NCBI GenBank assembly: GCA_017517665.1
Contig: JAFWYP010000007.1
Coordinates: forward strand, 26,615-90,614
Direction: 5' to 3'
From: Clostridia bacterium
GTDB lineage: Bacteria; Bacillota; Clostridia; Oscillospirales; Acutalibacteraceae
Length of the DNA: 64,000 nucleotides
In this document: positions 1-64,000 of the stretch, in pieces
How the letters are laid out: each line of letters begins with the position of its first letter
Position numbering within the stretch: the first letter of the stretch is position 1
The notes under the pieces: generated by a model
The model's input: only the letters and a program-made list of their open reading frames with translations
Database searches by the model: none
Told to the model about the DNA's origin: nothing
Translations under genes and position numbers: made by a program

Positions 1-356
1 GAGGGAGCAGAACAAGCAAGCTCAACGGGCTCTTTAACCTTGAGGATATCGCCCTTTGCTTCGCTCCAGACCTTGCCGTGTTCTCTTGCACAGATTTCGG
101 TAAGCTCATCCATGTGCTGTTCAAGGAGTTCGCGGAATCTGAAAACAATCTGAACTCTTTTCATAACGGGTACATTTGACCAACTCTTGAATGCTTCTTT
201 AGCGCATGCAATAGCTTCGTTAACTTCGTCTTTTGTGCAACAGGGAGTCTGTGCAATGACTTCACCCGTGCTGGGATTATAAACATCCATATATTTTTCG
301 CAGGAAGAATCAAGCCATTTGCCGCCTGCAAAATACTTAAGCTTTTTAACTGCCAT
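1..356 (-). CDS. Methylmalonate-semialdehyde dehydrogenase (CoA-acylating), N-terminal part
   Basis: The first 118 codons of an aldehyde dehydrogenase are present; the rest lies beyond the left edge. The N-terminus has the pattern KYFAGGKW, then DVYNPSTGEV, and a helix rich in FKSW and MKRVQ, as in the CoA-acylating MmsA/IolA branch. That branch oxidises methylmalonate semialdehyde or malonate semialdehyde to propionyl- or acetyl-CoA with NAD. The start is the ATG at 356, preceded by a GGAG-type ribosome site. The catalytic cysteine is outside the window, so the exact substrate is inferred from the N-terminal family resemblance. No other inositol or valine gene is visible nearby. Confidence 0.8.
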   Translation of the reverse strand, partial: MAVKKLKYFAGGKWLDSSCEKYMDVYNPSTGEVIAQTPCCTKDEVNEAIACAKEAFKSWSNVPVMKRVQIVFRFRELLEQHMDELTEICAREHGKVWSEAKGDILKVKEPVELACSAP

Positions 357-425
357 ATTTTAACACTCCGTTCGGTAATATTTTCACCATAATATTTTAT
401 ATCTTTTTATATTCTCTGTCAACAA

Positions 426-1529
426 TTATTTAAGCATTGAACTCTGATTGAGAAGCTGTGTGTTATAGATAAAGAGAACATCGCAATTTTCAAAATCAAC
501 AAAGTTTCCGATAATCTGCGATGAAATGTATCTTGTGTCAACGAGAGTTATTTTGCCGTAGCTTCCGAGAAGAAGAGGGGAGAGTGATGAACCGAAGGAA
601 TCGCGGAAGATAACAAGCTCTTTTCCGTCGGGATTGAGAGGGTTTTCAGCCGTTATAATCGGAACGGCACCCGAGAAAAAAACATCGTATTTGTCGTTTT
701 TCTTCATTTTTTCGGTATCGTAAACGCCGATATGCTCTTTCTGTGTTTCAACGTTATAAACAACTGCGGAATCTGTAGCTTCATTTCTCATGCAGATGAG
801 TTTGTCGGGGTCAAATCCGAGTGCAAGCCTTGAAGAATAAACACCGCTGAAATCTCCGAGATTTTCCGGCGTGTATTCACTCATTTCAATCGCATCAAAT
901 CCCATTTTTTCGCCGAGTTTTTCAACAACAGCCGATAAATTTTCCTGCTTCCAATGAGAGTCGGTTTTGTAATAATCGTCAATTGTAAGACAGTCGAAAA
1001 TATCAATATATTCCATGTTTTCTATATTGTTATTCAGAATTTCCGTCATCTTGTGATAGTCGTATGAGGGATATCCGTTTTTCTCTGCAAGAAAATAGTT
1101 TTTGTCGGGAATTACCGAGTAAAAAACACGGTTGTTTTTATTCCTGAGATATTTTTCGTATATTGCATTTATCTTTTTTGCCGCATTTTCAACCGAAGAT
1201 TTGCTCAATGTTTCTTCCATTTCAGAGATGTGACCGTCAACAAAATATGTGCCGTTGTTATCCTTCTGATTGAAAATCTTAAGCTGAACGGCGGCTTTTA
1301 TTTCTCTGAATTTGTCGCGCAGAGGAAACTGGTCTGTCAGATAATCCTCAATGCCGTCAAAGAACGATTTGTCGATAACCTTCTCGGCTGAAAATTCGGG
1401 AAACTGTGCCGCCTTTCTGCGTTCCGAAGCAAGAACGGAAATCGGTTCATTAAAAATGAATGATGCTGATATTGCAAAAATAAACATCGCAAAAAAGGCA
1501 ATGCACAGAATATTTCTTAATTTCTTCAT
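426..1529 (-). CDS. DHHW / AlgX-AlgJ-like SGNH-fold protein
   Basis: This 367-residue protein has one N-terminal membrane anchor (about residues 5-28) and an extracytoplasmic domain. Motifs TDSHW (189-193) and RDSFGSS (309-315) match the DHHW/AlgX SGNH-like family, whose members act with an MBOAT protein to move acetyl groups onto exported polysaccharide. The Ser of RDSFG and the Asp/His of TDSHW would be the catalytic residues. The gene starts 12 bases after the MBOAT gene stop, with an AAGGAGG site, so the two are co-transcribed. The glycan modified is unknown. Partner assignment rests on known DHHW-MBOAT pairing plus this adjacency. Confidence 0.85.
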   Translation of the reverse strand: MKKLRNILCIAFFAMFIFAISASFIFNEPISVLASERRKAAQFPEFSAEKVIDKSFFDGIEDYLTDQFPLRDKFREIKAAVQLKIFNQKDNNGTYFVDGHISEMEETLSKSSVENAAKKINAIYEKYLRNKNNRVFYSVIPDKNYFLAEKNGYPSYDYHKMTEILNNNIENMEYIDIFDCLTIDDYYKTDSHWKQENLSAVVEKLGEKMGFDAIEMSEYTPENLGDFSGVYSSRLALGFDPDKLICMRNEATDSAVVYNVETQKEHIGVYDTEKMKKNDKYDVFFSGAVPIITAENPLNPDGKELVIFRDSFGSSLSPLLLGSYGKITLVDTRYISSQIIGNFVDFENCDVLFIYNTQLLNQSSMLK

Positions 1530-1541
1530 AACAATGCCTCC

Positions 1542-2939
1542 TTAAAATCTGAAATAAAGGAACGGATTGTAAGTTCCGTCAATGAGATATGCCGTGACAA
1601 TTATAAGAACAACGGCGATAAACAGAGGTTCTGCGACTGTGAGAATCTTATCCCCGATGCTGTTCTCTTTAATTTTTTTGCAGAGATTTTTAAGCAAGGG
1701 TGTTGCACCGATTGCACCTGCAACGAGCATAACGGCATAACTGCGAAGATAATAGAGAGTTGTGGTGTTTGAAAGGGGATAAGCCGATGTGAACATACCT
1801 CTGAGGTCGTCAGCCATGCCTGAAATTCCGTTTGAGTTGAAGATTGTAAAGCCGATAAGAACAACAAATATCAGATAAATATGACTGATGATTTTCGGAA
1901 CTCTGTCCTTGATTTTCTTTGAAACTAATTTCTCACAAAGCAGAAGTGCCGCAAAATAAAGTCCCCAGAGAATAAACGTCCAGTCTGCACCGTGCCAGAA
2001 GCCCGTAAGAAACCAGACGGTGAGAATATTAAACAGGAAACGGAGCTTATTTACTCTGTTGCCGCCCATGGGGATATAAACATAGTCGCGGAACCAGCTT
2101 CCGAGTGAAATGTGCCATCTTCTCCAGAATTCGGTAACCGATGATGAAATGAACGGATAATTGAAGTTTTCCATGAATCTGAATCCGAGCATCTTGCCGA
2201 GACCCATTGCCATGTCACTGTAGCCCGAGAAATCAAAATATATCTGCAGGGCAAATGCAACTGCGTAGAGCCAGAAAAAGAGAGTTGATTTTTCATCGGC
2301 GGCACGGAATGTTTCGCAGAGTGTGCCCAGAGAGTTTGCCATAATGACTTTTTTGCCGAGGCCTATAACAAATCTTCTTATGCCGTGTGAAAATTTTTCG
2401 GCGGAGTGCGTTCTGTGTTTAAGGTCGTGCATAACATCCGTGTAGCGGACAATGGGACCTGCAACAAGCTGAGGGAAAAGCGATATATAAAGCGCAAGGC
2501 TCAAAGGATTTTTCTGCGCGGGTGTATCCTTGCGATAAACGTCAATGTTATAGCTGATAGCCTGAAAGGTATAGAAGCTTATGCCTATGGGAAGCGCAAG
2601 TTTCAAAAGACCGATATCCGATTTGAAAACGGAATTTACGGTTGTGATAAAGAAGTCGGTATATTTGAAGAAAATGAGCGCAGAAAGACTGACCGCAACC
2701 GAAAGAACAGTAAGTGTAAGGCGCGCTTTGCCTTCTGCACGGTCGGTAAGCAATCCGAAAATATAGCTGAATGTTATAACCGAAATCATCAATATAAGAT
2801 ATTTCGGCTCGCCATAGAAATAGAAAAAGAGGCTTGATAAAAGAAGCCAGATGTTTTTGACTTTCATCGGCAGAATATAATATATGCCGATTACCGTCGG
2901 TAAAAAGATGAATAAAAAGGTTAAGCTTGAAAAAAGCAT
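1542..2939 (-). CDS. MBOAT family O-acyltransferase (AlgI/DltB-like)
   Basis: A 465-residue polytopic membrane protein with the MBOAT signatures FWRRWHISLG (271-280) and TGFWHGADW (312-320), where His316 is the expected active-site residue. Family members pass acyl groups from a cytoplasmic donor across the membrane to cell-surface polymers. A DHHW-type partner follows directly and a DUF4358 lipoprotein precedes it, a set repeated in many Clostridia. Full length for the family. The gene begins after a hairpin with a T tail (2962-2981), so it may have partly independent expression from the lipoprotein gene. Confidence 0.93.
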   Translation of the reverse strand: MLFSSLTFLFIFLPTVIGIYYILPMKVKNIWLLLSSLFFYFYGEPKYLILMISVITFSYIFGLLTDRAEGKARLTLTVLSVAVSLSALIFFKYTDFFITTVNSVFKSDIGLLKLALPIGISFYTFQAISYNIDVYRKDTPAQKNPLSLALYISLFPQLVAGPIVRYTDVMHDLKHRTHSAEKFSHGIRRFVIGLGKKVIMANSLGTLCETFRAADEKSTLFFWLYAVAFALQIYFDFSGYSDMAMGLGKMLGFRFMENFNYPFISSSVTEFWRRWHISLGSWFRDYVYIPMGGNRVNKLRFLFNILTVWFLTGFWHGADWTFILWGLYFAALLLCEKLVSKKIKDRVPKIISHIYLIFVVLIGFTIFNSNGISGMADDLRGMFTSAYPLSNTTTLYYLRSYAVMLVAGAIGATPLLKNLCKKIKENSIGDKILTVAEPLFIAVVLIIVTAYLIDGTYNPFLYFRF

Positions 2940-2961
2940 AGTGAAATCCTTTCATAAAAAA

Positions 2962-2981
2962 AGGCGGGAACAAGCCCGCCT
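2962..2981 (-). terminator. Hairpin terminator between DUF4358 gene and MBOAT gene
   Basis: A perfect 7-bp stem, AGGCGGG and CCCGCCT with a 6-base loop, is followed on the minus strand by a run of seven T. It sits between the lipoprotein stop and the MBOAT start and could attenuate read-through. Confidence 0.75.
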
Positions 2982-2998
2982 GATTTTGTTTCAAAGAA

Positions 2999-3640
2999 TT
3001 ATTCCAGTGTGATGGGGTCGCCGAGAGGCATATCTTCGCCGGGCATTGCAGCGGGCATATCTTCTTCGATGGGTTCACCGAAGGGGATATCTTCCTGAAC
3101 TTCGCCTGCTCTTGTGAGAGGTTCTGTTGCGTTGCCTTCGCAAACTGTTGAGAATGCTGCGAGAATACCGTCAACGGTTTCTTCGCCTGCCATTATCATC
3201 ATGATAACGTTGCCGCAGTTAACAACAGCGATTTTTTCAGCTGCAACGCAGAGCCATTTTCTGTAGTTAACACCATTAAGGATTTCGTTCTTAAGTGCGT
3301 CGATATCAGCGCCTTCCTTAGCCTTAACGAGAGCGAGTGAATAGGGAATTGAGCCTATCATGGGTTCTGAGATAACAGCTCTTTCAATTGCCTCTGCTGA
3401 TGCAACGCCGAGGTTATAAGTAAGACCGTCGATGTCATCAAGAGCGATTTCTGTTGCAGGCATAATTGCCATTTCGTCTGTGACTGTTTCGTTTGCGTAG
3501 ATTTTGTCTGCGATTTCTTCAAGAGTGCCTGTGAGTTCAAAAGCGGGAACTTCGGGTGTTTCGGGATTGGTGTTACCGCCGCAGGCTGCGAGTGAGAGTG
3601 CCATTGCAAAAGCAAGGACAAGGCAAAGAATTTTTTTCAT
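2999..3640 (-). CDS. DUF4358-type lipoprotein
   Basis: A 213-residue protein with a lipoprotein signal peptide ending in the lipobox LAAC (Cys20). The mature part resembles DUF4358 proteins: a region of about 110 residues after an acidic linker, with EIALDDIDGLTYNLG, then a helix with EGADIDALKNEI. The C-terminal 30 residues are a Pro/Gly/acidic tail with repeated PFGEPI/PLGDPI units. DUF4358 has no known activity, but it recurs beside MBOAT/DHHW acetylation genes, as here. A role in that extracytoplasmic system is inferred from position. The start has an AAAGGAG site. Confidence 0.75.
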   Translation of the reverse strand: MKKILCLVLAFAMALSLAACGGNTNPETPEVPAFELTGTLEEIADKIYANETVTDEMAIMPATEIALDDIDGLTYNLGVASAEAIERAVISEPMIGSIPYSLALVKAKEGADIDALKNEILNGVNYRKWLCVAAEKIAVVNCGNVIMMIMAGEETVDGILAAFSTVCEGNATEPLTRAGEVQEDIPFGEPIEEDMPAAMPGEDMPLGDPITLE

Positions 3641-3749
3641 TTTTTTGCTCCTTTAGTATTTGTATTTTGTGTTTATTTAAACCTCCAAGAATATATCAGA
3701 GGTTTATTGATACCGTGTGTTATTTGTTTTAATTTTGTATGAACAGAAA

Positions 3750-4739
3750 TTATAAATCAATCTTCCAGAATGCAACATTAAGGCGTTCGTATGTATAGGT
3801 CAGATAAAGCGAACCGCCCATGTATTCGATTGCGGGATAGGAAAACTCGCTGTCTTTCTTTTCTTCTTCAAGAATAAGCACGGTTTCCCATGTTGCGCCG
3901 TTATCGGTTGATTTCTGAAGAGTAAGCGGTGAACGCTCACCCCAGTTTTCTTCAACGGGATTTGAAAGAAGATAAAGGTCGCCGTTTGGTGTTTTGACAA
4001 CGTCAAGACCGCTGTTGTTGTTCCATAAATCCGTGCGGTATGCTTCGCACCATGTTTCTCCGAAGTCATCGGAATCGCTTCTGTATGCTCTGCCGACAGA
4101 GGTTCTTGTTAGCATATGAACCTTGCCGGGTGCGGATTCCCACAATGTAGGCTGAATCATGGGAATGAGGTTTGAAGTATAGCTGTTTTGTCTGTTGAAA
4201 ATAGGAACAGCTTGTTCGGTTCTGATTTTCGGAGTTTTTCTCCATGTTACACCGTCGTCGTCGGAAATATCAACAAAACAGTTCCACCCATTGTTTTCAT
4301 ATGATGCAGGCGCAAGAATTCTGCCGTTTGACAGACGAAGGCATTTGTTTTTGACAGGACCTCTGCCGTCGCTTCTGTCACCCTTTACGAGTTCTTCAGG
4401 CTTTGAAAAGGTTTTTCCGCCGTCCGATGAAACGCTGAAAAAGGTTCTCCATGAGTGGATTTTTCTTCCGACTTTGAAGAAAAGCACAACATCGCCGTTT
4501 TCTTTAAGAAAAAGAACGGGATTCCAATGCGGAATGTTTTTGTTGTAGCTTATTGAGCAAGGCTCGCTCCAGCCGTTATTGTCACGGCGTGAATACCAGA
4601 TGTTAACATCTCCCGTGCCCTCTTTTGTGCCGCCGAACCATGCGGATATAACCGTGCCGTCGGGAAGAGGAAGAACGGTTGATGCATGGCAGTTGGGGGT
4701 GGGCAGAGGATTGCAAATAAATTCTTTGATTGTTTTCAT
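3750..4739 (-). CDS. Sialidase-like (BNR/Asp-box) glycosidase
   Basis: A 329-residue protein without a signal peptide. At least four Asp-box-like turns (S-x-D-x-G-x-T-W type) are seen: SSDGGKTF near residue 104, SDDDGVTW near 159, SDDFGETW near 222 and STDNGATW near 279. This is the mark of six-bladed sialidase-fold propellers. An Arg in WESAPGKVHMLTRTS may be part of an Arg triad, but not all catalytic residues could be placed. The lack of a secretion signal argues for action on imported oligosaccharides. Substrate (sialic acid or another sugar) cannot be decided. A small Cys-rich gene lies 10 bases upstream on the same strand. Confidence 0.75.
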   Translation of the reverse strand: MKTIKEFICNPLPTPNCHASTVLPLPDGTVISAWFGGTKEGTGDVNIWYSRRDNNGWSEPCSISYNKNIPHWNPVLFLKENGDVVLFFKVGRKIHSWRTFFSVSSDGGKTFSKPEELVKGDRSDGRGPVKNKCLRLSNGRILAPASYENNGWNCFVDISDDDGVTWRKTPKIRTEQAVPIFNRQNSYTSNLIPMIQPTLWESAPGKVHMLTRTSVGRAYRSDSDDFGETWCEAYRTDLWNNNSGLDVVKTPNGDLYLLSNPVEENWGERSPLTLQKSTDNGATWETVLILEEEKKDSEFSYPAIEYMGGSLYLTYTYERLNVAFWKIDL

Positions 4740-4749
4740 GTCTTACCTC

Positions 4750-4968
4750 TTAAAGTTCAAAATCCGAGGGGTCAGCTTTATTAATGAGAAGCGGTTTTTT
4801 CGGTCTGCGTTTTAAAGGGTCATAGGCGTATCTTCTGCATTTGCTGTCAAGCTCAACAATGCCCTTCTTTATGCAAAGCACGGACTTTTCATCGGGGGAT
4901 AACCGACCGTGTTTGCAGTATTCACATGCGGCAGGATATTTTTTCTTCTCAAGAAGTTTGTTTTTCAT
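4750..4968 (-). CDS. Small four-cysteine protein, unknown
   Basis: A 72-residue basic protein. Cysteines occur as CEYC near residue 15, one Cys near residue 32 (VLCIKKG) and one near 44 (KCRRYAYDP). The spacing suggests a small zinc-binding knuckle. Similar short Clostridia proteins are annotated as hypothetical; I do not recognise a function. The gene lies between ylbJ and the sialidase-like gene and probably shares their transcript. The start follows AAAGGATG at a usable distance. Confidence 0.6.
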   Translation of the reverse strand: MKNKLLEKKKYPAACEYCKHGRLSPDEKSVLCIKKGIVELDSKCRRYAYDPLKRRPKKPLLINKADPSDFEL

Positions 4969-4992
4969 TTATCCTACATCCTTTCATACTGA

Positions 4993-6039
4993 TTAATCAT
5001 ACCATACTTTATATATATTATCAAGGTCTAATATCAATAAAGCCGATAAAAACAGCATGGAAACCGATGCAGGTGCGGAGAATGACCACAATGCCGCTTC
5101 GGGAGTTACATTTACCATAGCCTGCTGTTCATTCGGAAACAGCCAAAGAATGAAGGTACACACTCCGAAAGCGAGTGCTGCATGAAGCACACGGAATAAA
5201 TAAAACCGTAAAATCCGTATTCTGAAATTATTCGCAACCGCAAAAATCTGCATATGTACGCAAAGACCGCCGAATGCACATATCGCTGAAATGAACGGAA
5301 GCGACATCTCTTTTGATGCATAAACACATCCGTTTGTTATTTCAAGCAGGCAAATCGCGGCAAGCTTTATGTTTTCATTCGTGACATAAGCGTCAATGAC
5401 CGCTGTGATACCCGAAAAAAGACATACAAATGCGCAGGCGGTGAGAATTGAAATTGTTCCTGCGGAAACGCTGTTTACAATCGCTTCGGGAAGAGTCGGA
5501 TATCTGATTTCTTTTCTTATAGCCGTATGTTTTCTGCACGGCAGAAACCGGCAAATTATACCGCAAATTAAAGAGGAAATGCAGATTGATGTAAATATAA
5601 TTCTGCCCGAGCTTCTTGATGAAAGCATTATACTGCCCAGCGCATTAACCGTGAAACCGATACCCGGATTTATGCAGAAAAACATCAGTTTTTCTGCTTG
5701 ATTAACGGAGATTCTGTCCGATGCACATAATGACTGCGCGGTTTTTGCTCCCGAAAGATAGCCTCCGAGCTGACCGAGAATTATCGCCGATAAGCATTCG
5801 CAAGGAAGTCCGAAAAGGAATTCCGTAACAGGAGAAATAAAACGGCTGATTCTCGGAGAAAATTCACCGTTTCCCGCAAGCGATGCGGCAATAAGAAACG
5901 GAAACAGAGAAGGGATGACTGTTTCAGCGCAGTTTTTAAGTCCCGTTGAAAAGCCCGTTCTGAATTCTTTTGCAAAAACAAGCATGAATATGAATGCTGT
6001 AATTCCCGTGAAAGCGGCGATATTCCTTCTGATTTTCAA
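4993..6039 (-). CDS. ylbJ: YlbJ-like sporulation integral membrane protein
   Basis: A membrane protein of about 348 residues with many hydrophobic spans and the YlbJ pattern CAETVIPSLFPFLIAASL near its N-terminus and GQLGGYLSGAKTAQSLC in the middle. YlbJ belongs to the nucleoside-recognition (Gate) family and is expressed in the mother cell during endospore formation. No ATG fits. Two TTG codons do, at 6048 and 6039, and the ribosome site CGGGAG favours 6039 with a 9-base gap. It is divergent from yqfC and yqfD, which are also sporulation genes. Confidence 0.85.
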   Translation of the reverse strand: MKIRRNIAAFTGITAFIFMLVFAKEFRTGFSTGLKNCAETVIPSLFPFLIAASLAGNGEFSPRISRFISPVTEFLFGLPCECLSAIILGQLGGYLSGAKTAQSLCASDRISVNQAEKLMFFCINPGIGFTVNALGSIMLSSRSSGRIIFTSICISSLICGIICRFLPCRKHTAIRKEIRYPTLPEAIVNSVSAGTISILTACAFVCLFSGITAVIDAYVTNENIKLAAICLLEITNGCVYASKEMSLPFISAICAFGGLCVHMQIFAVANNFRIRILRFYLFRVLHAALAFGVCTFILWLFPNEQQAMVNVTPEAALWSFSAPASVSMLFLSALLILDLDNIYKVWYD

Positions 6040-6126
6040 TCCGTTCAACTCCCGATGTTCTTTTTAATGAATAATAATCATATTTATATGTTGCAGTTTA
6101 TTTATATGAATCGGGGGAGGATGTCT

Positions 6127-6423
6127 ATGCGAAAAAGAAATTGCCGTGAAAACAGAGGAGAAAGAATAATAAACTCAATAAGTCAAAATCTGGATTTGCC
6201 GACGGATACCGTTTCGGGATATGCGCATATTGAAATGTCGGGAAACCGTGAAGTTATTGTGGAAGGCTGCAGAGGCGTGCTTGAATACAGCGAAAAAACA
6301 ATTGCTCTGAACACGGGAAAGCTCACGGTGAAACTGTGCGGATGCGACATGACGATAATATCCATGCAGGGCAGTCAGGCGATAATAAAAGGAATAATTA
6401 CCTGCGTGGAATTCTGCAATTAG
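6127..6423 (+). CDS. yqfC: Sporulation protein YqfC (YabP/YqfC family)
   Basis: A 98-residue protein. The central part, SGYAHIEMSGNREVIVEGC followed by GVLEYSEKTI, is the YabP/YqfC fold; members are made in the mother cell during sporulation. The start is set by the strong GGGGGAGG site at 6113-6120, which leaves 6 bases before the ATG at 6127; the in-frame ATG at 6121 directly abuts the site and is unlikely. The stop overlaps the ribosome site of yqfD, so the two genes are translationally close. Confidence 0.9.
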   Translation: MRKRNCRENRGERIINSISQNLDLPTDTVSGYAHIEMSGNREVIVEGCRGVLEYSEKTIALNTGKLTVKLCGCDMTIISMQGSQAIIKGIITCVEFCN

Positions 6424-6431
6424 GAGTAAAT

Positions 6432-7607
6432 ATGCTGTTTGTTAATTTTGTGAGATTTATATTGGGATATGTCAGATTTACGGCACGGGGAGGGTTTCCC
6501 GAAAGATTTCTCAATCTGTGCCGTCTGAACAAAATAATTCTTTGGAATTTAAGAAATACCAACGGAGTGATATCGGCTTGCACGGATTGTGCAAGCTATA
6601 AAAAAATCCGTTCAGTTTCACGCAAATCGGGCATGAAAGTACGGATTAAAAGAAAACACGGATTGCCGTTTTTTCTGAACAAGCATAAGAGGAGAGTCGG
6701 AATTCTTGTGGGTGGTTTTTTATGCGCCTCATTGCTTCTTATTCTTTCAACAAGGATATGGAGCGTTGATGTTATCGGAAACAACAATGTTCCTTCGGAG
6801 AGAATTCTCGGGGTGTTTGAAGAATTGGGCATCAGAAAGGGTGCTTCCGCCAAAAGAACGGATATAAAAACAACCGAGCTTGCCGCACTTGAAAAGCTGG
6901 ATGAGCTTTCATGGCTGAATATCAATATTTCGGGAAGCAAGGCTGTGATTGAGGTAAGAGAGGCGGTCGAATCGCCCGAGATAGAAAATGACGATACCCC
7001 TGCGGATATTGTTGCGGCGAGAGATGGGATAATTACGATAATCCGACCGTTTAACGGCACGGCGGAGCAGGAGGCAGGCAACGCGGTTGTGAAGGGTGAT
7101 TTGCTGATAAGCGGTATAAAGGAAAATGGCGACCTCACAGTCAGCTTTTGCAAAGCGAAGGGATATGTTGTTGCAAAAACAAGCAGGAGCATGAATTATT
7201 CACAGCCGCAAAAGCTGAATGCCAGGAAGCCTGCAAGAATCAAAAAAAGATATATCATAAATTTTCTTTCATTCAATATTCCTCTCGGAGTAATAAACAG
7301 AGAAAATTCAAGCTTTGAGAAAAGCGAGATTGTAATCAACGGAGTGACTCTGCCTTTCGGCATAACCGAATGCACGGAATTATTTTTTGAAGAAGCTCAG
7401 ATTCCTCTGTCGCCCGAAAAGCAGAATGCAGTGGGTTTCATGCGCTTTGCGGATATGTGCGCGGAGGAATTCAGATATCTTGAAGTATCGGAGTCAAAAG
7501 TAACAGCTGACGGTAAAGGCGGATTTTCGGGAGAATTCGAGTGCCTTGAAAATATAGGAAAAGAGCATCCTATGCAGATAGAACAAACAAAAACCGCAGA
7601 CCCGTGA
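6432..7607 (+). CDS. yqfD: Sporulation protein YqfD
   Basis: A 391-residue protein with one strong membrane span (about 95-115, GILVGGFLCASLLLILS) between a cytoplasmic N-terminal third, which has a CTDCASYKK stretch, and an extracytoplasmic part with the POTRA-like run VDVIGNNNVPSERIL. This matches YqfD, required for spore development. The ATG at 6432 has AGGAG five bases upstream, overlapping the yqfC stop. The gene ends within a bidirectional terminator shared with the convergent GH51 gene. Confidence 0.9.
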   Translation: MLFVNFVRFILGYVRFTARGGFPERFLNLCRLNKIILWNLRNTNGVISACTDCASYKKIRSVSRKSGMKVRIKRKHGLPFFLNKHKRRVGILVGGFLCASLLLILSTRIWSVDVIGNNNVPSERILGVFEELGIRKGASAKRTDIKTTELAALEKLDELSWLNINISGSKAVIEVREAVESPEIENDDTPADIVAARDGIITIIRPFNGTAEQEAGNAVVKGDLLISGIKENGDLTVSFCKAKGYVVAKTSRSMNYSQPQKLNARKPARIKKRYIINFLSFNIPLGVINRENSSFEKSEIVINGVTLPFGITECTELFFEEAQIPLSPEKQNAVGFMRFADMCAEEFRYLEVSESKVTADGKGGFSGEFECLENIGKEHPMQIEQTKTADP

Positions 7608-7618
7608 GAGCCTGCGGT
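7593..7618. terminator. Bidirectional terminator between yqfD and GH51 gene
   Basis: A 7-bp perfect stem, ACCGCAG and CTGCGGT with a 12-base loop, has an AT-rich tail on the plus side. The left arm overlaps the last codons of yqfD. Confidence 0.6.
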
Positions 7619-7627
7619 ATTATTATT

Positions 7628-9172
<1,545 letters not shown>

Positions 9173-9174
9173 TT

Positions 9175-9209
9175 AAAAGATGCTCTGCGAAATTTGCAAA
9201 GCATCTTTT
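9175..9209 (-). terminator. Terminator of the ferredoxin gene
   Basis: An inverted repeat with arms 9175-9188 and 9196-9209 (14 bp, one mismatch) starts with AAAAGATGCT and leaves a T-rich minus-strand tail. It lies just after the ferredoxin stop. Confidence 0.8.
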
Positions 9210-9238
9210 GATTTTAAGTATTAAGTTCCTTAAGCAAA

Positions 9239-9409
9239 TTATTCAGCCTTGGGAGCTTCAACGGGGCAAGCGTCTGCACAAGCACCGCATTCGATGCAAG
9301 CATCAGCGTCGATAACGTACTTGCCGTCGCCCTCTGAAATAGCTTCAACGGGGCATTCTGCTGCACATGCGCCGCAGGAGATGCAATCGTCATTAATGAT
9401 GTATGCCAT
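9239..9409 (-). CDS. 2[4Fe-4S] ferredoxin
   Basis: A 56-residue protein that is almost only two cluster motifs: CISCGACAAECP and CIECGACADACP, each C-x2-C-x2-C-x3-C-P. This is the clostridial-type low-potential ferredoxin that carries electrons for pyruvate:ferredoxin oxidoreductase, hydrogenases and similar enzymes. It has a strong AAGGAGG site and its own terminator, so it is a single-gene unit. Confidence 0.96.
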   Translation of the reverse strand: MAYIINDDCISCGACAAECPVEAISEGDGKYVIDADACIECGACADACPVEAPKAE

Positions 9410-9507
9410 TGTGACCGTCCTCCTTATATTTTTTTCAACACCATTGTATCACATTATTTCAAAATTGCAAGAGGTTTTTAATGTAAATTACAAATGTTGA
9501 CAAAAAA

Positions 9508-10374
9508 TCAGCCTTCGATCTCTTTTAAAGCCTCTATTTCTTCTTTTGCAACCTTTATTTTTGCATCGCGGACTGTTTTGGTTTCTTTTCTTGAAAAATA
9601 TTTGGGAGGTGCATCAGGGTTGTTGTGAAGCTGCACTTTAAGCTTGCCTGTGAGAAGGCTGCATTCAACAACCATGCCCGCACCCTCGGGAGTTTCAACT
9701 ATTGCGCCGGGTTTGGGAGTGATTTTGAGCAGATGCTCATAAGCATCCTGCTCATATTTAAGGCAGCACATGAGTCTGCCGCAAACGCCGCTGATTTTAA
9801 CGGGATTAAGTGAAAGACCCTGCTCTTTTGCCATTTTGATTGATACGGGCTGGAATTCTCCAAGGAAGCTGTTGCAGCAGAAGGGTCTGCCGCAGATGCC
9901 GAGACCGCCAAGCATTTTCGCTTCATCGCGCACACCTATCTGACGAAGCTCGATTCTTGTTCTGAAAATGCCTGCAAGGTCTTTTACAAGCTCACGGAAG
10001 TCAACTCTGTTATCAGCAGTGAAATAGAAAAGTACCTTTGAGTCATCAAATGTGAAGTTAACATCAACCAGCTTCATATCAAGAGCGTGCTGCTCGATTT
10101 TTTGCTGGCAGATAACCATTGCTTCTTTTTCTCTTTCTCTGTTGTAACGGACTTTCTCAATGTCCTTTTCGCTTGCGGCACGAATGATCTTTCTGAGGGG
10201 CTTCACGATTTCGTCATCGCTTATTTCCCTGTTTTCCAGAGCAACCTCACCGCATTCTATTCCTCGGGACGTTTCAACAATAACCATACGCCCCTTTTCA
10301 AATTTCTGTCCTTCGGGGTCAAAGTAATAAACCTTGCCCGCCTCTTTAAAACGAACGCCGATAACCTCAGCCAT
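9508..10374 (-). CDS. ricT: RicT / YaaT (PSP1 domain) Fe-S regulatory protein
   Basis: A 288-residue protein with the PSP1 domain in its middle and the conserved cysteines of RicT: CGRPFCC (near 159) and CGRLMCC (near 194). In Bacillus, RicT with RicA and RicF forms an Fe-S complex that promotes RNase Y processing and affects sporulation and competence. RicA and RicF are not seen here. holB and a c-di-AMP receptor lie upstream, the usual order in Firmicutes (yaaQ-holB-yaaT). Full length. Confidence 0.93.
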   Translation of the reverse strand: MAEVIGVRFKEAGKVYYFDPEGQKFEKGRMVIVETSRGIECGEVALENREISDDEIVKPLRKIIRAASEKDIEKVRYNREREKEAMVICQQKIEQHALDMKLVDVNFTFDDSKVLFYFTADNRVDFRELVKDLAGIFRTRIELRQIGVRDEAKMLGGLGICGRPFCCNSFLGEFQPVSIKMAKEQGLSLNPVKISGVCGRLMCCLKYEQDAYEHLLKITPKPGAIVETPEGAGMVVECSLLTGKLKVQLHNNPDAPPKYFSRKETKTVRDAKIKVAKEEIEALKEIEG

Positions 10375-10392
10375 AATTACCTCCGATATGAT

Positions 10393-11286
10393 TTATACTT
10401 GATTGGTGACTGCTTTGCGCAATTTTGTGCAAAGAGCAGTAACCGTTAAATTATGATTTGCATTAAGACGGATTGAATTCATGATTATATCCGTGTTTTC
10501 TATAAGAGCAAGCAGAGCGCGTCTGCTGAGCCTTGGTTCGATTTCGGAAACGGTTTGTGAAAACTCGTTTTCTTCACCGCATGCCGAATATTTTTTTCGC
10601 ATTGCCTGTGCATATATTTCCTGAATAACAGGAAGTGCGGCTTTGAGCAGTTTCGGATTTTTCTCGAAAACAGCCGCCGCTTTGATTATTTCTATATCGT
10701 CAAGCGCCGCAGATGCAACGGCGATGCTTTTTGCCGCATTTGCGACCTCCTCCCACGGAATGTCGCGAGAGCCTTCCGACGCGGTTTCGCCAAGATTATA
10801 AACCGTTGCGCGGGAAAGCACGGTGGGTAAAAATCCCGATTTTGACGAACAGAGCAAAATGAAGTTTATATATGAAGGCGGTTCTTCAAGAATTTTCAGG
10901 ATGGCATTCTGTCCTTCGTTGCCCATGGTGTGGGAATTTTCAAGAATAAAAACCTTTCTGTCCGCTTCATTGGGAACAATATATGCTTTGTTTCTTATTT
11001 CTCTTACGATGTCAACCTTGAAAGCCTTGGGTTTATCCTCGACAGAATAAACGAGTATGTCCGCATGAGAATCGGCAGAAGCTTTTCTGCAGTCGGAGCA
11101 GCTGAAGCACGGTTTGATTCCGCCGCCGCTGCAAACAAGAGCCGCGGCAGTTTTTTTGGCAAGACTCATCCTTTCCTCCGATGAACCGCCTTCGATAATA
11201 ACGGCATGGGGGAATCGCTTTGAGTGCATGGCTGCGGATATTGACTTTTCAACGGAATTGGTTAAATCAAAGCCTTCTGTGAGCAT
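10393..11286 (-). CDS. holB: DNA polymerase III subunit delta'
   Basis: A 297-residue clamp-loader subunit. It has the zinc cluster CFSCSDC (near 59-65), the sensor segment FILENSHTMGNEGQNAILK and the LEEPPSYINFILL motif with the SRATVY arginine-finger region. The P-loop position (IIEGGSSEERMSLAKK) is degenerate, as is normal for delta'. It works with DnaX and HolA to load the sliding clamp. The neighbours are the c-di-AMP receptor and ricT, a conserved cluster. Confidence 0.92.
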   Translation of the reverse strand: MLTEGFDLTNSVEKSISAAMHSKRFPHAVIIEGGSSEERMSLAKKTAAALVCSGGGIKPCFSCSDCRKASADSHADILVYSVEDKPKAFKVDIVREIRNKAYIVPNEADRKVFILENSHTMGNEGQNAILKILEEPPSYINFILLCSSKSGFLPTVLSRATVYNLGETASEGSRDIPWEEVANAAKSIAVASAALDDIEIIKAAAVFEKNPKLLKAALPVIQEIYAQAMRKKYSACGEENEFSQTVSEIEPRLSRRALLALIENTDIIMNSIRLNANHNLTVTALCTKLRKAVTNQV

Positions 11287-11301
11287 CAGTTATTTTCCTT
11301 T

Positions 11302-11625
11302 TTAAAGTTTTATAAATTTGTCAACGTCAACAACAAAAACGGTTGCGCCGCCGACCGTTACTTCAACTGCGCGGGAAATGAATCCCTCAGACATGAAAGA
11401 GGGTGAGGGAGTGACCATCTGCGTGCGCTTGCGTGAAAATTCGCTGATGATTTCGATAACATCGTCAACCTTTTCGTCTTCCGTACCGATAAGAAGAGTT
11501 GAGTTGCCGGACTTGAGGAAGCCGCCTGAGGTTGAAAGTCTTGTTGCGCCGTAGCCTTTGTGAGTGAGTTCGCTGAGAACGCTGGGGCAGTCGTCATTGT
11601 TGATGATAGCAACGATAAGCTTCAT
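11302..11625 (-). CDS. darA: Cyclic-di-AMP receptor (DarA/PstA, PII-like)
   Basis: A 107-residue single-domain protein of the DUF970/YaaQ family. The N-terminus MKLIVAIINNDDC, the T-loop with ATRLSTSGGFLKSGNSTLLIG and the final strand GGATVFVVDVDKF match the trimeric PII-like c-di-AMP binders. The ligand is known for Bacillus, Staphylococcus and Listeria members; the downstream target is not. It overlaps the QueG-like gene by 4 bases and precedes holB. Confidence 0.93.
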   Translation of the reverse strand: MKLIVAIINNDDCPSVLSELTHKGYGATRLSTSGGFLKSGNSTLLIGTEDEKVDDVIEIISEFSRKRTQMVTPSPSFMSEGFISRAVEVTVGGATVFVVDVDKFIKL

Positions 11626-12422
11626 GTGTTATCTCTCCTCTGTAATGAAATGTTTCTGTCAATAACCTTTCTTCCGCGCCATTCATATGTTCTTCCTTCG
11701 AGTGAACAGCCTTCGGTAACATGGGAAACGGGGGAGGAAAGGAATTCTTCAATTTCGGTAACTGCGGCATTTTTGTTCATCGGGCAGATATCCTGACAGA
11801 TATCGCATCCCCACACGCAGCCGCATTCTTTCATCAGACGGATTTCTTCTTCGGTAAGCTCACCTTTTTTCTGAGTTATCTCCGAAAGACACTTTTTTCT
11901 GTCAAATCCGTTTTCTTTTATAGCCGATGACGGACAAGCCTTTACACACTTGCCGCATTTGAGGCATTCATTTATCTCGCACTTTTCAAGGTCAAGCTCA
12001 AGGTCGGTAACAATTTCGCCGATAAAAACGTACGAGCCGTATTTTTCGGTTATCAGAAGTGAATTTATGCCTCTTACTCCGAGACCTGAAAGACAGGCTG
12101 CCGTTACTTCGGGTATGGGTGAATTATCCGCAAATGCCGAAAACTCATTTTCGGGAAAAAGCTTTTTCAGTTCCGAAACCGCTTTTTCAAGCCTTGACAA
12201 TGCAACCTCATGATAATCGGTAACAACCGCATATTTGGAGATGTTTATCTTGCTGTATTCCGATTTTTCAAGAAGATACGGAAAACAGGCAACGATAACT
12301 GATTTTGAGTTTTGCGGCAGTCTGCTTTTTGCTCTGCAGTTAATAAGAGAGTTGCTTAAATCTTTAAACGGACATATTCCCCACAGTGGGGAAATACCGA
12401 TCATTATTTCCGATATGTTCAA
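11622..12422 (-). CDS. QueG-like double [4Fe-4S] protein (short)
   Basis: The C-terminal half carries two ferredoxin-like clusters: CLKCGKCVKACP and CGCVWGCDICQDICP. The N-terminal half resembles the DUF1730 part of epoxyqueuosine reductase (QueG). At about 266 residues it is over 100 shorter than QueG and lacks the C-terminal HEAT-type tail, so tRNA queuosine reduction is uncertain. The best start is TTG at 12422, with GGGGTGA (the end of the upstream gene) as ribosome site; an ATG at 12437 also lies in frame. Confidence 0.72.
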   Translation of the reverse strand: MNISEIMIGISPLWGICPFKDLSNSLINCRAKSRLPQNSKSVIVACFPYLLEKSEYSKINISKYAVVTDYHEVALSRLEKAVSELKKLFPENEFSAFADNSPIPEVTAACLSGLGVRGINSLLITEKYGSYVFIGEIVTDLELDLEKCEINECLKCGKCVKACPSSAIKENGFDRKKCLSEITQKKGELTEEEIRLMKECGCVWGCDICQDICPMNKNAAVTEIEEFLSSPVSHVTEGCSLEGRTYEWRGRKVIDRNISLQRRDNT

Positions 12423-12426
12423 ACTG

Positions 12427-13371
12427 TCACCCCACATACTGCGCCAGAGCAATCATGACGGGTAAAGTGATTATTGAAATAAAACTGACAACTGCAACGG
12501 TCTGCGATGCAAGACCCGTGTTGCGGTCGTATTTTGCGGAAAACATAACGGTGTTGTTTGCCGTAGGTGCACCTGCTGAAATTGAGAGTGCAACGAGAAG
12601 CGTGCCTGCAATTCCCGCCAGTCTGAATCCCGCAAGAAGAATAAGCGGAAGGATAATGAGTTTTACGAGTGCAACGGCAAAAATACGCCAATTTTTGAAA
12701 ATGGTTTTAAAATTTGTATTTGCAATATAAGTTCCGAAAATCAGCATTGCAACGGGAGTGTTAAGGCTTGCGATATAGTTAATCGGCTTTGCGATTATAT
12801 CGGGCATATCAAACGAAAGAAGGAAAAGGGGAAGTCCGATGATAACCGAAATAACGCCGGGATTGACTATAAGATTTTTTATGCTGAACTTAACCTTTTC
12901 GCCGTCTTTACCTTTGGTGATTGTGTAAATACCGTGGGTAAAGCTGAAAATCTGGAACGAAATAATAACAGCCGAGCAATAGAATACACCTTCATCGCCG
13001 AGCACTGCGCCTGCAAGCGGAAGAGCCATATATCCGCAGTTTCCGTAAGCACACGAATACTTATAGATACAGGCTTCATCCTTGTCACAGCGATTGAATA
13101 CAAGTGAAGATATAATTGCCGAAACAATGTGAAGCACAAAGCCGCAGATAATCGCAATGAAAAGACCCTTCGCAGTATCGGCGCTGTATTCGAGCTTATA
13201 AAAGCTTTCAATAATAACTGCGGGAGTTATTATATAAAACAGCAGGTCTGTGCAGCTTTTTGCAACCTTTTCGGTGTATATTCCTATTTTGTCTGCTATT
13301 GCGCCGACTGCAACAAGAATATAGAGAATTGCAACCTGTTCGCCGGCGACGAGAACATTCTGAAAAAACAT
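12427..13371 (-). CDS. AEC family transporter
   Basis: A 314-residue membrane protein with about ten hydrophobic spans and the auxin-efflux-carrier family features: FLLSFDMPDIIAKPINYIASLN around the middle and GTLLVALSISAGAPTANNTVMF near the C-terminus. Bacterial members move malate or other carboxylates. Citrate synthase lies two genes upstream in the same run, so an organic acid is a reasonable but unproven substrate. Its start overlaps the previous gene closely, and its stop overlaps the start region of the QueG-like gene. Confidence 0.85.
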   Translation of the reverse strand: MFFQNVLVAGEQVAILYILVAVGAIADKIGIYTEKVAKSCTDLLFYIITPAVIIESFYKLEYSADTAKGLFIAIICGFVLHIVSAIISSLVFNRCDKDEACIYKYSCAYGNCGYMALPLAGAVLGDEGVFYCSAVIISFQIFSFTHGIYTITKGKDGEKVKFSIKNLIVNPGVISVIIGLPLFLLSFDMPDIIAKPINYIASLNTPVAMLIFGTYIANTNFKTIFKNWRIFAVALVKLIILPLILLAGFRLAGIAGTLLVALSISAGAPTANNTVMFSAKYDRNTGLASQTVAVVSFISIITLPVMIALAQYVG

Positions 13372-13372
13372 A

Positions 13373-14236
13373 TTATTCCTCTGTTGTTGTATTTTCGGGA
13401 AGTTTAACGGTTACTCTTGTGAGTACGGTTGAAATTACGAAAAGTGCAATTCCGAAATCGCAGTATTCTGCAGGTGACTGCTCATGGAGAAGATTTGCAT
13501 TTCCCGTAATCATAACAATGAAACGCGGAACAAAGCAGAGAAGAGCGAGAAGCGCCGAGGAAAGTCCGTAGGCAGCAATTTTCCACTCTTTCTTTTCTGC
13601 ATCAACTCTTGAGTTGACCTGAGCAAAAGCCATGAAAAACAGAATAAAGAATACAAGCATTATCATTTCAAGCATGAGGTCTGAAACTCTTATGTAGCTT
13701 ATTGTGCGTGTGAATCTGAAAATAAGTCTGAAAATACTCCAGATTACGGGCGCGAGAGAAATAAGTCTGTATTCAGAGCCGTTTGATTTGCCCGAGATAT
13801 ATGATGTGCCGAGTGCAACAAAATAAATAGCGGATAAAAGTGCAAAAACTGCCTGCATGCCGAAAATAAGATTTGTTGTTTTGGTGTCTTCTGCAAAGCT
13901 GTTGGAATTCATGATTTTAACAAAAATATCAACAGCATTCATAAGAAGACCTATAGCAGCCGTGAAACCGAGGATTCCCTGACCGGGACGTTTTACAGCT
14001 TCAAGTGAATAATCAAGTGTTTTTCTTTTTGAGAATCCGAGAATAAGGAATGCGAGAATTGCAACAGCGCAAACCGTTGCAAGAATATATACACTCCAAT
14101 CGTTTTCGGCAAAAAATCCCGTGTTGCTTTCAAGAACGGTGAAAAACTGAAGCGTTCTTACGGGCAGAGCAATAATTGCGGTTGCAGCAAAAATAAGAAT
14201 TCCGATGCCGAATCCGCTTTTTGTTATGCTTTTCAT
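13373..14236 (-). CDS. Multi-spanning membrane protein, unknown
   Basis: A 287-residue protein with about seven or eight hydrophobic segments and short loops; a cytoplasmic loop near residue 70 is rich in basic residues (SKRKTLDYSLEAVKRPG). No motif identifies a family. It lies between citrate synthase and the AEC carrier with gaps of 12 and 1 bases, so it belongs to the same transcript. I do not recognise a function. Confidence 0.7.
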   Translation of the reverse strand: MKSITKSGFGIGILIFAATAIIALPVRTLQFFTVLESNTGFFAENDWSVYILATVCAVAILAFLILGFSKRKTLDYSLEAVKRPGQGILGFTAAIGLLMNAVDIFVKIMNSNSFAEDTKTTNLIFGMQAVFALLSAIYFVALGTSYISGKSNGSEYRLISLAPVIWSIFRLIFRFTRTISYIRVSDLMLEMIMLVFFILFFMAFAQVNSRVDAEKKEWKIAAYGLSSALLALLCFVPRFIVMITGNANLLHEQSPAEYCDFGIALFVISTVLTRVTVKLPENTTTEE

Positions 14237-14248
14237 TTTCTTTACCTC

Positions 14249-15616
14249 TTATCTGTCATTGATGGGGACATAAATATTTCTGATATTATTGCTCTTATAG
14301 GCGGGACGGATGATTTTGCCGCCCGTAACAAGCTCTTCGATTCTGTGTGCTGACCAGCCTGCGATTCTTGCAATTGTGAAAATAGGAGTGAAAAGGTCGG
14401 GCGGAATATCAAGCATCTTATAAACAAGACCTGAATAGAGGTCAACATTTGCACACATTGCCGCTTTCTTCTGTGACTTGTGGCTGTTGAAAATTTCGGG
14501 AGTAAGCTGTTCAATGAGGTTGAGAAGAATAAATTCATCCTCAAATTCGGTATTTACCGCAAATTCCTGAGCCTTCTGCTTAAGAATTTTTGCTCTCGGG
14601 TCGGAAAGTGTATAAACCGCATGACCCATGCCGTAGATAAGACCCGAACCGTCGCCTGCTTCCTTCTTTATGATTTTGGTGAGGAAATCGGCAACCTGAC
14701 CTTCGTTTGTGATGTCGCTGACACCCGCTTTGATGTGTTCAATCATTTCGGTAACCTTGATGTTTGCACCGCCGTGCTTGGGACCCTTGAGTGCCCCGAT
14801 GCTTGCAGCCGTTGATGCATAGGTGTCTGTGCCGCTTGAAGTAAGAACTCTTGTTGTGAAGGTTGAGTTGTTACCGCCGCCGTGCTCCGCATGAAGCATG
14901 AGGCAGATATCGAGAAGCTTTGCTTCGCGGTCGGTAAAGGTTTTGTCAGCCCTGATTGAACGGAGAACCGTCTGCGCAGTTCTGTGTTCGGGTTTCATCT
15001 GATGAATATACATACTCTTGCGGTAGTAGTGTCTGCGCTTTACCTGATAAGCATAAACCATAATTGCGGGAATCTGTGCGATAAGGTGAATGCACTGACG
15101 AAGAACGTTTTCAACCGAAATATCATCGGGGTTATTGTCATAGGAATAAAGTGCAAGCACTGAACGGGAAAGCTTGTTCATGATGTTGGGCGAGGGAGCT
15201 TTCATAATCATATCTTCTATGAAATCATCGGGCAATTCACGGCAAGCCGAAAGAATATCGCAGAAATTATCAAGCTGTTCTTTTGTGGGGAGAGTACCGA
15301 AAAGAAGAAGATAAACAACCTCTTCAAATCCGAAACGGTCTTCCGCAACGCAGGCATTGACGATGTCCTCCATATCAATGCCTCTGAAACGCAGACGGCC
15401 TTCTCTGGGAATTTTTTCACCGTCGTCGATAAAATAACCTTCAACGGTACAAACGCCCGTGATGCCTGCCATAACACCTGTTCCGTCGGAATTCCTGAGT
15501 CCTCTTTTAACGTTGAAACGCTCAAAATCTGCAGGGTCTATATAGTTATATTTGCGAATTTTATCGCATAAATTCTTAATGTCACGTTCCGCTACGTGTG
15601 ATTCAATGGTGGACAT
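14249..15616 (-). CDS. gltA: Citrate synthase
   Basis: A 455-residue enzyme that joins acetyl-CoA and oxaloacetate. The active-site segments are clear: LMLHAEHGGGNNSTF (oxaloacetate-binding His), KGPKHGGANIKV (catalytic His) and YGMGHAVYTLSDPRA. The N-terminal 60 residues before the core are longer than in CitZ, a form seen in many Clostridia. The ATG at 15616 follows AAGGAGG; the open frame has 10 further unlikely codons. It heads the minus-strand run toward 9.5 kb. Confidence 0.95.
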   Translation of the reverse strand: MSTIESHVAERDIKNLCDKIRKYNYIDPADFERFNVKRGLRNSDGTGVMAGITGVCTVEGYFIDDGEKIPREGRLRFRGIDMEDIVNACVAEDRFGFEEVVYLLLFGTLPTKEQLDNFCDILSACRELPDDFIEDMIMKAPSPNIMNKLSRSVLALYSYDNNPDDISVENVLRQCIHLIAQIPAIMVYAYQVKRRHYYRKSMYIHQMKPEHRTAQTVLRSIRADKTFTDREAKLLDICLMLHAEHGGGNNSTFTTRVLTSSGTDTYASTAASIGALKGPKHGGANIKVTEMIEHIKAGVSDITNEGQVADFLTKIIKKEAGDGSGLIYGMGHAVYTLSDPRAKILKQKAQEFAVNTEFEDEFILLNLIEQLTPEIFNSHKSQKKAAMCANVDLYSGLVYKMLDIPPDLFTPIFTIARIAGWSAHRIEELVTGGKIIRPAYKSNNIRNIYVPINDR

Positions 15617-15712
15617 AGTATGCGCCTCCTTCTGTAAATAAAACATATCTCCATCATATAATTAATTTATTATATATCTTTAAAAGGTAAAAGTCAAGAA
15701 AGGATGAATAAA

Positions 15713-16696
15713 ATGCACGCAAGTATTGTAGTTTTCATAATCATTGCACTTTCTCTTCTTTTATGTCCCGCTGCCGCTCTTGCAAATCCCTTTTCGGGAA
15801 ATGAAGAAACAAAGAAAGTCATATCCGTGCAGACACAAGAGAGTGATGAGAGTGCATATATTTCGGTGATGTCGTCATCAACGGGGAAAACCGAAAAAAT
15901 AAAGCTCCGCGAATATGTCATCGGTTCGGTTGCAGCGGAAATGCCTGCGAACTATCATACGGAAGCTCTCAAAGCACAGGCGGTTGCAAGCTATACATAT
16001 GCAAAGAAGGTCAGCGAACAGAACGAAAAATATAAAGAATCTTATCTCGGAGAAGCGGATATAACAGACAGCCCCGATACACATCAAGGATATATTGACG
16101 AAAAACGCCGCAGAGAAAAATGGGGCGAAAATTTTGATGACTATGAAAAGAAAATTGAAGATGCCGTCGATGAGGTTTTCGGATATTTCATGACGTATAA
16201 CGGCGATACCGCGCTTGCGGTTTATCATTCAAACAGCGCCGGAAAAACGCAGAGCGCAAAAACGCTGTGGGGAACGGATATCCCATATCTTACAAGCGTT
16301 GAAAGTCCGGGGGATAAGCTTTCTCCCGATTACATGACTGTTCATGAATTCACAAAAAACGAATTCAGGAAGCTTGCAAAGAAATTTGATATAAATCTTG
16401 ACGGAGATGCGGCGGAATGGGTCGGCGAGCTTACAAAGGCTGACAGCGGTTATGTTATTTCAGTCAGACTCGGTTCAACCGAGGTGAGTGCATCAAAATT
16501 CAGGGAAGAATTCGGTCTTAAAAGCTGCTGCTTTGATATTGAATATTCCGACGGAAAATTTAAAGTAACTTGCCGAGGCTACGGTCACGGTGCGGGAATG
16601 AGCCAGTACGGCGCAGATTATATGGCACGTCAGGGGAGTACATGGCGCGAAATACTGAAGCATTATTACACAGGTATAGAATTTGATGCGGAATAA
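15713..16696 (+). CDS. spoIID: SpoIID/LytB domain protein (stage II sporulation protein D)
   Basis: A 327-residue exported protein with an N-terminal membrane anchor and the SpoIID core: LREYVIGSVAAEMPANYH with the key Glu, LKAQAVASYTYA, HSNSAGKTQSA and, near the end, CRGYGHGAGMSQYGA. SpoIID is a peptidoglycan lytic transglycosylase that cuts denuded glycan strands during engulfment. The AAGAAAGG site fits the ATG at 15713 better than the in-frame ATG at 15704. SpoIIP and SpoIIM are not in view. Confidence 0.92.
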   Translation: MHASIVVFIIIALSLLLCPAAALANPFSGNEETKKVISVQTQESDESAYISVMSSSTGKTEKIKLREYVIGSVAAEMPANYHTEALKAQAVASYTYAKKVSEQNEKYKESYLGEADITDSPDTHQGYIDEKRRREKWGENFDDYEKKIEDAVDEVFGYFMTYNGDTALAVYHSNSAGKTQSAKTLWGTDIPYLTSVESPGDKLSPDYMTVHEFTKNEFRKLAKKFDINLDGDAAEWVGELTKADSGYVISVRLGSTEVSASKFREEFGLKSCCFDIEYSDGKFKVTCRGYGHGAGMSQYGADYMARQGSTWREILKHYYTGIEFDAE

Positions 16697-16743
16697 TGAG
16701 TTGATAACAGCAGATAATAGTAAAAAACCAAAAGGCGGAGTTT

Positions 16744-17586
16744 ATGAAAAAGGTTGTAATTACTGCGGACAGTGCGGCGGATATCCCGAAGGATATTGCC
16801 GATAAATACGGAATCGAAATCATGCCGATGAATGTTATAATTGACGGCACGGAGAAAAAGGACGGCATTGATATTACCGCATCGGAAATATTTGATTATG
16901 TTGGTAATACGGGAAAAATCCCCAAAACTTCTTCCGTGCCTCCTGCTGAATATACGGATTTTTTTGAAAGGTATACCAAAGATGGGAAAGTTGTTGTGCA
17001 TCTTTCGTTCTGTTCGGAATTGTCATCAACCTGCCGCAATGCAAAAATGGCGGCAAGTGCAATGGAAAATGTTTATGTGATTGATACCCTTAACCTCGGC
17101 GGCGGAATTGCACTTCTTGCGCTGAAAGGGTGCGGAATGCGCGACAACGGACTTGGTGCGGAAGAAATATATAAAAATCTGATGCAGCTTATTCCCGATG
17201 CAAGAGTCAGTTATCTTCTTGATAGCATTGATTTTCTCCGCCGTTCGGGCAGGTGCTCTGCGGCAAAGGCTTTCGGTGCAAATCTTTTTTCTGTAAAACC
17301 CTGTGCAGCCATGGTCAACGGTAAAATCGAGGTTGTTAAAAAATATATCGGAAAATCAAAAGCCGTCCGCCTGCAATATGCAAGCGAACAGCTTGAAAAT
17401 GCTTGTAATATTGATTTTTCAACCGCATTTGTCTATCATTCGGGAGTTGCCGAATCCGAACTGTCCGAAATCGGAAAACTCCTGAAAAACAAAGGCTTTG
17501 AGCAGGTCATAACCGCATTTACGGGATGCATGATAAGCCTTCATAGCGGAAGAAAAGCCGTGGGAATTCATTATCTTACAAAATAA
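16744..17586 (+). CDS. DegV family fatty-acid-binding protein
   Basis: A 280-residue protein with the DegV fold: ITADSAADIPKDIADKYGI at the N-terminus, TSSVPPAEY (the conserved TSxPs loop), the LNLGGGIALLAL segment, and the C-terminal GCMISLHSGRKAVGI. FakB-type members hold a fatty acid for phosphorylation by FakA kinase, which is not seen here. Ribosome site GGCGGAG. The stop directly abuts the stop of the convergent hydrolase gene with no space between. Confidence 0.92.
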   Translation: MKKVVITADSAADIPKDIADKYGIEIMPMNVIIDGTEKKDGIDITASEIFDYVGNTGKIPKTSSVPPAEYTDFFERYTKDGKVVVHLSFCSELSSTCRNAKMAASAMENVYVIDTLNLGGGIALLALKGCGMRDNGLGAEEIYKNLMQLIPDARVSYLLDSIDFLRRSGRCSAAKAFGANLFSVKPCAAMVNGKIEVVKKYIGKSKAVRLQYASEQLENACNIDFSTAFVYHSGVAESELSEIGKLLKNKGFEQVITAFTGCMISLHSGRKAVGIHYLTK

Positions 17587-18507
17587 TTATTTCTCAAGAA
17601 AATCAACAGTAACCTTGCAGAGTTCTTCGGCTCTGTTTTCGATGCACTGATGACCGACGCTTTCAACTGTATATGTTGTAGCATCGGGGAAAGCGGAATT
17701 CATCTGCTCTTTCATTGATGCGTTGAGAATGATATCATCGCTTGCCTGACAGAGAAGCACGGGGCAAGCGATTTTTGATGCGTTTCCGAGGTCAGTGGGT
17801 TTGACATTATACATCATTTCGCACATACCCGAACCGAATCTGTCATACTGCACGGCACCGGTAACTCCCGAAACATCATAGTTCATTGCAAAATTCCAAT
17901 CCATTGTTGCAAAGAAAATAACGAGCTTGACAAGGAAATCAATTCTTGTACCGTGATTGAAGAATGTATCCATCACAAATTTCATGGGTGCGGAAGTGAT
18001 AAGACCTTCCATCGCTTCGGGAAATTCGCTCTGGGGTGCGGGGCAGTAGAGAAGAAGGCTCTTTACGGGATTGTTGATTGCGATGTTAACCGCAACACCG
18101 CCACCCATTGAGTGACCTGCGAGAATCCACTCATTCATGGGAGCAATGCTTTTCATAAGCTCCGTGATAAGAGTTTCACGGTCAACAATTTCCATGTCTT
18201 CGTTTTCTCTTGTGCTGAAGCCGAAATTCGGTAAATCGGCAAGCACACATTCATAGCCTTCTTCGGAAAGCTCGGCTGCCATGTTGCGCCATGCATATGT
18301 TGAGCAGAGGAAGCCGTGAAGCATCATTATTCTGCCTTTCTGCTGACCCTTTGCGGGTATAACTCTGTAGTGAATATCGTAGTCGCCGTATTTGAAATAC
18401 TGACTGTCCTCATAGGGCTTATAGCTTGTGTCAACTGCAAATCCGAGCACGGAAAGCGATGCTAATACAACTGCAAAAACGCAGAGGATACTTATAATTT
18501 TTTTCAT
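17587..18507 (-). CDS. Secreted or membrane-anchored alpha/beta hydrolase
   Basis: A 306-residue protein with an N-terminal hydrophobic signal (about 3-24). It has the oxyanion motif LHGF (63-66), the nucleophile elbow GHSMGGG (Ser133), and a late GHQCIENRAEE stretch with the probable catalytic His. The canonical fold is complete; the substrate is unknown. It overlaps the ydcF-like gene by 4 bases (ATGA), so the two are translationally coupled. Confidence 0.85.
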   Translation of the reverse strand: MKKIISILCVFAVVLASLSVLGFAVDTSYKPYEDSQYFKYGDYDIHYRVIPAKGQQKGRIMMLHGFLCSTYAWRNMAAELSEEGYECVLADLPNFGFSTRENEDMEIVDRETLITELMKSIAPMNEWILAGHSMGGGVAVNIAINNPVKSLLLYCPAPQSEFPEAMEGLITSAPMKFVMDTFFNHGTRIDFLVKLVIFFATMDWNFAMNYDVSGVTGAVQYDRFGSGMCEMMYNVKPTDLGNASKIACPVLLCQASDDIILNASMKEQMNSAFPDATTYTVESVGHQCIENRAEELCKVTVDFLEK

Positions 18508-19073
18508 CTGAATTTCCTTCCTTTTATGAAAATCATCTGGACAAGCATGGCAACCTCACGGATATAAATCCACGGTATATCGTGCCTGACTGTTTCGGCA
18601 CCGATATGCTTTATGCTCATTCCTGCCGCCTTTGCATATTTCTCCGAACGGTAAATGTGAAACACGTTTGTTATTATGACTGCCGAATAAACCATGCCGA
18701 ACTTTTCTCTGAGTAAATCGGCCGAAAACTTAAAGTTTTCAACGGTTGTACGCGATTTTTCTTCTTTTATTATTTTGTCTGACGGAACACTTTTTGAAAG
18801 AAGATATTCCTCCATAACCGACGCTTCGGATGGCTTGGTTTCGTTGCCTCTGCCGCCCGAAACAATAATGATTGCATCGGGATTTTCAGCGTGATATTCA
18901 ATTGCTTTATCAAGTCTGTTTTTCAGCATTGCAGGAATTTTTTGACCCTTTACACCGTAGCCGAGAACGATAACCGCATCCTCGTCATATGATGAATTAT
19001 CCCTGCTTCCGTAAATCGCAAGGAATACCGAGGTGACAAAAATAAAAATCAGTAAAACATAAATTACCGTCAT
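18504..19073 (-). CDS. YdcF/SanA-like DUF218 protein
   Basis: A 189-residue protein with an N-terminal membrane span and the DUF218 pattern: AVIVLGYG near residue 33, IIIVSGGRGNETKPSEASVMEEYL and EEKSRTTVENFKFSADLL, followed by ITNVFHIYRSEKYAKAAG. Family members (SanA, ElyC, YdcF) are linked to envelope functions, but the reaction is not established. It sits between dut and the hydrolase gene with overlaps on both sides. Confidence 0.85.
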   Translation of the reverse strand: MTVIYVLLIFIFVTSVFLAIYGSRDNSSYDEDAVIVLGYGVKGQKIPAMLKNRLDKAIEYHAENPDAIIIVSGGRGNETKPSEASVMEEYLLSKSVPSDKIIKEEKSRTTVENFKFSADLLREKFGMVYSAVIITNVFHIYRSEKYAKAAGMSIKHIGAETVRHDIPWIYIREVAMLVQMIFIKGRKFR

Positions 19074-19075
19074 AT

Positions 19076-19519
19076 TTATGCTTTGCCTGTTGAACCGAAG
19101 CCGCCTTCGCCTCTTTCGGTGTCGTCAAGTTCATCTGCCTCAACGGGCGTGACAAGTGAAACTGGCATGATAACAAGCTGTGCGATTCTCTCGTCGGGAT
19201 TAATTGTGTATGCTTCTTTAAGCTGATTTATAACACCCACGCAGATTTCTCCTCTGTAGTCGCTGTCAATAACTCCGACGGAATTGAGCAGACCTATGCC
19301 GTGCTTGATTGCAAGACCGCTTCTTGCGAATACAAATGCACCGAGTTCGGCGCTCGGAAGCTCGATGGCAATGCCTGTGGGAATAACCGCCTTTTCTCCG
19401 CCCTCAAGTGTTATCGGTTCGTCTATGCATGCATATAAATCCATTCCCGCACTTCCGGGAGTTGCCCTGAACGGGATTTTAGCGTTTTCGCGGAGCTTTT
19501 TTATTTTAAATGTATCCAT
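19076..19519 (-). CDS. dut: dUTP diphosphatase
   Basis: A 147-residue trimeric-type dUTPase. Motifs are in order: PGSAGMDLYA (1), ARSGLAIKHGIGLLN with VGVIDSDYRGEI (2 and 3), ERIAQLVI (4) and the C-terminal P-loop-like RGEGGFGSTGK (5). It hydrolyses dUTP to dUMP and pyrophosphate, keeping uracil out of DNA. It overlaps the thuA stop by one base. Confidence 0.97.
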   Translation of the reverse strand: MDTFKIKKLRENAKIPFRATPGSAGMDLYACIDEPITLEGGEKAVIPTGIAIELPSAELGAFVFARSGLAIKHGIGLLNSVGVIDSDYRGEICVGVINQLKEAYTINPDERIAQLVIMPVSLVTPVEADELDDTERGEGGFGSTGKA

Positions 19520-20262
19520 TATTTAGCCTTTCTTTCTCTGTATCTTTCTTCGGGAGAAATCTTCTTTTCAGGGCAGGGCAGGGGTTCTTTTACGGAATGC
19601 ATGGGAGCTGCCCAGCGTACAGCGTTTATGATAATTCTCTGAACGTATTCATTATGGAATGTGGGATTGCTTTCATGACCGGGCTGGAAATAGAAAATCT
19701 TTCCGAGACCTCTGTTCCAGCAGCAGCCTGAACGGAAAACTTCGCCGCCTGCAAACCAGCCGAGGAAAACGAGTTCATCGGGTTCGGGAATATCAAAGCA
19801 TTCTCCGTACATTTCTTCAACATCAATGCTGAAGTGTGCGGGGATTCCTTTTGCAATGGGATGTGCGGGATTGATTGTCCAGATTCTTTCTCTGTCACCG
19901 TCTCTCCAGCGCAGATTGCAGGTTGTGCCCATCAATGCTCTGAAAATCTTTGAGTGATGACCCGAATGAAGCACAACAAGACCCATACCTGCAAGAACAC
20001 GCTTGTGGATTTTTTCAACAATCTTGTCGGGTACTTTGTCATGAGCCATATGTCCCCACCAGATGAGAACATCTGTATTATCAAGAACTTCATCGGAAAG
20101 ACCGCACTTGCGCTGTGCGAGTGTGGCGGTTTTAACTGTCATATCGTCCTGTGAAATCAAAAAATTCTTTATGCATCCGTGAATGCCTGCAGGGTATACA
20201 CCTGCAACTTCGTTGCTGAGTTTTTCATGTACGCCTTCGTTCCATACGGTAACATTAATCAT
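19519..20262 (-). CDS. ThuA-like glutamine-amidotransferase-fold protein
   Basis: A 247-residue protein of the ThuA family. The N-terminus [11 protein letters not shown], the [15 protein letters not shown] segment, [19 protein letters not shown] and the late [21 protein letters not shown] with AVRWAAP are typical. Rhizobial ThuA is tied to trehalose-like disaccharide use, but most homologues have no proven activity. An ATAAGGAG site precedes the ATG. Confidence 0.88.
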
Positions 20263-20385
20263 ATAAAAATCTCCTTATCTGAGTTTTAATGTAAACAAAT
20301 ATATTATACTCTAACTTTTTATAAAATGCAATAGCGGTAAAATCGGACAGAAATGAAATAAATTTGCAAATATTTAAAATTTCTC

Positions 20386-20414
20386 TTGCTTTTTTTGCCG
20401 ATAAAAGCGATAAT
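20386..20414 (+). promoter_or_regulatory. Sigma-A-type promoter for the PAP2 gene
   Basis: TTGCTT and GATAAT are separated by 17 bases, with the expected start about 25 bases ahead of the PAP2 ribosome site. Confidence 0.5.
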
Positions 20415-20444
20415 ATATAAAAACTTTAAGAAAGGAAGATTTTT

Positions 20445-21167
20445 TTGGAAGCTATACTTAATTTTGACCTTGCCATTTTTGAGTTCTTCGAGAAATTCGT
20501 AAGAATGGATTGGCTTACACCTATCATGAAAATCATCACAACACTCGGTGATGACGGCATTTTCTTCATTATTCTCGGTGTTGTTATGCTGTTCTTCAAA
20601 AAGACAAGAAAAGCAGGTCTTGTATGTCTCGGCTCGCTTCTTGTTATGACTCTTCTCAACAATGAGCTTATCAAACCCATCATGGAACGTCCCCGTCCCT
20701 ATAACCTCACAATTCTTCCTCAGGCTGCGCAGAAGGCTTTTGAAGAATACGGCAGAGAATATGACTGGGTCGGTCTTTTCGGTAAGATTGACTGGACTAT
20801 CGACAGATTCCCCGGCTTCGCAGAAAAGTGGAACGCAGGCTATGTATGGCCCGATATCGTTGAATATATGAGCTCAAAATCGCTCTCATTCCCCTCAGGT
20901 CACACCTCATCCGCATTTACATTTGCAATGGCAATCACAATGGTTCTCAAGAAGAAGAGGGTTGCAATTCCTGCATTCATTTTTGCATTCCTCATGGGTG
21001 TCTCAAGAATATATGTCGGTGTGCATTATCCCACAGATGTTATCGTCGGTGCAGTTGTAGGTATTATCTACGCTCTTATCGGTTTCGCTATCTTTGCAAA
21101 GCTTTATGATGCTGTTTATCCCAAAATCGAAAACGCTATCAAAAATAAAAAGGCAAAGAAAGCATAA
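20445..21167 (+). CDS. PAP2 family membrane phosphatase
   Basis: A 240-residue integral membrane protein with the three PAP2 active-site motifs: KPIMERPRP (motif 1), SFPSGHTSSAF (motif 2, catalytic His) and SRIYVGVHYPTDVIVG (motif 3). Such enzymes dephosphorylate undecaprenyl pyrophosphate or phosphatidic acid-like lipids. It starts with TTG at 20445, six bases after AAAGGAAG. The last 12 residues are Lys-rich and cytoplasmic. Confidence 0.93.
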   Translation: MEAILNFDLAIFEFFEKFVRMDWLTPIMKIITTLGDDGIFFIILGVVMLFFKKTRKAGLVCLGSLLVMTLLNNELIKPIMERPRPYNLTILPQAAQKAFEEYGREYDWVGLFGKIDWTIDRFPGFAEKWNAGYVWPDIVEYMSSKSLSFPSGHTSSAFTFAMAITMVLKKKRVAIPAFIFAFLMGVSRIYVGVHYPTDVIVGAVVGIIYALIGFAIFAKLYDAVYPKIENAIKNKKAKKA

Positions 21168-21188
21168 TCAAACATAATTCAGGTTCAA

Positions 21189-21236
21189 AACAGCAGGAAA
21201 TCCGGATTTCAATCTGTATTTTCTGCTGTTTTTTTA
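21189..21236 (+). terminator. Terminator after PAP2 gene
   Basis: Arms AACAGCAGGAAAT (21189-21201) and ATTTTCTGCTGTT (21218-21230) pair with one G-T wobble and are followed by a run of T. Confidence 0.85.
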
Positions 21237-21285
21237 TATCCTTGAAAAAATAATAAAAAAATTTCAAAAAATTTTAATTTTGGTG

Positions 21286-21314
21286 TTGATTTTTCCGGAT
21301 GAATGTGATAATAT
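21286..21314 (+). promoter_or_regulatory. Promoter of tRNA-Arg
   Basis: TTGATT and TAATAT are spaced by 17 bases, about 40 bases ahead of the tRNA 5' end. Confidence 0.55.
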
Positions 21315-21352
21315 ACTTTGGCAGTCGGAAAGAGACCGCAAATTAAATATAT

Positions 21353-21429
21353 GCGCTGCTAGCTCAGCTGGATAGAGTGTTTGGCTACGAACCAAAAGGT
21401 CAGGGGTTCGAATCCCTTGCAGCGCGCCA
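21353..21429 (+). tRNA. tRNA-Arg (anticodon ACG)
   Basis: A full cloverleaf: acceptor GCGCTGC pairs with GCAGCGC (21419-21425). The anticodon stem TTTGG/CCAAA encloses the loop CTACGAA with anticodon ACG, the T arm has AGGGG-TTCGAAT-CCCTT, and CCA is encoded at 21427-21429. The 3' part from the anticodon loop onward is the insertion target of the mobile element and is repeated exactly at 30678-30723. The gene remains intact because the left junction restores the same bases. Confidence 0.97.
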
Positions 21430-21430
21430 T
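21385..21430 (+). repeat. attL core (46-bp direct repeat, tRNA-Arg 3' end)
   Basis: This 46-bp stretch, from the anticodon loop to one base past CCA, is identical to 30678-30723. Bases outside the match differ on both sides, so the limits are sharp. Integration by a tyrosine recombinase at a tRNA 3' end gives exactly this arrangement. Confidence 0.93.
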
Positions 21431-21431
21431 A

Positions 21432-21470
21432 CCGAAACTCCTTGTATATCAAGGAGTTTCGGCTTTTTTA
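21432..21470 (+). terminator. Element-borne terminator just past attL
   Basis: A perfect 13-bp stem, CCGAAACTCCTTG and CAAGGAGTTTCGG with a 5-base loop, is followed by CTTTTTTAT. It begins two bases after the att core, so it replaces the terminator of the tRNA gene that was displaced to the far end (30726-30769). Confidence 0.9.
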
Positions 21471-21503
21471 TGCCCTTTGTGAAAAGTCTGAAAAACGCTG
21501 TTT

Positions 21504-21523
21504 TTCTAACAAAATTCTAACAA
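21504..21523 (+). repeat. Probable integrase arm sites, left end
   Basis: TTCTAACAAAATTCTAACAA holds two copies of TTCTAACA with an 11-bp period. The same 20 bases occur at 30515-30534 near the right end. They lie 73 bp inside attL. Confidence 0.6.
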
Positions 21524-21542
21524 GAGGTGTTTCAGACTCAAG

Positions 21543-22715
21543 CTACACAACGTTTTTGAAGCCTATGGAATTTCCGATAGTGTTGCCGAGATCCTTTTTT
21601 CTCTTCATATCAAGGTGACCGTAAAACTTGGCGGTGATGTTTACATCGGAATGCCCGAGCCATTCAGAAACGTCATAAAGCTCACGACCCTCAGACAAAA
21701 GCAGGGCTGCGCAGCTATGACGCAAATCGTGAAATCTGATACGTTTCAAATCATTCTTTTTCAAAAGCTTCTTGAAATGTTTTGAAATATAGTCAGGGTC
21801 ATACAGTTTGCCGTTCGGCCATTTGAAGATATAATCGTTTTCAATATAGTCTTTACCGCAAGCGATTCTTTCTTCTTCTTCGCGGACTTTGAGCCATTTG
21901 AAGAATGCAATCATATCATCTGACAGTGGGTATGTTCTGTTGCTTGCATCGGTTTTGGTTGAATCCTTTGCAACAACCTTGTTGTTATACATCACAACCG
22001 TGTGTCTGACAATAAGCATTTTGTTTTCGAAGTCTATCGCATCCCAGCGAAGTCCGAGCACTTCGCTTCTGCGCATTCCGAAATAAATTGTCGCATAAAT
22101 CAGATGAAAGATTCTGTCGTCTTTAATCGCTTCCCAAACCTTCTGAACTTCTTCTGCACTGTAGAAATTAACCTTTTCGTGAGTAAGTGTCGGAAGTTTC
22201 ACGAATTCCAGACAATCGTCATAAATGATTTTCTGTTTTCTTGCCAGATTAAAAATCAACTTAAAAACAGTCATATGGCTTTTGAGTGTTTTGGGAGAAA
22301 GTCCTTCGCCGGTTATTTTGTTCCCGGATACCTTCTTCTCATCAATGTATTTCTGTATTGTTTCAAACGTAACCTCGTTCACCTTTATTTTGTGTTCTTC
22401 AAAATATGGAATGATATGAACTTTTACAATGCTTTCATAACCGCCATACGTGATTATATCAACTTCGTTTTTATACTCGTTGAGCCATTTCTGTGCCAAT
22501 TCATCAAGCGTAATGTCGGAAGGAACAAGCTTACTTTTTAATTCGTATTCCCTTTCGATCTCCTTTCTTTTTTCTTCGGCTTTTCTTTTGTTACCTTTGA
22601 TTTCAAGACCTGTTGCAATCCATTTGGGTTTTCTTTTACCGTTTTCGTCATAAGTGTCTACAACAATGTAATAGTGGTTGCCTTTGGTCTGTATTGTAGC
22701 GCCTATATAAATCAT
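21543..22715 (-). CDS. int: Tyrosine recombinase / integrase of the element
   Basis: A 390-residue integrase. The order is an N-terminal arm-binding part (IGATIQTKGNHYYIVVDTYD, like the AP2-type arm domain), a SAM-like core-binding domain from about 65 to 165, and a catalytic domain with the Arg of GMRRSEVLGLRW, HDLRHSCA, and GHSDVNITAKFYGH before the Tyr. It points toward attL, as usual. The ATG at 22715 directly touches the AAAGGAG site, which is unusually tight; no better start is seen, so translation may be regulated or use a nearby unusual codon. Confidence 0.93.
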   Translation of the reverse strand: MIYIGATIQTKGNHYYIVVDTYDENGKRKPKWIATGLEIKGNKRKAEEKRKEIEREYELKSKLVPSDITLDELAQKWLNEYKNEVDIITYGGYESIVKVHIIPYFEEHKIKVNEVTFETIQKYIDEKKVSGNKITGEGLSPKTLKSHMTVFKLIFNLARKQKIIYDDCLEFVKLPTLTHEKVNFYSAEEVQKVWEAIKDDRIFHLIYATIYFGMRRSEVLGLRWDAIDFENKMLIVRHTVVMYNNKVVAKDSTKTDASNRTYPLSDDMIAFFKWLKVREEEERIACGKDYIENDYIFKWPNGKLYDPDYISKHFKKLLKKNDLKRIRFHDLRHSCAALLLSEGRELYDVSEWLGHSDVNITAKFYGHLDMKRKKDLGNTIGNSIGFKNVV

Positions 22716-22722
22716 CTCCTTT

Positions 22723-23065
22723 GAGCGGTTTATACAACGCCGTCCTTTTGGCGGAGTGACTTGATCCGAACTCCATACGGTTTTGAAAGGCATATTTTCG
22801 CCACATCTGCGTTAAAAACCTTTGAAATAGCCCCGTATTCCTGCAGATTTTTGCCTTGCTGTGACAAAAATCTGCTCTTCCAAAACTGCGAAGCACCGAA
22901 AAGGTCGCAGTTTTGATTCAGCGGAGCGTTTCTTTTATGAAACCATACTGACGTATGGTGAAGAAAAAAACGCTTCGATGGGTCGGAAATACGACCTTTA
23001 CGGCGTATTTAGTTCAAATCAAGTCACTCTGACTTAAGAATAGCGCGCAAACCGCTCTGTATAAA
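22723..23065 (-). ncRNA. Candidate structured leader RNA ahead of the integrase
   Basis: No ORF fits this gap. On the minus strand, a 9-bp helix (23049-23057 with 22723-22731) and a 12-bp helix (23018-23029 with 22754-22765) close a region with three more hairpins: 22844-22874 (10 bp), 22881-22915 (10 bp) and 22924-22975, with a smaller one at 22981-22996. The 8 bases 23058-23065 can instead pair with 22729-22736, which overlaps the 9-bp arm, so the two closing helices exclude each other. The integrase ribosome site starts right after the 3' arm. The role as RNA is inferred; the repeats could also serve as DNA sites. Confidence 0.4.
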
Positions 23066-23086
23066 GTAAATTAATTGTGAATTTTC

Positions 23087-23115
23087 GGCTGAACGAAGAA
23101 AATCTCCGTTCAGCC
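23087..23115 (-). terminator. Hairpin after the excisionase-like gene
   Basis: Perfect 9-bp arms GGCTGAACG (23087-23095) and CGTTCAGCC (23107-23115) lie seven bases past the stop. The minus-strand tail is only moderately T-rich, so it may end some transcripts and let others run into the integrase leader. Confidence 0.55.
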
Positions 23116-23121
23116 ATTTTG

Positions 23122-23292
23122 TTATTTTGTGCCGAGTGAATCAATAAGTTTGCTTTTCACTACGCGGAGATTTTTGCCCACCTTAAGGACAAAAATCGTT
23201 CTGTTATTGATGAGCTTGTAAATGGTTTTTTCACAAACTCCGAGAAGCTCTGCCGTTTCCTTAACGGTCAGAAGTTCTTTTTCTTCAAACAT
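23122..23292 (-). CDS. xis: Excisionase-like helix-turn-helix protein
   Basis: A 56-residue protein with the MerR/Xis-type winged helix used by excisionases: LLTVKETAELLGVCEKTIY forms the helix-turn-helix, followed by a wing with VLKVGKNLRVVKSKL. In related elements such a protein bends the att ends and favours excision. The ATG at 23292 has a GAGG ribosome site. It lies between relaxase and integrase on the same strand. A simple regulator of the integrase gene is an alternative role. Confidence 0.85.
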   Translation of the reverse strand: MFEEKELLTVKETAELLGVCEKTIYKLINNRTIFVLKVGKNLRVVKSKLIDSLGTK

Positions 23293-23335
23293 CGGGTATA
23301 CCTCATAAAATTATTTTTTGAGGATTTTCTATCTG

Positions 23336-23350
23336 AACTCATAATGAGTT
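23336..23350 (-). promoter_or_regulatory. Palindromic operator-like site upstream of xis
   Basis: AACTCATAATGAGTT is a perfect 15-bp palindrome around a central A, 44 bases ahead of the xis start. A second inverted pair, CCTCA (23301-23305) and TGAGG (23319-23323), encloses the region that includes the ribosome site. Confidence 0.35.
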
Positions 23351-23442
23351 GTTTTCATTTTCATCCTGAGAAAGCGAGCTTTCGTTTAACTAAAACGGGT
23401 GAAATCAAATCGTTCCCGTATCCTCAGGTTTAGTGCGAAATT

Positions 23443-24504
23443 TTAAGGTTCATAATCAATGGATAACGGATCTTTTTTGCTATCGTATCCATCGTTTGGT
23501 GTGTTGTAATATGTTGTTTGATGATTGTGTGTTTCGCTGAATGCTTTTTCTTCAGCGATTTTTTCTTTAATAAGTGTTTCATATTTCTCAAACATAGGAT
23601 CGAATTCGTGATCAATGCTAACCTTTACAAAAGCATCATAAAAATCAATAGCATCATTTATGTATTTGCTTGTGTCTTTGGTTTCGGCAATTTTCTTTTC
23701 AATTTCTGCAATTTCTGTTTCATCTTTTGCTTTTTGTTTTAAAAGCAAACAATGTTCATTGCTCAAAGCTGTAATTTGTTTCTGAGCAGTGGCTTTCTGT
23801 GCTTCAAGTTCGGCAAGCTTTTGTGTCAAAATATATGCTTCTTTTTCAAGATGTTTCTTGCCTTTGCCTGCATCGGGATGATGAACCTCTATACCTCTCT
23901 GTCTGCAGAGATCATCAAGATAAGCTCTTTCTCTGTCAGTCCATTGAGTCAGTTCTGTCTCGCCGTATTTACCGTTTTTGTTTTGAAAACCCATTTCTTT
24001 AAGCGCCTTGGTATGAGAACACTGTATGCTCATACCACGTGAATTCTGAAAAGAGATTGGTATATAGTCTATATGACAATGTGGAGCTCCCCTCTCATCG
24101 TTATGGTAAAAAGCTCCAATCAGAATGAGATTGGGATTTCTCTTGCTCCATTCGTCAACAATCTGCTTACAAATTTCTTTACAAACACTGGCGGGCGGAT
24201 GGGTATCCTTGTCACCGATTGTTACAATGACTTCATAGCACGGATTCTGCTGCTTGGAATTTTTTACTTTTCGATAATAGTCATCAATGATACGGCGCGA
24301 ATCCGATTGACGGGCATTATATTCTTTTACAGCTTCATCAAAGATTCTCTTGTAAGCCTTTCTGACATCTTCGTCAACCCACACTATATATTCGCCGTTG
24401 GGGTCAATGTGCTTTTCTTTTGCAACGCATTTGGGGTCACGACGATTGTGCCCTTGTGCAACTGCTGTGCCTTTATGAAATGTGGTCGTTATGGGGTTTG
24501 CCAT
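23443..24504 (-). CDS. mob: Mob_Pre-type relaxase (MOBV-like)
   Basis: A 353-residue protein. The metal site is YHNDERGAPHCHIDYIP near residues 137-153, the H-x-DE-x2-PH-x-H pattern of plasmid recombination/mobilization enzymes. The C-terminal third, from about 200, is a predicted coiled coil (KKHLEKEAYILTQKLAELE and following). It would nick oriT and pilot the DNA strand into a recipient. The ATG at 24504 has AAAGGAGA upstream; the frame remains open 18 codons further without a ribosome site. Confidence 0.9.
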   Translation of the reverse strand: MANPITTTFHKGTAVAQGHNRRDPKCVAKEKHIDPNGEYIVWVDEDVRKAYKRIFDEAVKEYNARQSDSRRIIDDYYRKVKNSKQQNPCYEVIVTIGDKDTHPPASVCKEICKQIVDEWSKRNPNLILIGAFYHNDERGAPHCHIDYIPISFQNSRGMSIQCSHTKALKEMGFQNKNGKYGETELTQWTDRERAYLDDLCRQRGIEVHHPDAGKGKKHLEKEAYILTQKLAELEAQKATAQKQITALSNEHCLLLKQKAKDETEIAEIEKKIAETKDTSKYINDAIDFYDAFVKVSIDHEFDPMFEKYETLIKEKIAEEKAFSETHNHQTTYYNTPNDGYDSKKDPLSIDYEP

Positions 24505-24573
24505 GGGTTCTCCTTTCTTTGATTTGCCTGCAATGCAATCGTTTTTCTTCGCTTGCATTGTTTGAGGTTTTGA

Positions 24574-24643
24574 TTTCTTATGCCGAAAAACATAGCATAA
24601 GAAATGTTATCGCTCTGTCTGATTAATTGTTCAGACCGATAAC
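24574..24643 (-). other. Candidate oriT (two inverted repeats upstream of relaxase)
   Basis: Two hairpins lie side by side 70 bp before the relaxase start: TTTCTTATGC/GCATAAGAAA (perfect 10 bp, 24574-24583 and 24595-24604) and GTTATCGCTCTG/CAGACCGATAAC (12 bp, one mismatch, 24606-24617 and 24632-24643). MOBV nick sites usually sit in such repeats just ahead of the gene. No known nick consensus was recognised. Confidence 0.45.
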
Positions 24644-24650
24644 TGTAAAA

Positions 24651-24954
24651 CCTCCGGCACAATGCTTCGCTCAGAAGCACTCTTGCGTTTGCACGTCAAA
24701 TCAATAACTCAATAGTGGTTGCGCGCAGCACAACCCCATTTCGCTCCTTATGCCGGAGGGCAGAGGCTGTCTGCGGACACCCTGACGCCGACTGATATTC
24801 AGACTCAGAATTATCTGTCGGCTATAAAAATCTCGTTTTATACGCTCAAGCGGGAATAGCGAAAAACTCGATTTCTGCAAAAACTCAGCCTGACCTCCCC
24901 TGCGTTTTTGCAGAACACTTTTGCTTTGAAAAGCGGAAATTCAAAAAGTGTTCT
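24651..24954. repeat. Hairpin-rich non-coding block, possible transfer or replication origin
   Basis: No convincing gene. A 9-bp long-range pair (24651-24659 with 24751-24759) is followed by GCCGAC/GTCGGC (24787, 24817), a perfect 12-bp pair TTCTGCAAAAAC/GTTTTTGCAGAA (24873-24884, 24904-24915) and an 11-bp pair AGAACACTTTT/AAAAGTGTTCT (24912-24922, 24944-24954). The last two share four bases, so only one can form at a time. Confidence 0.45.
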
Positions 24955-25111
24955 TTGCTAAAGTATGTCACATTACCTACCCTCTAAAAATTCAAGGTTG
25001 ATTTTCGGGTGTGAATGTACTCATGAAATTAACTTTTATCAGATGAAAAAAGATAGCAAAAACCTCCGAAGTGTTAAGATTAAATCAAAACATTTCGGAG
25101 GGTTGTTGAAT

Positions 25112-25213
25112 ATGTACAAATTACAGGGTGAAAATTTGACTTGCAGAGCATGTGCCTGCGGTAGACTTTTACAAGTCAAAGTGCTATACTATAATTATAA
25201 ACAAGAAAAATGA
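25112..25213 (+). CDS. Possible 33-residue Cys-containing peptide
   Basis: A short ORF with a good CGGAGGG site eight bases before its ATG. The peptide starts MYKLQGENL and has three Cys in LTCRACACGR. The ribosome site is one arm of an 8-bp inverted repeat (25063-25070 with 25094-25101). The 3' half of the ORF also contains the promoter assigned to the SIR2 gene, so it may be a leader or not translated at all. Confidence 0.3.
   Translation: MYKLQGENLTCRACACGRLLQVKVLYYNYKQEK
25168..25195 (+). promoter_or_regulatory. Promoter of the SIR2 - LRR cargo genes
   Basis: TTTACA and TATAAT are separated by 16 bases. GACTT-TTAC-AAGTC forms a small inverted repeat across the -35 box, a possible operator. 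The predicted start is about 50 bases ahead of the SIR2 ATG. Confidence 0.6.
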
Positions 25214-25254
25214 TTGTTAAATAAAGTCTACTTTTTTTAACAGGATGTGATTTA

Positions 25255-26152
25255 ATGCAGGATGTTTTGTTTCTCGGTAACGGGATAAACAGAGCGTTTA
25301 ACGGCGATTCGTGGAATAATCTTGTTGAGAAGATTTCCAAGGAATATGATCAAGCCTGACCGCTGATGACGTTGAACACTTGCCGTTTCCGATGAAGGTT
25401 GTTGCTTTGTCAGGTGACAGAGTTGACAAGGCTATGCAATTTATATCGAAGGATATGAATTTTGTTAATTCTGACAGGCAGTCTGAATTGATAAGACGAA
25501 TCTTTGATTTGCCGATTGAGAATATTATAACGGCGAATTACACTTTTGAACTTGAACAGATATCGGGAATCAAACCATCTCTTTACAGTTACAGAAAGAT
25601 TCGCAAATTTACCAAAGGCTGTAAGGGCAAAGAAGATAAATTCGGTTTGTTCAGATATTATCAGCCTGAGAATTCCGATAAGAAGATATGGCATATTCAC
25701 GGCGACATAACAGCTCCGTCAACGGTAATAATGGGCAATTATTATTACGGAAAGTTGCTCAGCGAAATTCAGACATATACATCAGGGTTTATCAAACGAT
25801 ATAAAACGTTAAAAAACAAGGTTTGGAAATAACGGAACAAAGCTGGGTTGATTCGTTTCTGGCGAAGAACGTGCATATTCTCGGATTCGGGCTTGATTTA
25901 AGTGAAGCTGATATCTGGTGGCTGATTTGCTGCAAAAAGCGAAACTTTCCTGATACGAAAATATATTTTTATGTTCCGAAGGATAAAAAACATCCGCTCG
26001 GCAAGGCAAAAGAGGCTTTGCTTCGGTCATATAACGTTGTTATCGTTGACGATATTCCTTTTGATGGGGAATATGAACGTTTTTATCATAAAGCAATAGA
26101 AAGAATAGAATCTGAAATTCAGAACGGAGGAAAAACAAATGAAAATGTTTAA
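25255..26152 (+). pseudogene. SIR2-family protein, interrupted by two frameshifts
   Basis: Three reading frames together give one SIR2-like protein: LFLGNGINRAFNGDSWNNL at the start (frame stops at 25359), then LPFPMKVVALSG with IITANYTFELEQ and IWHIHGDI (to 25832), then SWVDSFLAKNVHILGFGLDL with DIWWLICCKKR (to 26152). Adding one A near 25353 (CAAGCC to CAAAGCC) and one near 25817 (ACAAGG to ACAAAGG) yields a continuous 299-residue ORF. These motifs define the bacterial SIR2_2-type NAD-binding fold; several relatives are NADases in anti-phage defence, but this branch is uncharacterised. Whether the breaks are real or sequencing errors in short A runs is open. Confidence 0.8.
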
Positions 26153-29100
26153 GAAGATTCTTGCGACAGTTTTGTGTGTTATCATGGTGTTCGGTTCGGC
26201 GCCGCTTTCGGGATTGGTTGGGCTTGACTTGCCCGAATTCAATCTCTTTACACCCAAGGCTTCTGCGGCAACTTACAGCGGTACTTGCGGTGATAATCTT
26301 ACATGGACTCTTGATACGAATACAGGTCGACTTATTATAAATGGTTCAGGTGAAATGTATGATTGGATATCGGGTTCATCCGTTCCGTGGTATTCATATC
26401 GGTCATATATCGAAAAAGTAAGAATCAGTAACAGCGTAACAAGCATAGGCGAATATGCGTTCTACGACTGCTCTGGTCTCACAAGCATAACAATTCCCGA
26501 CAGCGTAACAAGCATAGGCAAATATGCGTTCTACTACTGCTCTGGTCTCTCAAGAATAACAATCCCAGACGGCGTAACAAGCATAGGCGTTTCTGCGTTC
26601 TATGGATGCACCAAACTCACAAGCATAACAATTCCCGACGGCGTAACAAGCATAGGCGGTTCTGCGTTCTGGGACTGCTATGGTCTCACAAGCATAACAA
26701 TTCCCGACAGTGTAACAAGCATAGGCGGTTCTGCGTTCTATGGATGCACCAAACTCACAAGCATAACAATTCCCGACAGTGTAACAAGCATAGGTTATCG
26801 TGCGTTCTTCAGATGCACCGGTCTCACAAGAATAACAATCGGTAGTGGCGTAACAAGCATTGGCGAAAGAGCGTTCTATGGATGCACCGGTCTCACAAGC
26901 ATAACAATTCCCGACAGTGTAACAAGCATAGGTTATCTTGCGTTCTCAAATTGCGACAGTTTGGAAAAAATATATTATGCAGGGACGCCCGAACAATGGG
27001 AAGCTATTTCTGTTGGTGAAAATAATGACAGTTTGCCGAATATAATTATTTTTGAGTGCAACTCAGAAAGACCTTATTACCAAAAAGGAAGATGTGGCGA
27101 AAATCTTGAATGGATTTTATATGCTGATGGCGAACTTGTAATCAATGGTACAGGTGGTATGAAAGATTGGTCTTCAAAGACAAGTACTCCTTGGTATAAG
27201 TGGATCTCACAAATAAAATCTGTAAGTGTTGACAATGGTGTAACAAGCATAGGTAAATATGCGTTCGATGGTTGCACCGATCTCACGAGCATAACAATTC
27301 CCGACAGCGTAACAAGCATAGGCGAATCTGCGTTCTATGGATGCACCGGTCTCAAAGATGTTTATTATAACGGAAGCGGCAGGGACTGGGAGAAAATTGA
27401 AATTAGGAGTAATAATTCTCTATTAAGCCAAGCAACAAAACATTATACATATTATTATATTACTTGGATTACAGCCAGTGAAGCAATCGAGGAAAAGGTT
27501 AAGGTTGGTGATCGCATAATTCTGCCTGCCGAGCCTCAAAAAGAAGGATATTCCTTTGTCGGCTGGGATAAGGTTGTTCCTGAAACGATGCCTGCAAACA
27601 ATCTTGAATTTGTTGCGGAATGGTCGATTAATTCTCATACTGTAACTTGGATTGTTGATGGAAATGAAACTGTTGATACATACAATTACGGCGACACAAT
27701 CGTTAAACCTGCTGATCCCGAGAAGGTTGGTTATACATTCACAGATTGGGGTGCTGAAATTTCCACAACAGTTCCGGATGAAGATTTAGTATTCACTGCA
27801 ACGTGGCAGGCGAAGGAATACAATGTAACATGGAATGTTGATGGCGAAATATCAACAGATACTTATTATTTTGATGATGCAATCACTGCTCCCACTCCTG
27901 AAAAAGACGGATATTTCTTCATCGGTTGGGATAAAGTTGTTCCCGATACAATGCCTGCAGAATCTCTTGAGTTTGTTGCTCAATGGAGCAAGGTTGAATA
28001 TGAATTTGAGTTTGATGGAAATGGCATAATTATCACAGCGGCAAAGGACGCAAGCGGTGACATTGAAATACCTGCAATAATCAACGGCTATCCTGTAATT
28101 GCTATTGATGAATGTGCGTTTGCAGGTAGTGATATCACAAGCGTTACAATTTTCGAAGGTGTTGAGTCAATCGGTTTGTTTGCTTTTGCTTACTGTGATA
28201 AGCTTGAAACAGTAAACATCCCCTCAAGCGTAACCGAAATAGATTATGGTGCATTCTCGGGTTGCTCAAATATTGAAACAATCAATATTTCCGCTGATAA
28301 CAACAACTTCGTAACAGATGAATACGGCGTTGTTTATACAGAGGGATTCATTGAACTTGTTTATGCTCCTGCAAAATCTGTGGGCGAAGCGTATGCTATG
28401 CGCTCAACTGCAACTTATATCTATCCGTTCGCATTCTCGGATTGCTCTGATTTTGCTCTCACAATTTCAGATAATCTTTCTGACGAGGATGCAGATGAAT
28501 TCCTGCTTTATATTTCTGTAAATGAGTTTATTACAAACGACAGCTGCATTAATTTCAAAGCGGTTGACGGAGTGCTTTATAACAAGGCGGTAACAAAACT
28601 TTATAAATATCCGGTTGACAACAAGCGTGAATTCTATGCTCTTCCGAGCAGCGTAACAACAATTGCTGATGCAACTGCTTTTGTTTGCGTAGATACGGCA
28701 TTTTATCTTTTTGTTGATGAAGACATTATTATAGCAGGTGTCGATGAGATTTTCAAAACACCTGAAAATCTTACTCTTCATATTGATTACGCAAGCGAAT
28801 TTACAGTTGATCATTTTACTATGACACTTTTGGGCCCTGCTCACGTTTGTGTAGGTGATATCACAAAAGCGGATGCTGACGCACTTAACGAAAATGCAGA
28901 GGAAATCATTGCTGAGCAGGAAGAAATTTGGGATGAGATTGAGCCTGAACTCACTCCCGGCACAGATGAATATGATTTCATGAAGGCTTATGTTTTGGGT
29001 TATATTGATATGATAACCAACTATGTTGATTGCGAAAACAATCATACCCGCCTTCACAAATATGCGGCAGTTGTTGAAAAAGATGAAGGCAACTGCACAA

Positions 29101-30377
29101 ACGATGGATGCACAAATTACAAGTGCGTATGTGGCTATGAGTTTACAGAAGCAATCACAGCACCCGGTCATAATTACGTTGCTGTTGTAACTGCTCCCAC
29201 TTGCACAAAAGAAGGTTATACAACTCATACTTGCTCTGCTTGCGGCGATACATACGTTAATGATGAAGTTGTTAAACTCGGGCACAACTATGACACAGTT
29301 GTAACCGACCCCACTTGCACAAAAGAAGGTTATACAACTTATACTTGCTCTGCTTGCGGCGATACATACGTTAATGATGAAGTGTCTGCAACAGGTCACT
29401 CACATGAATCTAAAGTAACCAAAGAGCCGACTTGCACAACAACCGGCATAAAAACATTTACCTGCCATTGCGGTGATAGCTATACAGAGATTATCAAGGC
29501 CAACGGTCACACCAAGGGAGAATGGGAATATATCGGCGGTAAGGAATATGCAAAGAACTGCACGGTGTGCGGAGATAAGCTTGAAAGCAAAATTGTTACT
29601 GTAAATATGATGATCAATGGTGAGAATGTGAACAAAACTCAGATTCTCAACAAGTCGACAGCAACAGTTGTCGCAACGGTTACAGATAATTTTACAAATA
29701 ATCTTGTGTTTGCTTCATCTGATGACAGCATAGTTTCGATTGACGCAAACGGCAACATAATTGCAAATGATGTTGGCAAGGCAACCGTTACCGTTACAAT
29801 CAGCGGCACTGCAATTTCCGATAGCATTGAGGTTGAAGTTTTGCCTCGCGATTTTACTATCACTTGGAATGTAAACGGTAAGGTGACAAAGCAAACAATT
29901 AAGGAATATGCATCTATTACTCCGAACATTGATACAAAACGTCCCGGATACAAGTTTGTAGGATGGGATTCTGAAGTTCCTTCTACCATGCCTGCCAAAA
30001 ACCTTTCATTTACTGCAAAATTCGAACTCTCGTTCAAGATGTCAATCCGCAAACCTTCGACCACAACCATCAGCTACGGCGATAGCATTATTCTCCACGC
30101 AGATATGAACGAAGCCCTTCCGAGCGGCTGGACAGTCAAGTGGACGGCGGACAACGGCAACTTCTCTTATTCGGCTAACGGCGAAACCTGCACTATCACT
30201 CCGAGCAAGAGCGGTGACACAACCTTTACCGCAACGGTTTATGACGAAAACGGAAACGAAATCAGCAAAGACACTCAGACAATGAAGTCAAAAGCAGGTT
30301 TCTTTGATAAGTTTGCCGCTTTCTTCAGAAAACTGTTTGGTATGACGAAGATTATTCAGCAGTCAATCAATTTCTAA
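26139..30377 (+). CDS. Giant secreted leucine-rich-repeat (BspA-like) surface protein
   Basis: A 1412-residue protein with a signal peptide (1 to about 43, ending ASAA). Eight 23-residue LRR_5 repeats (VTSIG-x2-AF-x2-C) run from about 100 to 285, with two more near 367-410. Next come InlB-like beta-grasp repeats (GYSFVGWDKVVP, GYTFTDWG, GYFFIGWDKVVP) to about 610, another LRR-like stretch, and Cys-rich units of the type TCTKEGYTTHTCSACGDTY (about 1010-1105). A Big_2-like Ig domain and one more GYKFVGWD repeat follow. The end has the amphipathic motif GFFDKFAAFFRKLFG. No LPXTG anchor. The ATG lies 14 bases inside the end of the SIR2 gene, so the two are coupled. BspA-like proteins bind host matrix or other cells; the partner is unknown. 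Confidence 0.92.
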   Translation: MKMFKKILATVLCVIMVFGSAPLSGLVGLDLPEFNLFTPKASAATYSGTCGDNLTWTLDTNTGRLIINGSGEMYDWISGSSVPWYSYRSYIEKVRISNSVTSIGEYAFYDCSGLTSITIPDSVTSIGKYAFYYCSGLSRITIPDGVTSIGVSAFYGCTKLTSITIPDGVTSIGGSAFWDCYGLTSITIPDSVTSIGGSAFYGCTKLTSITIPDSVTSIGYRAFFRCTGLTRITIGSGVTSIGERAFYGCTGLTSITIPDSVTSIGYLAFSNCDSLEKIYYAGTPEQWEAISVGENNDSLPNIIIFECNSERPYYQKGRCGENLEWILYADGELVINGTGGMKDWSSKTSTPWYKWISQIKSVSVDNGVTSIGKYAFDGCTDLTSITIPDSVTSIGESAFYGCTGLKDVYYNGSGRDWEKIEIRSNNSLLSQATKHYTYYYITWITASEAIEEKVKVGDRIILPAEPQKEGYSFVGWDKVVPETMPANNLEFVAEWSINSHTVTWIVDGNETVDTYNYGDTIVKPADPEKVGYTFTDWGAEISTTVPDEDLVFTATWQAKEYNVTWNVDGEISTDTYYFDDAITAPTPEKDGYFFIGWDKVVPDTMPAESLEFVAQWSKVEYEFEFDGNGIIITAAKDASGDIEIPAIINGYPVIAIDECAFAGSDITSVTIFEGVESIGLFAFAYCDKLETVNIPSSVTEIDYGAFSGCSNIETINISADNNNFVTDEYGVVYTEGFIELVYAPAKSVGEAYAMRSTATYIYPFAFSDCSDFALTISDNLSDEDADEFLLYISVNEFITNDSCINFKAVDGVLYNKAVTKLYKYPVDNKREFYALPSSVTTIADATAFVCVDTAFYLFVDEDIIIAGVDEIFKTPENLTLHIDYASEFTVDHFTMTLLGPAHVCVGDITKADADALNENAEEIIAEQEEIWDEIEPELTPGTDEYDFMKAYVLGYIDMITNYVDCENNHTRLHKYAAVVEKDEGNCTNDGCTNYKCVCGYEFTEAITAPGHNYVAVVTAPTCTKEGYTTHTCSACGDTYVNDEVVKLGHNYDTVVTDPTCTKEGYTTYTCSACGDTYVNDEVSATGHSHESKVTKEPTCTTTGIKTFTCHCGDSYTEIIKANGHTKGEWEYIGGKEYAKNCTVCGDKLESKIVTVNMMINGENVNKTQILNKSTATVVATVTDNFTNNLVFASSDDSIVSIDANGNIIANDVGKATVTVTISGTAISDSIEVEVLPRDFTITWNVNGKVTKQTIKEYASITPNIDTKRPGYKFVGWDSEVPSTMPAKNLSFTAKFELSFKMSIRKPSTTTISYGDSIILHADMNEALPSGWTVKWTADNGNFSYSANGETCTITPSKSGDTTFTATVYDENGNEISKDTQTMKSKAGFFDKFAAFFRKLFGMTKIIQQSINF
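26430..26985 (+). repeat. Eight 69-bp tandem repeats inside the LRR gene
   Basis: Units begin with a GTAACAAGCATAGG core and include GCGTTCTATGG and CTCACAAGCATAACAATTCC. Several are nearly identical at the base level, so the number can change by slippage or recombination without breaking the frame (69 = 23 codons). Two further copies are at 27236-27373. Confidence 0.85.
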
Positions 30378-30397
30378 AGTTTATACCTCAATCAACA

Positions 30398-30463
30398 AAG
30401 AGCTCACCTTCGGGTGGGCTCTTTTGAAATATGAGAAAAGCCCGTCAAAAGACGAGCTTTTTT
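30398..30463 (+). terminator. Two tandem terminators after the LRR gene
   Basis: Hairpin one has AAGAGCTCACC, loop TTCG and GGTGGGCTCTTTT (30398-30425). Hairpin two has AAAAGCCCGTC, loop AAAA and GACGAGCTTTTTT (30436-30463). Both have one central mismatch and T tails. Confidence 0.85.
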
Positions 30464-30514
30464 GATGAATTATATTCTGCAGGAAATCCTGCGCCAAAAG
30501 TACGGCGTTGTTTG

Positions 30515-30534
30515 TTCTAACAAAATTCTAACAA
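30515..30534 (+). repeat. Probable integrase arm sites, right end
   Basis: The same 20 bases as at 21504-21523, in the same direction, 143 bp inside the right att core. A small palindrome TGGAAT-GCA-ATTCCA (30649-30663) lies between it and the core. Confidence 0.6.
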
Positions 30535-30677
30535 ACGGACGAAAAATGAGTTTTTGCATGAATCCAAGCATATCAACACTTGCAGAAATTGACCTTTTGG
30601 TTTCTTGAACTGAACTTTTGTCAGATAATTCTGCAAGGTTCCACCAAATGGAATGCAATTCCACTATCTGAGTGTCC

Positions 30678-30723
30678 CTACGAACCAAAAGGTCAGGGGT
30701 TCGAATCCCTTGCAGCGCGCCAT
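30678..30723 (+). repeat. attR core (46-bp copy of the tRNA-Arg 3' end)
   Basis: Identical to 21385-21430. It starts in the anticodon loop, so no tRNA can form here; the 5' half is absent (upstream bases do not match). Confidence 0.93.
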
Positions 30724-30725
30724 CT

Positions 30726-30769
30726 CGAGTGTTCATAACGGATTCAAGTTGTGAACACTCGATTTTTTG
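30726..30769 (+). terminator. Original chromosomal terminator of tRNA-Arg
   Basis: Arms CGAGTGTTCA (30726-30735) and TGAACACTCG (30752-30761), then ATTTTTTGT. It sits three bases past attR, the place where the tRNA transcript ended before insertion. Confidence 0.75.
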
Positions 30770-30780
30770 TATGTGAAAAC

Positions 30781-30830
30781 AAATAATCCGAAGACTTCAC
30801 CAATCGGTAAAAGTTTCGGATTATTTTTTT
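30781..30830. terminator. Terminator at the end of the hydrolase gene
   Basis: Perfect 12-bp arms AAATAATCCGAA (30781-30792) and TTCGGATTATTT (30815-30826) with T and A runs on both sides, so it can work in both directions. Confidence 0.75.
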
Positions 30831-30881
30831 AATTATAACGAAACATTAAAATTCCGTATGCTCATTCGGTAAAATGCGGTG

Positions 30882-31604
30882 TTATGCGGAAAATTTTTCA
30901 ACAAACTCTATGATAGGTGTATTGTCGTCCAGTCCGTGTGGATGGTGTGCACAGTTTACTTTGCCGACGGAAACAATTATTCCACCGTTTTCCCGATAAT
31001 ACTTTTCAAGAACAGCACCGTTTTCTTCGTAAGGAACAATATTATCGGAATCTCCGTACACAAGTATAACGGGAATCCCGTTCTCCAGAAGCAATTGCAT
31101 TTTATCAATGGGATGCTCTCGGTAGCAGATAAGCTGCGACAAATCCATGCCGGTCGCTTCTATAAATTCCGGCAGCATTTCATTATTTGCTTTTCCGAAG
31201 CCGGCGGGGCACGAAAGGAGATTCATTACCGGCGCATCAAGATAAAGAGCCGAAACACATTCCGGGTATTTTGCTGCGAATTTGCTTGCTATCAGTCCAC
31301 CGCAGCTCATGCCGACGGGAACACATTTTTTATATAAGCCGTATTCTTCCGATAAATATGCGGCAAAACGCTTTTTTAAATCAAGATCTTCATCAAGACA
31401 CCAACGGGTAATGTTTTTTATAAAGGCAAGATGCCAACCCTTTTTCACCATTTCAATTTCAAATTCCGGAAAAGCGCCGAAATATTCAGTTTTTAACAAC
31501 CAGTTTTTGTTTCCGTTTGCATTTTCGGGTAAAACAAGAACAGCCTCTCTTCCTTCAAACAGAAAATCAAGTCGCTTAAAGCCATTCCAGATTGATTCAG
31601 TCAT
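30882..31604 (-). CDS. Alpha/beta hydrolase
   Basis: A 240-residue cytoplasmic hydrolase. The nucleophile elbow is VGMSCGGL (Ser100), an Asp lies in VYGDSDNIVP and the His is probably in AHHPHGLDD near the C-terminus, so the triad is complete. It resembles small esterases of the BD-FAE/prolyl-oligopeptidase-like group found with glycan genes. An SGNH esterase gene is upstream on the same strand, which suggests work on acylated sugars. The substrate is unknown. Confidence 0.8.
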   Translation of the reverse strand: MTESIWNGFKRLDFLFEGREAVLVLPENANGNKNWLLKTEYFGAFPEFEIEMVKKGWHLAFIKNITRWCLDEDLDLKKRFAAYLSEEYGLYKKCVPVGMSCGGLIASKFAAKYPECVSALYLDAPVMNLLSCPAGFGKANNEMLPEFIEATGMDLSQLICYREHPIDKMQLLLENGIPVILVYGDSDNIVPYEENGAVLEKYYRENGGIIVSVGKVNCAHHPHGLDDNTPIIEFVEKFSA

Positions 31605-31697
31605 TCAACCACCGCCTTTATTGAATTATTGCTCATTTTTTGATATTCTTTCGTTTTCAGCTTTGTTTTTGTTACAATAGTCTTTCAGACACAGTAT

Positions 31698-32327
31698 TTA
31701 TATGTGTTTTCCAATAACTTTCTGTAATTCTTCTTTAATAATATGATGTCCTTCGATAGTGGGATGAATGCCGTCAGCGGTCCAATAACCTGTGTTACCG
31801 TCAGCGGATAATTCGTCAAATCTGTTCTGAAGCGGAACAAAATCAAAATCAAATTTTTCTGCAATTTGCTTTGATATTTCAGCCATTTTTCTTACTTCGG
31901 AATTAAAATCAGTCCATAATTTTTCTGTGCAGGCACCTTTTAAGATAAAAGGTTCTAAAATTATAATTTTAATTTCAGGCAAGCTTTCTTTGATTTCATC
32001 AATGAGCATCTCATAAATCATTCTGAATTTTTTCGGACTGACACCGCAGTTCATAGTAAGTTCGTGAGAAACATCGTTGACACCTATGAGAATTGACATA
32101 TAATCGGGTTTTAAATTTATTATATCTTCCTTGATTCGGGCATAAACATCGGTAATTCTGTCTCCGCTTTTGCCGCGATTGATGAATTTGATTTCATCTT
32201 TGTTGTTCTTTTCAAATTCAGAAGCTATAAAAAACGCATATCCGCAGCCTAAGCCGGAATTGATCTGCTCCTCATCATCTCTGTTTGCATCTGTTATTGA
32301 ATCACCCTGAAATAAAAATGTTTTCAT
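31698..32327 (-). CDS. SGNH/GDSL esterase
   Basis: A 209-residue protein without a signal peptide. Block I is FQGDSITDANRDD (catalytic Ser), block II has INRGKSGDRI, block III is ILIGVNDVSHE and block V is WTADGIHPTIEGHHII (Asp and His). Such enzymes remove acetyl groups from xylo- or other oligosaccharides. The ATG at 32327 follows GGAGAGA; the open frame begins 16 codons upstream. It follows a GPH-type symporter gene by about 55 bases. A remnant of a second such gene lies at 34039-34162. Confidence 0.9.
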   Translation of the reverse strand: MKTFLFQGDSITDANRDDEEQINSGLGCGYAFFIASEFEKNNKDEIKFINRGKSGDRITDVYARIKEDIINLKPDYMSILIGVNDVSHELTMNCGVSPKKFRMIYEMLIDEIKESLPEIKIIILEPFILKGACTEKLWTDFNSEVRKMAEISKQIAEKFDFDFVPLQNRFDELSADGNTGYWTADGIHPTIEGHHIIKEELQKVIGKHI

Positions 32328-32381
32328 ATTTATCTCTCCATATATTTTGCGGACCCTAATATACAGAGTCCGCAATTAAAA

Positions 32382-33896
32382 TTATTTAACAATAAACTGT
32401 GAATCTGCGATTTCCGCAATTTCTTCTGCTGTGGTTGCTGTTTTCATCATTTCGGCAACCCTGCTTCTTCTTTCGCGAAGTTCAGCATACATCTGATCAC
32501 GCTTTTCGGCCGTGATGGGATAGAAAAGCTTGGGAACTATACCGAGAGCACCTGTGATGCGGGGAATACCCGTGCCAAGAGCAAAAATCCACCATTTTGT
32601 TCTGTCACTCTGTGTTCCGATAGTAGCACCCTGAACGTAACCGATACCCTTAAGAATGAGGCTGTTAATACTGCCCATAACTGCCATCTGAAGCTTTGCG
32701 ATTGTTGTTTGTGCAACACCGAGCATAGCTTCTGCACGGTAGCCATTCTTCCATTCGCAGTAGTCCATTGTTTCGTTGCCAATTTCTGCGGGAACAACTC
32801 GTCTTAAGCCGTAAACACACATTTCGAAGATTTCTTCAATACCCATCATTGGCAGAATAATATGCTTTTTCTGGAAGTTGTTATTGATTGAACCTAATCC
32901 GAAAACAGTCAACCACAGGAAGTCAGTCCAGGCATCTTCGAAAATCCACAGAGCCTTTGTTGAAAATCTCTTTCTGAGAGGCTCGACGAAGCTGTAGCTG
33001 ATAAATTTAATCGGGAAGGCAGGAATACCGACAATGGTTTGCCAGGTGATAGAGCCGATAACGTCAATATAGAAGTTTGCTCGGCCAGTGCCGACAGAGA
33101 AACCGTTGAAGAAATTTGAAAGCACACAAATAAACATAGGCTTATTTGTGACGATAGCTTTCAATCCTTGAATTACGCTCGGTTTTTTAATGGTCTGCGC
33201 AACTCTTTCTCTTGTAGTGAGGAAGAAATAAAGGCAGAAGACAGCACCGAGAACTGCAAATGAAATACCGAAGGTTGCGAAAAGCTTGGGAAGCTTTATC
33301 TTAATCTTGTTGTTGATTACAAGGTCATAGATGATACCGAAAATCTGCCTCGGAACATCTTCGACGAAATGCGACATTAGATTAGCCGTCGCAATAAGCC
33401 TCGAACGGTCCAACGGTTCAGGCGTTATCGTTGAGCCGAAACCTGAACGGGCAATGCCGGTGAAGGTGTTGGCGGTTTCGGTAATGATTGACATTGCAAA
33501 ATAGAAAATCCATTTGGGAAGGTAATCTCCCGGAGTATCGGGGAAGATAAAGGGAATCAACCAATACCATAATCCCAAAATAGTGAGGGGAAACTGAGCG
33601 AGAAGAAGATAGGGTCTGAATTTACCCCAACGGGTTCTGGTCTTTTCAACAATAACGCCGATAAAGGTATCGTTGAAAGTGTCCCATACAGTTGCAACAA
33701 TGTTCTGAATTGCAAGATAGCTGAAATCGATTTTGACAACATCATATATGTATCGCTCTTTGAAATCGTTGATATTCAGGCTCTGAGCAGTATCCTCAAG
33801 AACATAAGCAACAGTTTCTTTTATGCCGACAAATCGTCTGTTTTTAAGGAGAACGGAATTATCGGTAGTTTCAACAATCTCTCTTTCTGTTGACAT
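32382..33896 (-). CDS. GPH-type sugar:cation symporter (MFS_2)
   Basis: A 504-residue membrane protein with about 12 spans. The pattern WDTFNDTFIGVIVEKTRTRWGKFRPYLL after the second span is the glycoside-pentoside-hexuronide family mark (D-x2-ND-x8-D replaced in part). A long central loop carries CEWKNGYRAEAM, also typical. It would import an oligosaccharide or glycoside with Na+ or H+. It is transcribed away from the AraC regulator and leads the SGNH esterase gene. The sugar is unknown. Confidence 0.88.
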   Translation of the reverse strand: MSTEREIVETTDNSVLLKNRRFVGIKETVAYVLEDTAQSLNINDFKERYIYDVVKIDFSYLAIQNIVATVWDTFNDTFIGVIVEKTRTRWGKFRPYLLLAQFPLTILGLWYWLIPFIFPDTPGDYLPKWIFYFAMSIITETANTFTGIARSGFGSTITPEPLDRSRLIATANLMSHFVEDVPRQIFGIIYDLVINNKIKIKLPKLFATFGISFAVLGAVFCLYFFLTTRERVAQTIKKPSVIQGLKAIVTNKPMFICVLSNFFNGFSVGTGRANFYIDVIGSITWQTIVGIPAFPIKFISYSFVEPLRKRFSTKALWIFEDAWTDFLWLTVFGLGSINNNFQKKHIILPMMGIEEIFEMCVYGLRRVVPAEIGNETMDYCEWKNGYRAEAMLGVAQTTIAKLQMAVMGSINSLILKGIGYVQGATIGTQSDRTKWWIFALGTGIPRITGALGIVPKLFYPITAEKRDQMYAELRERRSRVAEMMKTATTAEEIAEIADSQFIVK

Positions 33897-33969
33897 AATT
33901 TCACCCGACTTTCTGTGATTTGAATAAATAGTTGTTTGAAAATTTTAACGGTTTTTGCTGCAATGCTGA

Positions 33970-34162
33970 TCAGAACAGAGTCTTTGTGCCTGCGTTGTAT
34001 TCCCACAGAGTAAAGGGATTATGTTTTTCTTTTTCAAATCAATCATTCTTAACAGCTTTGAGCCATTCTTCCGCAATAATCATATGACCCGCTATGGTGG
34101 GATGAGTTCCGTCCCGGATAAAATATTCAATTCTTGATCTTTCTGTATTTTCTTGATTTTAT
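33970..34162 (-). pseudogene. Remnant of an SGNH esterase gene
   Basis: Read on the minus strand, an open stretch from about 34162 to the stop at 34039 encodes RDGTHPTIAGHMIIAEEWL, which is block V of an SGNH esterase, very like the intact gene at 31698. There is no start, and a stop lies just upstream. In the same frame another short piece follows (NPFTLWEYNAGTKTLF, stop at 33970), which looks like the tail of a different protein. The gap between symporter and regulator thus holds gene debris. Confidence 0.6.
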
Positions 34163-34287
34163 TGCAGTCTGTTGAAAATACAGGAATTACCGCTGTTAAA
34201 CAATGCAAAAGCAAGATTTGCCAAAATAATTATTCCATTGTACTCCTTATATATTAGATTTTATCATTTTATACAGGAAAAATAAAG

Positions 34288-34317
34288 GTCATTATTAGAG
34301 GAAAAAGTGTCCTTATT
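34288..34317 (+). promoter_or_regulatory. Probable AraC-regulator operator, upstream copy
   Basis: Two direct half-sites, GTCATTATT (34288) and GTCCTTATT (34309), are exactly 21 bp apart, the spacing AraC proteins favour. The 17 bases 34301-34317 recur inverted at 35352-35368. Confidence 0.5.
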
Positions 34318-34330
34318 TGCAACAAAAGAG

Positions 34331-34359
34331 TTGAAATAGCATCCGCAATTAGTTATACT
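34331..34359 (+). promoter_or_regulatory. Promoter of the AraC-family gene
   Basis: TTGAAA and TATACT with a 17-base spacer, 14 bases downstream of the probable operator. Confidence 0.6.
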
Positions 34360-34382
34360 GTGTGTAAGAGGCGGTGATTGTT

Positions 34383-35324
34383 ATGAGAGATGACCTGATA
34401 GAAAGACTTATTATGCACACATATAAAAACCCATCCTTTTTGCTTAAAAATAAAAATGATGATGAGAGAATCATCATTGAGGGCTCCAAGTTAATGAAAA
34501 AAGAAAAGCTTATTGCAGTAAGAGCCGATACAAATACTAATCATTTTCCGGAACACAGTCACGATTATGTTGAGATTATTTATATGTATCAAGGAACAAA
34601 AACCAATATTATAAACAATGAAACCGTTGTTCTCAATGAGGGAGATATCCTTTTTATGACCCAGAATTGCAAGCAGGAGAACTTACCCTCAACCGAACAG
34701 GATATAGCATTCAATTTCATTGTTCTGCCTCATTTTTTCGAGAAAGCTCTTGAAATGCTGAACAGCGAGGAATCAATGTTGCACAGTTTTATAATTCAAT
34801 GCTTGAGGGGCGATAACGGTAAATCAAGCTATCTTCATTTCAGAGTTTCAGATGTACTGCCTGTGCAGAATCTTATTGAAAATCTTATCTGGAATTTACT
34901 TGATGACCGTCAGGAACAAAGAAATATAAACGAAACAACAATGGGTCTTATTTTGCTTCAGCTCCTCAGTCACATTGATGACCTTGATTATAACGGTGAC
35001 GACAGCAGCCTTATATTCCATGTGCTGAATTATATTGAGGCGCATTTTGCGGGCGGCAGCCTGACAGAGCTTTCGCAGATGCTTTTTTACGATTTCAATG
35101 CACTTTCAAAGCAGATTAAAAAACTGACGGGCAAAACCTATACGGATCTTGTTCAAGAAAAGAGAATATCTCACGCTTGTTTCCTTCTTGAAAGCACCAA
35201 TCTCGGAATTTCGGAAATTTCACAGCTTGTAGGTTATGAAAACATCAGCTATTTTCACCGTGTTTTTCGTAAATTTCATGGTATGTCTCCCAAAAAATAC
35301 AGAGATAAAACGGTTACCAAATAA
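34383..35324 (+). CDS. AraC family transcriptional regulator
   Basis: A 313-residue regulator with an N-terminal cupin (HFPEHSHDYVEIIYMYQG near residue 55, then LNEGDILFM) and a C-terminal pair of helix-turn-helix motifs (LTELSQMLFYDFNALSKQIK and GISEISQLVGYENISYFHRVF, ending GMSPKKYR). The cupin would sense a sugar from the transported glycan. It lies between two GPH symporter units, divergent to one. The ATG at 34383 is preferred; a GTG nine bases upstream is in frame but is part of the likely ribosome site. Confidence 0.93.
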   Translation: MRDDLIERLIMHTYKNPSFLLKNKNDDERIIIEGSKLMKKEKLIAVRADTNTNHFPEHSHDYVEIIYMYQGTKTNIINNETVVLNEGDILFMTQNCKQENLPSTEQDIAFNFIVLPHFFEKALEMLNSEESMLHSFIIQCLRGDNGKSSYLHFRVSDVLPVQNLIENLIWNLLDDRQEQRNINETTMGLILLQLLSHIDDLDYNGDDSSLIFHVLNYIEAHFAGGSLTELSQMLFYDFNALSKQIKKLTGKTYTDLVQEKRISHACFLLESTNLGISEISQLVGYENISYFHRVFRKFHGMSPKKYRDKTVTK

Positions 35325-35351
35325 GAAATTGCGGTATAATTCAATTCAGCG

Positions 35352-35368
35352 AATAAGGACACTTTTTC
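35352..35368 (-). promoter_or_regulatory. Probable AraC-regulator operator, inverted downstream copy
   Basis: These 17 bases are the exact reverse complement of 34301-34317. The site lies about 105 bases ahead of the secreted metallo-hydrolase gene and just past the regulator stop, which would let the regulator control the genes to its right. Confidence 0.5.
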
Positions 35369-35472
35369 AACTAAAATGTGTCATTTACTTCTCTGTACCA
35401 TAATGATAAAATTAAGGTGCCTATTGGTAAAAACACACTAATTAACCCAACAAATATATAACGGAGGTTAAT

Positions 35473-36519
35473 ATGAAAAGATTTATTTCGATTATTCTTG
35501 TAATGGTTATGATGTTTGCATGTGCTGTACCTGCATTTGCCGTTCAGGCCGAGCCTGAGCAGACAGCTGTATCTGCTGCAGAGGAAGAAAACGGCGACAA
35601 TGTATTCATCGCTTTCTTCGACAAACTGTTTGCAAAAATCAGGGCGTTTTTCGGAAGTGTGAAGTACTACTTCGTGGTTAAAAAAGAGGGCGTTCCCAAC
35701 ACTATGAACAAAAACGCAATACATATGCTCAAATCGGTTGAAGACGCTATAGGCGACAGCTTTATTATCACAACCGAGGACGGCAAGGTTATTGCAATTG
35801 ACGGCGGTTATAAATTTGAAACCGATTACTTCATTCAGTACCTCAGGGCTGTCACGGGGCAGATTGTGCCGAAAATTGACGCTTGGTTTCTGACTCATCC
35901 CCACACGGACCATGTTCAGGTTTTCAACGAAGTGGCTGAAAACCGCACAAATCAGGTGAAATTTGACAAGGTTATTCTTAAATACGCTCCATATGACTTT
36001 TACGCTTCCATTAACTCAACGGAAGGTGCAGAAATGGTGGGCGAGTTTGACAGAATAAGTAAGGCTTTCCCCGAAAAAGTTCAGATTATCAATGACGGCG
36101 ATGTTTTCAACATCGGTGCTGCAAAAATAACAACGCTTTTCACCTTTGACCCTGCTTTCACAAATGTTAATGATGCCTCTTTGATATTCCGTATGGATCT
36201 GGGCGGAAAAAGCATATTGTTTACGGGTGATGCCGGCGTAAGCTCAGGCAACAAGGTGCTTGCAAACCCCGAATACAGAGAGCTTCTGGATTGCGATATA
36301 TGCAAAATGTCACACCACGGACAGGCCGGTGTATCGAAAGAATTCTATGAAGCCGTCGATCCCGAAATCTGCCTGTGGCCTACGCCTTCATGGGTGTGGA
36401 ACAACTCACATGAATCTCTTGTGCTCCTGACGCCTGAAGTCCGTGCATGGATTGAGGAAATCGGTGTAGAGAAAAACTATCTTTCCTGGCAGGGCTCGCA
36501 GGTTATTTATACGGATTAA
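35473..36519 (+). CDS. Secreted metallo-beta-lactamase-fold hydrolase
   Basis: A 348-residue protein with a signal peptide (about 1-23, ending AFA), then an acidic linker and the amphipathic stretch FFDKLFAKIRAFFG. The MBL domain starts near residue 75: DGG, THPHTDH (metal ligands), LFTGDAG and MSHHGQAG are in order. This layout resembles the ComEC-type extracellular MBL group rather than beta-lactamases. The substrate is unknown. The gene follows the AraC regulator and may be under it. Confidence 0.85.
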   Translation: MKRFISIILVMVMMFACAVPAFAVQAEPEQTAVSAAEEENGDNVFIAFFDKLFAKIRAFFGSVKYYFVVKKEGVPNTMNKNAIHMLKSVEDAIGDSFIITTEDGKVIAIDGGYKFETDYFIQYLRAVTGQIVPKIDAWFLTHPHTDHVQVFNEVAENRTNQVKFDKVILKYAPYDFYASINSTEGAEMVGEFDRISKAFPEKVQIINDGDVFNIGAAKITTLFTFDPAFTNVNDASLIFRMDLGGKSILFTGDAGVSSGNKVLANPEYRELLDCDICKMSHHGQAGVSKEFYEAVDPEICLWPTPSWVWNNSHESLVLLTPEVRAWIEEIGVEKNYLSWQGSQVIYTD

Positions 36520-36645
36520 TCCGATGAAAAACAGTGCTGGCAAATCAGATTGCTTTGTGTTATATTGAATATGCAATTCAATAACTACCGTTTCTCGAAT
36601 TACGAGCTTGCAAAGATTTAAAATTATCATAAAAGGGTGATTGCT

Positions 36646-38040
36646 TTGAAAAAAATTCTTTCCATTATTCTTTCGTTTATTTTCCTTTTTCCCTCATATC
36701 TTTTCAGTTTTCTGCCGTCAAAAGCAGATACGGATTTTACAATTGAGGCAATTGCGGCTGTGTCTGTAAGCGGAATTGAAAACGGTATTATATCGGAAAA
36801 AGCCGAGTTTGATTTCGGCGATGCCGATTGCGGCTGGTTCAATTATTACGGCATCAACTATAAATCCGACGCATATATGAAAGGCGTAATTACATATAAG
36901 CTCAAAGGTGAACAGTATTCCGAGGAATTCTTCCTTGAACCTTCGGACGGCACAAAGCCTTTTTACAGCTTTGTTGACGGTGTGCTTGGTAAGACCAAAT
37001 CAAACACTCTTTGCAAAATAACGCTTGAGCCTCTCGATAAGGATGCGGCGGTGTTTGAGCTTGTCGGCATTGACGTGTTCAACCGTGAGGTACCCGATAA
37101 AAACGTTTATCTTCAGAACAGCGAATATAAAATCGGTGTCAATCTTCTCTGGGGTGGCGCACTGGATTACCTTGAAGACCTGGATTCCGACGTGCAGGCG
37201 GTTATGGTTGACGGCTTAACCAAGGTTGATTCGGATGCTTCGGAGAGATACGGTGTAAAATCCGTCAACAATAACGTTAATCTCATCAACCGTCACGATA
37301 CGGGCAGACTTGTTCAGCAATCCTACTACGGCACCTTTGATTGCGATGATTATAAGAGCGCCATGTACGGCGAACACAAGTGGAATTATAACCCCGTGCA
37401 GGGCGGCAATCAGTATAACGAGAGCAGCAAAATAGTTGACCTTGTTGTGGGAGATGACTATATCTATATCAAGTGCAGACCCCTTGACTGGGCAAAGCCT
37501 GCGACGGATATGAGCCCTTCGTATATGGAGGCAACCTACAGTATCTGCGACGGTGCCGTTGAGATAGCCTGCAGATTCGTTGATTTTTCGGGTTATCCCG
37601 AATATTACACAACTCAGGAGCTTCCCGCCTTTTACTGCATAGAGCCCTTCAACAGATTCGTTTATTATGGCGGCGATGCACCCTGGACGGGAGATAAAAA
37701 TTACTCATATCAGAACGAACTCATTTTCTGGCCCGATGCAGGCTACCCCAATTTCCAGGCAACAGAAAACTGGTCGGCATTTATCGGTGAGTTTGACGAC
37801 AGCTTCGGAATCGGTATTTATACGCCTCACCACGGAAATTTCCTTGCCGGTGTCCTGGCCAGGGAAACCACCACAGATAAAGACCCGTCCGTAGCACCGC
37901 AAACATCATATATTGCGGCTGTTAAGCATAACACTTTCCGAAGCTTCGTTCCGAGCGAATATAATTACTATATCGCAACCGGTACGGTTGACGAAATGCG
38001 TGAAAGCTTTGATAACATCCGTTTTACACCCGGTACTTAA
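36646..38040 (+). CDS. Secreted protein of unknown function, possibly glycan-related
   Basis: About 464 residues with a signal peptide ending near SKADT. The body is rich in Tyr, Trp and Asp with segments such as NLLWGGALDYLEDL, NLINRHDTGRLVQQSYYG and HKWNYNPVQGG, which suggest a beta-sandwich sugar-binding or lyase-like fold. I cannot name a family. TTG at 36646 is the likely start, five bases after AAAAGGGTGA; a GTG at 36637 is part of that site. It follows the MBL gene by about 125 bases and its last codons meet a truncated gene on the other strand. Confidence 0.7.
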   Translation: MKKILSIILSFIFLFPSYLFSFLPSKADTDFTIEAIAAVSVSGIENGIISEKAEFDFGDADCGWFNYYGINYKSDAYMKGVITYKLKGEQYSEEFFLEPSDGTKPFYSFVDGVLGKTKSNTLCKITLEPLDKDAAVFELVGIDVFNREVPDKNVYLQNSEYKIGVNLLWGGALDYLEDLDSDVQAVMVDGLTKVDSDASERYGVKSVNNNVNLINRHDTGRLVQQSYYGTFDCDDYKSAMYGEHKWNYNPVQGGNQYNESSKIVDLVVGDDYIYIKCRPLDWAKPATDMSPSYMEATYSICDGAVEIACRFVDFSGYPEYYTTQELPAFYCIEPFNRFVYYGGDAPWTGDKNYSYQNELIFWPDAGYPNFQATENWSAFIGEFDDSFGIGIYTPHHGNFLAGVLARETTTDKDPSVAPQTSYIAAVKHNTFRSFVPSEYNYYIATGTVDEMRESFDNIRFTPGT

Positions 38041-38168
38041 TACATATTGTTTGCATATTTGTTTTCAACAGCAATGCAGTAAACTGACACCATTGAGTCG
38101 TCAGTTAATTTTACTTCAACACAAGCGGTATCAATGTTAAATTCGCAAGATAAAATATTGTTTTTCAT
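38037..38168 (-). pseudogene. Truncated DUF6061-like gene
   Basis: A 43-codon reading frame begins MKNNILSCEFNIDTACVEVKL and ends YANNMY, like the first half of small DUF6061 proteins of gut Clostridia, which then continue for about 35 more residues. Here it stops exactly where the plus-strand gene ends (stops overlap), and there is no ribosome site. It looks cut by a recombination junction at about 38040. The family match is from memory. Confidence 0.45.
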
Positions 38169-38271
38169 AATTTGGAATTACTTTCAGTTGTTAATGATAG
38201 CTTGAAACAATGTGTGTTTAACCGCCGCTAACAATTTATTCATTGAATCCGTTTATGAACACTCGTACCAA

Positions 38272-38310
38272 TTAAGAACCATAACAATCGTTATGGTTCT
38301 TAATTTTTAA
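38272..38310. terminator. Terminator in the gap before the second GPH symporter
   Basis: A perfect 14-bp stem TTAAGAACCATAAC/GTTATGGTTCTTAA with loop AATC and a TTTTTAA tail. The gap 38041-38450 otherwise holds only the truncated gene and the leader of the next gene. Confidence 0.85.
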
Positions 38311-38450
38311 TCGGTATGGGCTGCTAATTTCCGTTCCGGCTTTATTGCTTATTTTACCTGTTGCCTTTTTTTGAAATATAATATAAAATGGTTTTATCGG
38401 TAAGAATGTAAAACACTTGCCTAATTATCAACATATCGGGAGATGAAAAA

Positions 38451-39869
38451 ATGAACACCGTCAAAACACCTCAGAATGCTGTCCGTCCGTTTGGCTGGCG
38501 TGACAAGCTCGGTTATGCAATGGGCGATATGGGTTGCGGATTCTCTTTCCAGCTTGTATCAACCTTTATGCAGCTTTTCTATATGCAGTATATCGGCGTA
38601 GGGGAAGAGGCTTACGCAATCATCATCATGCTTTCCAAAATATTCGATGCAATCAACGATATTATTATCGGCAATCTTGTTGATACAAAGAGAATCGGCA
38701 AAAAGAGCAAGTATATGCCGTGGATTCTCCTTGGCGGCGTTACACTGGTTATTTTCAATGTTATGCTTTTTGCGCCCGTCAAGGATTTTTCACAGTGGGG
38801 TAAATATGCATGGTGTCTCGGTTCATATTGCCTCTGGTCAATTGCTTATACAATGGTAAATGTTCCTTACGGCTCGCTCCATTCGGTTATTACGGATAAT
38901 CCGCAGGAAAAGGTTTCTCTTTCAACCTTCAGAAGCATCGGTGCGGCTCTTCCCGCAATCGTTATCATGATTGTTCTGCCCGGAATAGTATATAATACAA
39001 CAGCAAACAGTGCAGGTGAAGAAGTGCAGATTCTCAAGGGCGAAACTCTTTTACCCGTTGCAATTGTTCTTTCCGTAATCGCACTCGTTGTTCTCTGGGG
39101 TACAACAAAGCTTGTCAAAGAGCGCGTTAACCACGAGTCAAGCGAAAATGCCGTAGGATTCAAAGCGATTATTTCTTCCGCAAAATCATTCTTCACAAAC
39201 CGTGCAATGGTCGGTGCAACAATTGCAACCGTTGCATCTGTTGCGTTTTTTAATTCAACAATGGCTCTCAATAACATGGTTTTTCAATATTTCTTCAGAG
39301 ATACGGGAAAAATCGGTATTGCGATGATAGGCAGCTATGCCCCCATGATTATTTTCATGGCACTTATCGGTAAACTCACAAAGAAATTCGGCAAGAAGAA
39401 TGTTATCGTAACAACAATGTTGGTCGGTGCGATTGCAGGTATAGTTTCGTTTTTCGTACCCATCACACCCGACTCAAAAGGCATGATTATTTATGTTGTC
39501 TGCCTTATGGGACTTAATCTCGGCAATGCAGGCTTCCAGATTTCCGTATGGGCGATTGTTGCGGATTGCATTGAAATGAGCTACAGAAAAACCGGTAAGA
39601 GCGAAGAAGGCTCGCTTTACGCACTTTACTCATTCTTCCGTAAGCTTGCTCAGGGTGTCGGTCAGGCGGTTGTGGCGCTCGGACTTTCCGCAATCGGTTT
39701 TGTTGAAGGCGACAATGCCGTACAGCCTGCAGATTTCGGCGAGAATGTAAAATCACTTTATTTTGTTGTTCTTGCAGTCGGTTCACTCATTGCTTTCCTT
39801 TCAATGAAGTTTATCTACAACATCGGTAAAAAGGAAGAAATTGAGTTTGCGCAGGAAATCGAGTCTTAA
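38451..39869 (+). CDS. GPH-type sugar:cation symporter (MFS_2)
   Basis: A 472-residue transporter with about 12 spans. The N-terminus GWRDKLGYAMGDMGCGFSFQ and the loop DAINDIIIGNLVDTKRIGKKSKYMPW are textbook features of the melibiose/xyloside symporter family, closer to the canonical form than the gene at 32382. The late part has DCIEMSYRKTGKSEEGSLYAL, also conserved. It would import a glycoside or oligosaccharide with a cation. The ribosome site is CGGGAGATG. Terminator-like hairpins follow. Confidence 0.93.
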   Translation: MNTVKTPQNAVRPFGWRDKLGYAMGDMGCGFSFQLVSTFMQLFYMQYIGVGEEAYAIIIMLSKIFDAINDIIIGNLVDTKRIGKKSKYMPWILLGGVTLVIFNVMLFAPVKDFSQWGKYAWCLGSYCLWSIAYTMVNVPYGSLHSVITDNPQEKVSLSTFRSIGAALPAIVIMIVLPGIVYNTTANSAGEEVQILKGETLLPVAIVLSVIALVVLWGTTKLVKERVNHESSENAVGFKAIISSAKSFFTNRAMVGATIATVASVAFFNSTMALNNMVFQYFFRDTGKIGIAMIGSYAPMIIFMALIGKLTKKFGKKNVIVTTMLVGAIAGIVSFFVPITPDSKGMIIYVVCLMGLNLGNAGFQISVWAIVADCIEMSYRKTGKSEEGSLYALYSFFRKLAQGVGQAVVALGLSAIGFVEGDNAVQPADFGENVKSLYFVVLAVGSLIAFLSMKFIYNIGKKEEIEFAQEIES

Positions 39870-39880
39870 TAAATAATTGA

Positions 39881-39914
39881 AACGGAGTGACTTGCAAAAG
39901 CAAGACACTCCGTT
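39881..39914 (+). terminator. Terminator after the GPH symporter
   Basis: AACGGAGTG-A-CTTGC, loop AAAA, GCAAG-A-CACTCCGTT, then TCTTTAT. A smaller GGGGT/ACCCC hairpin follows at 39943-39960. Confidence 0.8.
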
Positions 39915-40084
39915 CTTTATATCTGCATGAAATAAAAAAAGAGGGGTCTCTATAAACCCCAACAATATAATAATAACACATTCTTTTTCCAATGTCAATA
40001 AAAAAACGAAAATCAATTCAGCATATTAACCAAAATCTACGTTTTATACAATCAAAATAAGTTAACTTTGTACAAAATTCCGTC

Positions 40085-40113
40085 TTGAAAACCGTAAAAA
40101 CATATGCTATATT
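40085..40113 (+). promoter_or_regulatory. Strong promoter without a proper ORF downstream
   Basis: TTGAAA and TATATT with a 17-base spacer and an extended -10 (TG one base before the -10). Confidence 0.6.
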
Positions 40114-40119
40114 ATAGTC

Positions 40120-40367
40120 AAGGAAAGGGTGATACCAATGAGAAGGTAAAAACCTTAAGACATGAAGATTTCAAAATAAAAAACCAAGAGAAAAGAAATC
40201 GGAAAGTCTTAACCGACAGTCTTAAAGGAAACGAAAATAATTAATCGGATAATTTAAGATTGGACAATACCGCAGAAAGAGAGGTTAACCAAAGATGTTA
40301 GATAACAAGAATTCACAGAAATAACCCTTGACAGGTTGTGTAAAGAAACACCGGTCAAGGGTTATTT
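40120..40367 (+). ncRNA. Candidate small RNA or leader-peptide unit
   Basis: The transcript expected from the 40085 promoter runs about 250 bases to a 14-bp perfect hairpin (40319-40332 with 40354-40367). It has ribosome-site-like GGAAAGGGTGAT followed by ATG-AGA-AGG-TAA, then two more tiny ORFs (5 and 9 codons, the latter from 40294). No protein of normal size fits. The 3' tail of the hairpin is only weakly T-rich. It could be a regulatory RNA or the residue of a decayed gene. Confidence 0.35.
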
Positions 40368-40429
40368 CCATTTTATGAATAGTTTTGCTGCGTTGAAACC
40401 TTTTCGGTTTCGGCGTTTTTTTATTATTA

Positions 40430-40463
40430 AACGGAGTGATTCACATTAGTGAGTCACTCCGTG
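40430..40463. terminator. Terminator of the lipoprotein gene
   Basis: A hairpin with ACGGAGTGATTCA and TGAGTCACTCCGT arms (one mismatch) lies just after the minus-strand stop. Its outer stem shares the sequence ACGGAGTGA with the hairpin at 39881. Confidence 0.7.
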
Positions 40464-40470
40464 ATTTTGT

Positions 40471-41316
40471 TTAAAATCCGCCGCCGACGGTGATTATGTA
40501 GTCAATTTCGGCATCTGCGGTGCGAACGTTGATTCCGCTGATTTTGACATTGCTGATATCGGGGTCGCAGGTGTATTGCCATGTGCCTTTTTCGATAATG
40601 CCGTCTTTGTTGATTTTTACTTTCAGGTTTGCATTGACATAATGGATATCTATCTTTGCGTTGCTGAGGTCAACATCAAACTGCGGAAATTCCGCAATAA
40701 CTCTTGAGATATCGCCGAGAACGGTTATTGCATGACCGACAGTGCCTTCGTATTCGTTGGCGTGGATATCATCGGTCTGATTCTTCATTGTCATTTCAAC
40801 AACGGTATATTCGCCGCTTTTGTATGCCTTGATGCTCTTTGCATCATTAACGGAAAGATTATGAAAACCGCCCGTTATTCCGTCAAATTCAAGAGCGTTC
40901 TTTTTGACAACCGACCTTATTGCGGGTTCAAGGATTTTAGTGAAAAATCCGAGCGCACCCTCGCCGTTATTGATGATGAGTTTATTGAGCACCATGACCT
41001 GGCTTGATTTTGCGGTGGGATTTGATTTTGCAGCCGCATTTTTATAGAAATCAACGATTTCTTCCTTTGTCCATTGAGAGGGGTCAATGTTTTTTGTGGC
41101 AGCGGTTGTTGTTTCCGTTATTACATCAGAAGTTTCAACATCCGTATTTTCGGGGATTGCGGTTTTGGTTGTATCTTCGGGGATAATTGTTTCAGGGGTC
41201 TGTGAATATGATGGCGAAACGGGAACTGTTGTTGTTTCTTCTTCCGTGTTTTTGTCGCATGCCGTGAATGAAATAAGCATTGTTAATGCAGAGAGCAAAG
41301 CAAGCACTTTTTTCAT
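40471..41316 (-). CDS. Lipoprotein of unknown function
   Basis: A 281-residue protein with signal peptide and lipobox SFTAC (Cys20), a Thr/Pro/Glu-rich linker to about residue 75, and a globular domain with WTKEEIVDFYKNAAAKS near 82 and IITVGGGF at the very end. Such Thr-rich lipoproteins are common in gut Clostridia but have no assigned role. It follows the GH130 gene by 18 bases on the same strand. I do not recognise a family with known activity. Confidence 0.7.
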   Translation of the reverse strand: MKKVLALLSALTMLISFTACDKNTEEETTTVPVSPSYSQTPETIIPEDTTKTAIPENTDVETSDVITETTTAATKNIDPSQWTKEEIVDFYKNAAAKSNPTAKSSQVMVLNKLIINNGEGALGFFTKILEPAIRSVVKKNALEFDGITGGFHNLSVNDAKSIKAYKSGEYTVVEMTMKNQTDDIHANEYEGTVGHAITVLGDISRVIAEFPQFDVDLSNAKIDIHYVNANLKVKINKDGIIEKGTWQYTCDPDISNVKISGINVRTADAEIDYIITVGGGF

Positions 41317-41334
41317 AATAACACCCCTTGGTTT

Positions 41335-42285
41335 TTATTTAATCAAATCGTTCTTTTTGATGAAATCGATTGTTTCGTCAACGGTTGTGAATGCCATTGC
41401 AACGCTTGTGTCGGCTGCACCGTAATAGATTGCAATTCTGCCGGTTTCGCTGTCTGCAAGAGCTGCACAAGGGAAAACAACGTTGGGAACGTCGCCTACG
41501 CATTCATAAAGCTCATGAGGAGCAAGGAGGAAGCAGTCTGCTCTGTGGAGAACCTTCCAGGGTTCATCCTTATCAAGAATTGCCGCGCCCATTGCGTATG
41601 TAAAGCCGTTGCAGCTTGTGAGAACGCCGTGGTAGAACATAAGCCAGCCTTCGTCGGTTTCGATGGGTGTGGGGCCTGCGCCAACCTTTGTCATTTCCCA
41701 GTTCTTGACGGGCTTCATAACGAATCTGTGCTTGCCCCAATAGGTTAAATCCTTGCTGTGGCTGAGGAAAATATCGCCGTAGGGGGTATGTCCTCTGTCG
41801 CAGGGGCGGATAAGAAGCAGATATTCGTCATTGACTTTTCTGGGGAAGAGAACGCCGTTTCTTGCAACGGGATAGCAGGCATCTTCAAGCTGTGTCCACT
41901 CTTTGAAATCGGTTGTGTATGCAATGCCGATTGTTGTGCCGTGAGGAGTAAGATTTACCCATGAAAGATAATATTTGCCGTCGATTAGGCAGAGTCTTGG
42001 GTCGTAGCCTCTGAATATAACCTTTTCTTCAAGCTCCCAGTGGATTGCGTCTTTGCTGTAACCGACAACGAGTGTGTGGTCACGGCTCATAACGTCAACC
42101 CTGAAAACACCTGCAAAGCCGTCACCGTATGGAACAACTGCGGAATTGAAAATGCTGTTTGCCATATAAAGATTGTCACGGGTTATAACGGGGTTTCCGC
42201 TGTAACGCCAGACGGGATATTGATATCCTTCGGGTTTATCCTGCCAGGGGATATTGGGAATTTTTTCACCGATAATTTTTGCCAT
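41335..42285 (-). CDS. GH130 family beta-mannoside phosphorylase-like enzyme
   Basis: A 316-residue five-bladed propeller protein. The N-terminal RYSGNPVITRDNL, the GYDPRLCLIDGKYYLSW segment, PRKVNDEYLLLIRP, and YHGV with YAMGAAILDKDEPWKVLHR are GH130 marks. GH130 enzymes act on beta-mannosides, mostly by phosphorolysis that yields mannose 1-phosphate; a few are hydrolases, and the two cannot be told apart here. No signal peptide, so it works in the cytoplasm on imported oligosaccharide. Ribosome site AAAGAGG. Confidence 0.9.
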   Translation of the reverse strand: MAKIIGEKIPNIPWQDKPEGYQYPVWRYSGNPVITRDNLYMANSIFNSAVVPYGDGFAGVFRVDVMSRDHTLVVGYSKDAIHWELEEKVIFRGYDPRLCLIDGKYYLSWVNLTPHGTTIGIAYTTDFKEWTQLEDACYPVARNGVLFPRKVNDEYLLLIRPCDRGHTPYGDIFLSHSKDLTYWGKHRFVMKPVKNWEMTKVGAGPTPIETDEGWLMFYHGVLTSCNGFTYAMGAAILDKDEPWKVLHRADCFLLAPHELYECVGDVPNVVFPCAALADSETGRIAIYYGAADTSVAMAFTTVDETIDFIKKNDLIK

Positions 42286-42406
42286 GTTTATACCTCTTTC
42301 AGCATGATGATACAGACCTTGAAGTCTTTACCGTTATATTATATCAAAATGTTTATAATTAGGCAATATTTGTTTTGTTTAAAGTGTTGAAAAAACAACC
42401 GAAACA

Positions 42407-42422
42407 GTTAGTTTAGACTAAC
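42407..42422. promoter_or_regulatory. Iron-type operator 1 (GTTAG-N6-CTAAC)
   Basis: GTTAG-TTTAGA-CTAAC, flanked by A and T to give AGTTAG/CTAACT. It lies about 70 bp ahead of the feoA -35 box. Confidence 0.65.
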
Positions 42423-42478
42423 TTTTTGTGCAAACTGCCGAAATTGATTTACATAGGAATTTTTATCCTTTAAATATC

Positions 42479-42507
42479 TTGACAAATCAACATCGGAGAT
42501 TTATTAT
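42479..42507 (+). promoter_or_regulatory. Promoter of feoA-feoB
   Basis: TTGACA and TATTAT with a 17-base spacer, near the sigma-A consensus. Operator 2 begins 8 bases after the -10, so a bound repressor would cover the start point. Confidence 0.85.
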
Positions 42508-42514
42508 AAATTCA

Positions 42515-42530
42515 GTTAGAAGAAACTAAC
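42515..42530. promoter_or_regulatory. Iron-type operator 2, at the transcription start
   Basis: GTTAG-AAGAAA-CTAAC within the palindrome CAGTTAG/CTAACTG. The form resembles DtxR/IdeR-type iron boxes. Confidence 0.75.
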
Positions 42531-42563
42531 TGCATGATTTTTTACGGAATCAAGGTGAATTTT

Positions 42564-42776
42564 ATGACTTTGCTTGATGCTCAGGAAGGTAAAGAATATA
42601 TAATTCAGAACATCGAAACAGATGATGAGGAGTTGGATGCTTTCCTTTTCTCTCTCGGTTGCTACAGCGGTGAACCGGTTACCGTTGTTTCCCGTATAAA
42701 GGGCGGTTGTGTTCTTTCAATCAAAGACGGCAGATACACTATTGATAATCAGCTTGCAGAGGCAATTGAAATCTGA
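42564..42776 (+). CDS. feoA: Ferrous iron transport protein A
   Basis: A 70-residue SH3-like protein with the FeoA pattern: an early LLDAQEGKEYIIQNIE, a middle LFSLGCYSGEPVTVVSR and a late GCVLSIKDGRYTIDNQLAEAIEI. It helps FeoB in Fe2+ uptake. The ATG at 42564 has AAGGTGA upstream; ten more open codons lie before it. FeoB follows after 80 bases that hold a third operator. Confidence 0.92.
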   Translation: MTLLDAQEGKEYIIQNIETDDEELDAFLFSLGCYSGEPVTVVSRIKGGCVLSIKDGRYTIDNQLAEAIEI

Positions 42777-42818
42777 TTGCGATATAAAAAGTAGTCTGCC
42801 GATTACTTTTCACATACG

Positions 42819-42834
42819 GTTAGTTGAAACTAAC
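42819..42834. promoter_or_regulatory. Iron-type operator 3, between feoA and feoB
   Basis: GTTAG-TTGAAA-CTAAC; here the palindrome is perfect through the centre (GTTAGTT-GA-AACTAAC). It stands just ahead of the feoB ribosome site. Confidence 0.7.
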
Positions 42835-42856
42835 TGTATAATTGAAGGAGGATATT

Positions 42857-44911
42857 ATGATGAGAATTGCTCTTGCAGGCAATCCCAACAGCGGAAAAAC
42901 GACTATGTATAACGCTCTTACCGGCAGAAACGAAAAGGTAGGCAACTGGGCAGGCGTTACCGTTGAGAAAAAAGAACACCCTATAAAGAAGAGTTATTGC
43001 GGAAATTACGAACTGATTGCCGTTGACCTTCCGGGTGCATATTCAATGTCACCGTTCACAAAGGAAGAAAGCGTTACAAGTTCATATGTTAAGAATGAGA
43101 ATCCTGATGTGATTATCAATATAGTTGATGCCACAAATCTCAGCAGAAGCCTTTTCTTTACAACTCAGCTTCTTGAACTCGGAATTCCCGTTGTTGTTGC
43201 TCTGAACAAAACCGACATCAACAAAAAGAAAGAAACAAAGATTGATGCCGCAGCTCTTTCAAAGAAGCTCGGATGTCCCGTTATCGAAACGGTTTCTACT
43301 TCATCGGAAGGACTATCCGAAGCGGTCAAGACGGCGGTTTCGTTAAACGGCAAGGGACAGACATCTCCTTATTCTCAGGGTGACATTGACCTTACAGACA
43401 AAAAGGCGGTGGCTCTTGCTGACAGAAAGCGCTTTGAATTTGTCAATGAGGTTGTAAAGGAAGTTGAAAACCGCAAGGTTCTTACAAGAAACAAGAACTT
43501 TCAGGATAAAATTGATGCAGTTCTTACAAACAGATTGCTCGGGATTCCGATTTTTGCAGTTGTTATGTTTGCGGTTTTCTGGATTTCACAGTCGGGTCCC
43601 GGTGTGTGGATTGCAGAAGGCTATGAATTTGAAAACGGAACGGTTGTTCCCGGCCTCGTGACTCTTCTTGAAACCTTTCAGGCTTGGTTGGCAGGATTTT
43701 TTGAAAACGCCAATCCTCTTCTTTATTCGCTTCTCATAGACGGCGTAATCGGCGGCGTTATTGCCGTTGTCGGTTTTCTTCCGCTTGTTATGGTTATGTA
43801 TTTCCTTATTGCTCTTCTTGAGGATTGTGGGTATATGGCGCGTGTGTCCGTTGTTCTTGACCCCATTTTCAAGAAGGTCGGACTCAGCGGAAAATCAGTT
43901 ATTCCTTTTGTTATCGGCATCGGATGTGCGATTCCCGGCGTTATGGCAAGCCGCACAATCCGCAATGAACGTGAACGCAGAGCAACCGCTATGATAACTC
44001 CGTTCATGCCCTGCGGTGCAAAGCTTCCCGTAATTTCGCTTTTTGCAGGTGCATTTTTTGAGGATGCAACATGGGTAGGACCTCTTATGTATTTTGCAGG
44101 CATCGTGCTTATTTTTGTCAGTGCGCTTATAATCAATAAAATCACCGGATACAAAACCAAAAAGTCATTTTTCATCATGGAGCTTCCCGAATATAAGGTT
44201 CCCAGCCTTTGGAGAGCAACAAAATCCATGTGCAGCCGAGGTTGGGCTTACATAGTCAAGGCTGCAACCATCATTCTTGTATGTAATACTGCCGTTCAGA
44301 TTATGCAGACTTTTGACTGGAGCTTTAAGGTTGCGGAATCGGCAGACACTTCTATTCTTGCTTCAATTGCAGGACCTTTTGCATATCTGCTTGTTCCCGT
44401 TGTTGGTGTTCTTTCATGGCAGCTTGCTGCTGCAGCGGTTACGGGATTTATCGCAAAGGAAAACGTCGTCGGTACTCTTGCGGTATGCTTTGTGGGTCTT
44501 GAAAATCTTATTGACACGGAAGAACTCGCTCTCATGGAGGGCGCAGGCGCAGAAGTTGCGGGCGTTATGGCAATTTCAAAGGCAGCCGCACTTGCATATC
44601 TTATGTTTAATCTCTATTCTCCTCCCTGCTTTGCGGCTATCGGTGCAATGAACAGCGAAATGAAGAGCGCTAAATGGCTCTGGGCAGGTATCGGATATCA
44701 GCTCGGAACCGGATTTACTTTGGGTTATCTTGTTTATCAAACCGGAACTCTTATTACAACCGGTTCTGTTGGCGAAGGATTCGTTCTCGGACTCGTTGCG
44801 GTTGCTGCGTTTGCGGCAATTATCATCGCTCTTTGCATTCGTTCAAACAACCTTGCAAAGAAAGAAAAAGCCCTTAAAGCTCAAAAGAAAACCGCAATGA
44901 GCGTTAAATAA
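42857..44911 (+). CDS. feoB: Ferrous iron transporter B
   Basis: A protein of about 684 residues. The N-terminal G domain has GNPNSGKTT (G1), DLPGAYSM (G3) and NKTD (G4). A short GDI-like linker leads to the membrane part with repeated Gate motifs (CGYMARVSVVLDPIF, GIGCAIPGVMASRTI, PFMPCGAKLPVISLF). It imports Fe2+ across the cytoplasmic membrane. AAGGAGG at 42845-42851 fits ATG 42857, or ATG 42860. The C-terminal tail is short and Lys-rich; the Cys-rich element is instead a separate small gene after it. Confidence 0.97.
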   Translation: MMRIALAGNPNSGKTTMYNALTGRNEKVGNWAGVTVEKKEHPIKKSYCGNYELIAVDLPGAYSMSPFTKEESVTSSYVKNENPDVIINIVDATNLSRSLFFTTQLLELGIPVVVALNKTDINKKKETKIDAAALSKKLGCPVIETVSTSSEGLSEAVKTAVSLNGKGQTSPYSQGDIDLTDKKAVALADRKRFEFVNEVVKEVENRKVLTRNKNFQDKIDAVLTNRLLGIPIFAVVMFAVFWISQSGPGVWIAEGYEFENGTVVPGLVTLLETFQAWLAGFFENANPLLYSLLIDGVIGGVIAVVGFLPLVMVMYFLIALLEDCGYMARVSVVLDPIFKKVGLSGKSVIPFVIGIGCAIPGVMASRTIRNERERRATAMITPFMPCGAKLPVISLFAGAFFEDATWVGPLMYFAGIVLIFVSALIINKITGYKTKKSFFIMELPEYKVPSLWRATKSMCSRGWAYIVKAATIILVCNTAVQIMQTFDWSFKVAESADTSILASIAGPFAYLLVPVVGVLSWQLAAAAVTGFIAKENVVGTLAVCFVGLENLIDTEELALMEGAGAEVAGVMAISKAAALAYLMFNLYSPPCFAAIGAMNSEMKSAKWLWAGIGYQLGTGFTLGYLVYQTGTLITTGSVGEGFVLGLVAVAAFAAIIIALCIRSNNLAKKEKALKAQKKTAMSVK

Positions 44912-44923
44912 TCAGGAGTAAAT

Positions 44924-45082
44924 ATGGAAAATATCATTATATCAATTGTAATAATTGCTATAGTCGGTCTTGCTGTTTTGTATATTTTCAGAGCCAAGAA
45001 AAAAGGGCAGAAATGCATAGGATGTCCCGACAGCAAAACCTGTCCTCATGCGCAAAACGGCGGCTGTTCATGTAACAGGTAA
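44924..45082 (+). CDS. FeoB-associated Cys-rich membrane protein
   Basis: A 52-residue protein with one N-terminal membrane span (IIISIVIIAIVGLAVLYIF) and a Cys cluster (CIGCPDSKTC, then CSCNR at the end). Small proteins of this family follow feoB in many Firmicutes and are thought to bind iron or sense redox state. It starts 12 bases after the feoB stop with a CAGGAG site and ends before a terminator, so it closes the feo operon. Confidence 0.9.
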   Translation: MENIIISIVIIAIVGLAVLYIFRAKKKGQKCIGCPDSKTCPHAQNGGCSCNR

Positions 45083-45089
45083 TTAAATG

Positions 45090-45134
45090 TTAATAACCCT
45101 TTGAATTCTCTCATACGGAATCCAAAGGGTTATT
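45090..45134. terminator. Bidirectional terminator between feo operon and patatin gene
   Basis: AATAACCCTTTG pairs with CAAAGGGTTATT; the inner GAATTC/GAATCC bases extend the stem with one mismatch. T-rich on the plus side. Confidence 0.8.
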
Positions 45135-45135
45135 G

Positions 45136-45981
45136 TTATTTTAAGAATTCTTTTATGCTTTCAAGATGTTTTTCTGCTGTTTTGCGTCCGATATCATAAA
45201 CCTTTTGCATAACATCGGGATTATGTTCAACCCTGCCGATTTCAAGCGGTGCTTCGGGTCTGATGACATAAGCCGCACCCGATTTTTCTCTTTCGGCAAT
45301 GTATTCAAGAGTTTCGTTATATTCGATGTGGCGGTTTTTCATTGTCCTGACCACATTCGGATATTCCTTAAGCGCGTATTTCATGATTTTTGCCGCGGTG
45401 CTCGGCTTTTTGACATATTCTTTCGGTCGGGTGAGAACAATAACATTTTTCTCGAAACCGATGCTTTCAAAATACTGGATAGGAACCGAATCTGCAATTC
45501 CGCCGTCAAGATATTTTTTACCCTTGATTTCAACGGGTTTTGAAACAACAGGCATTGATGCGGAGGCTCTGAAGCATTCGAGCGCATCGTCGCCTGCTTC
45601 ATCAGAATTTATGTATACCGCTTTTCCTGTTTCAACATCCGTTACAACCACGTAGAAATCCATGGGATTGTCAATATAAGCCTGAGTATCAAACAGATCA
45701 AGCGTATCGGGGATTGTGTGATAGCAGAATTCCGCGCCGAAAAGGTCGCCCGTTCTGATAAGTGAACGGAAACTGCAAAAGCGGGGGTCTTTCGCAAAAC
45801 GCTTGTTATACCTTATCACTCTGCCGATTTGCCTCGATTTGTAGTTGCAGCCGAAAGCCGCGCCTGCCGAAACACCGATTGCCGCATCAAATTCAATTCC
45901 GTTTTCCATAAAGACGTCCATAATGCCTGCGGTGAAAAGACCGCGCATTGCACCGCCTTCAAGAATCAATCCTTTTTTCAT
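45136..45981 (-). CDS. Patatin-like phospholipase
   Basis: A 281-residue protein with the Ser-Asp dyad of patatins: oxyanion loop EGGAMRG (8-14), nucleophile elbow GVSAG (Ser38) and the DGGIADSVP segment with the Asp. It is close to the YjjU-type cytosolic branch. It probably cleaves acyl chains from lipids; the natural substrate is unknown. The start overlaps the upstream metallophosphoesterase stop by four bases (ATGA). Confidence 0.92.
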   Translation of the reverse strand: MKKGLILEGGAMRGLFTAGIMDVFMENGIEFDAAIGVSAGAAFGCNYKSRQIGRVIRYNKRFAKDPRFCSFRSLIRTGDLFGAEFCYHTIPDTLDLFDTQAYIDNPMDFYVVVTDVETGKAVYINSDEAGDDALECFRASASMPVVSKPVEIKGKKYLDGGIADSVPIQYFESIGFEKNVIVLTRPKEYVKKPSTAAKIMKYALKEYPNVVRTMKNRHIEYNETLEYIAEREKSGAAYVIRPEAPLEIGRVEHNPDVMQKVYDIGRKTAEKHLESIKEFLK

Positions 45982-47222
45982 TGTCCAAGCTCCTGCATAG
46001 TTACTTCTTCTTTGGGGTACTGTGAGAGATATTTGTCCTGATAGTAGTTTTCCAGACCATACTCAATTGCACCGTTTTCGTCAATGTTGATAACGGTACA
46101 GCCTCTCTGTGAGCCGAGCTTTGAAATACCCGCATATGCAAGATAATCTATGCTGTAGGAATAGTTGAGGTCTATTCCTTTGTAGTTCAACGAGAAATTG
46201 TTGAGGTGGTCATGTCCGCAGAAAACCGAGTCTGTGCTTCCGAGTTCAAGCATTGTTTCAAAGAAATTATCATCGTAAACTCCGTGATAAACCGTCTCAT
46301 CTTTTTCGCCTGCCGCACCGTAATTATATTTTACATTTTCCGTGTCTGAATATCCGTTTCCGGAATATTCAACCCATGCATCCTCGTATTCCCGGAGAGG
46401 AATATGAAGAATAACCGTTGAAGCGGGATTGAGGTTGTTGATATTATCATATACAGGAGTTGTAAGGCTTGAAGAATATACCTTCATCATGTTATGGTTA
46501 CGGTTTTCTTCAACAGTATTTTTATACCATTCAATCTGATTTTCATGAATATTATCATATTTCCACATGATTCCGAGATAGTCGCCGTCAACATAAGAAT
46601 GAGAGTCTATTGTGTAAATCGAACGCGTTATGAATCCGTCGGAATTGACTATGTTGAACACCTGATTTCCGTAGCCGTCAACATCCTTTGCACCGTCACG
46701 CATGAGGCAGTGGGGATACTGTTCATAAAAATCGGTTATGTCCTCACGGTCAAAATAGCTGTAAGCTTCGGTATCATGATTGCCGTATGTTGCTGTCCAG
46801 TAAACTCCGAGAGTTTCCATAAGCTCTGCAAAAATCCTTGCACCCGATTTGTTGTTGAGTGTACCTGCAGCATAAGGTATCGGAAAAGCAATGTCACCCG
46901 AGGCAATAACAAAATCGGGTTTTTCTGCATTGATAATAGCCGCAACGGCGTTGAGTGCCATCCTGTCTTTTTTCATTGACAGCCATCCGCCGCCGATGTG
47001 GATATCCGTAATCTGAAGCACTTTAAGACCGTTGTCGGAAATAATATTCCACACACCGTCGGTCGGATTTTCAAATGTTAATTCGTTGACATATGAAGGG
47101 GAAAAGGATTTTGCTCTTTTGATGTTTGAATTGACAACAACGGTGTTTGCAACCGCTGTTACCGCCGAAATAACGGCAATAACCGCAAAAATGACGGCTA
47201 TGACTTTCAGAAATTTTTTCAT
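45978..47222 (-). CDS. Membrane-anchored metallophosphoesterase
   Basis: A protein of about 414 residues with an N-terminal membrane anchor (about 5-30) and a calcineurin-like domain outside: QITDIHIGG, ASGDIAF, TYGNHDTEAY, a late CGHDHLNNF. The metal-binding pattern D-x-H, GD, GNHD, GHDH is complete. Function could be nucleotide, phospholipid or surface-phosphate hydrolysis. The ATG at 47222 suits the AGAGGTG site; a GTG four codons earlier is less likely. It is coupled to the patatin gene. Confidence 0.88.
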   Translation of the reverse strand: MKKFLKVIAVIFAVIAVISAVTAVANTVVVNSNIKRAKSFSPSYVNELTFENPTDGVWNIISDNGLKVLQITDIHIGGGWLSMKKDRMALNAVAAIINAEKPDFVIASGDIAFPIPYAAGTLNNKSGARIFAELMETLGVYWTATYGNHDTEAYSYFDREDITDFYEQYPHCLMRDGAKDVDGYGNQVFNIVNSDGFITRSIYTIDSHSYVDGDYLGIMWKYDNIHENQIEWYKNTVEENRNHNMMKVYSSSLTTPVYDNINNLNPASTVILHIPLREYEDAWVEYSGNGYSDTENVKYNYGAAGEKDETVYHGVYDDNFFETMLELGSTDSVFCGHDHLNNFSLNYKGIDLNYSYSIDYLAYAGISKLGSQRGCTVINIDENGAIEYGLENYYQDKYLSQYPKEEVTMQELGQ

Positions 47223-47252
47223 TTTTATTTTCACACCTCTTTATTTAAAATA

Positions 47253-47282
47253 AGGGCACAGTTTATATAGACTGTGCCCTAT
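47253..47282 (-). terminator. Terminator between the two metallophosphoesterase genes
   Basis: AGGGCACAGT and ACTGTGCCCT form a perfect 10-bp stem with an 8-base loop. The minus-strand tail is TTATTTT. Confidence 0.75.
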
Positions 47283-47291
47283 AGCATATTA

Positions 47292-48476
47292 TCAGAAAAG
47301 TTCTGCGATGCCGAAAATAATTGTTTTGAAGAATGCAAGGATTTTTTCGCCTGCGCTGAATTCGTTGCCGTAAAGCTCAAACTGAGCAAGCATATAGTTG
47401 TTATCTGCATAAAAATCAAGATATGTGATAACTGAGGTTTCATATTCTGTTGAATTTTCTTTGATGTCGATAATTCTTACGCCTCTGCCGTGATCGCCGT
47501 ATGAACCGAAGCCTGCGCTGGGAGTGTTGACAAGGTCAACGCCTTCGTAATCAACAACGAATGAATTCTTGTGGTCATGACCGAAGAACATTGCAACAAC
47601 GTCGCCCTGATTCTTGACTGTTTCAAACTGACCGCCGTTCTTTGAGGGAGGGCAGGGAGTTTCGTTGAGTTCACCTGTTACATAGTTGTCGGGGTTGAAA
47701 GCATAATATTTTACCGTTCCGTCGTCCTCTTCAACCTTAACATATTCGTATTTGTCTTTTTCTGACTCGGAAACTTCAAAGATGATATCATAGATTTCGT
47801 TAACGATGATGTGCTGGAACATCATTGAGGGAACAGATTTTCCGCCGTTCTGTGCTTTGAGTTCGTTTGAAGTTTTGACATACCAGTCAAGCTGGTCTTT
47901 ATGAACATGGTCATAACCGTCTTCATCATACATATTGGAGTCAATCATCCAGAGGTTATATGCAACCTTTGAGGCATCTGCTGATGAATAGATGGGAACA
48001 TTGTATGTACCGCAGCCGTAAATAGCTTCGCCTTCATCAACCGCAATGCAGCAGTCGTATGATGTGTAGAATTCCATCTGTTCTTCCTTTGTAACGATTT
48101 CTTCTGCATCGTGGTTACCGAAAACAACTGCAACGGGAATGCCGATTTCTTCAAATACGGACATATAGTTGCTGATAGCATATTTTACAAGCTGGAGGTC
48201 GATTGCATGAGTGCCTGCGGTTGCTGAGCCGGCGGAGATATTGTCGCCTGTGAGAACGATAACATTAGGCTGTGCATCAATAACAACCTCTTTAAGGAAT
48301 GTTTTGGTTGCGGGAGTGAGAACGGTTCCGTCCTGAATGTCGGAAATCTGCATGATGCGGAAGTTTCCGTCTTTGTCAAACTGAAGCTTTTCATTTGCGT
48401 TTGTTTCTGCATAGGCAGGCATAAGAATGCCGAATGCAAGAACAGCGGCAAGAAGGATTGATAAGATTTTTTTCAT
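47292..48476 (-). CDS. Secreted metallophosphoesterase
   Basis: A 394-residue protein with a signal peptide (about 1-24, ending AYA) and a calcineurin-like domain: QISDIQDG, TGDNISAG, FGNHDAEE and FFGHDHKN. The first motif has Gln in place of the usual His (D-x-Q), a variation seen in some family members. The last residues, KILAFFKTIIFGIAELF, form an amphipathic aromatic tail like that in two other secreted proteins here. The ATG at 48476 has AAGGAAGGGAT upstream. Confidence 0.88.
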   Translation of the reverse strand: MKKILSILLAAVLAFGILMPAYAETNANEKLQFDKDGNFRIMQISDIQDGTVLTPATKTFLKEVVIDAQPNVIVLTGDNISAGSATAGTHAIDLQLVKYAISNYMSVFEEIGIPVAVVFGNHDAEEIVTKEEQMEFYTSYDCCIAVDEGEAIYGCGTYNVPIYSSADASKVAYNLWMIDSNMYDEDGYDHVHKDQLDWYVKTSNELKAQNGGKSVPSMMFQHIIVNEIYDIIFEVSESEKDKYEYVKVEEDDGTVKYYAFNPDNYVTGELNETPCPPSKNGGQFETVKNQGDVVAMFFGHDHKNSFVVDYEGVDLVNTPSAGFGSYGDHGRGVRIIDIKENSTEYETSVITYLDFYADNNYMLAQFELYGNEFSAGEKILAFFKTIIFGIAELF

Positions 48477-48553
48477 AATTATCCCTTCCTTTTCTGTTAA
48501 TAATTCATAAAATATTATATCATTTTTTATAATAAAGTCAATAAAAAATAAAA

Positions 48554-48582
48554 GCATCACACCTATAAAAAAGATGTGATGC
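48554..48582 (-). terminator. Terminator of the helical protein gene
   Basis: GCATCACA and TGTGATGC arms with an internal A-rich loop, followed on the minus strand by TTTTATTTTTTATT. Confidence 0.8.
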
Positions 48583-48589
48583 CTTTTGT

Positions 48590-49027
48590 TTAAAGGAAAG
48601 GACGCATTGTGTTTTCAAGGTTTTCTTCGAGCTCGCTGATTCTTGTTGCGAGATGTTTTACCTCGTTTGAAGCGGCGGGATACTGGTTAAGATATTTGTT
48701 GATGGATTTGATGCCCATTCCGCAGCCATCGGTTATAAGGCTTGCCGCCTGTGCGGCTGTGGGCTTGAATGCCATTTCGGCATTTGCTTTGATTTTTGAC
48801 ATACCTTTCGCCATGATATTAGGCTCTTTTCCGTCGCATCCGAGCTTATGCAGAGTATCGTCAATGTCTTTTTCAAGGTCTTTGTGCTCTGTTTTGCTCT
48901 CTTTTAGAACCTGAGTCAATTCACCTTCTTCAAGATAGGGAAGCACATCGTCGATTGACGCAATCGCCATGCGGATGCCTGCGCTGCATTCGCGCAGAAG
49001 ATATAAAGTGTCTTTATTATTTTCCAT
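48590..49027 (-). CDS. Small helical-bundle protein, unknown
   Basis: A 145-residue, almost all-helical protein with heptad-like stretches (LTQVLKESKTEHKDLEKDI, then EVKHLATRISELEENLE) and a middle CGMGIKSINKYL. It resembles ferritin-like four-helix bundles of unknown function seen in Clostridia, though no metal-binding motif is clear. It is divergent from the amidohydrolase gene by about 70 bases. I do not recognise a specific family. Confidence 0.65.
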   Translation of the reverse strand: MENNKDTLYLLRECSAGIRMAIASIDDVLPYLEEGELTQVLKESKTEHKDLEKDIDDTLHKLGCDGKEPNIMAKGMSKIKANAEMAFKPTAAQAASLITDGCGMGIKSINKYLNQYPAASNEVKHLATRISELEENLENTMRPFL

Positions 49028-49098
49028 TTTATCACCCCGATTATATTATTGACAAAAAGAAAAGATTTAATTATTATAAAATCAAGGAAGTGATAAAA

Positions 49099-49896
49099 AT
49101 GATTTTTGCAAATCACGCACATATTTTTCCAAAGGAATTAAGACCCGAGGGCTGCGTTGAAAAGCTTATGGAATTTCTTGACGAAAGCGAAATAGACAAA
49201 GCGGTTGCTTTTGCACCGTTTTCGGACAGATTTCATGAGGGCGGCTTTGAGGGCAGCTCAAATACATGGCTTGCAAAGCAGATAAAAGGCAATGACAGAC
49301 TTGTCGGTTTCGGTACAATTGATTTCACGCAGAATCTTCGTGATGAGGTTGACAGAATTGCCGACCTCGGATTCAAGGGAATAAAGCTTCACCCGCCTTA
49401 TCAGGAATTTGTTATTGACGGCGAAGATGCATTCAAGGTTTACGAAAGAGCACAGGAGCTCGGACTTTTCCTTTCTTTCCATTCGGGAATGCATTGGCAC
49501 AGACTGCGGGACAATCATGTTTTGCTTTTTGACGAGGTTGCCTGGAATTTTCCGAAATTAAAATTCAGCATGGAGCATATCGGCGGATATCATTTCTTCA
49601 AGGATGCTCTTGCCGTTATGTGCAATAATTCGAGAGGTGAAGAGGATCATGTTTTTGCGGGCTGGACAAGCGTAGGTAACCGCAAGGGTAAAGGCGACGA
49701 ATGGGCGCTTACCGATGAAGAACTTGAAATTGTTATTGCACAGACGGGTGAGGACAGAAGCATTTTCGGACTTGATTTTCCATACTCAAAGCCTGAGCAC
49801 ATCAAATCCGATATTGCAAGAATCAGAAGTCTTGATATCTCGGAAGAATGCAAAGAAAAAATACTCGGAAAGACTCTCGAAAAAGTTCTCAAGTGA
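49099..49896 (+). CDS. Amidohydrolase-family (TIM-barrel) protein
   Basis: A 265-residue metal-dependent hydrolase of the amidohydrolase_2 type. The N-terminal NHAHIFP gives the first H-x-H pair; GIKLHPPYQ, LSFHSGMHWH and MEHIGGYHF supply further His, and FGLDFPYSKPE gives the late Asp. Family members decarboxylate or hydrolyse small aromatic or sugar-acid substrates; the substrate here is unknown. The ATG at 49099 follows AAGGAAGTGAT. A strong terminator follows. Confidence 0.88.
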   Translation: MIFANHAHIFPKELRPEGCVEKLMEFLDESEIDKAVAFAPFSDRFHEGGFEGSSNTWLAKQIKGNDRLVGFGTIDFTQNLRDEVDRIADLGFKGIKLHPPYQEFVIDGEDAFKVYERAQELGLFLSFHSGMHWHRLRDNHVLLFDEVAWNFPKLKFSMEHIGGYHFFKDALAVMCNNSRGEEDHVFAGWTSVGNRKGKGDEWALTDEELEIVIAQTGEDRSIFGLDFPYSKPEHIKSDIARIRSLDISEECKEKILGKTLEKVLK

Positions 49897-49899
49897 TTA

Positions 49900-49941
49900 A
49901 CACCCCCGAAAAAGGCAACTCCTTTTTCGGGGGTGTTTTAC
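49900..49941. terminator. Terminator shared by amidohydrolase gene and argH
   Basis: ACACCCCCGAAAAAGG and CCTTTTTCGGGGGTGT form a 16-bp perfect stem with loop CAACT. It is followed by TTTA on the plus strand. Confidence 0.9.
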
Positions 49942-49946
49942 GGTTT

Positions 49947-51254
49947 TTACATACCTCTGCGTCTTACGCAGTTCTCAAGATTGATGGCTTCATATACTCC
50001 GTCATCAAATAAATCGCAGATGTTTTTGTAATCGTCAATCGAAAGAGTTTCGAGAGTTTTGTTTTCTCTTATGCAAAGAGCAACAAGCTCACCCGTTGCC
50101 TTATATGCATCACGGAAGGGGAGACCCTTTGAAACAAGATAGTCTGCACAGTCGGTTGCATTGATGAATCCGCCCGCTGCGGCTTTTCTCATGTTTTCGG
50201 GAATAGCCTTCATTGTTGCAATCATGGGAACAAGTGTTACAAGGCAGATTTTAACGGTGTCAAAGGCATCGAAAATCGCATCCTTATCTTCCTGCATATC
50301 TTTATTATAAGCAAGGGGAAGTCCTTTCATAACGGTGAGGAGAGTCATGAGATCGCCGAAAACTCTGCCGCTTTTACCTCTTGCAAGCTCTGCAATGTCA
50401 GGGTTTTTCTTCTGGGGCATGATGCTCGAACCTGTTGAGAATGCATCGTCAAGTTCAACGAATTTGAATTCCCATGAGCACCAGAGGATGATTTCTTCGC
50501 AAAGCCTTGAAAGATGCACCATGCAGATTGAAAGCGCGCTTGCAAGCTCAATGCAGAAATCTCTGTCTGCAACACCGTCAAGAGTGCTTGCGGTGTATGA
50601 ATCAAATCCGAGAATCGAAGCTGTCATTGCGCGGTCGATGGGATAGGTTGTGCCCGCAAGTGCACCGCTTCCGAGAGGTGAGGAGTTCATTCTCTTTCTT
50701 GCATCCTCAATTCTTCCGAGGTCGCGCTTGAGCATTTCGATATAAGCGAGAAGATGTGCCTTGAAAGTAATGGGCTGTGCCCTCTGGAGATGTGTATATC
50801 CGGGCATTATTGCATTGCCGTATTCTTCGCCCTTTGCGGTGAGTGCATCAATAAGCTCGTTGATAAGCTTCAATGTTTCATCGCATTCGTCACGAAGATA
50901 AAGTCTCACGTCAAGTGCAACCTGGTCGTTTCTGCTTCTTCCTGTGTGAAGACGCTTTCCGGGTGCACCGACTCTTTCTGTTAAGGTCTGCTCAATAAAT
51001 GTGTGGATATCTTCTGCGTTGGGGTCAATGAGAAGCTTACCGTCAGCAATATCCGCTTTAATCTGAATAAGCTCCGCAACAATAATTGCAGCATCTTCGT
51101 TTGAAACAATGCCCTTTGCCGCAAGCATGGTAACATGAGCGATGCTGCCCTCGATATCCTGAGCATACATTCTTGAATCTGTTGCTATTGATGAATTGAA
51201 ATCGTTGGTTTTCTTATCCGCTTCTTTTGAAAAGCGGCCTGCCCAAAGTTTCAT
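49947..51254 (-). CDS. argH: Argininosuccinate lyase
   Basis: A 435-residue enzyme of the fumarase/aspartase family. LWAGRFSKEADKKTNDFNSS at the start, TGRSRNDQVALDVRL, GYTHLQRAQPITF and the signature GSSIMPQKKNPD are all present. It splits argininosuccinate to arginine and fumarate, the last step of arginine synthesis. The family is usually near 460 residues, so this one is slightly short at the C-terminus. It follows argG across a terminator-like hairpin. Confidence 0.97.
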   Translation of the reverse strand: MKLWAGRFSKEADKKTNDFNSSIATDSRMYAQDIEGSIAHVTMLAAKGIVSNEDAAIIVAELIQIKADIADGKLLIDPNAEDIHTFIEQTLTERVGAPGKRLHTGRSRNDQVALDVRLYLRDECDETLKLINELIDALTAKGEEYGNAIMPGYTHLQRAQPITFKAHLLAYIEMLKRDLGRIEDARKRMNSSPLGSGALAGTTYPIDRAMTASILGFDSYTASTLDGVADRDFCIELASALSICMVHLSRLCEEIILWCSWEFKFVELDDAFSTGSSIMPQKKNPDIAELARGKSGRVFGDLMTLLTVMKGLPLAYNKDMQEDKDAIFDAFDTVKICLVTLVPMIATMKAIPENMRKAAAGGFINATDCADYLVSKGLPFRDAYKATGELVALCIRENKTLETLSIDDYKNICDLFDDGVYEAINLENCVRRRGM

Positions 51255-51275
51255 ATTTGTTCCTCCTACAGGAAA

Positions 51276-51300
51276 AAGAGCCGTCGTTTTGGCGGCTCTT
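51276..51300 (-). terminator. Hairpin between argG and argH
   Basis: AAGAGCCG and CGGCTCTT arms with a 9-base loop; on the minus strand the right arm is followed by TTTTTCC. It stands between two genes of one pathway and could cut argH expression relative to argG. Confidence 0.7.
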
Positions 51301-51308
51301 ATCTGATT

Positions 51309-52538
51309 TTATTTGTTTGCGTTTCTTTCAGCTTCAAGGATAGCCTTAACCTTGATGGGAAGACCGAAGAGGTTAATGAAGCCTGCGGAATCTTTCTGGT
51401 CGTAAACTTCGTCTGCATCGAATGTTGCGAAGTCCTCGCTGTAAAGTGTATAGGGTGAAGTTACGCCTGCGTTGATGATGTTGCCCTTGTAAAGCTTGAG
51501 CTTAACGTCACCTGTAACTGTTTCCTGAGTCTTGTCAACGAAAGCAGCGAGGGATTCACGGAGAGGAGTGAACCACTGGCCGAAGTAAACAAGCTCTGCA
51601 TACTTGTGAGCAATGATTTCCTTGTAGTGCATTGTATCTCTGTCAAGGCAGAGTGTTTCGAGAATATCATGAGCCTTGAAGAGTATTGAACCTGCGGGAT
51701 TTTCGTAAACGCCTCTTGATTTCATACCTACAAGACGGTTTTCAACGATGTCGTTAAGACCGATACCGTTCTTGCCGCCAACCTCATTGAGGTAGGTGAT
51801 AAGCTCTACGCCGCCCATTTCCTTGCCGTTAACAGCTGTGGGAACACCCTTTTCAAAGTGAATTGTGATGTATGTGGGTTCATCGGGAGCCATTTCAGGT
51901 GAAACACCCATTTCAAGGAAGCCGGGCTTGTTGTACTGAGGCTCGTTTGCGGGGTCTTCAAGGTCAAGACCTTCGTGTGAAAGATGCCAGAGGTTCTTAT
52001 CCTTTGAATAGTTTGTTTCTCTGTTTATCTTAAGAGGAATGTTGTGTGCTTCTGCGTATTCGATTTCTTCTTCTCTTGACTTGATATCCCAGATTCTCCA
52101 GGGAGCGATGATTTCCATTTCGGGTGCGAAAGCCTTGATTGTAAGTTCAAATCTTACCTGGTCGTTACCCTTGCCTGTGCAGCCGTGGCAGATGGCGTCT
52201 GCGCCTTCAGCCTTTGCGATTTCAACGATTCTCTTTGCGATGATGGGACGTGCAAAGGATGTGCCGAGGAGATATTCCTTCTCATAAACAGCGCCTGCTT
52301 TAAGGGTGGGGAAGATGTAATCGCTTACGAATTCATCCTGGAGATTTTCGATGTAGAGCTTTGAAGCACCTGTCTTGATAGCCTTTTCTTCAAGACCGTC
52401 AAGCTCTGTACCCTGACCGACGTCACCTGAAACAGCGATAACCTCGCAGTTGTTATAGTTTTCCTTGAGCCAGGGGATAATGATTGATGTATCGAGGCCG
52501 CCTGAATAGGCGAGAACTACTTTTTTGATTTCTTTCAT
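51309..52538 (-). CDS. argG: Argininosuccinate synthase
   Basis: A 409-residue enzyme that joins citrulline and aspartate with ATP. The N-terminal [17 protein letters not shown] is the PP-loop; [15 protein letters not shown] and [14 protein letters not shown] with GLDLEDP are further signature regions. Full length. Together with argH it forms the end of arginine synthesis; no other arg genes are in the window. An ARG-box-like site and a promoter precede it. Confidence 0.97.
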
Positions 52539-52575
52539 GATAATTTCTCCGTTCTTTATGTTTGTTTATGCACTA

Positions 52576-52625
52576 ATTATACATCGAACATTCAAAAAAT
52601 CAAGCATTTTCTGAATATTTATGCA
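52576..52625 (-). promoter_or_regulatory. argG promoter with ARG box
   Basis: On the minus strand TTGATT (52603-52598) and TATAAT (52581-52576) are 16 bases apart. Just upstream, TGCATAAATATTCA (52625-52612) fits the ArgR half-palindrome TG-N-AT-W4-AT-N-CA exactly. Confidence 0.6.
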
Positions 52626-52665
52626 TTTTCGTCGTATTTAACAAAAATCTTGCTTTTATCGGCTG

Positions 52666-53676
52666 TTAACCGAGCAAAAGTCCGACTTTTTTCTTTGCTT
52701 TGGTGAGAGTCCTGTTTGCAAGACGTGCGGCCTTTTCCGCACCTGCCGCCGCTGTGTCGAGAAGATACTGCTTGTCTGCGATAAGACGCTTATACTCTTC
52801 CTGAACGGGACGGAGTTCTTCAATAACCGCTTCGGCAACCTTAACCTTGAAATCGCCGTAGCCCTTGCCCTCGAATTCTTTTTCAATAGCATCAAAGTCA
52901 AGACCCGTGCAGCATGAATAAATAGCCATGAGATTGTTTATTCCGTCTTTGCCGTCTGCATATCTTACGCAGGCTTCGCTGTCGGTAACGGCAGACTTGA
53001 ATTTCTTGAGAATAACGGAAGGCTCGTCAAGAAGCGAAACGGAAGCCTTGGGATTGGGGTCGCTCTTTGACATCTTCTGTGTGGGATCCTGAAGGCTCAT
53101 GACTCTTGCACCGACCTTGCCGATGAAAGGCTCGGGGAGAGTGAATGTGTTGCCTCTGAGTGAATTGAATCTTGTTGCAACGTCTCTTGCAAGCTCAAGA
53201 TGCTGCTTCTGGTCTGCACCGATGGGAACGTAATTTGCCTGATAGAGAAGAATATCCGCAGCCATAAGCACGGGATATGCAAAAAGACCTACGTTAACGT
53301 TATCAGCGTGCTTCTGCGATTTTTCCTTGAACTGTGTCATTCTTGAAGCTTCGCCGAACTGAGTGTAGCAATCAAGAATCCATGCAAGCTCTGCGTGTGC
53401 AGCTACCTGACTCTGAATGAAAACAATGCTCTTTTCGGGGTCAAGACCGATTGAAAGAAGAATTGCATACATTTCCATGATTTGTTGGCGGAGCTTTGCA
53501 GGGTCAGGGTGAATTGTTAAAGCGTGAAGGTCTGCAACGGCGTAAAGGCAGTTGTAGTCATCGCTCATTGCTTTCCAGTTTTTGAGCGCGCCGAGATAAT
53601 TTCCGAGAGTGGGAATTGAGGTCGGCTGAATCATGCTTAAAACTATCGGCTTTTTTTCGGGAGTTGTATTTTCCAT
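52666..53676 (-). CDS. trpS: Tryptophanyl-tRNA synthetase
   Basis: A 336-residue class I synthetase. PTSIPTLGNYLGALKNW holds the HIGH-type motif (TLGN), and QKMSKSDPN is the KMSKS loop. The middle GADQKQHLELARDVATRFN is also characteristic. It charges tRNA-Trp. The ATG at 53676 follows AAAGAGGTG. It lies 13 bases after the aminotransferase gene on the same strand. Confidence 0.97.
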   Translation of the reverse strand: MENTTPEKKPIVLSMIQPTSIPTLGNYLGALKNWKAMSDDYNCLYAVADLHALTIHPDPAKLRQQIMEMYAILLSIGLDPEKSIVFIQSQVAAHAELAWILDCYTQFGEASRMTQFKEKSQKHADNVNVGLFAYPVLMAADILLYQANYVPIGADQKQHLELARDVATRFNSLRGNTFTLPEPFIGKVGARVMSLQDPTQKMSKSDPNPKASVSLLDEPSVILKKFKSAVTDSEACVRYADGKDGINNLMAIYSCCTGLDFDAIEKEFEGKGYGDFKVKVAEAVIEELRPVQEEYKRLIADKQYLLDTAAAGAEKAARLANRTLTKAKKKVGLLLG

Positions 53677-53689
53677 AAATAACACCTCT

Positions 53690-54868
53690 TTATATTGAAC
53701 GTGCAACTTCTCCGAGAATCTTGACACCTTTGACGATATCTTCATCGGAGGGAGTTGAGAAATTCATTCTTATATACTGACAGGGAGCATCGCCGTCAAC
53801 CATCATTGCGTTGCCGGGTACAACCGATGCGCCTGCGGCGCTTGCTTTTTTAACAAAGTCAAGCATATCAATGCCGTCATTGAGCTTTGCCCAAACGAAA
53901 AGACCGCCTTCGGGTCTGTGGTATGTAAGATAATCGGAAAGCTCATTATCAATGCAGTCGCAGAGAAGATTGAGCTTGCGCTTGTAGATTTCTCTGATTT
54001 TGTTGATATGACCTTCAAAATCATATTCTGTAAGCCACTTATACACCACAAGCTGTGAAACAAGCGGCGTATGAACATCCTGAGTCTGTTTTGCAACGGT
54101 AAGCTTTGCGATAACTTCTTTCGGTGCAAGAACATAACCCACTCTGATGCCGGGTGCAACAATTTTTGAGAATGAACCGGAATAGATAACGAGTCCGTCG
54201 GTGTCAAAGCTCTTGATTGCGGGAACATCCTCACCCGAAACGCGAAGGTCGCCGTAGGGGTTATCTTCAAGAATCATAACGCTGTATTTCTTTGCAAGCT
54301 CATAAACGGCTTTTCTTTTTTCGAGCGACATTGTTATGCCTGCAGGATTCTGGAAGTTGGGGATTGTATAAATAAACTTAACGTTTTCTTCTGTCTGCAG
54401 TTTCTTTTCGAGAGCTTTGATGTTGATGCCGTCGCTGTCAACGGGTACGCCCGAAAGCTTTGCGCCGAAGCTTCTGAAGCAGTTGAGTGCGCCGATGAAT
54501 GAAGGCTCTTCGCAAAGAACGCAGTCACCGTAGTTAACAAAGCACTGGCTTGTGAGGCTCATAACCTGCTGTGCGCCGCTTACAACAATGAGCGAGTCGT
54601 TTTCAGAACCCACGCCGTAACGTTCTTTTGCAAGCTCTGTAAGCTTTGCAACAAGAGGAGCATAGCCTTCGCTGATACCGTACTGCAAGGCGAGAATGGG
54701 ATCGGATTCAAAAACCTCACCTACAATTTTTTTGATATCATCAACGGGAAATGCGTCGGGTGCCGGATTTCCTGCAGCAAGGGGAATGGTGTTTCCCGAG
54801 CTTTTGAGGATTTCTCTGATGATTGAGGGCTTGAGAGATGCAACGCCCTTTGCAAACTGATAGTCCAT
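53690..54868 (-). CDS. PLP-dependent class I/II aminotransferase (LysN-like)
   Basis: A 392-residue fold-type I aminotransferase. It has the N-terminal IPLAAGNPAPDAFP, the LQYGISEGYAPL segment, TIPNFQNPAGITMSLEKR, EDNPYGDLRV and the PLP-lysine loop YSGSFSKIVAPGIRVGY. This resembles 2-aminoadipate/aromatic/valine-type aminotransferases related to the MocR domain. The amino acid substrate is not decided. The ATG at 54868 has GAAAGGAAAG upstream. Confidence 0.92.
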   Translation of the reverse strand: MDYQFAKGVASLKPSIIREILKSSGNTIPLAAGNPAPDAFPVDDIKKIVGEVFESDPILALQYGISEGYAPLVAKLTELAKERYGVGSENDSLIVVSGAQQVMSLTSQCFVNYGDCVLCEEPSFIGALNCFRSFGAKLSGVPVDSDGINIKALEKKLQTEENVKFIYTIPNFQNPAGITMSLEKRKAVYELAKKYSVMILEDNPYGDLRVSGEDVPAIKSFDTDGLVIYSGSFSKIVAPGIRVGYVLAPKEVIAKLTVAKQTQDVHTPLVSQLVVYKWLTEYDFEGHINKIREIYKRKLNLLCDCIDNELSDYLTYHRPEGGLFVWAKLNDGIDMLDFVKKASAAGASVVPGNAMMVDGDAPCQYIRMNFSTPSDEDIVKGVKILGEVARSI

Positions 54869-55006
54869 ATATTTCTTTCCTTTCAAAGGATTTGTATTTA
54901 AAATTAAAAAATATTATAACATATAATGTGCATAATGTAAATGAAAATATTGATAGATTTATAAATTTATGATAAAATATTATCAGTCAGAATAAGGAGA
55001 GATAAT

Positions 55007-55663
55007 ATGAAATCAAAATATGATGCCGTGCTTTTTGATTTTGACGGTACGATTGCCGATACGGGCAGAGGTATTTTTTCTTCAATTCAGTATGCTGTTG
55101 AATGCCTCGGATTTGAACCTCTCGACAACGCAACCCTGCGCAGATTCATCGGACCGCCCATATATGATTCTTTCAAACGCGAACTCGGTCTTGATGAAGA
55201 AAAAAGCGATTTTGCCGTTAAGAAATACAGAGAAAAATATGCCGAAAAAGGAATATATGAGTTTGAACTCTATGACGGAATACTTCCTCTTATGAAAACG
55301 CTTCATGAAAGAGGAATAAAAGTGGGAATTGCAAGCTCAAAGCCGCAGAATTTTCTTATAAGAATTGTTGATTTTCTTAATGTCGGTGAGCTTATTGATT
55401 TTATTTCCGCGCCATCTGCCGATAATACACCGCAGAGCAAGACTTCGCTTATCAACAATGCCGCGGAGGCTTTGAATATCGGCAAGGATAAAATTCTTAT
55501 GGTGGGCGACAGATATTTTGATATCGACGGTGCAAACGGTGCGGGAGTTGAAAGTGTCGGAGTGACTTTCGGCTACGGCAGCGAAGCAGAATTAAAAAAA
55601 TCGGGCGCAACCTTTATTGCAGGCTGCGCCGATGATATAAGCAATATTATTTTTTGCTGCTGA
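55007..55663 (+). CDS. HAD hydrolase, phosphoglycolate-phosphatase-like
   Basis: A 218-residue HAD with cap. Motif I is FDFDGTIADTG, motif II GIASSKPQ, the Lys lies in TPQSKTSLI and motif IV is MVGDRYFDIDGA. The pattern fits Gph/PpaX-like phosphatases of 2-phosphoglycolate, pyrophosphate or nucleotides. The last 17 bases overlap the 3' end of the convergent membrane protein gene. Ribosome site AAGGAGAG. Confidence 0.9.
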   Translation: MKSKYDAVLFDFDGTIADTGRGIFSSIQYAVECLGFEPLDNATLRRFIGPPIYDSFKRELGLDEEKSDFAVKKYREKYAEKGIYEFELYDGILPLMKTLHERGIKVGIASSKPQNFLIRIVDFLNVGELIDFISAPSADNTPQSKTSLINNAAEALNIGKDKILMVGDRYFDIDGANGAGVESVGVTFGYGSEAELKKSGATFIAGCADDISNIIFCC

Positions 55664-57134
55664 CTTTTTTGTCAGCGGCAATTTCTTTTGCCGAGGAATA
55701 GAATACGTTGAAAATCAGTATGCTTGCAATCATGAGAACAACGAGAACAATTCCCGCATCTTGTGTAATATTCAAAACGGATTTGGGATTTTTGGCAAGT
55801 TCAATAAAGCTTGCATCATATGTAAAGAAATAAATCAGTGCGGTGATAAAGAGATATCTCGGAATCCAAGTCATGCAGAAATCCTCTGTTCTCTTGGGAA
55901 CGGGAACGGGGAGAGCTTTCTTCATGATATTCTTGTTAACGGTAATTGCGCAGAAAATGAATCCGATAACCCCGAGAACAATCATGAGTATAATCTCATA
56001 AATTTCGTTGTCTTCAAGCATTCCTTTTTCAATGAACATATCGGCAATTCTCATTCCGAGAGGTCTTATGATTGTTAAAACGAATGTAAAGAAAAGGGTG
56101 AGAACAGCGCTGTATGCACCGTGAAGCCACTGCTTTTTAAACGGAGGTTCGTATTCAAATCTGCCTTCGCCCTGAGTGATATTCTTGGGAAGACAAACAA
56201 GAAGAAGCATAACTCCGAATCCCATAAGGAAGCCTGTAAAGTATTCCCAGAGCGACCATGAACCCTGTGCAAGGAATGCGGGAGGAGTTACTTTTGCAAG
56301 GAAACCTCTGTCGGAATCAATGATGAGGAACACATCGGCAATCGTTATCGAAAGAGCCATGATAACATTGATTGCTGTTGAAAGGAAAGCGGTGATTTTG
56401 TCGCGGAATGCGATAAGCACGGTGAGTGAACTCAGAAGTGCGGCTGCGGAATATGAAATAACTCTTACGCTTGCATAGTAATTTCTGCCGAAGGGGATTT
56501 TCTTGAACCATGCTTCCGAACCCATGTTTTTGATGAATGACATCATGGGACTCATTTCGATGCCCTTATCTGCAAGACCCTCCTTGAACATATCAACCGC
56601 AGTCGGAGTGATATAGGGAACAATGAAATGCGAAAGGGTGAACATGAACACTGCAACGAGAGCGTAGAAAACAGCGATTATAGCTATGTAGTTTGAAATT
56701 TTATATTCTCTTTTTGAGAAGAGTGAGCCTAAAAAGATTGAGAAAAGAGGCATCCAGCCGAAGCCTAAAAGAAGCATTACCCATAAGCCGTACCAAGGGC
56801 TGATTTCAACCGTTGCAACAGCTTCTTCTCCCGTGAAAGGAACGGTGCTTCCGAGATAGCCGCCCATCTGACTGTTGAGTGTGCCCCATCCGCCGTTTGT
56901 GATACCCATGAGGATAACGGCAACGGGTATGGCTTCATAGCTCATTTTCTTGCGGTTGCCGAAGAATGCAAAGATGAAAAGCACCATTGCAACGCCGACT
57001 GCAAACATGCCCCACATAGAGCCCCAGCCGTGAGAGCCTCTGACTCTCCACATGAAGCCTGTCAGAAATGCGAATGCAAGAACCATGAAAGTTTTTGCTT
57101 TTGCGTTTAATTCTCTTGTCTGTGTAAGTTCCAT
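55647..57134 (-). CDS. Large polytopic membrane protein, unknown
   Basis: A 495-residue protein with about 12 hydrophobic spans. Notable features are a Gly/Trp-rich first third (FMWRVRGSHGWGSMWGMF, MGITNGGWGTLNSQMGGYLG) and a later QGSWSLWEYFTGFLMGFGVM. The C-terminus is Lys-rich. No transporter signature was recognised. It is co-directional with yfcE and lies 11 bases after it. Its size and repeated GWG motifs hint at a transport or acyl-transfer role, but this is a guess. Confidence 0.75.
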   Translation of the reverse strand: MELTQTRELNAKAKTFMVLAFAFLTGFMWRVRGSHGWGSMWGMFAVGVAMVLFIFAFFGNRKKMSYEAIPVAVILMGITNGGWGTLNSQMGGYLGSTVPFTGEEAVATVEISPWYGLWVMLLLGFGWMPLFSIFLGSLFSKREYKISNYIAIIAVFYALVAVFMFTLSHFIVPYITPTAVDMFKEGLADKGIEMSPMMSFIKNMGSEAWFKKIPFGRNYYASVRVISYSAAALLSSLTVLIAFRDKITAFLSTAINVIMALSITIADVFLIIDSDRGFLAKVTPPAFLAQGSWSLWEYFTGFLMGFGVMLLLVCLPKNITQGEGRFEYEPPFKKQWLHGAYSAVLTLFFTFVLTIIRPLGMRIADMFIEKGMLEDNEIYEIILMIVLGVIGFIFCAITVNKNIMKKALPVPVPKRTEDFCMTWIPRYLFITALIYFFTYDASFIELAKNPKSVLNITQDAGIVLVVLMIASILIFNVFYSSAKEIAADKKVSSKK

Positions 57135-57145
57135 TTTTATCCTCC

Positions 57146-57688
57146 TTATGCTTTATATTCCATTGTGATATTTCCGTCAAAATCTTTCCAGAGGAATTCG
57201 CCGTCACAAAGGGTCATATAGCCGTGGTGACTGTTTTCCTTGGGAATCGAAACCGAACCGGGATTCATATAGATATAATTCTCGTGTTCAATGCACTTCG
57301 GAACATGGGTGTGACCGTGCAGAAGGATGTCGCCGTTCATCAGCGGGGGGAGATGACCTTCGTTGAAGTTATGACCGTGGGTTGCATAGAGAAGCCTGTT
57401 TCCGACGGGAATCACTGCATATTCGCCGAGAATCGGAAAATCAAGCACCATCTGGTCAACCTCGGTATCGCAGTTGCCCCTCACGCACAGAATTTCATTC
57501 TTTATTTCATTGAGAAGTGCGATTACCGCTTTGGGTGCATAGCCTTCGGGCAAATCGTTGCGCGGACCGTGATAGAGAATATCGCCGAGAAGCAGAAGTC
57601 TGTCGGCTTCTTCATTTTTATAAGCTTCAAGAAGCTTTTTGCAGTAAAATTCCGAACCGTGAATATCGGATGCAATCAGAAATTTCAT
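57146..57688 (-). CDS. yfcE: YfcE/MJ0936-type phosphodiesterase
   Basis: A 180-residue metallophosphoesterase: IASDIHGS, LLGDILYHGPRN, VRGNCDTEVD, LYATHGHNFN and LLHGHTHVP give the full dimetal set. Family members split simple phosphodiesters in vitro; the natural substrate is unknown. It precedes the unknown membrane protein gene by 11 bases and probably shares its transcript. Confidence 0.94.
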   Translation of the reverse strand: MKFLIASDIHGSEFYCKKLLEAYKNEEADRLLLLGDILYHGPRNDLPEGYAPKAVIALLNEIKNEILCVRGNCDTEVDQMVLDFPILGEYAVIPVGNRLLYATHGHNFNEGHLPPLMNGDILLHGHTHVPKCIEHENYIYMNPGSVSIPKENSHHGYMTLCDGEFLWKDFDGNITMEYKA

Positions 57689-57731
57689 AATTATTCCTCG
57701 ATTTTATTTTTATGAAAACATTATAATACAA

Positions 57732-57765
57732 CAACCACCGAAATGCAACAGCAAATCGGTGGTTG
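57732..57765 (-). terminator. Terminator of the amino-acid ABC operon
   Basis: CAACCACCG and CGGTGGTTG arms, 9 bp perfect with a 16-base loop, lie just past the ATPase gene stop. Confidence 0.65.
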
Positions 57766-57769
57766 ATTA

Positions 57770-58528
57770 TTAACTGTTTTCTTTGAAACGGTTGAGGAAA
57801 TGCTTTGTTCTCTCGTTTTTAGGATTATTGATAACATCCTCGGGACTGCCCTGCTCAACAATAACACCGCCGTCCATGAAGATAACCTTATCGGAAACAT
57901 CTCTTGCAAATGCCATTTCATGGGTAACGATAACCATTGTGCATCCCGAATCCTTGAGACCCTTGATAACATTGAGAACTTCCATTGTCAGCTCGGGGTC
58001 GAGTGCGGAAGTGGGTTCATCAAAAAAGAGAATCTTGGGATTGAGTGCAAGCGCACGGGCTATTGCAACTCTCTGCTGCTGACCGCCCGAAAGCTGGCAC
58101 GGATAAAAATCAACCTTTTCTTCAAGACCGACTTTCTTGATTAACTCGAGAGCATTCTTCTTTATTGAAACTTCGTCGCCCTTTTTAAGAAGGGTGGGGG
58201 CGAGAGTAAGATTTTCAAGAACGGTATACTGCGGAAAAAGATTGAAATTCTGGAACACAAGACCGAAATTAAGTCTGCTTTCTCTTATCTTTTCATCGGA
58301 CAGATATGATTTGTCGCTGCCGTCAAAAACAACTTCATTATCAACAACAATCTTGCCGTCATCGGCGATCTCAAGGAAGTTGAGACATCTGAGCAGGGTT
58401 GTTTTGCCGCTGCCCGATGAGCCGATGATAGAAAGAACGTCACCCTTTTCGAGTGTAAAGCTTATATCCTTGAGAACTTCGGTTTTGCCGAAGCTCTTTT
58501 TTATGTTGCTTACTTCTAATATCGACAT
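57770..58528 (-). CDS. Amino-acid ABC transporter ATP-binding protein
   Basis: A 252-residue ATPase of the GlnQ/HisP group: Walker [10 protein letters not shown] (35-43), Q-loop [16 protein letters not shown], signature [15 protein letters not shown], Walker [14 protein letters not shown] and the switch His in VTHEMAFA. It powers the importer formed with the permease just upstream and the binding lipoprotein. The order binding protein-permease-ATPase is one operon. Confidence 0.95.
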
Positions 58529-58531
58529 ATT

Positions 58532-59227
58532 TTAACTCCTGAAATAGCTCAGTTTCTTTTCCGCTTTGTTGAGAACGACCGTGAGAATACCGACAAATAT
58601 AAGATAGAAAACGCCCGTGAAGAACAAGGGCCATATCATAGCTTTTGTTGCGGCAAGCTCTTTTGCATTCTTGATGATTTCGCAAACCATGATACAGTTT
58701 GCAAGTGCGGTATCCTTGATAAGGGTTATAATTTCGTTTGACATGGGCGGAACGATGCGCTGGATAACCTGCTTGAGAATGATTTTCCTGAAAATCTGGG
58801 ATTTTGTGAGACCGAGAACATATCCGGCTTCATACTGACCCTTGGAAATGCTTTCGATACCGCCTCTGTAAATCTCTGAAAAATAGCAGGCATAGTTGAT
58901 TGTGAATGCAATGAGAACGGCTGTTATTCTGCCTGCATCGGCAATGCCGTATTCGATAAACATATATCGGTCAATCTGTCCGAAAAGCTGGTAGTGGAAC
59001 AAAAGACCGGGCACATAGTAGATGATGAATATCTGAAGCATGAGAGGAATACCTCTGACAATCCAGACAACCACCTTTGAAATTGATTTGACAATTTTGA
59101 ATCGGCTCATCGAACAGAAGGCTATAGGCAAACCAAGCGGTGCGCCGCAAAGCAGCGTCACCGCAAAGATAAGCAAAGATATTTTAAAGCCGTCGAACAA
59201 AAAAGCCGTGACTTCTAAAAAGGACAT
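58532..59227 (-). CDS. Amino-acid ABC transporter permease
   Basis: A 231-residue membrane protein with about five spans and the HisM/GlnP family loop YEAGYVLGLTKSQIFRKIILKQ (the EAA-type motif that contacts the ATPase). FSEIYRGGIESISKGQ just before is also typical. Only one permease gene is present, so it probably works as a homodimer. It lies three bases ahead of the ATPase gene. Confidence 0.95.
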   Translation of the reverse strand: MSFLEVTAFLFDGFKISLLIFAVTLLCGAPLGLPIAFCSMSRFKIVKSISKVVVWIVRGIPLMLQIFIIYYVPGLLFHYQLFGQIDRYMFIEYGIADAGRITAVLIAFTINYACYFSEIYRGGIESISKGQYEAGYVLGLTKSQIFRKIILKQVIQRIVPPMSNEIITLIKDTALANCIMVCEIIKNAKELAATKAMIWPLFFTGVFYLIFVGILTVVLNKAEKKLSYFRS

Positions 59228-59254
59228 CTTAAAACTCCAATTATATCTTTAAAA

Positions 59255-60094
59255 TTATTTCTGATCAGAGAAATCTGTGATAGCTGTGTTTGAAACACCG
59301 TATTTCTCTGCAAGAGCAGCGATTGTGCCGTCTGCTGCAAGAGCTTCGAGCTGTGCGTTAACATTAGCTGTGAGCATGCTGCCCTTCTTAAAGCCGATTG
59401 CATAGAATTCAACATCGCTTGAAAGGTCGTCAACGATTGCAAGGTCTGCATAGTCGCCCTTGCCTACATAGCTCTTTGCAAGCTGTGCATCAACAACTGC
59501 GAAATCAGCTGAGCCTGACTTGATTTCCATGAGGCAGTCTGTCTGCTTGATGAAGCCCTTGAATGCTGTGCCTTCAAATGACTTTGCATATTCTTCGCCT
59601 GCGGAACCGCTTTCTGCAACGCCCATCTTGCCGTTGAGGTCTGCAGCTGCAGCGATGCCTGCATCAGCCTTTACAACAACTACCTGACGGTTTTCCATGT
59701 AGTTATATGAGAAGTCAACCTTTTCTGCACGGAGAACGCCATCATCGTCAGCTGTGTTAGCTGTAAAGCCGTTCCATACGCAGTCGATTGTGCCTGAGTT
59801 GAGGTCTGTATATTTGCTGCTCCATTCGATTTCCTGGAAGATAACTTCATAGCCGAGGTTGCCGAAAACTTTTTCTGCAAGTTCTGTGTCAAAACCGATG
59901 AGCTTACCGTTTTCGTCTTTATAGTTCATGGGTTCATAAATTGTGTAACCTACAACAACTGTTTCTTTTGCTTCGTTATTGGGTGCTTCACCGTTGGGAG
60001 CCTGTGTTGTTGTTTCGTTGTCTGTGTTGCCGCCGCATGCAGCAAATGAGAAGAGCATAAGTCCTGCGAGAATCAATGCGAGAATCTTTTTCAT
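59255..60094 (-). CDS. Amino-acid ABC transporter substrate-binding lipoprotein
   Basis: A 279-residue family-3 solute-binding protein. Lipobox SFAAC (Cys20), a Thr/Asn/Glu linker, then VVVGYTIYEPMNYKDENGKLIGFDTELAE with the ligand-binding residues, and WNGFTAN and ESGSAGEEYA further on. Acidic or polar amino acids or cystine are likely ligands; the residues do not settle which. It begins the operon and has its own promoter. Confidence 0.95.
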   Translation of the reverse strand: MKKILALILAGLMLFSFAACGGNTDNETTTQAPNGEAPNNEAKETVVVGYTIYEPMNYKDENGKLIGFDTELAEKVFGNLGYEVIFQEIEWSSKYTDLNSGTIDCVWNGFTANTADDDGVLRAEKVDFSYNYMENRQVVVVKADAGIAAAADLNGKMGVAESGSAGEEYAKSFEGTAFKGFIKQTDCLMEIKSGSADFAVVDAQLAKSYVGKGDYADLAIVDDLSSDVEFYAIGFKKGSMLTANVNAQLEALAADGTIAALAEKYGVSNTAITDFSDQK

Positions 60095-60128
60095 GATATT
60101 TACTCCTTTATTTTATTATTGTGTTATT

Positions 60129-60157
60129 ACATTATCATATTAAAGTGCTTTTGTCAA
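60129..60157 (-). promoter_or_regulatory. Promoter of the amino-acid ABC operon
   Basis: On the minus strand TTGACA and TAATGT are 17 bases apart, about 35 bases ahead of the start codon. Confidence 0.6.
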
Positions 60158-60176
60158 TGATTTTCGGAAAAAGAAA

Positions 60177-60199
60177 AGGGGAGCGGTAAACACTCCCCT
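60177..60199 (-). terminator. Terminator of the ABC exporter operon
   Basis: AGGGGAG and CTCCCCT arms; on the minus strand TTTTCTTTTTCC follows. Confidence 0.8.
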
Positions 60200-60203
60200 G
60201 ATA

Positions 60204-61955
60204 TCATGCCGTTGCATCCGTGCGGCTGTTATAAAGCTCGTAATAAAATCCTTGTTTTTCAATCAATTCGGTGTGGCTGCCCTGTTCAACGATATTTCCG
60301 TTTTTCATAACAAGAATAACATCCGCATTTTTGATGGTTGAAAGTCTGTGGGCAACAATGAAGCTTGTTCTTCCCTCCATCATGGTTGAAAATGCTTTCT
60401 GAATACGGATTTCCGTTCTTGTGTCGATTGAAGATGTTGCTTCGTCAAGAATGAGCATGGGAGGCAGACAGAGCATGACTCTTGCAATGCAGAGAAGCTG
60501 CTTCTGTCCCTGCGAAAGTCCCGAAGCTTCATCGGAAATAATCGTGTCATAACCGTCAGGCAGTCGTTTTATAAAGCTGTGTGCGTGAGAAGCCTTTGCG
60601 GCGGCGATGATTTCTTCCTCCGTTGCATCGGGTTTTCCCATTGCGATGTTTTCGCGCACCGTGCCTTCCTTCAGCCATGTATCCTGCAAAACCATGCCGT
60701 AGCTTTTGCGCAGGCTTTCTCTTGTTGCCGAATTGATTTCAACTCCGTCAACGCTGATTTCACCTTCGTCAACATCATAAAATCTCATCAGAAGATTAAC
60801 AAGAGTTGTTTTACCGCAGCCCGTGGGACCGACGATTGCAACTCTGTTGCCTTTTTCAACGTCAAGATTAAGATTTTTGATGAGTTCTTTATCCTTTGAA
60901 TAAGAAAATGCAACGTTTTTAAGTGTAACATTACCGTCGACATTCTCATAAATATGAGCGTTTTCGGGGTCGGGAGTCTGCGGCTTCTGTTCAACCAAAT
61001 CAAAAAGTCTTTCTGCACAGGCGAGAGCATTCTGAAGTTCCGCAATAACGCCCGATATTTCATTGAATGGTTTGGTGTATTGGTTTGCATAGCTTAAGAA
61101 GCACGAAAGACCGCCTACGGTTATTGCACCGTTCACGGCCGCCAACGCACCCGTAAGACCAACCGCTGCATAAACAACGCTGTTAACGAAGCGTGTGCAC
61201 GGATTTGTGAGCGATGAGAAGAATATTGCCTTGCATGAATATTTTTCATATTTTTCGTTGATTTCGTCAAACTCTTCAAGAGTTTTTTCTTCTCTTGAAA
61301 ATGCGGTAACAAGTTTGCCGTTGCCTACGCTTTCTTCAATAAATGCGGTCTGTTCGCCCCTTGTTTTGGATTGCATCTGGAACATTGAGAAGGTTTTTTT
61401 GGCGATGAATCTTGCAACAAAAAGCGAAAGAGGGGTGAGGATAACGACTACAATTGCAATTTTATAATTTATTGACAGCATAAAACCGAGAGTGCCGAGG
61501 ATTGTTATAACACCCGTAAAAAGCTGTGTGAAGCCCATTAAAAGACCGTCTGCAAACTGGTCGGCGTCGGATATGATTCGGCTTACGGTATCACCCGTCG
61601 GTTTTGAATCAATATAGCTTAAAGGCAAAATCTGAATTTTTTTCATTGCTGCATTGCGTATATCTCTTACCACTCTGAAAGTTATGCGGTTATTAAGAGT
61701 ATTCATTATCCACTGTGCAAGCCCCGTTGCAAGAGCAAGAATGCCTATGCGGTAAAGAAAGGGGAGAAGTGCATCAAAATCAACCTTACCCGGTGCAACA
61801 ATTTCGTCAATCGCTTTGCCTGCGAGAACGGGAATATAGAGGCTTGAGGCAACGCTTGCCGCCGCAAGAATGATTGATATAAAAAGATGTATTTTATATC
61901 TGCCGACATAGAAAAGCACTTTTTTGAGCGTGCCCTTGTTCATTTTCTTTTTCAT
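60204..61955 (-). CDS. ABC exporter subunit with canonical ATPase site
   Basis: A 583-residue half-transporter: six membrane spans, then the ATPase with Walker A GPTGCGKTT, signature LSQGQKQLLCIARV (Ser-Gln in place of Ser-Gly), Walker B MLILDEATSSID with the catalytic Glu, and the switch His in VAHRLSTI. It overlaps the partner gene by 4 bases. Heterodimers of this kind export drugs or lipids. The intact catalytic Glu here contrasts with its partner. Confidence 0.93.
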   Translation of the reverse strand: MKKKMNKGTLKKVLFYVGRYKIHLFISIILAAASVASSLYIPVLAGKAIDEIVAPGKVDFDALLPFLYRIGILALATGLAQWIMNTLNNRITFRVVRDIRNAAMKKIQILPLSYIDSKPTGDTVSRIISDADQFADGLLMGFTQLFTGVITILGTLGFMLSINYKIAIVVVILTPLSLFVARFIAKKTFSMFQMQSKTRGEQTAFIEESVGNGKLVTAFSREEKTLEEFDEINEKYEKYSCKAIFFSSLTNPCTRFVNSVVYAAVGLTGALAAVNGAITVGGLSCFLSYANQYTKPFNEISGVIAELQNALACAERLFDLVEQKPQTPDPENAHIYENVDGNVTLKNVAFSYSKDKELIKNLNLDVEKGNRVAIVGPTGCGKTTLVNLLMRFYDVDEGEISVDGVEINSATRESLRKSYGMVLQDTWLKEGTVRENIAMGKPDATEEEIIAAAKASHAHSFIKRLPDGYDTIISDEASGLSQGQKQLLCIARVMLCLPPMLILDEATSSIDTRTEIRIQKAFSTMMEGRTSFIVAHRLSTIKNADVILVMKNGNIVEQGSHTELIEKQGFYYELYNSRTDATA

Positions 61956-63673
61956 GCACTTTCCTCCCCGTCAAACTGTGAGAGATGAATTTCTCTGTAA
62001 ACAGCGTTGTTTTCAAGGAGCTCCTTGTGTGTGCCTACCGAAGCAATTCCGTCGTCAAGAACAATGATTTTATCCGCATGCATAATTGAAGATGTTCTCT
62101 GCGAAACAATGAACACAGCCTTGTTGCCCTGATTTTCGGCAATTGCACGGCGCATTGCGGCATCGGTTGCGTAGTCAAGTGCGCTCGAGCTGTCATCAAG
62201 GATAAGAATATCCGCTTTTTTTATAAGTGCACGGGCAACTGCAAGTCTTTGCCTCTGACCGCCCGAAAAGTTTCTTCCGCCCTGCTCAACGGGAGTATCC
62301 AGTCCCCGCTTTTCGGCAATAAAATCCGATGCCTGAGCAAGTGAAAGAGCAAAATTGATTTCATCATCCGTTGCTTCGGGATTGCCCCAGAGCATATTGC
62401 TTCTGACCGTTCCTTTAAAAAGAACCGATTTCTGCGGCACTACAGCAATTTTTTCGCGAAGTTCTTCAAGCGGAATATCATTTACATCCGAACCTCCTAC
62501 AAGCACCTGACCCGAGGTTGCTTTGTAATATGCGGGAATAAGGTTGATAAGAGTTGTTTTTCCCGAACCCGTTGAACCGATTATGCCGACGGTTTCGCCC
62601 TTCTTAACGGAAAAACTTATGTTTTCAAGCGAATTTTCGCCCGAACCCGAATATGCAAATGAAACATTTTTAAATTCGACAATATTCTCGCTGTTTTCGT
62701 CAATATGTGAATTGCCCTTGTTTCCGTCCTCGGTTTCAAGGTCAAGCACAGAGCTTATTCTTCCTGCGCATGCAACTGATTTTGTGATGCTGATAATGAG
62801 ATTTGCAAATTTTACAAGCTCAACAAGAATCTGCGACATGTAGTTATAGAGTGCAACAACCGCACCCTGCGTTATTATTCCCGTTTCAACACGGATTGCG
62901 CCAACATAAATCAGAACGGCAATTCCTATGTTGATGATTACGCAGGTGAGGGGATTCATAAGTGCGGAAATTCTGCCCGCATATTCCTGGATTGCAGTCA
63001 GAGCATCGTTGCGTTCTTTGAATTCTTCAATCTGCTCATCTTCTTTGCAGAATGCTCTTATCACTCTTGCACCCGTGAGGCTTTCTCTTGCGGTGCAGAG
63101 AACCTTGTCAAGCGCATTGCGGACTTTTTTATAGAGCGGAATGCAGAAAAACATTATTCCGAAAACAACAACCGAAAGTGCGGGAATAACAACAACAAAA
63201 GTGATTGCCGATTTTGCATCAACGGTAAATGCCATTATCATTGCTCCGATAACAACAAAAGGCGAACGGAGAAGCAGACGGAGAGTGAGGTTGAGTCCGT
63301 TTTGCACGCTGTCCATGTCACTTGTCATTCGGGTGATAAGGGTTGATGTGCCCGTTTTGTCAAGATTTTCGTGTGAAAGTCTGCCGATGTGTGAGAAAAG
63401 TGCGTGTCTGAGTCTTTTGGTGAAAGCGGTTGATGCCTTAGCCGAAAAATACTGCGCCGTTATTGAAAATGCAAGACCCACAGCGCCCAGCAGAATGAGC
63501 ACAGCGCACATTTTTATGATATAGTTTTCATCGGAATTGCCAATGCCCTTGTCAATGATTGATGCAACAACCAGAGGAACAAAAAGTTCAAGTATTGCCT
63601 CAAACATTTTGAACATCGGTGCAAGCACGCATTGAAGCCTGCTTCCTTTAAGATACACAAAAAGCTTTTTCAT
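61952..63673 (-). CDS. ABC exporter subunit with degenerate catalytic Glu
   Basis: A 573-residue half-transporter: six spans, Walker A GSTGSGKTT, signature FSGGQRQRLAVARAL, then Walker B LILDDSSSALD, where Asp replaces the catalytic Glu. In place of the switch His there is Gln (VSQRTSSI). These two changes mark the degenerate-site subunit of heterodimeric exporters such as BmrCD, LmrCD and TM287/288. Substrate unknown. First gene of the pair. Confidence 0.93.
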   Translation of the reverse strand: MKKLFVYLKGSRLQCVLAPMFKMFEAILELFVPLVVASIIDKGIGNSDENYIIKMCAVLILLGAVGLAFSITAQYFSAKASTAFTKRLRHALFSHIGRLSHENLDKTGTSTLITRMTSDMDSVQNGLNLTLRLLLRSPFVVIGAMIMAFTVDAKSAITFVVVIPALSVVVFGIMFFCIPLYKKVRNALDKVLCTARESLTGARVIRAFCKEDEQIEEFKERNDALTAIQEYAGRISALMNPLTCVIINIGIAVLIYVGAIRVETGIITQGAVVALYNYMSQILVELVKFANLIISITKSVACAGRISSVLDLETEDGNKGNSHIDENSENIVEFKNVSFAYSGSGENSLENISFSVKKGETVGIIGSTGSGKTTLINLIPAYYKATSGQVLVGGSDVNDIPLEELREKIAVVPQKSVLFKGTVRSNMLWGNPEATDDEINFALSLAQASDFIAEKRGLDTPVEQGGRNFSGGQRQRLAVARALIKKADILILDDSSSALDYATDAAMRRAIAENQGNKAVFIVSQRTSSIMHADKIIVLDDGIASVGTHKELLENNAVYREIHLSQFDGEESA

Positions 63674-63837
63674 TTCGTCATTCCTTAAAAATTAGTCATA
63701 ATATTTTAGCATATTCATTTTATTTTGTGAAGGGGATTTTGTGATTTATTAATTTTATATTAATTCTGATTCGGAAAAATAAAAACTGTATGATATGATA
63801 ATATTACCTCGTATAAAGTCTAAGGAGGACTAAGACG

Positions 63838-64000
63838 ATGAAAGTTACAAAAGAAACTCATTTTGGTATACAGAGAAAAATTGTTGCAAACATGACTTCC
63901 GAAAGTTGGGAAACCATTCCTCATATTTCCTATATTTATGAGCCTGAGGTTTCAAGATTTTTAGAGGTTGTCAAGGAGCTTAACGCTTCGGGCAAATTTC
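63838..64000 (+). CDS. 2-oxoacid dehydrogenase E2-like acyltransferase, N-terminal part
   Basis: The first 54 codons of a protein that runs off the right edge. It begins directly with the E2 catalytic-domain pattern: RKIVANMTSESWETIPHISY, then EPEVSRFLEVVKELN. There is no lipoyl domain at the N-terminus, so it is the stand-alone catalytic form seen in some Clostridia, whose role is unclear. TAAGGAGG lies nine bases ahead of the ATG. Confidence 0.75.
   Translation, partial: MKVTKETHFGIQRKIVANMTSESWETIPHISYIYEPEVSRFLEVVKELNASGKF

Follow-up and report, generated by a model that had tools for sequence, protein, structure and literature searches.

Several described groups of mobile elements resemble the element reported here. 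The Firmicutes integrative mobilizable elements (IMEs) with a MobV relaxase, IMESag-rpsI, Tn4451 and Tn6215, likewise have their own recombinase and MobV relaxase and no T4SS, and use the pore of a helper, as we propose for the present element; they differ in host group, target and cargo (PMC5704250). Streptococcal IMEs at tRNA 3' ends share the tyrosine integrase and have tRNA-arg among their targets (PMC5704250 and PMC5357655). In the streptococcal set (PMC5357655), MobV and a tyrosine integrase are found only together with MobT, and MobV alone is found with a serine integrase once, whereas here MobV occurs without MobT and is paired with a tyrosine integrase. The Mob_Pre proteins of pMV158 and of Enterococcus plasmids belong to the same Pfam family as the relaxase described below; the best plasmid matches are from Enterococcus faecalis, at 35.8% identity over 62% of the query, but coverage of the query stays under 80% in all 238 plasmid records matched. 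Conjugative transposons of the Tn916/Tn1549 type share an Xis that scores above the Tn916-Xis cut-off and an integrase that matches the solved 'Int protein' structures 6emy/6emz (Tn1549 Int) and 3nkh; the present element differs from them in that no T4SS genes were seen in it and its target is a fixed tRNA. In the accessible portions of the literature searched, no description of an LRR-bearing IME of such kind was found.

The window analysed here is a stretch of 64,000 nucleotides, part of contig C7 of a 2.77-Mb draft genome (G000) of 68 contigs. An element of ~9.3 kb (21385-30723) lies at the end of a tRNA-Arg(ACG) gene, the sole tRNA called by ARAGORN in the window; an Rfam scan of the window found nothing beyond the tRNA. 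Direct repeats were searched across the whole window with a 16-nt exact seed and a length of at least 30 nt, which gave four families, the att pair and three within the LRR gene. The att pair forms a 51-nt repeat (21385-21435 and 30678-30728) that is 96% identical, the first 46 nt being perfect, and this fixes the limits of the element exactly. The sequence-only reading had proposed an IME with these 46-bp repeats at both limits in tRNA-Arg, an integrase beside attL, an Xis-like gene and a Mob_Pre-type relaxase, and each of these is borne out by the features in Table 1. Its statement that conjugation genes are absent likewise holds among ORFs of at least 60 aa and in a Pfam scan of the seven main frames or pieces. 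Its interpretation of the cargo did not stand, as described below.

Table 1. Features of the element and its target (window coordinates).
Feature	Position	Strand	Basis
tRNA-Arg(ACG), integration target, kept whole by the element	21353..21429	+	ARAGORN, Rfam tRNA match
attL, 3' part of the tRNA gene	21385..21430	+	no mismatch to 30678-30723
End repeat, left copy; putative integrase arm site	21504..21523	+	exact 20-bp copy of 30515-30534
Tyrosine integrase, 416 aa	21543..22793	-	PF00589 82.9 bits, PF14659 39.4 bits, both above cut-off
Excisionase-like helix-turn-helix protein, Tn916-Xis type, about 56-59 aa	23122..23301	-	HTH_17, Tn916-Xis and TIGR01764 above cut-off
Mob_Pre (MOBV-type) relaxase, 353 aa (371 aa from start 24558)	23443..24504	-	PF01076 33.5 bits, cut-off 25.5
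Candidate oriT core with hairpin	24702..24762	.	conserved beside relaxases; more inverted repeats upstream from ~24570
AbiH/SIR2-like pseudogene, three frames	25255..26152	+	ORF pieces, Pfam, comparison with G044
BspA-type LRR protein, 1412 aa	26139..30377	+	LRR_5 338.5 bits (cut-off 27.7), Flg_new 73.1 bits
End repeat, right copy; putative integrase arm site	30515..30534	+	exact 20-bp copy of 21504-21523
attR, repeat of the tRNA 3' part, 46 bp	30678..30723	+	repeat identity; G044 homology stops at 30722

The integrase carries the R, HxxR, H and Y motifs intact, which are the catalytic motifs of such enzymes. The 20-bp direct repeat inside each end of the element is present in two exact copies in the window, against 0.02 expected with up to 3 mismatches. 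It was found with at most 1 mismatch in nine of ten related loci searched, the tenth, L102, beginning 26 nt before its att. The relaxase has the HNxR and HxDExxPHxH motifs of the MOBV (Mob_Pre) family, at residues 19 and 134, and the phmmer search found no relaxase of known structure. Five loci, with relaxases at 51-97% identity, conserve the block at 24702-24762 beside the relaxase gene, and its hairpin arms co-vary (GGTTG/CAACC in the window, GGTTATG/CATAACC in locus L028), suggesting that this block may be the oriT. Elsewhere in the same genome, a separate set of T4SS genes lies on contig C48. Its products include an ATPase resembling VirB4 (P-loop_TraG), a protein resembling VirB6 (TrbL_2), a coupling protein of the VirD4 type and an NlpC/P60 protein. 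Contig C18 has a second coupling-protein gene; these are candidates for the helper. The genome also has a second relaxase-like gene, 32% identical, at L117 (G000:C37:20000-29095), adjoining a 576-aa ORF that resembles a serine recombinase by eye; L117 is possibly another mobilizable element.

We consider the element very probably to be an IME that works as follows. The tyrosine integrase and the Xis-like protein would excise the element as a circle by recombining the two 46-bp copies of the tRNA end, with the 20-bp repeats probably serving as arm-type sites for the integrase. The relaxase would nick the oriT adjoining its gene, and the single strand would exit through the pore of another conjugative element, for which the T4SS gene set above is one candidate. 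In the recipient, the circle would insert at the tRNA-Arg end and leave the tRNA whole.

The left flank and tRNA were used as a query against 45 genomes of the same genus, 41 of which matched, and stretches from 15 of these 41 were compared with the window (the window itself excluded). The empty tRNA-Arg site that the sequence-only reading had suggested looking for was found in four of the 15 (G017, G024, G023 and G022), where the tRNA joins the window's own post-attR sequence directly, starting TCTCGAGTGTTCATAACGG; G022 matches the right flank of the window up to 35000, the end of the query. The larger flanks are present without the element in G041 as well, but with a different terminator. 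An att copy lies beside part of the IME family in eight of the 15 (G044, G011, G006, G008, G002, G036, G033 and G035), the stretches compared for G036, G033 and G035 excluding the tRNA itself. The remaining two, G020 and G015, have no part of the element at the site: in G020 the tRNA is followed by a mini-element, described below, and then by the window's flank, and in G015 the flank is different.

Two further arrangements were observed at this site. In G011, its two edges are on separate contigs (L058 and L099; contigs C8 and C14), and each runs on the element side into genes that resemble housekeeping genes by eye; either the chromosome is rearranged at this point or the assembly is faulty. 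At L097 (G002:C37:1-9000), a different ~5.9-kb element with integrase-like ORFs occupies the same tRNA; next come an att copy, what remains of the IME's integrase end, and the window's right flank.

The sequence-only reading had also suggested comparing the cargo in related genomes, and a near-identical copy with the same cargo was found in G044, a goat rectum MAG of another species of the genus. This genome carries window positions 23105-30722 as two blocks, 98.5% and 97.4% identical, and the match stops at attR, beyond which the DNA is different. Whereas the element reaches 97-98%, identity between the window and G044 is 78% for the left-flank PAP2 gene. The integrase end of G044 is on a separate contig, beside its tRNA-Arg, and is 92% identical over 568 bp; window positions 21852-23105 are absent from the assembly. 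Since the copy is split on two contigs, lacks 21852-23105 and has an integrase end that is 92% rather than 98% identical, it may be a mosaic. With this caveat and that of the split assembly, recent horizontal spread between species would be the simplest reading of the alignments. The same spot being either empty or filled with a nearly identical copy in related species argues that the element is real and was recently mobile. It is improbable that we are looking at a former IME that has become an immobile, decaying genomic island in this host: one cargo gene is dead and some relatives keep parts only (G008 and G002 an integrase end, G035 right ends), but the integrase, Xis and relaxase frames are open and retain their motifs, the att copies are identical to each other, and another species holds the 97-98% copy.

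Parts of the element are also found in other combinations. G011 has, at the same site, integrase and Xis parts (91% and 88% identical); the homology stops at 23438, shortly ahead of the relaxase stop codon, and other genes lie beyond. In G006, the relaxase/oriT block (23287-25104) is present at 86% identity (L061:3904-7016, contig C1), the relaxase itself being 88% identical, and there the relaxase adjoins a 560-aa large serine recombinase, not a tyrosine integrase, together with an LRR gene (42% over 311 aa). Another contig of G006 carries the integrase (97%) in tandem with a different element at its tRNA-Arg. By these homologies, the element is built of modules that can be exchanged, as the integrase end, the relaxase/oriT block and the right end each occur apart.

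A relaxase 51% identical to that of the window was observed at L028:3-8234 (SVOW01000013.1) with a conserved oriT-like block; a 2744-aa NRPS-like frame nearby (condensation and AMP-binding domains) is open at the locus edge.

The proteins of the element also bear on whether it could be a phage satellite, transduced rather than conjugated. Its integrase and Xis match phage families, its relaxase matches phrog_31146 (E 2.6e-40) and its LRR protein matches phrog_18805 and phrog_35892 (all three of unknown function), so similar proteins occur in phages. However, no phage structural or packaging gene is among the frames scanned, a pattern scan of IMG/VR contigs found no close relative of the relaxase, and a conserved oriT-like block adjoins the relaxase. 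A phage satellite thus finds little support, and we regard it as very unlikely.

In the cargo, the sequence-only reading saw an unusual pairing of a SIR2-family defence protein with a host-facing surface protein. The supposed SIR2-family protein is not one ORF. It is an AbiH/SIR2-like gene in three pieces (25225-25359, 25350-25832 and 25805-26152), each in a different frame, of which the middle piece alone matches in Pfam, below the cut-offs (AbiH 24.9 bits, cut-off 30.9; SIR2_2 23.0 bits, cut-off 24.5). Weak LmuA matches were seen in the first and middle pieces and a weak ThsA match in the middle piece. The gene is broken in G044 too: that copy lacks the first break of the window and has a different stop, while the last frame break is common to both. 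Shared and private breaks in two separately assembled genomes argue for a pseudogene, not a sequencing error. Homologues with open frames occur elsewhere, in G102 (309 aa, 34% identical over the matched part), G104 (310 aa, 29%) and G004 (340 aa, 27%). A defence island in which a SIR2/AbiH protein protects against phage alongside the surface protein, as the weak AbiH, SIR2_2, LmuA and ThsA matches might invite, is rejected with near certainty, since both known copies have a broken frame, one break being shared and one private to each, and open frames are those of the 27-34% identical homologues. Of the two cargo genes, one is intact and the other dead, and the proposed pairing is unsupported.

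The intact gene encodes the BspA-type LRR protein, 1412 aa in the window and 1374 aa in G044, with Listeria-Bacteroides repeats, a Big_2 match below the cut-off and, by eye, a signal-peptide-like start. Pfam shows no anchor domain in the protein, and a role facing an animal host is unsupported. Between the window and G044, dN/dS is 0.46 for the LRR gene, from 18.3 synonymous and 30.7 non-synonymous changes. The relaxase, with 3 synonymous and 13 non-synonymous changes, has a dN/dS of 1.04, a value that gives no sign of constraint; these change counts are too small for firm selection claims. An in-frame duplication (29162-29269 and 29276-29383; 114-nt spacing, 88% identity) was observed in the LRR gene, and the 38 aa by which the G044 protein is shorter would be consistent with one duplicated unit fewer.

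LRR_5 is so common in the genus, with 62 matches (matches, not genes) in G000, 42 in G044, 59 in G006, 75 in G011 and 18 in G022, that LRR cargo is unremarkable here. The middle part of the protein was found in four of 148 genomes, and closely only in G000 itself and G044; of 458 distinct frames of at least 250 aa compared, only the two LRR copies carry its C-terminal motif. LRR genes adjoin the relaxase in G006 (L061) and L027 as well, but L028 has its NRPS-like gene there. Relaxases 37-44% identical are present at seven loci in six genomes of the genus, and LRR matches lie nearby at one of the seven (L114, G027). A lineage of relaxase-plus-LRR carriers stays suggestive, because LRR domains are common and the cases few.

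The tRNA-Arg end is also the site of the mini-elements, gene-less structured units of ~190 bp that relatives carry at the 3' ends of various tRNA genes. The unit in G020 (L103:2756-2944) is a clean insertion relative to the empty allele, with 189 bp inserted after tRNA-Arg and followed by empty-site sequence. Its parts are a terminator, the tRNA T-arm/acceptor strand in inverted copy, a structured core and the final 16 nt of the tRNA in direct copy. Further units were seen at L107:443-590 and L102:114-256, with matches in L193-L232. A consensus fold from 14 copies has 18 pairs, five of them with changes on both sides. The covariance model (E <= 0.001) matched 29 of 148 relatives, many of the matches being short, and found no mini-element in the window's own genome. 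Over 43 loci it gave 46 full-length matches, which include all 14 training copies, these matching by construction.

A same-strand tRNA (Ser, Arg, Ala, Gln, Thr, Pro or Tyr) lies at most 130 nt upstream in 26 of the 46; no tRNA was called upstream of the other 20, some of which are near contig edges or in tandem arrays. Of the 26 units, 22, at 180-199 bp, end with at least 15 of 17 matches to the last 17 nt of their own tRNA, and four do not. Compared with the ends of the other tRNAs in the set, the unit's end matched its own tRNA better in 23 of 26, with one tie and two lower. In 15 of 26 units, the inverted copy agrees with the unit's own tRNA at 9 or more of 10 nt; it fits that tRNA better than the other tRNAs in 20, equally well in two and less well in four. 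Since the inverted and direct tRNA-end copies can close a stem, the mini-elements might move as folded single strands.

In G033 and G035, a mini-element adjoins an end of the IME family. A direct link to the IME integrase is unproven, as the window's genome has no mini-element and none of the IME's 20-bp end repeats was seen inside the units. A class-wide scan, covering the best eight candidates per genome, found a mini-element at E <= 1e-6 in 0 of 391 genomes, which is weak evidence of absence. In Rfam, the non-tRNA matches of one copy were all far below gathering scores, and the literature searched, in its accessible portions, contains no description of such units. It is possible, and we suggest it tentatively, that a second, apparently undescribed class of mobile DNA uses the same tRNA-Arg end in relatives, as satellites moved by tRNA-directed recombinases.

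The element at this locus is an IME of ordinary, known type with clean boundaries; within one gut Clostridia genus, its site is empty in some genomes and a second species carries a near-identical copy. It shows module exchange and corrects a tempting story of defence plus surface protein. The mini-elements at its tRNA may prove more important than this IME.
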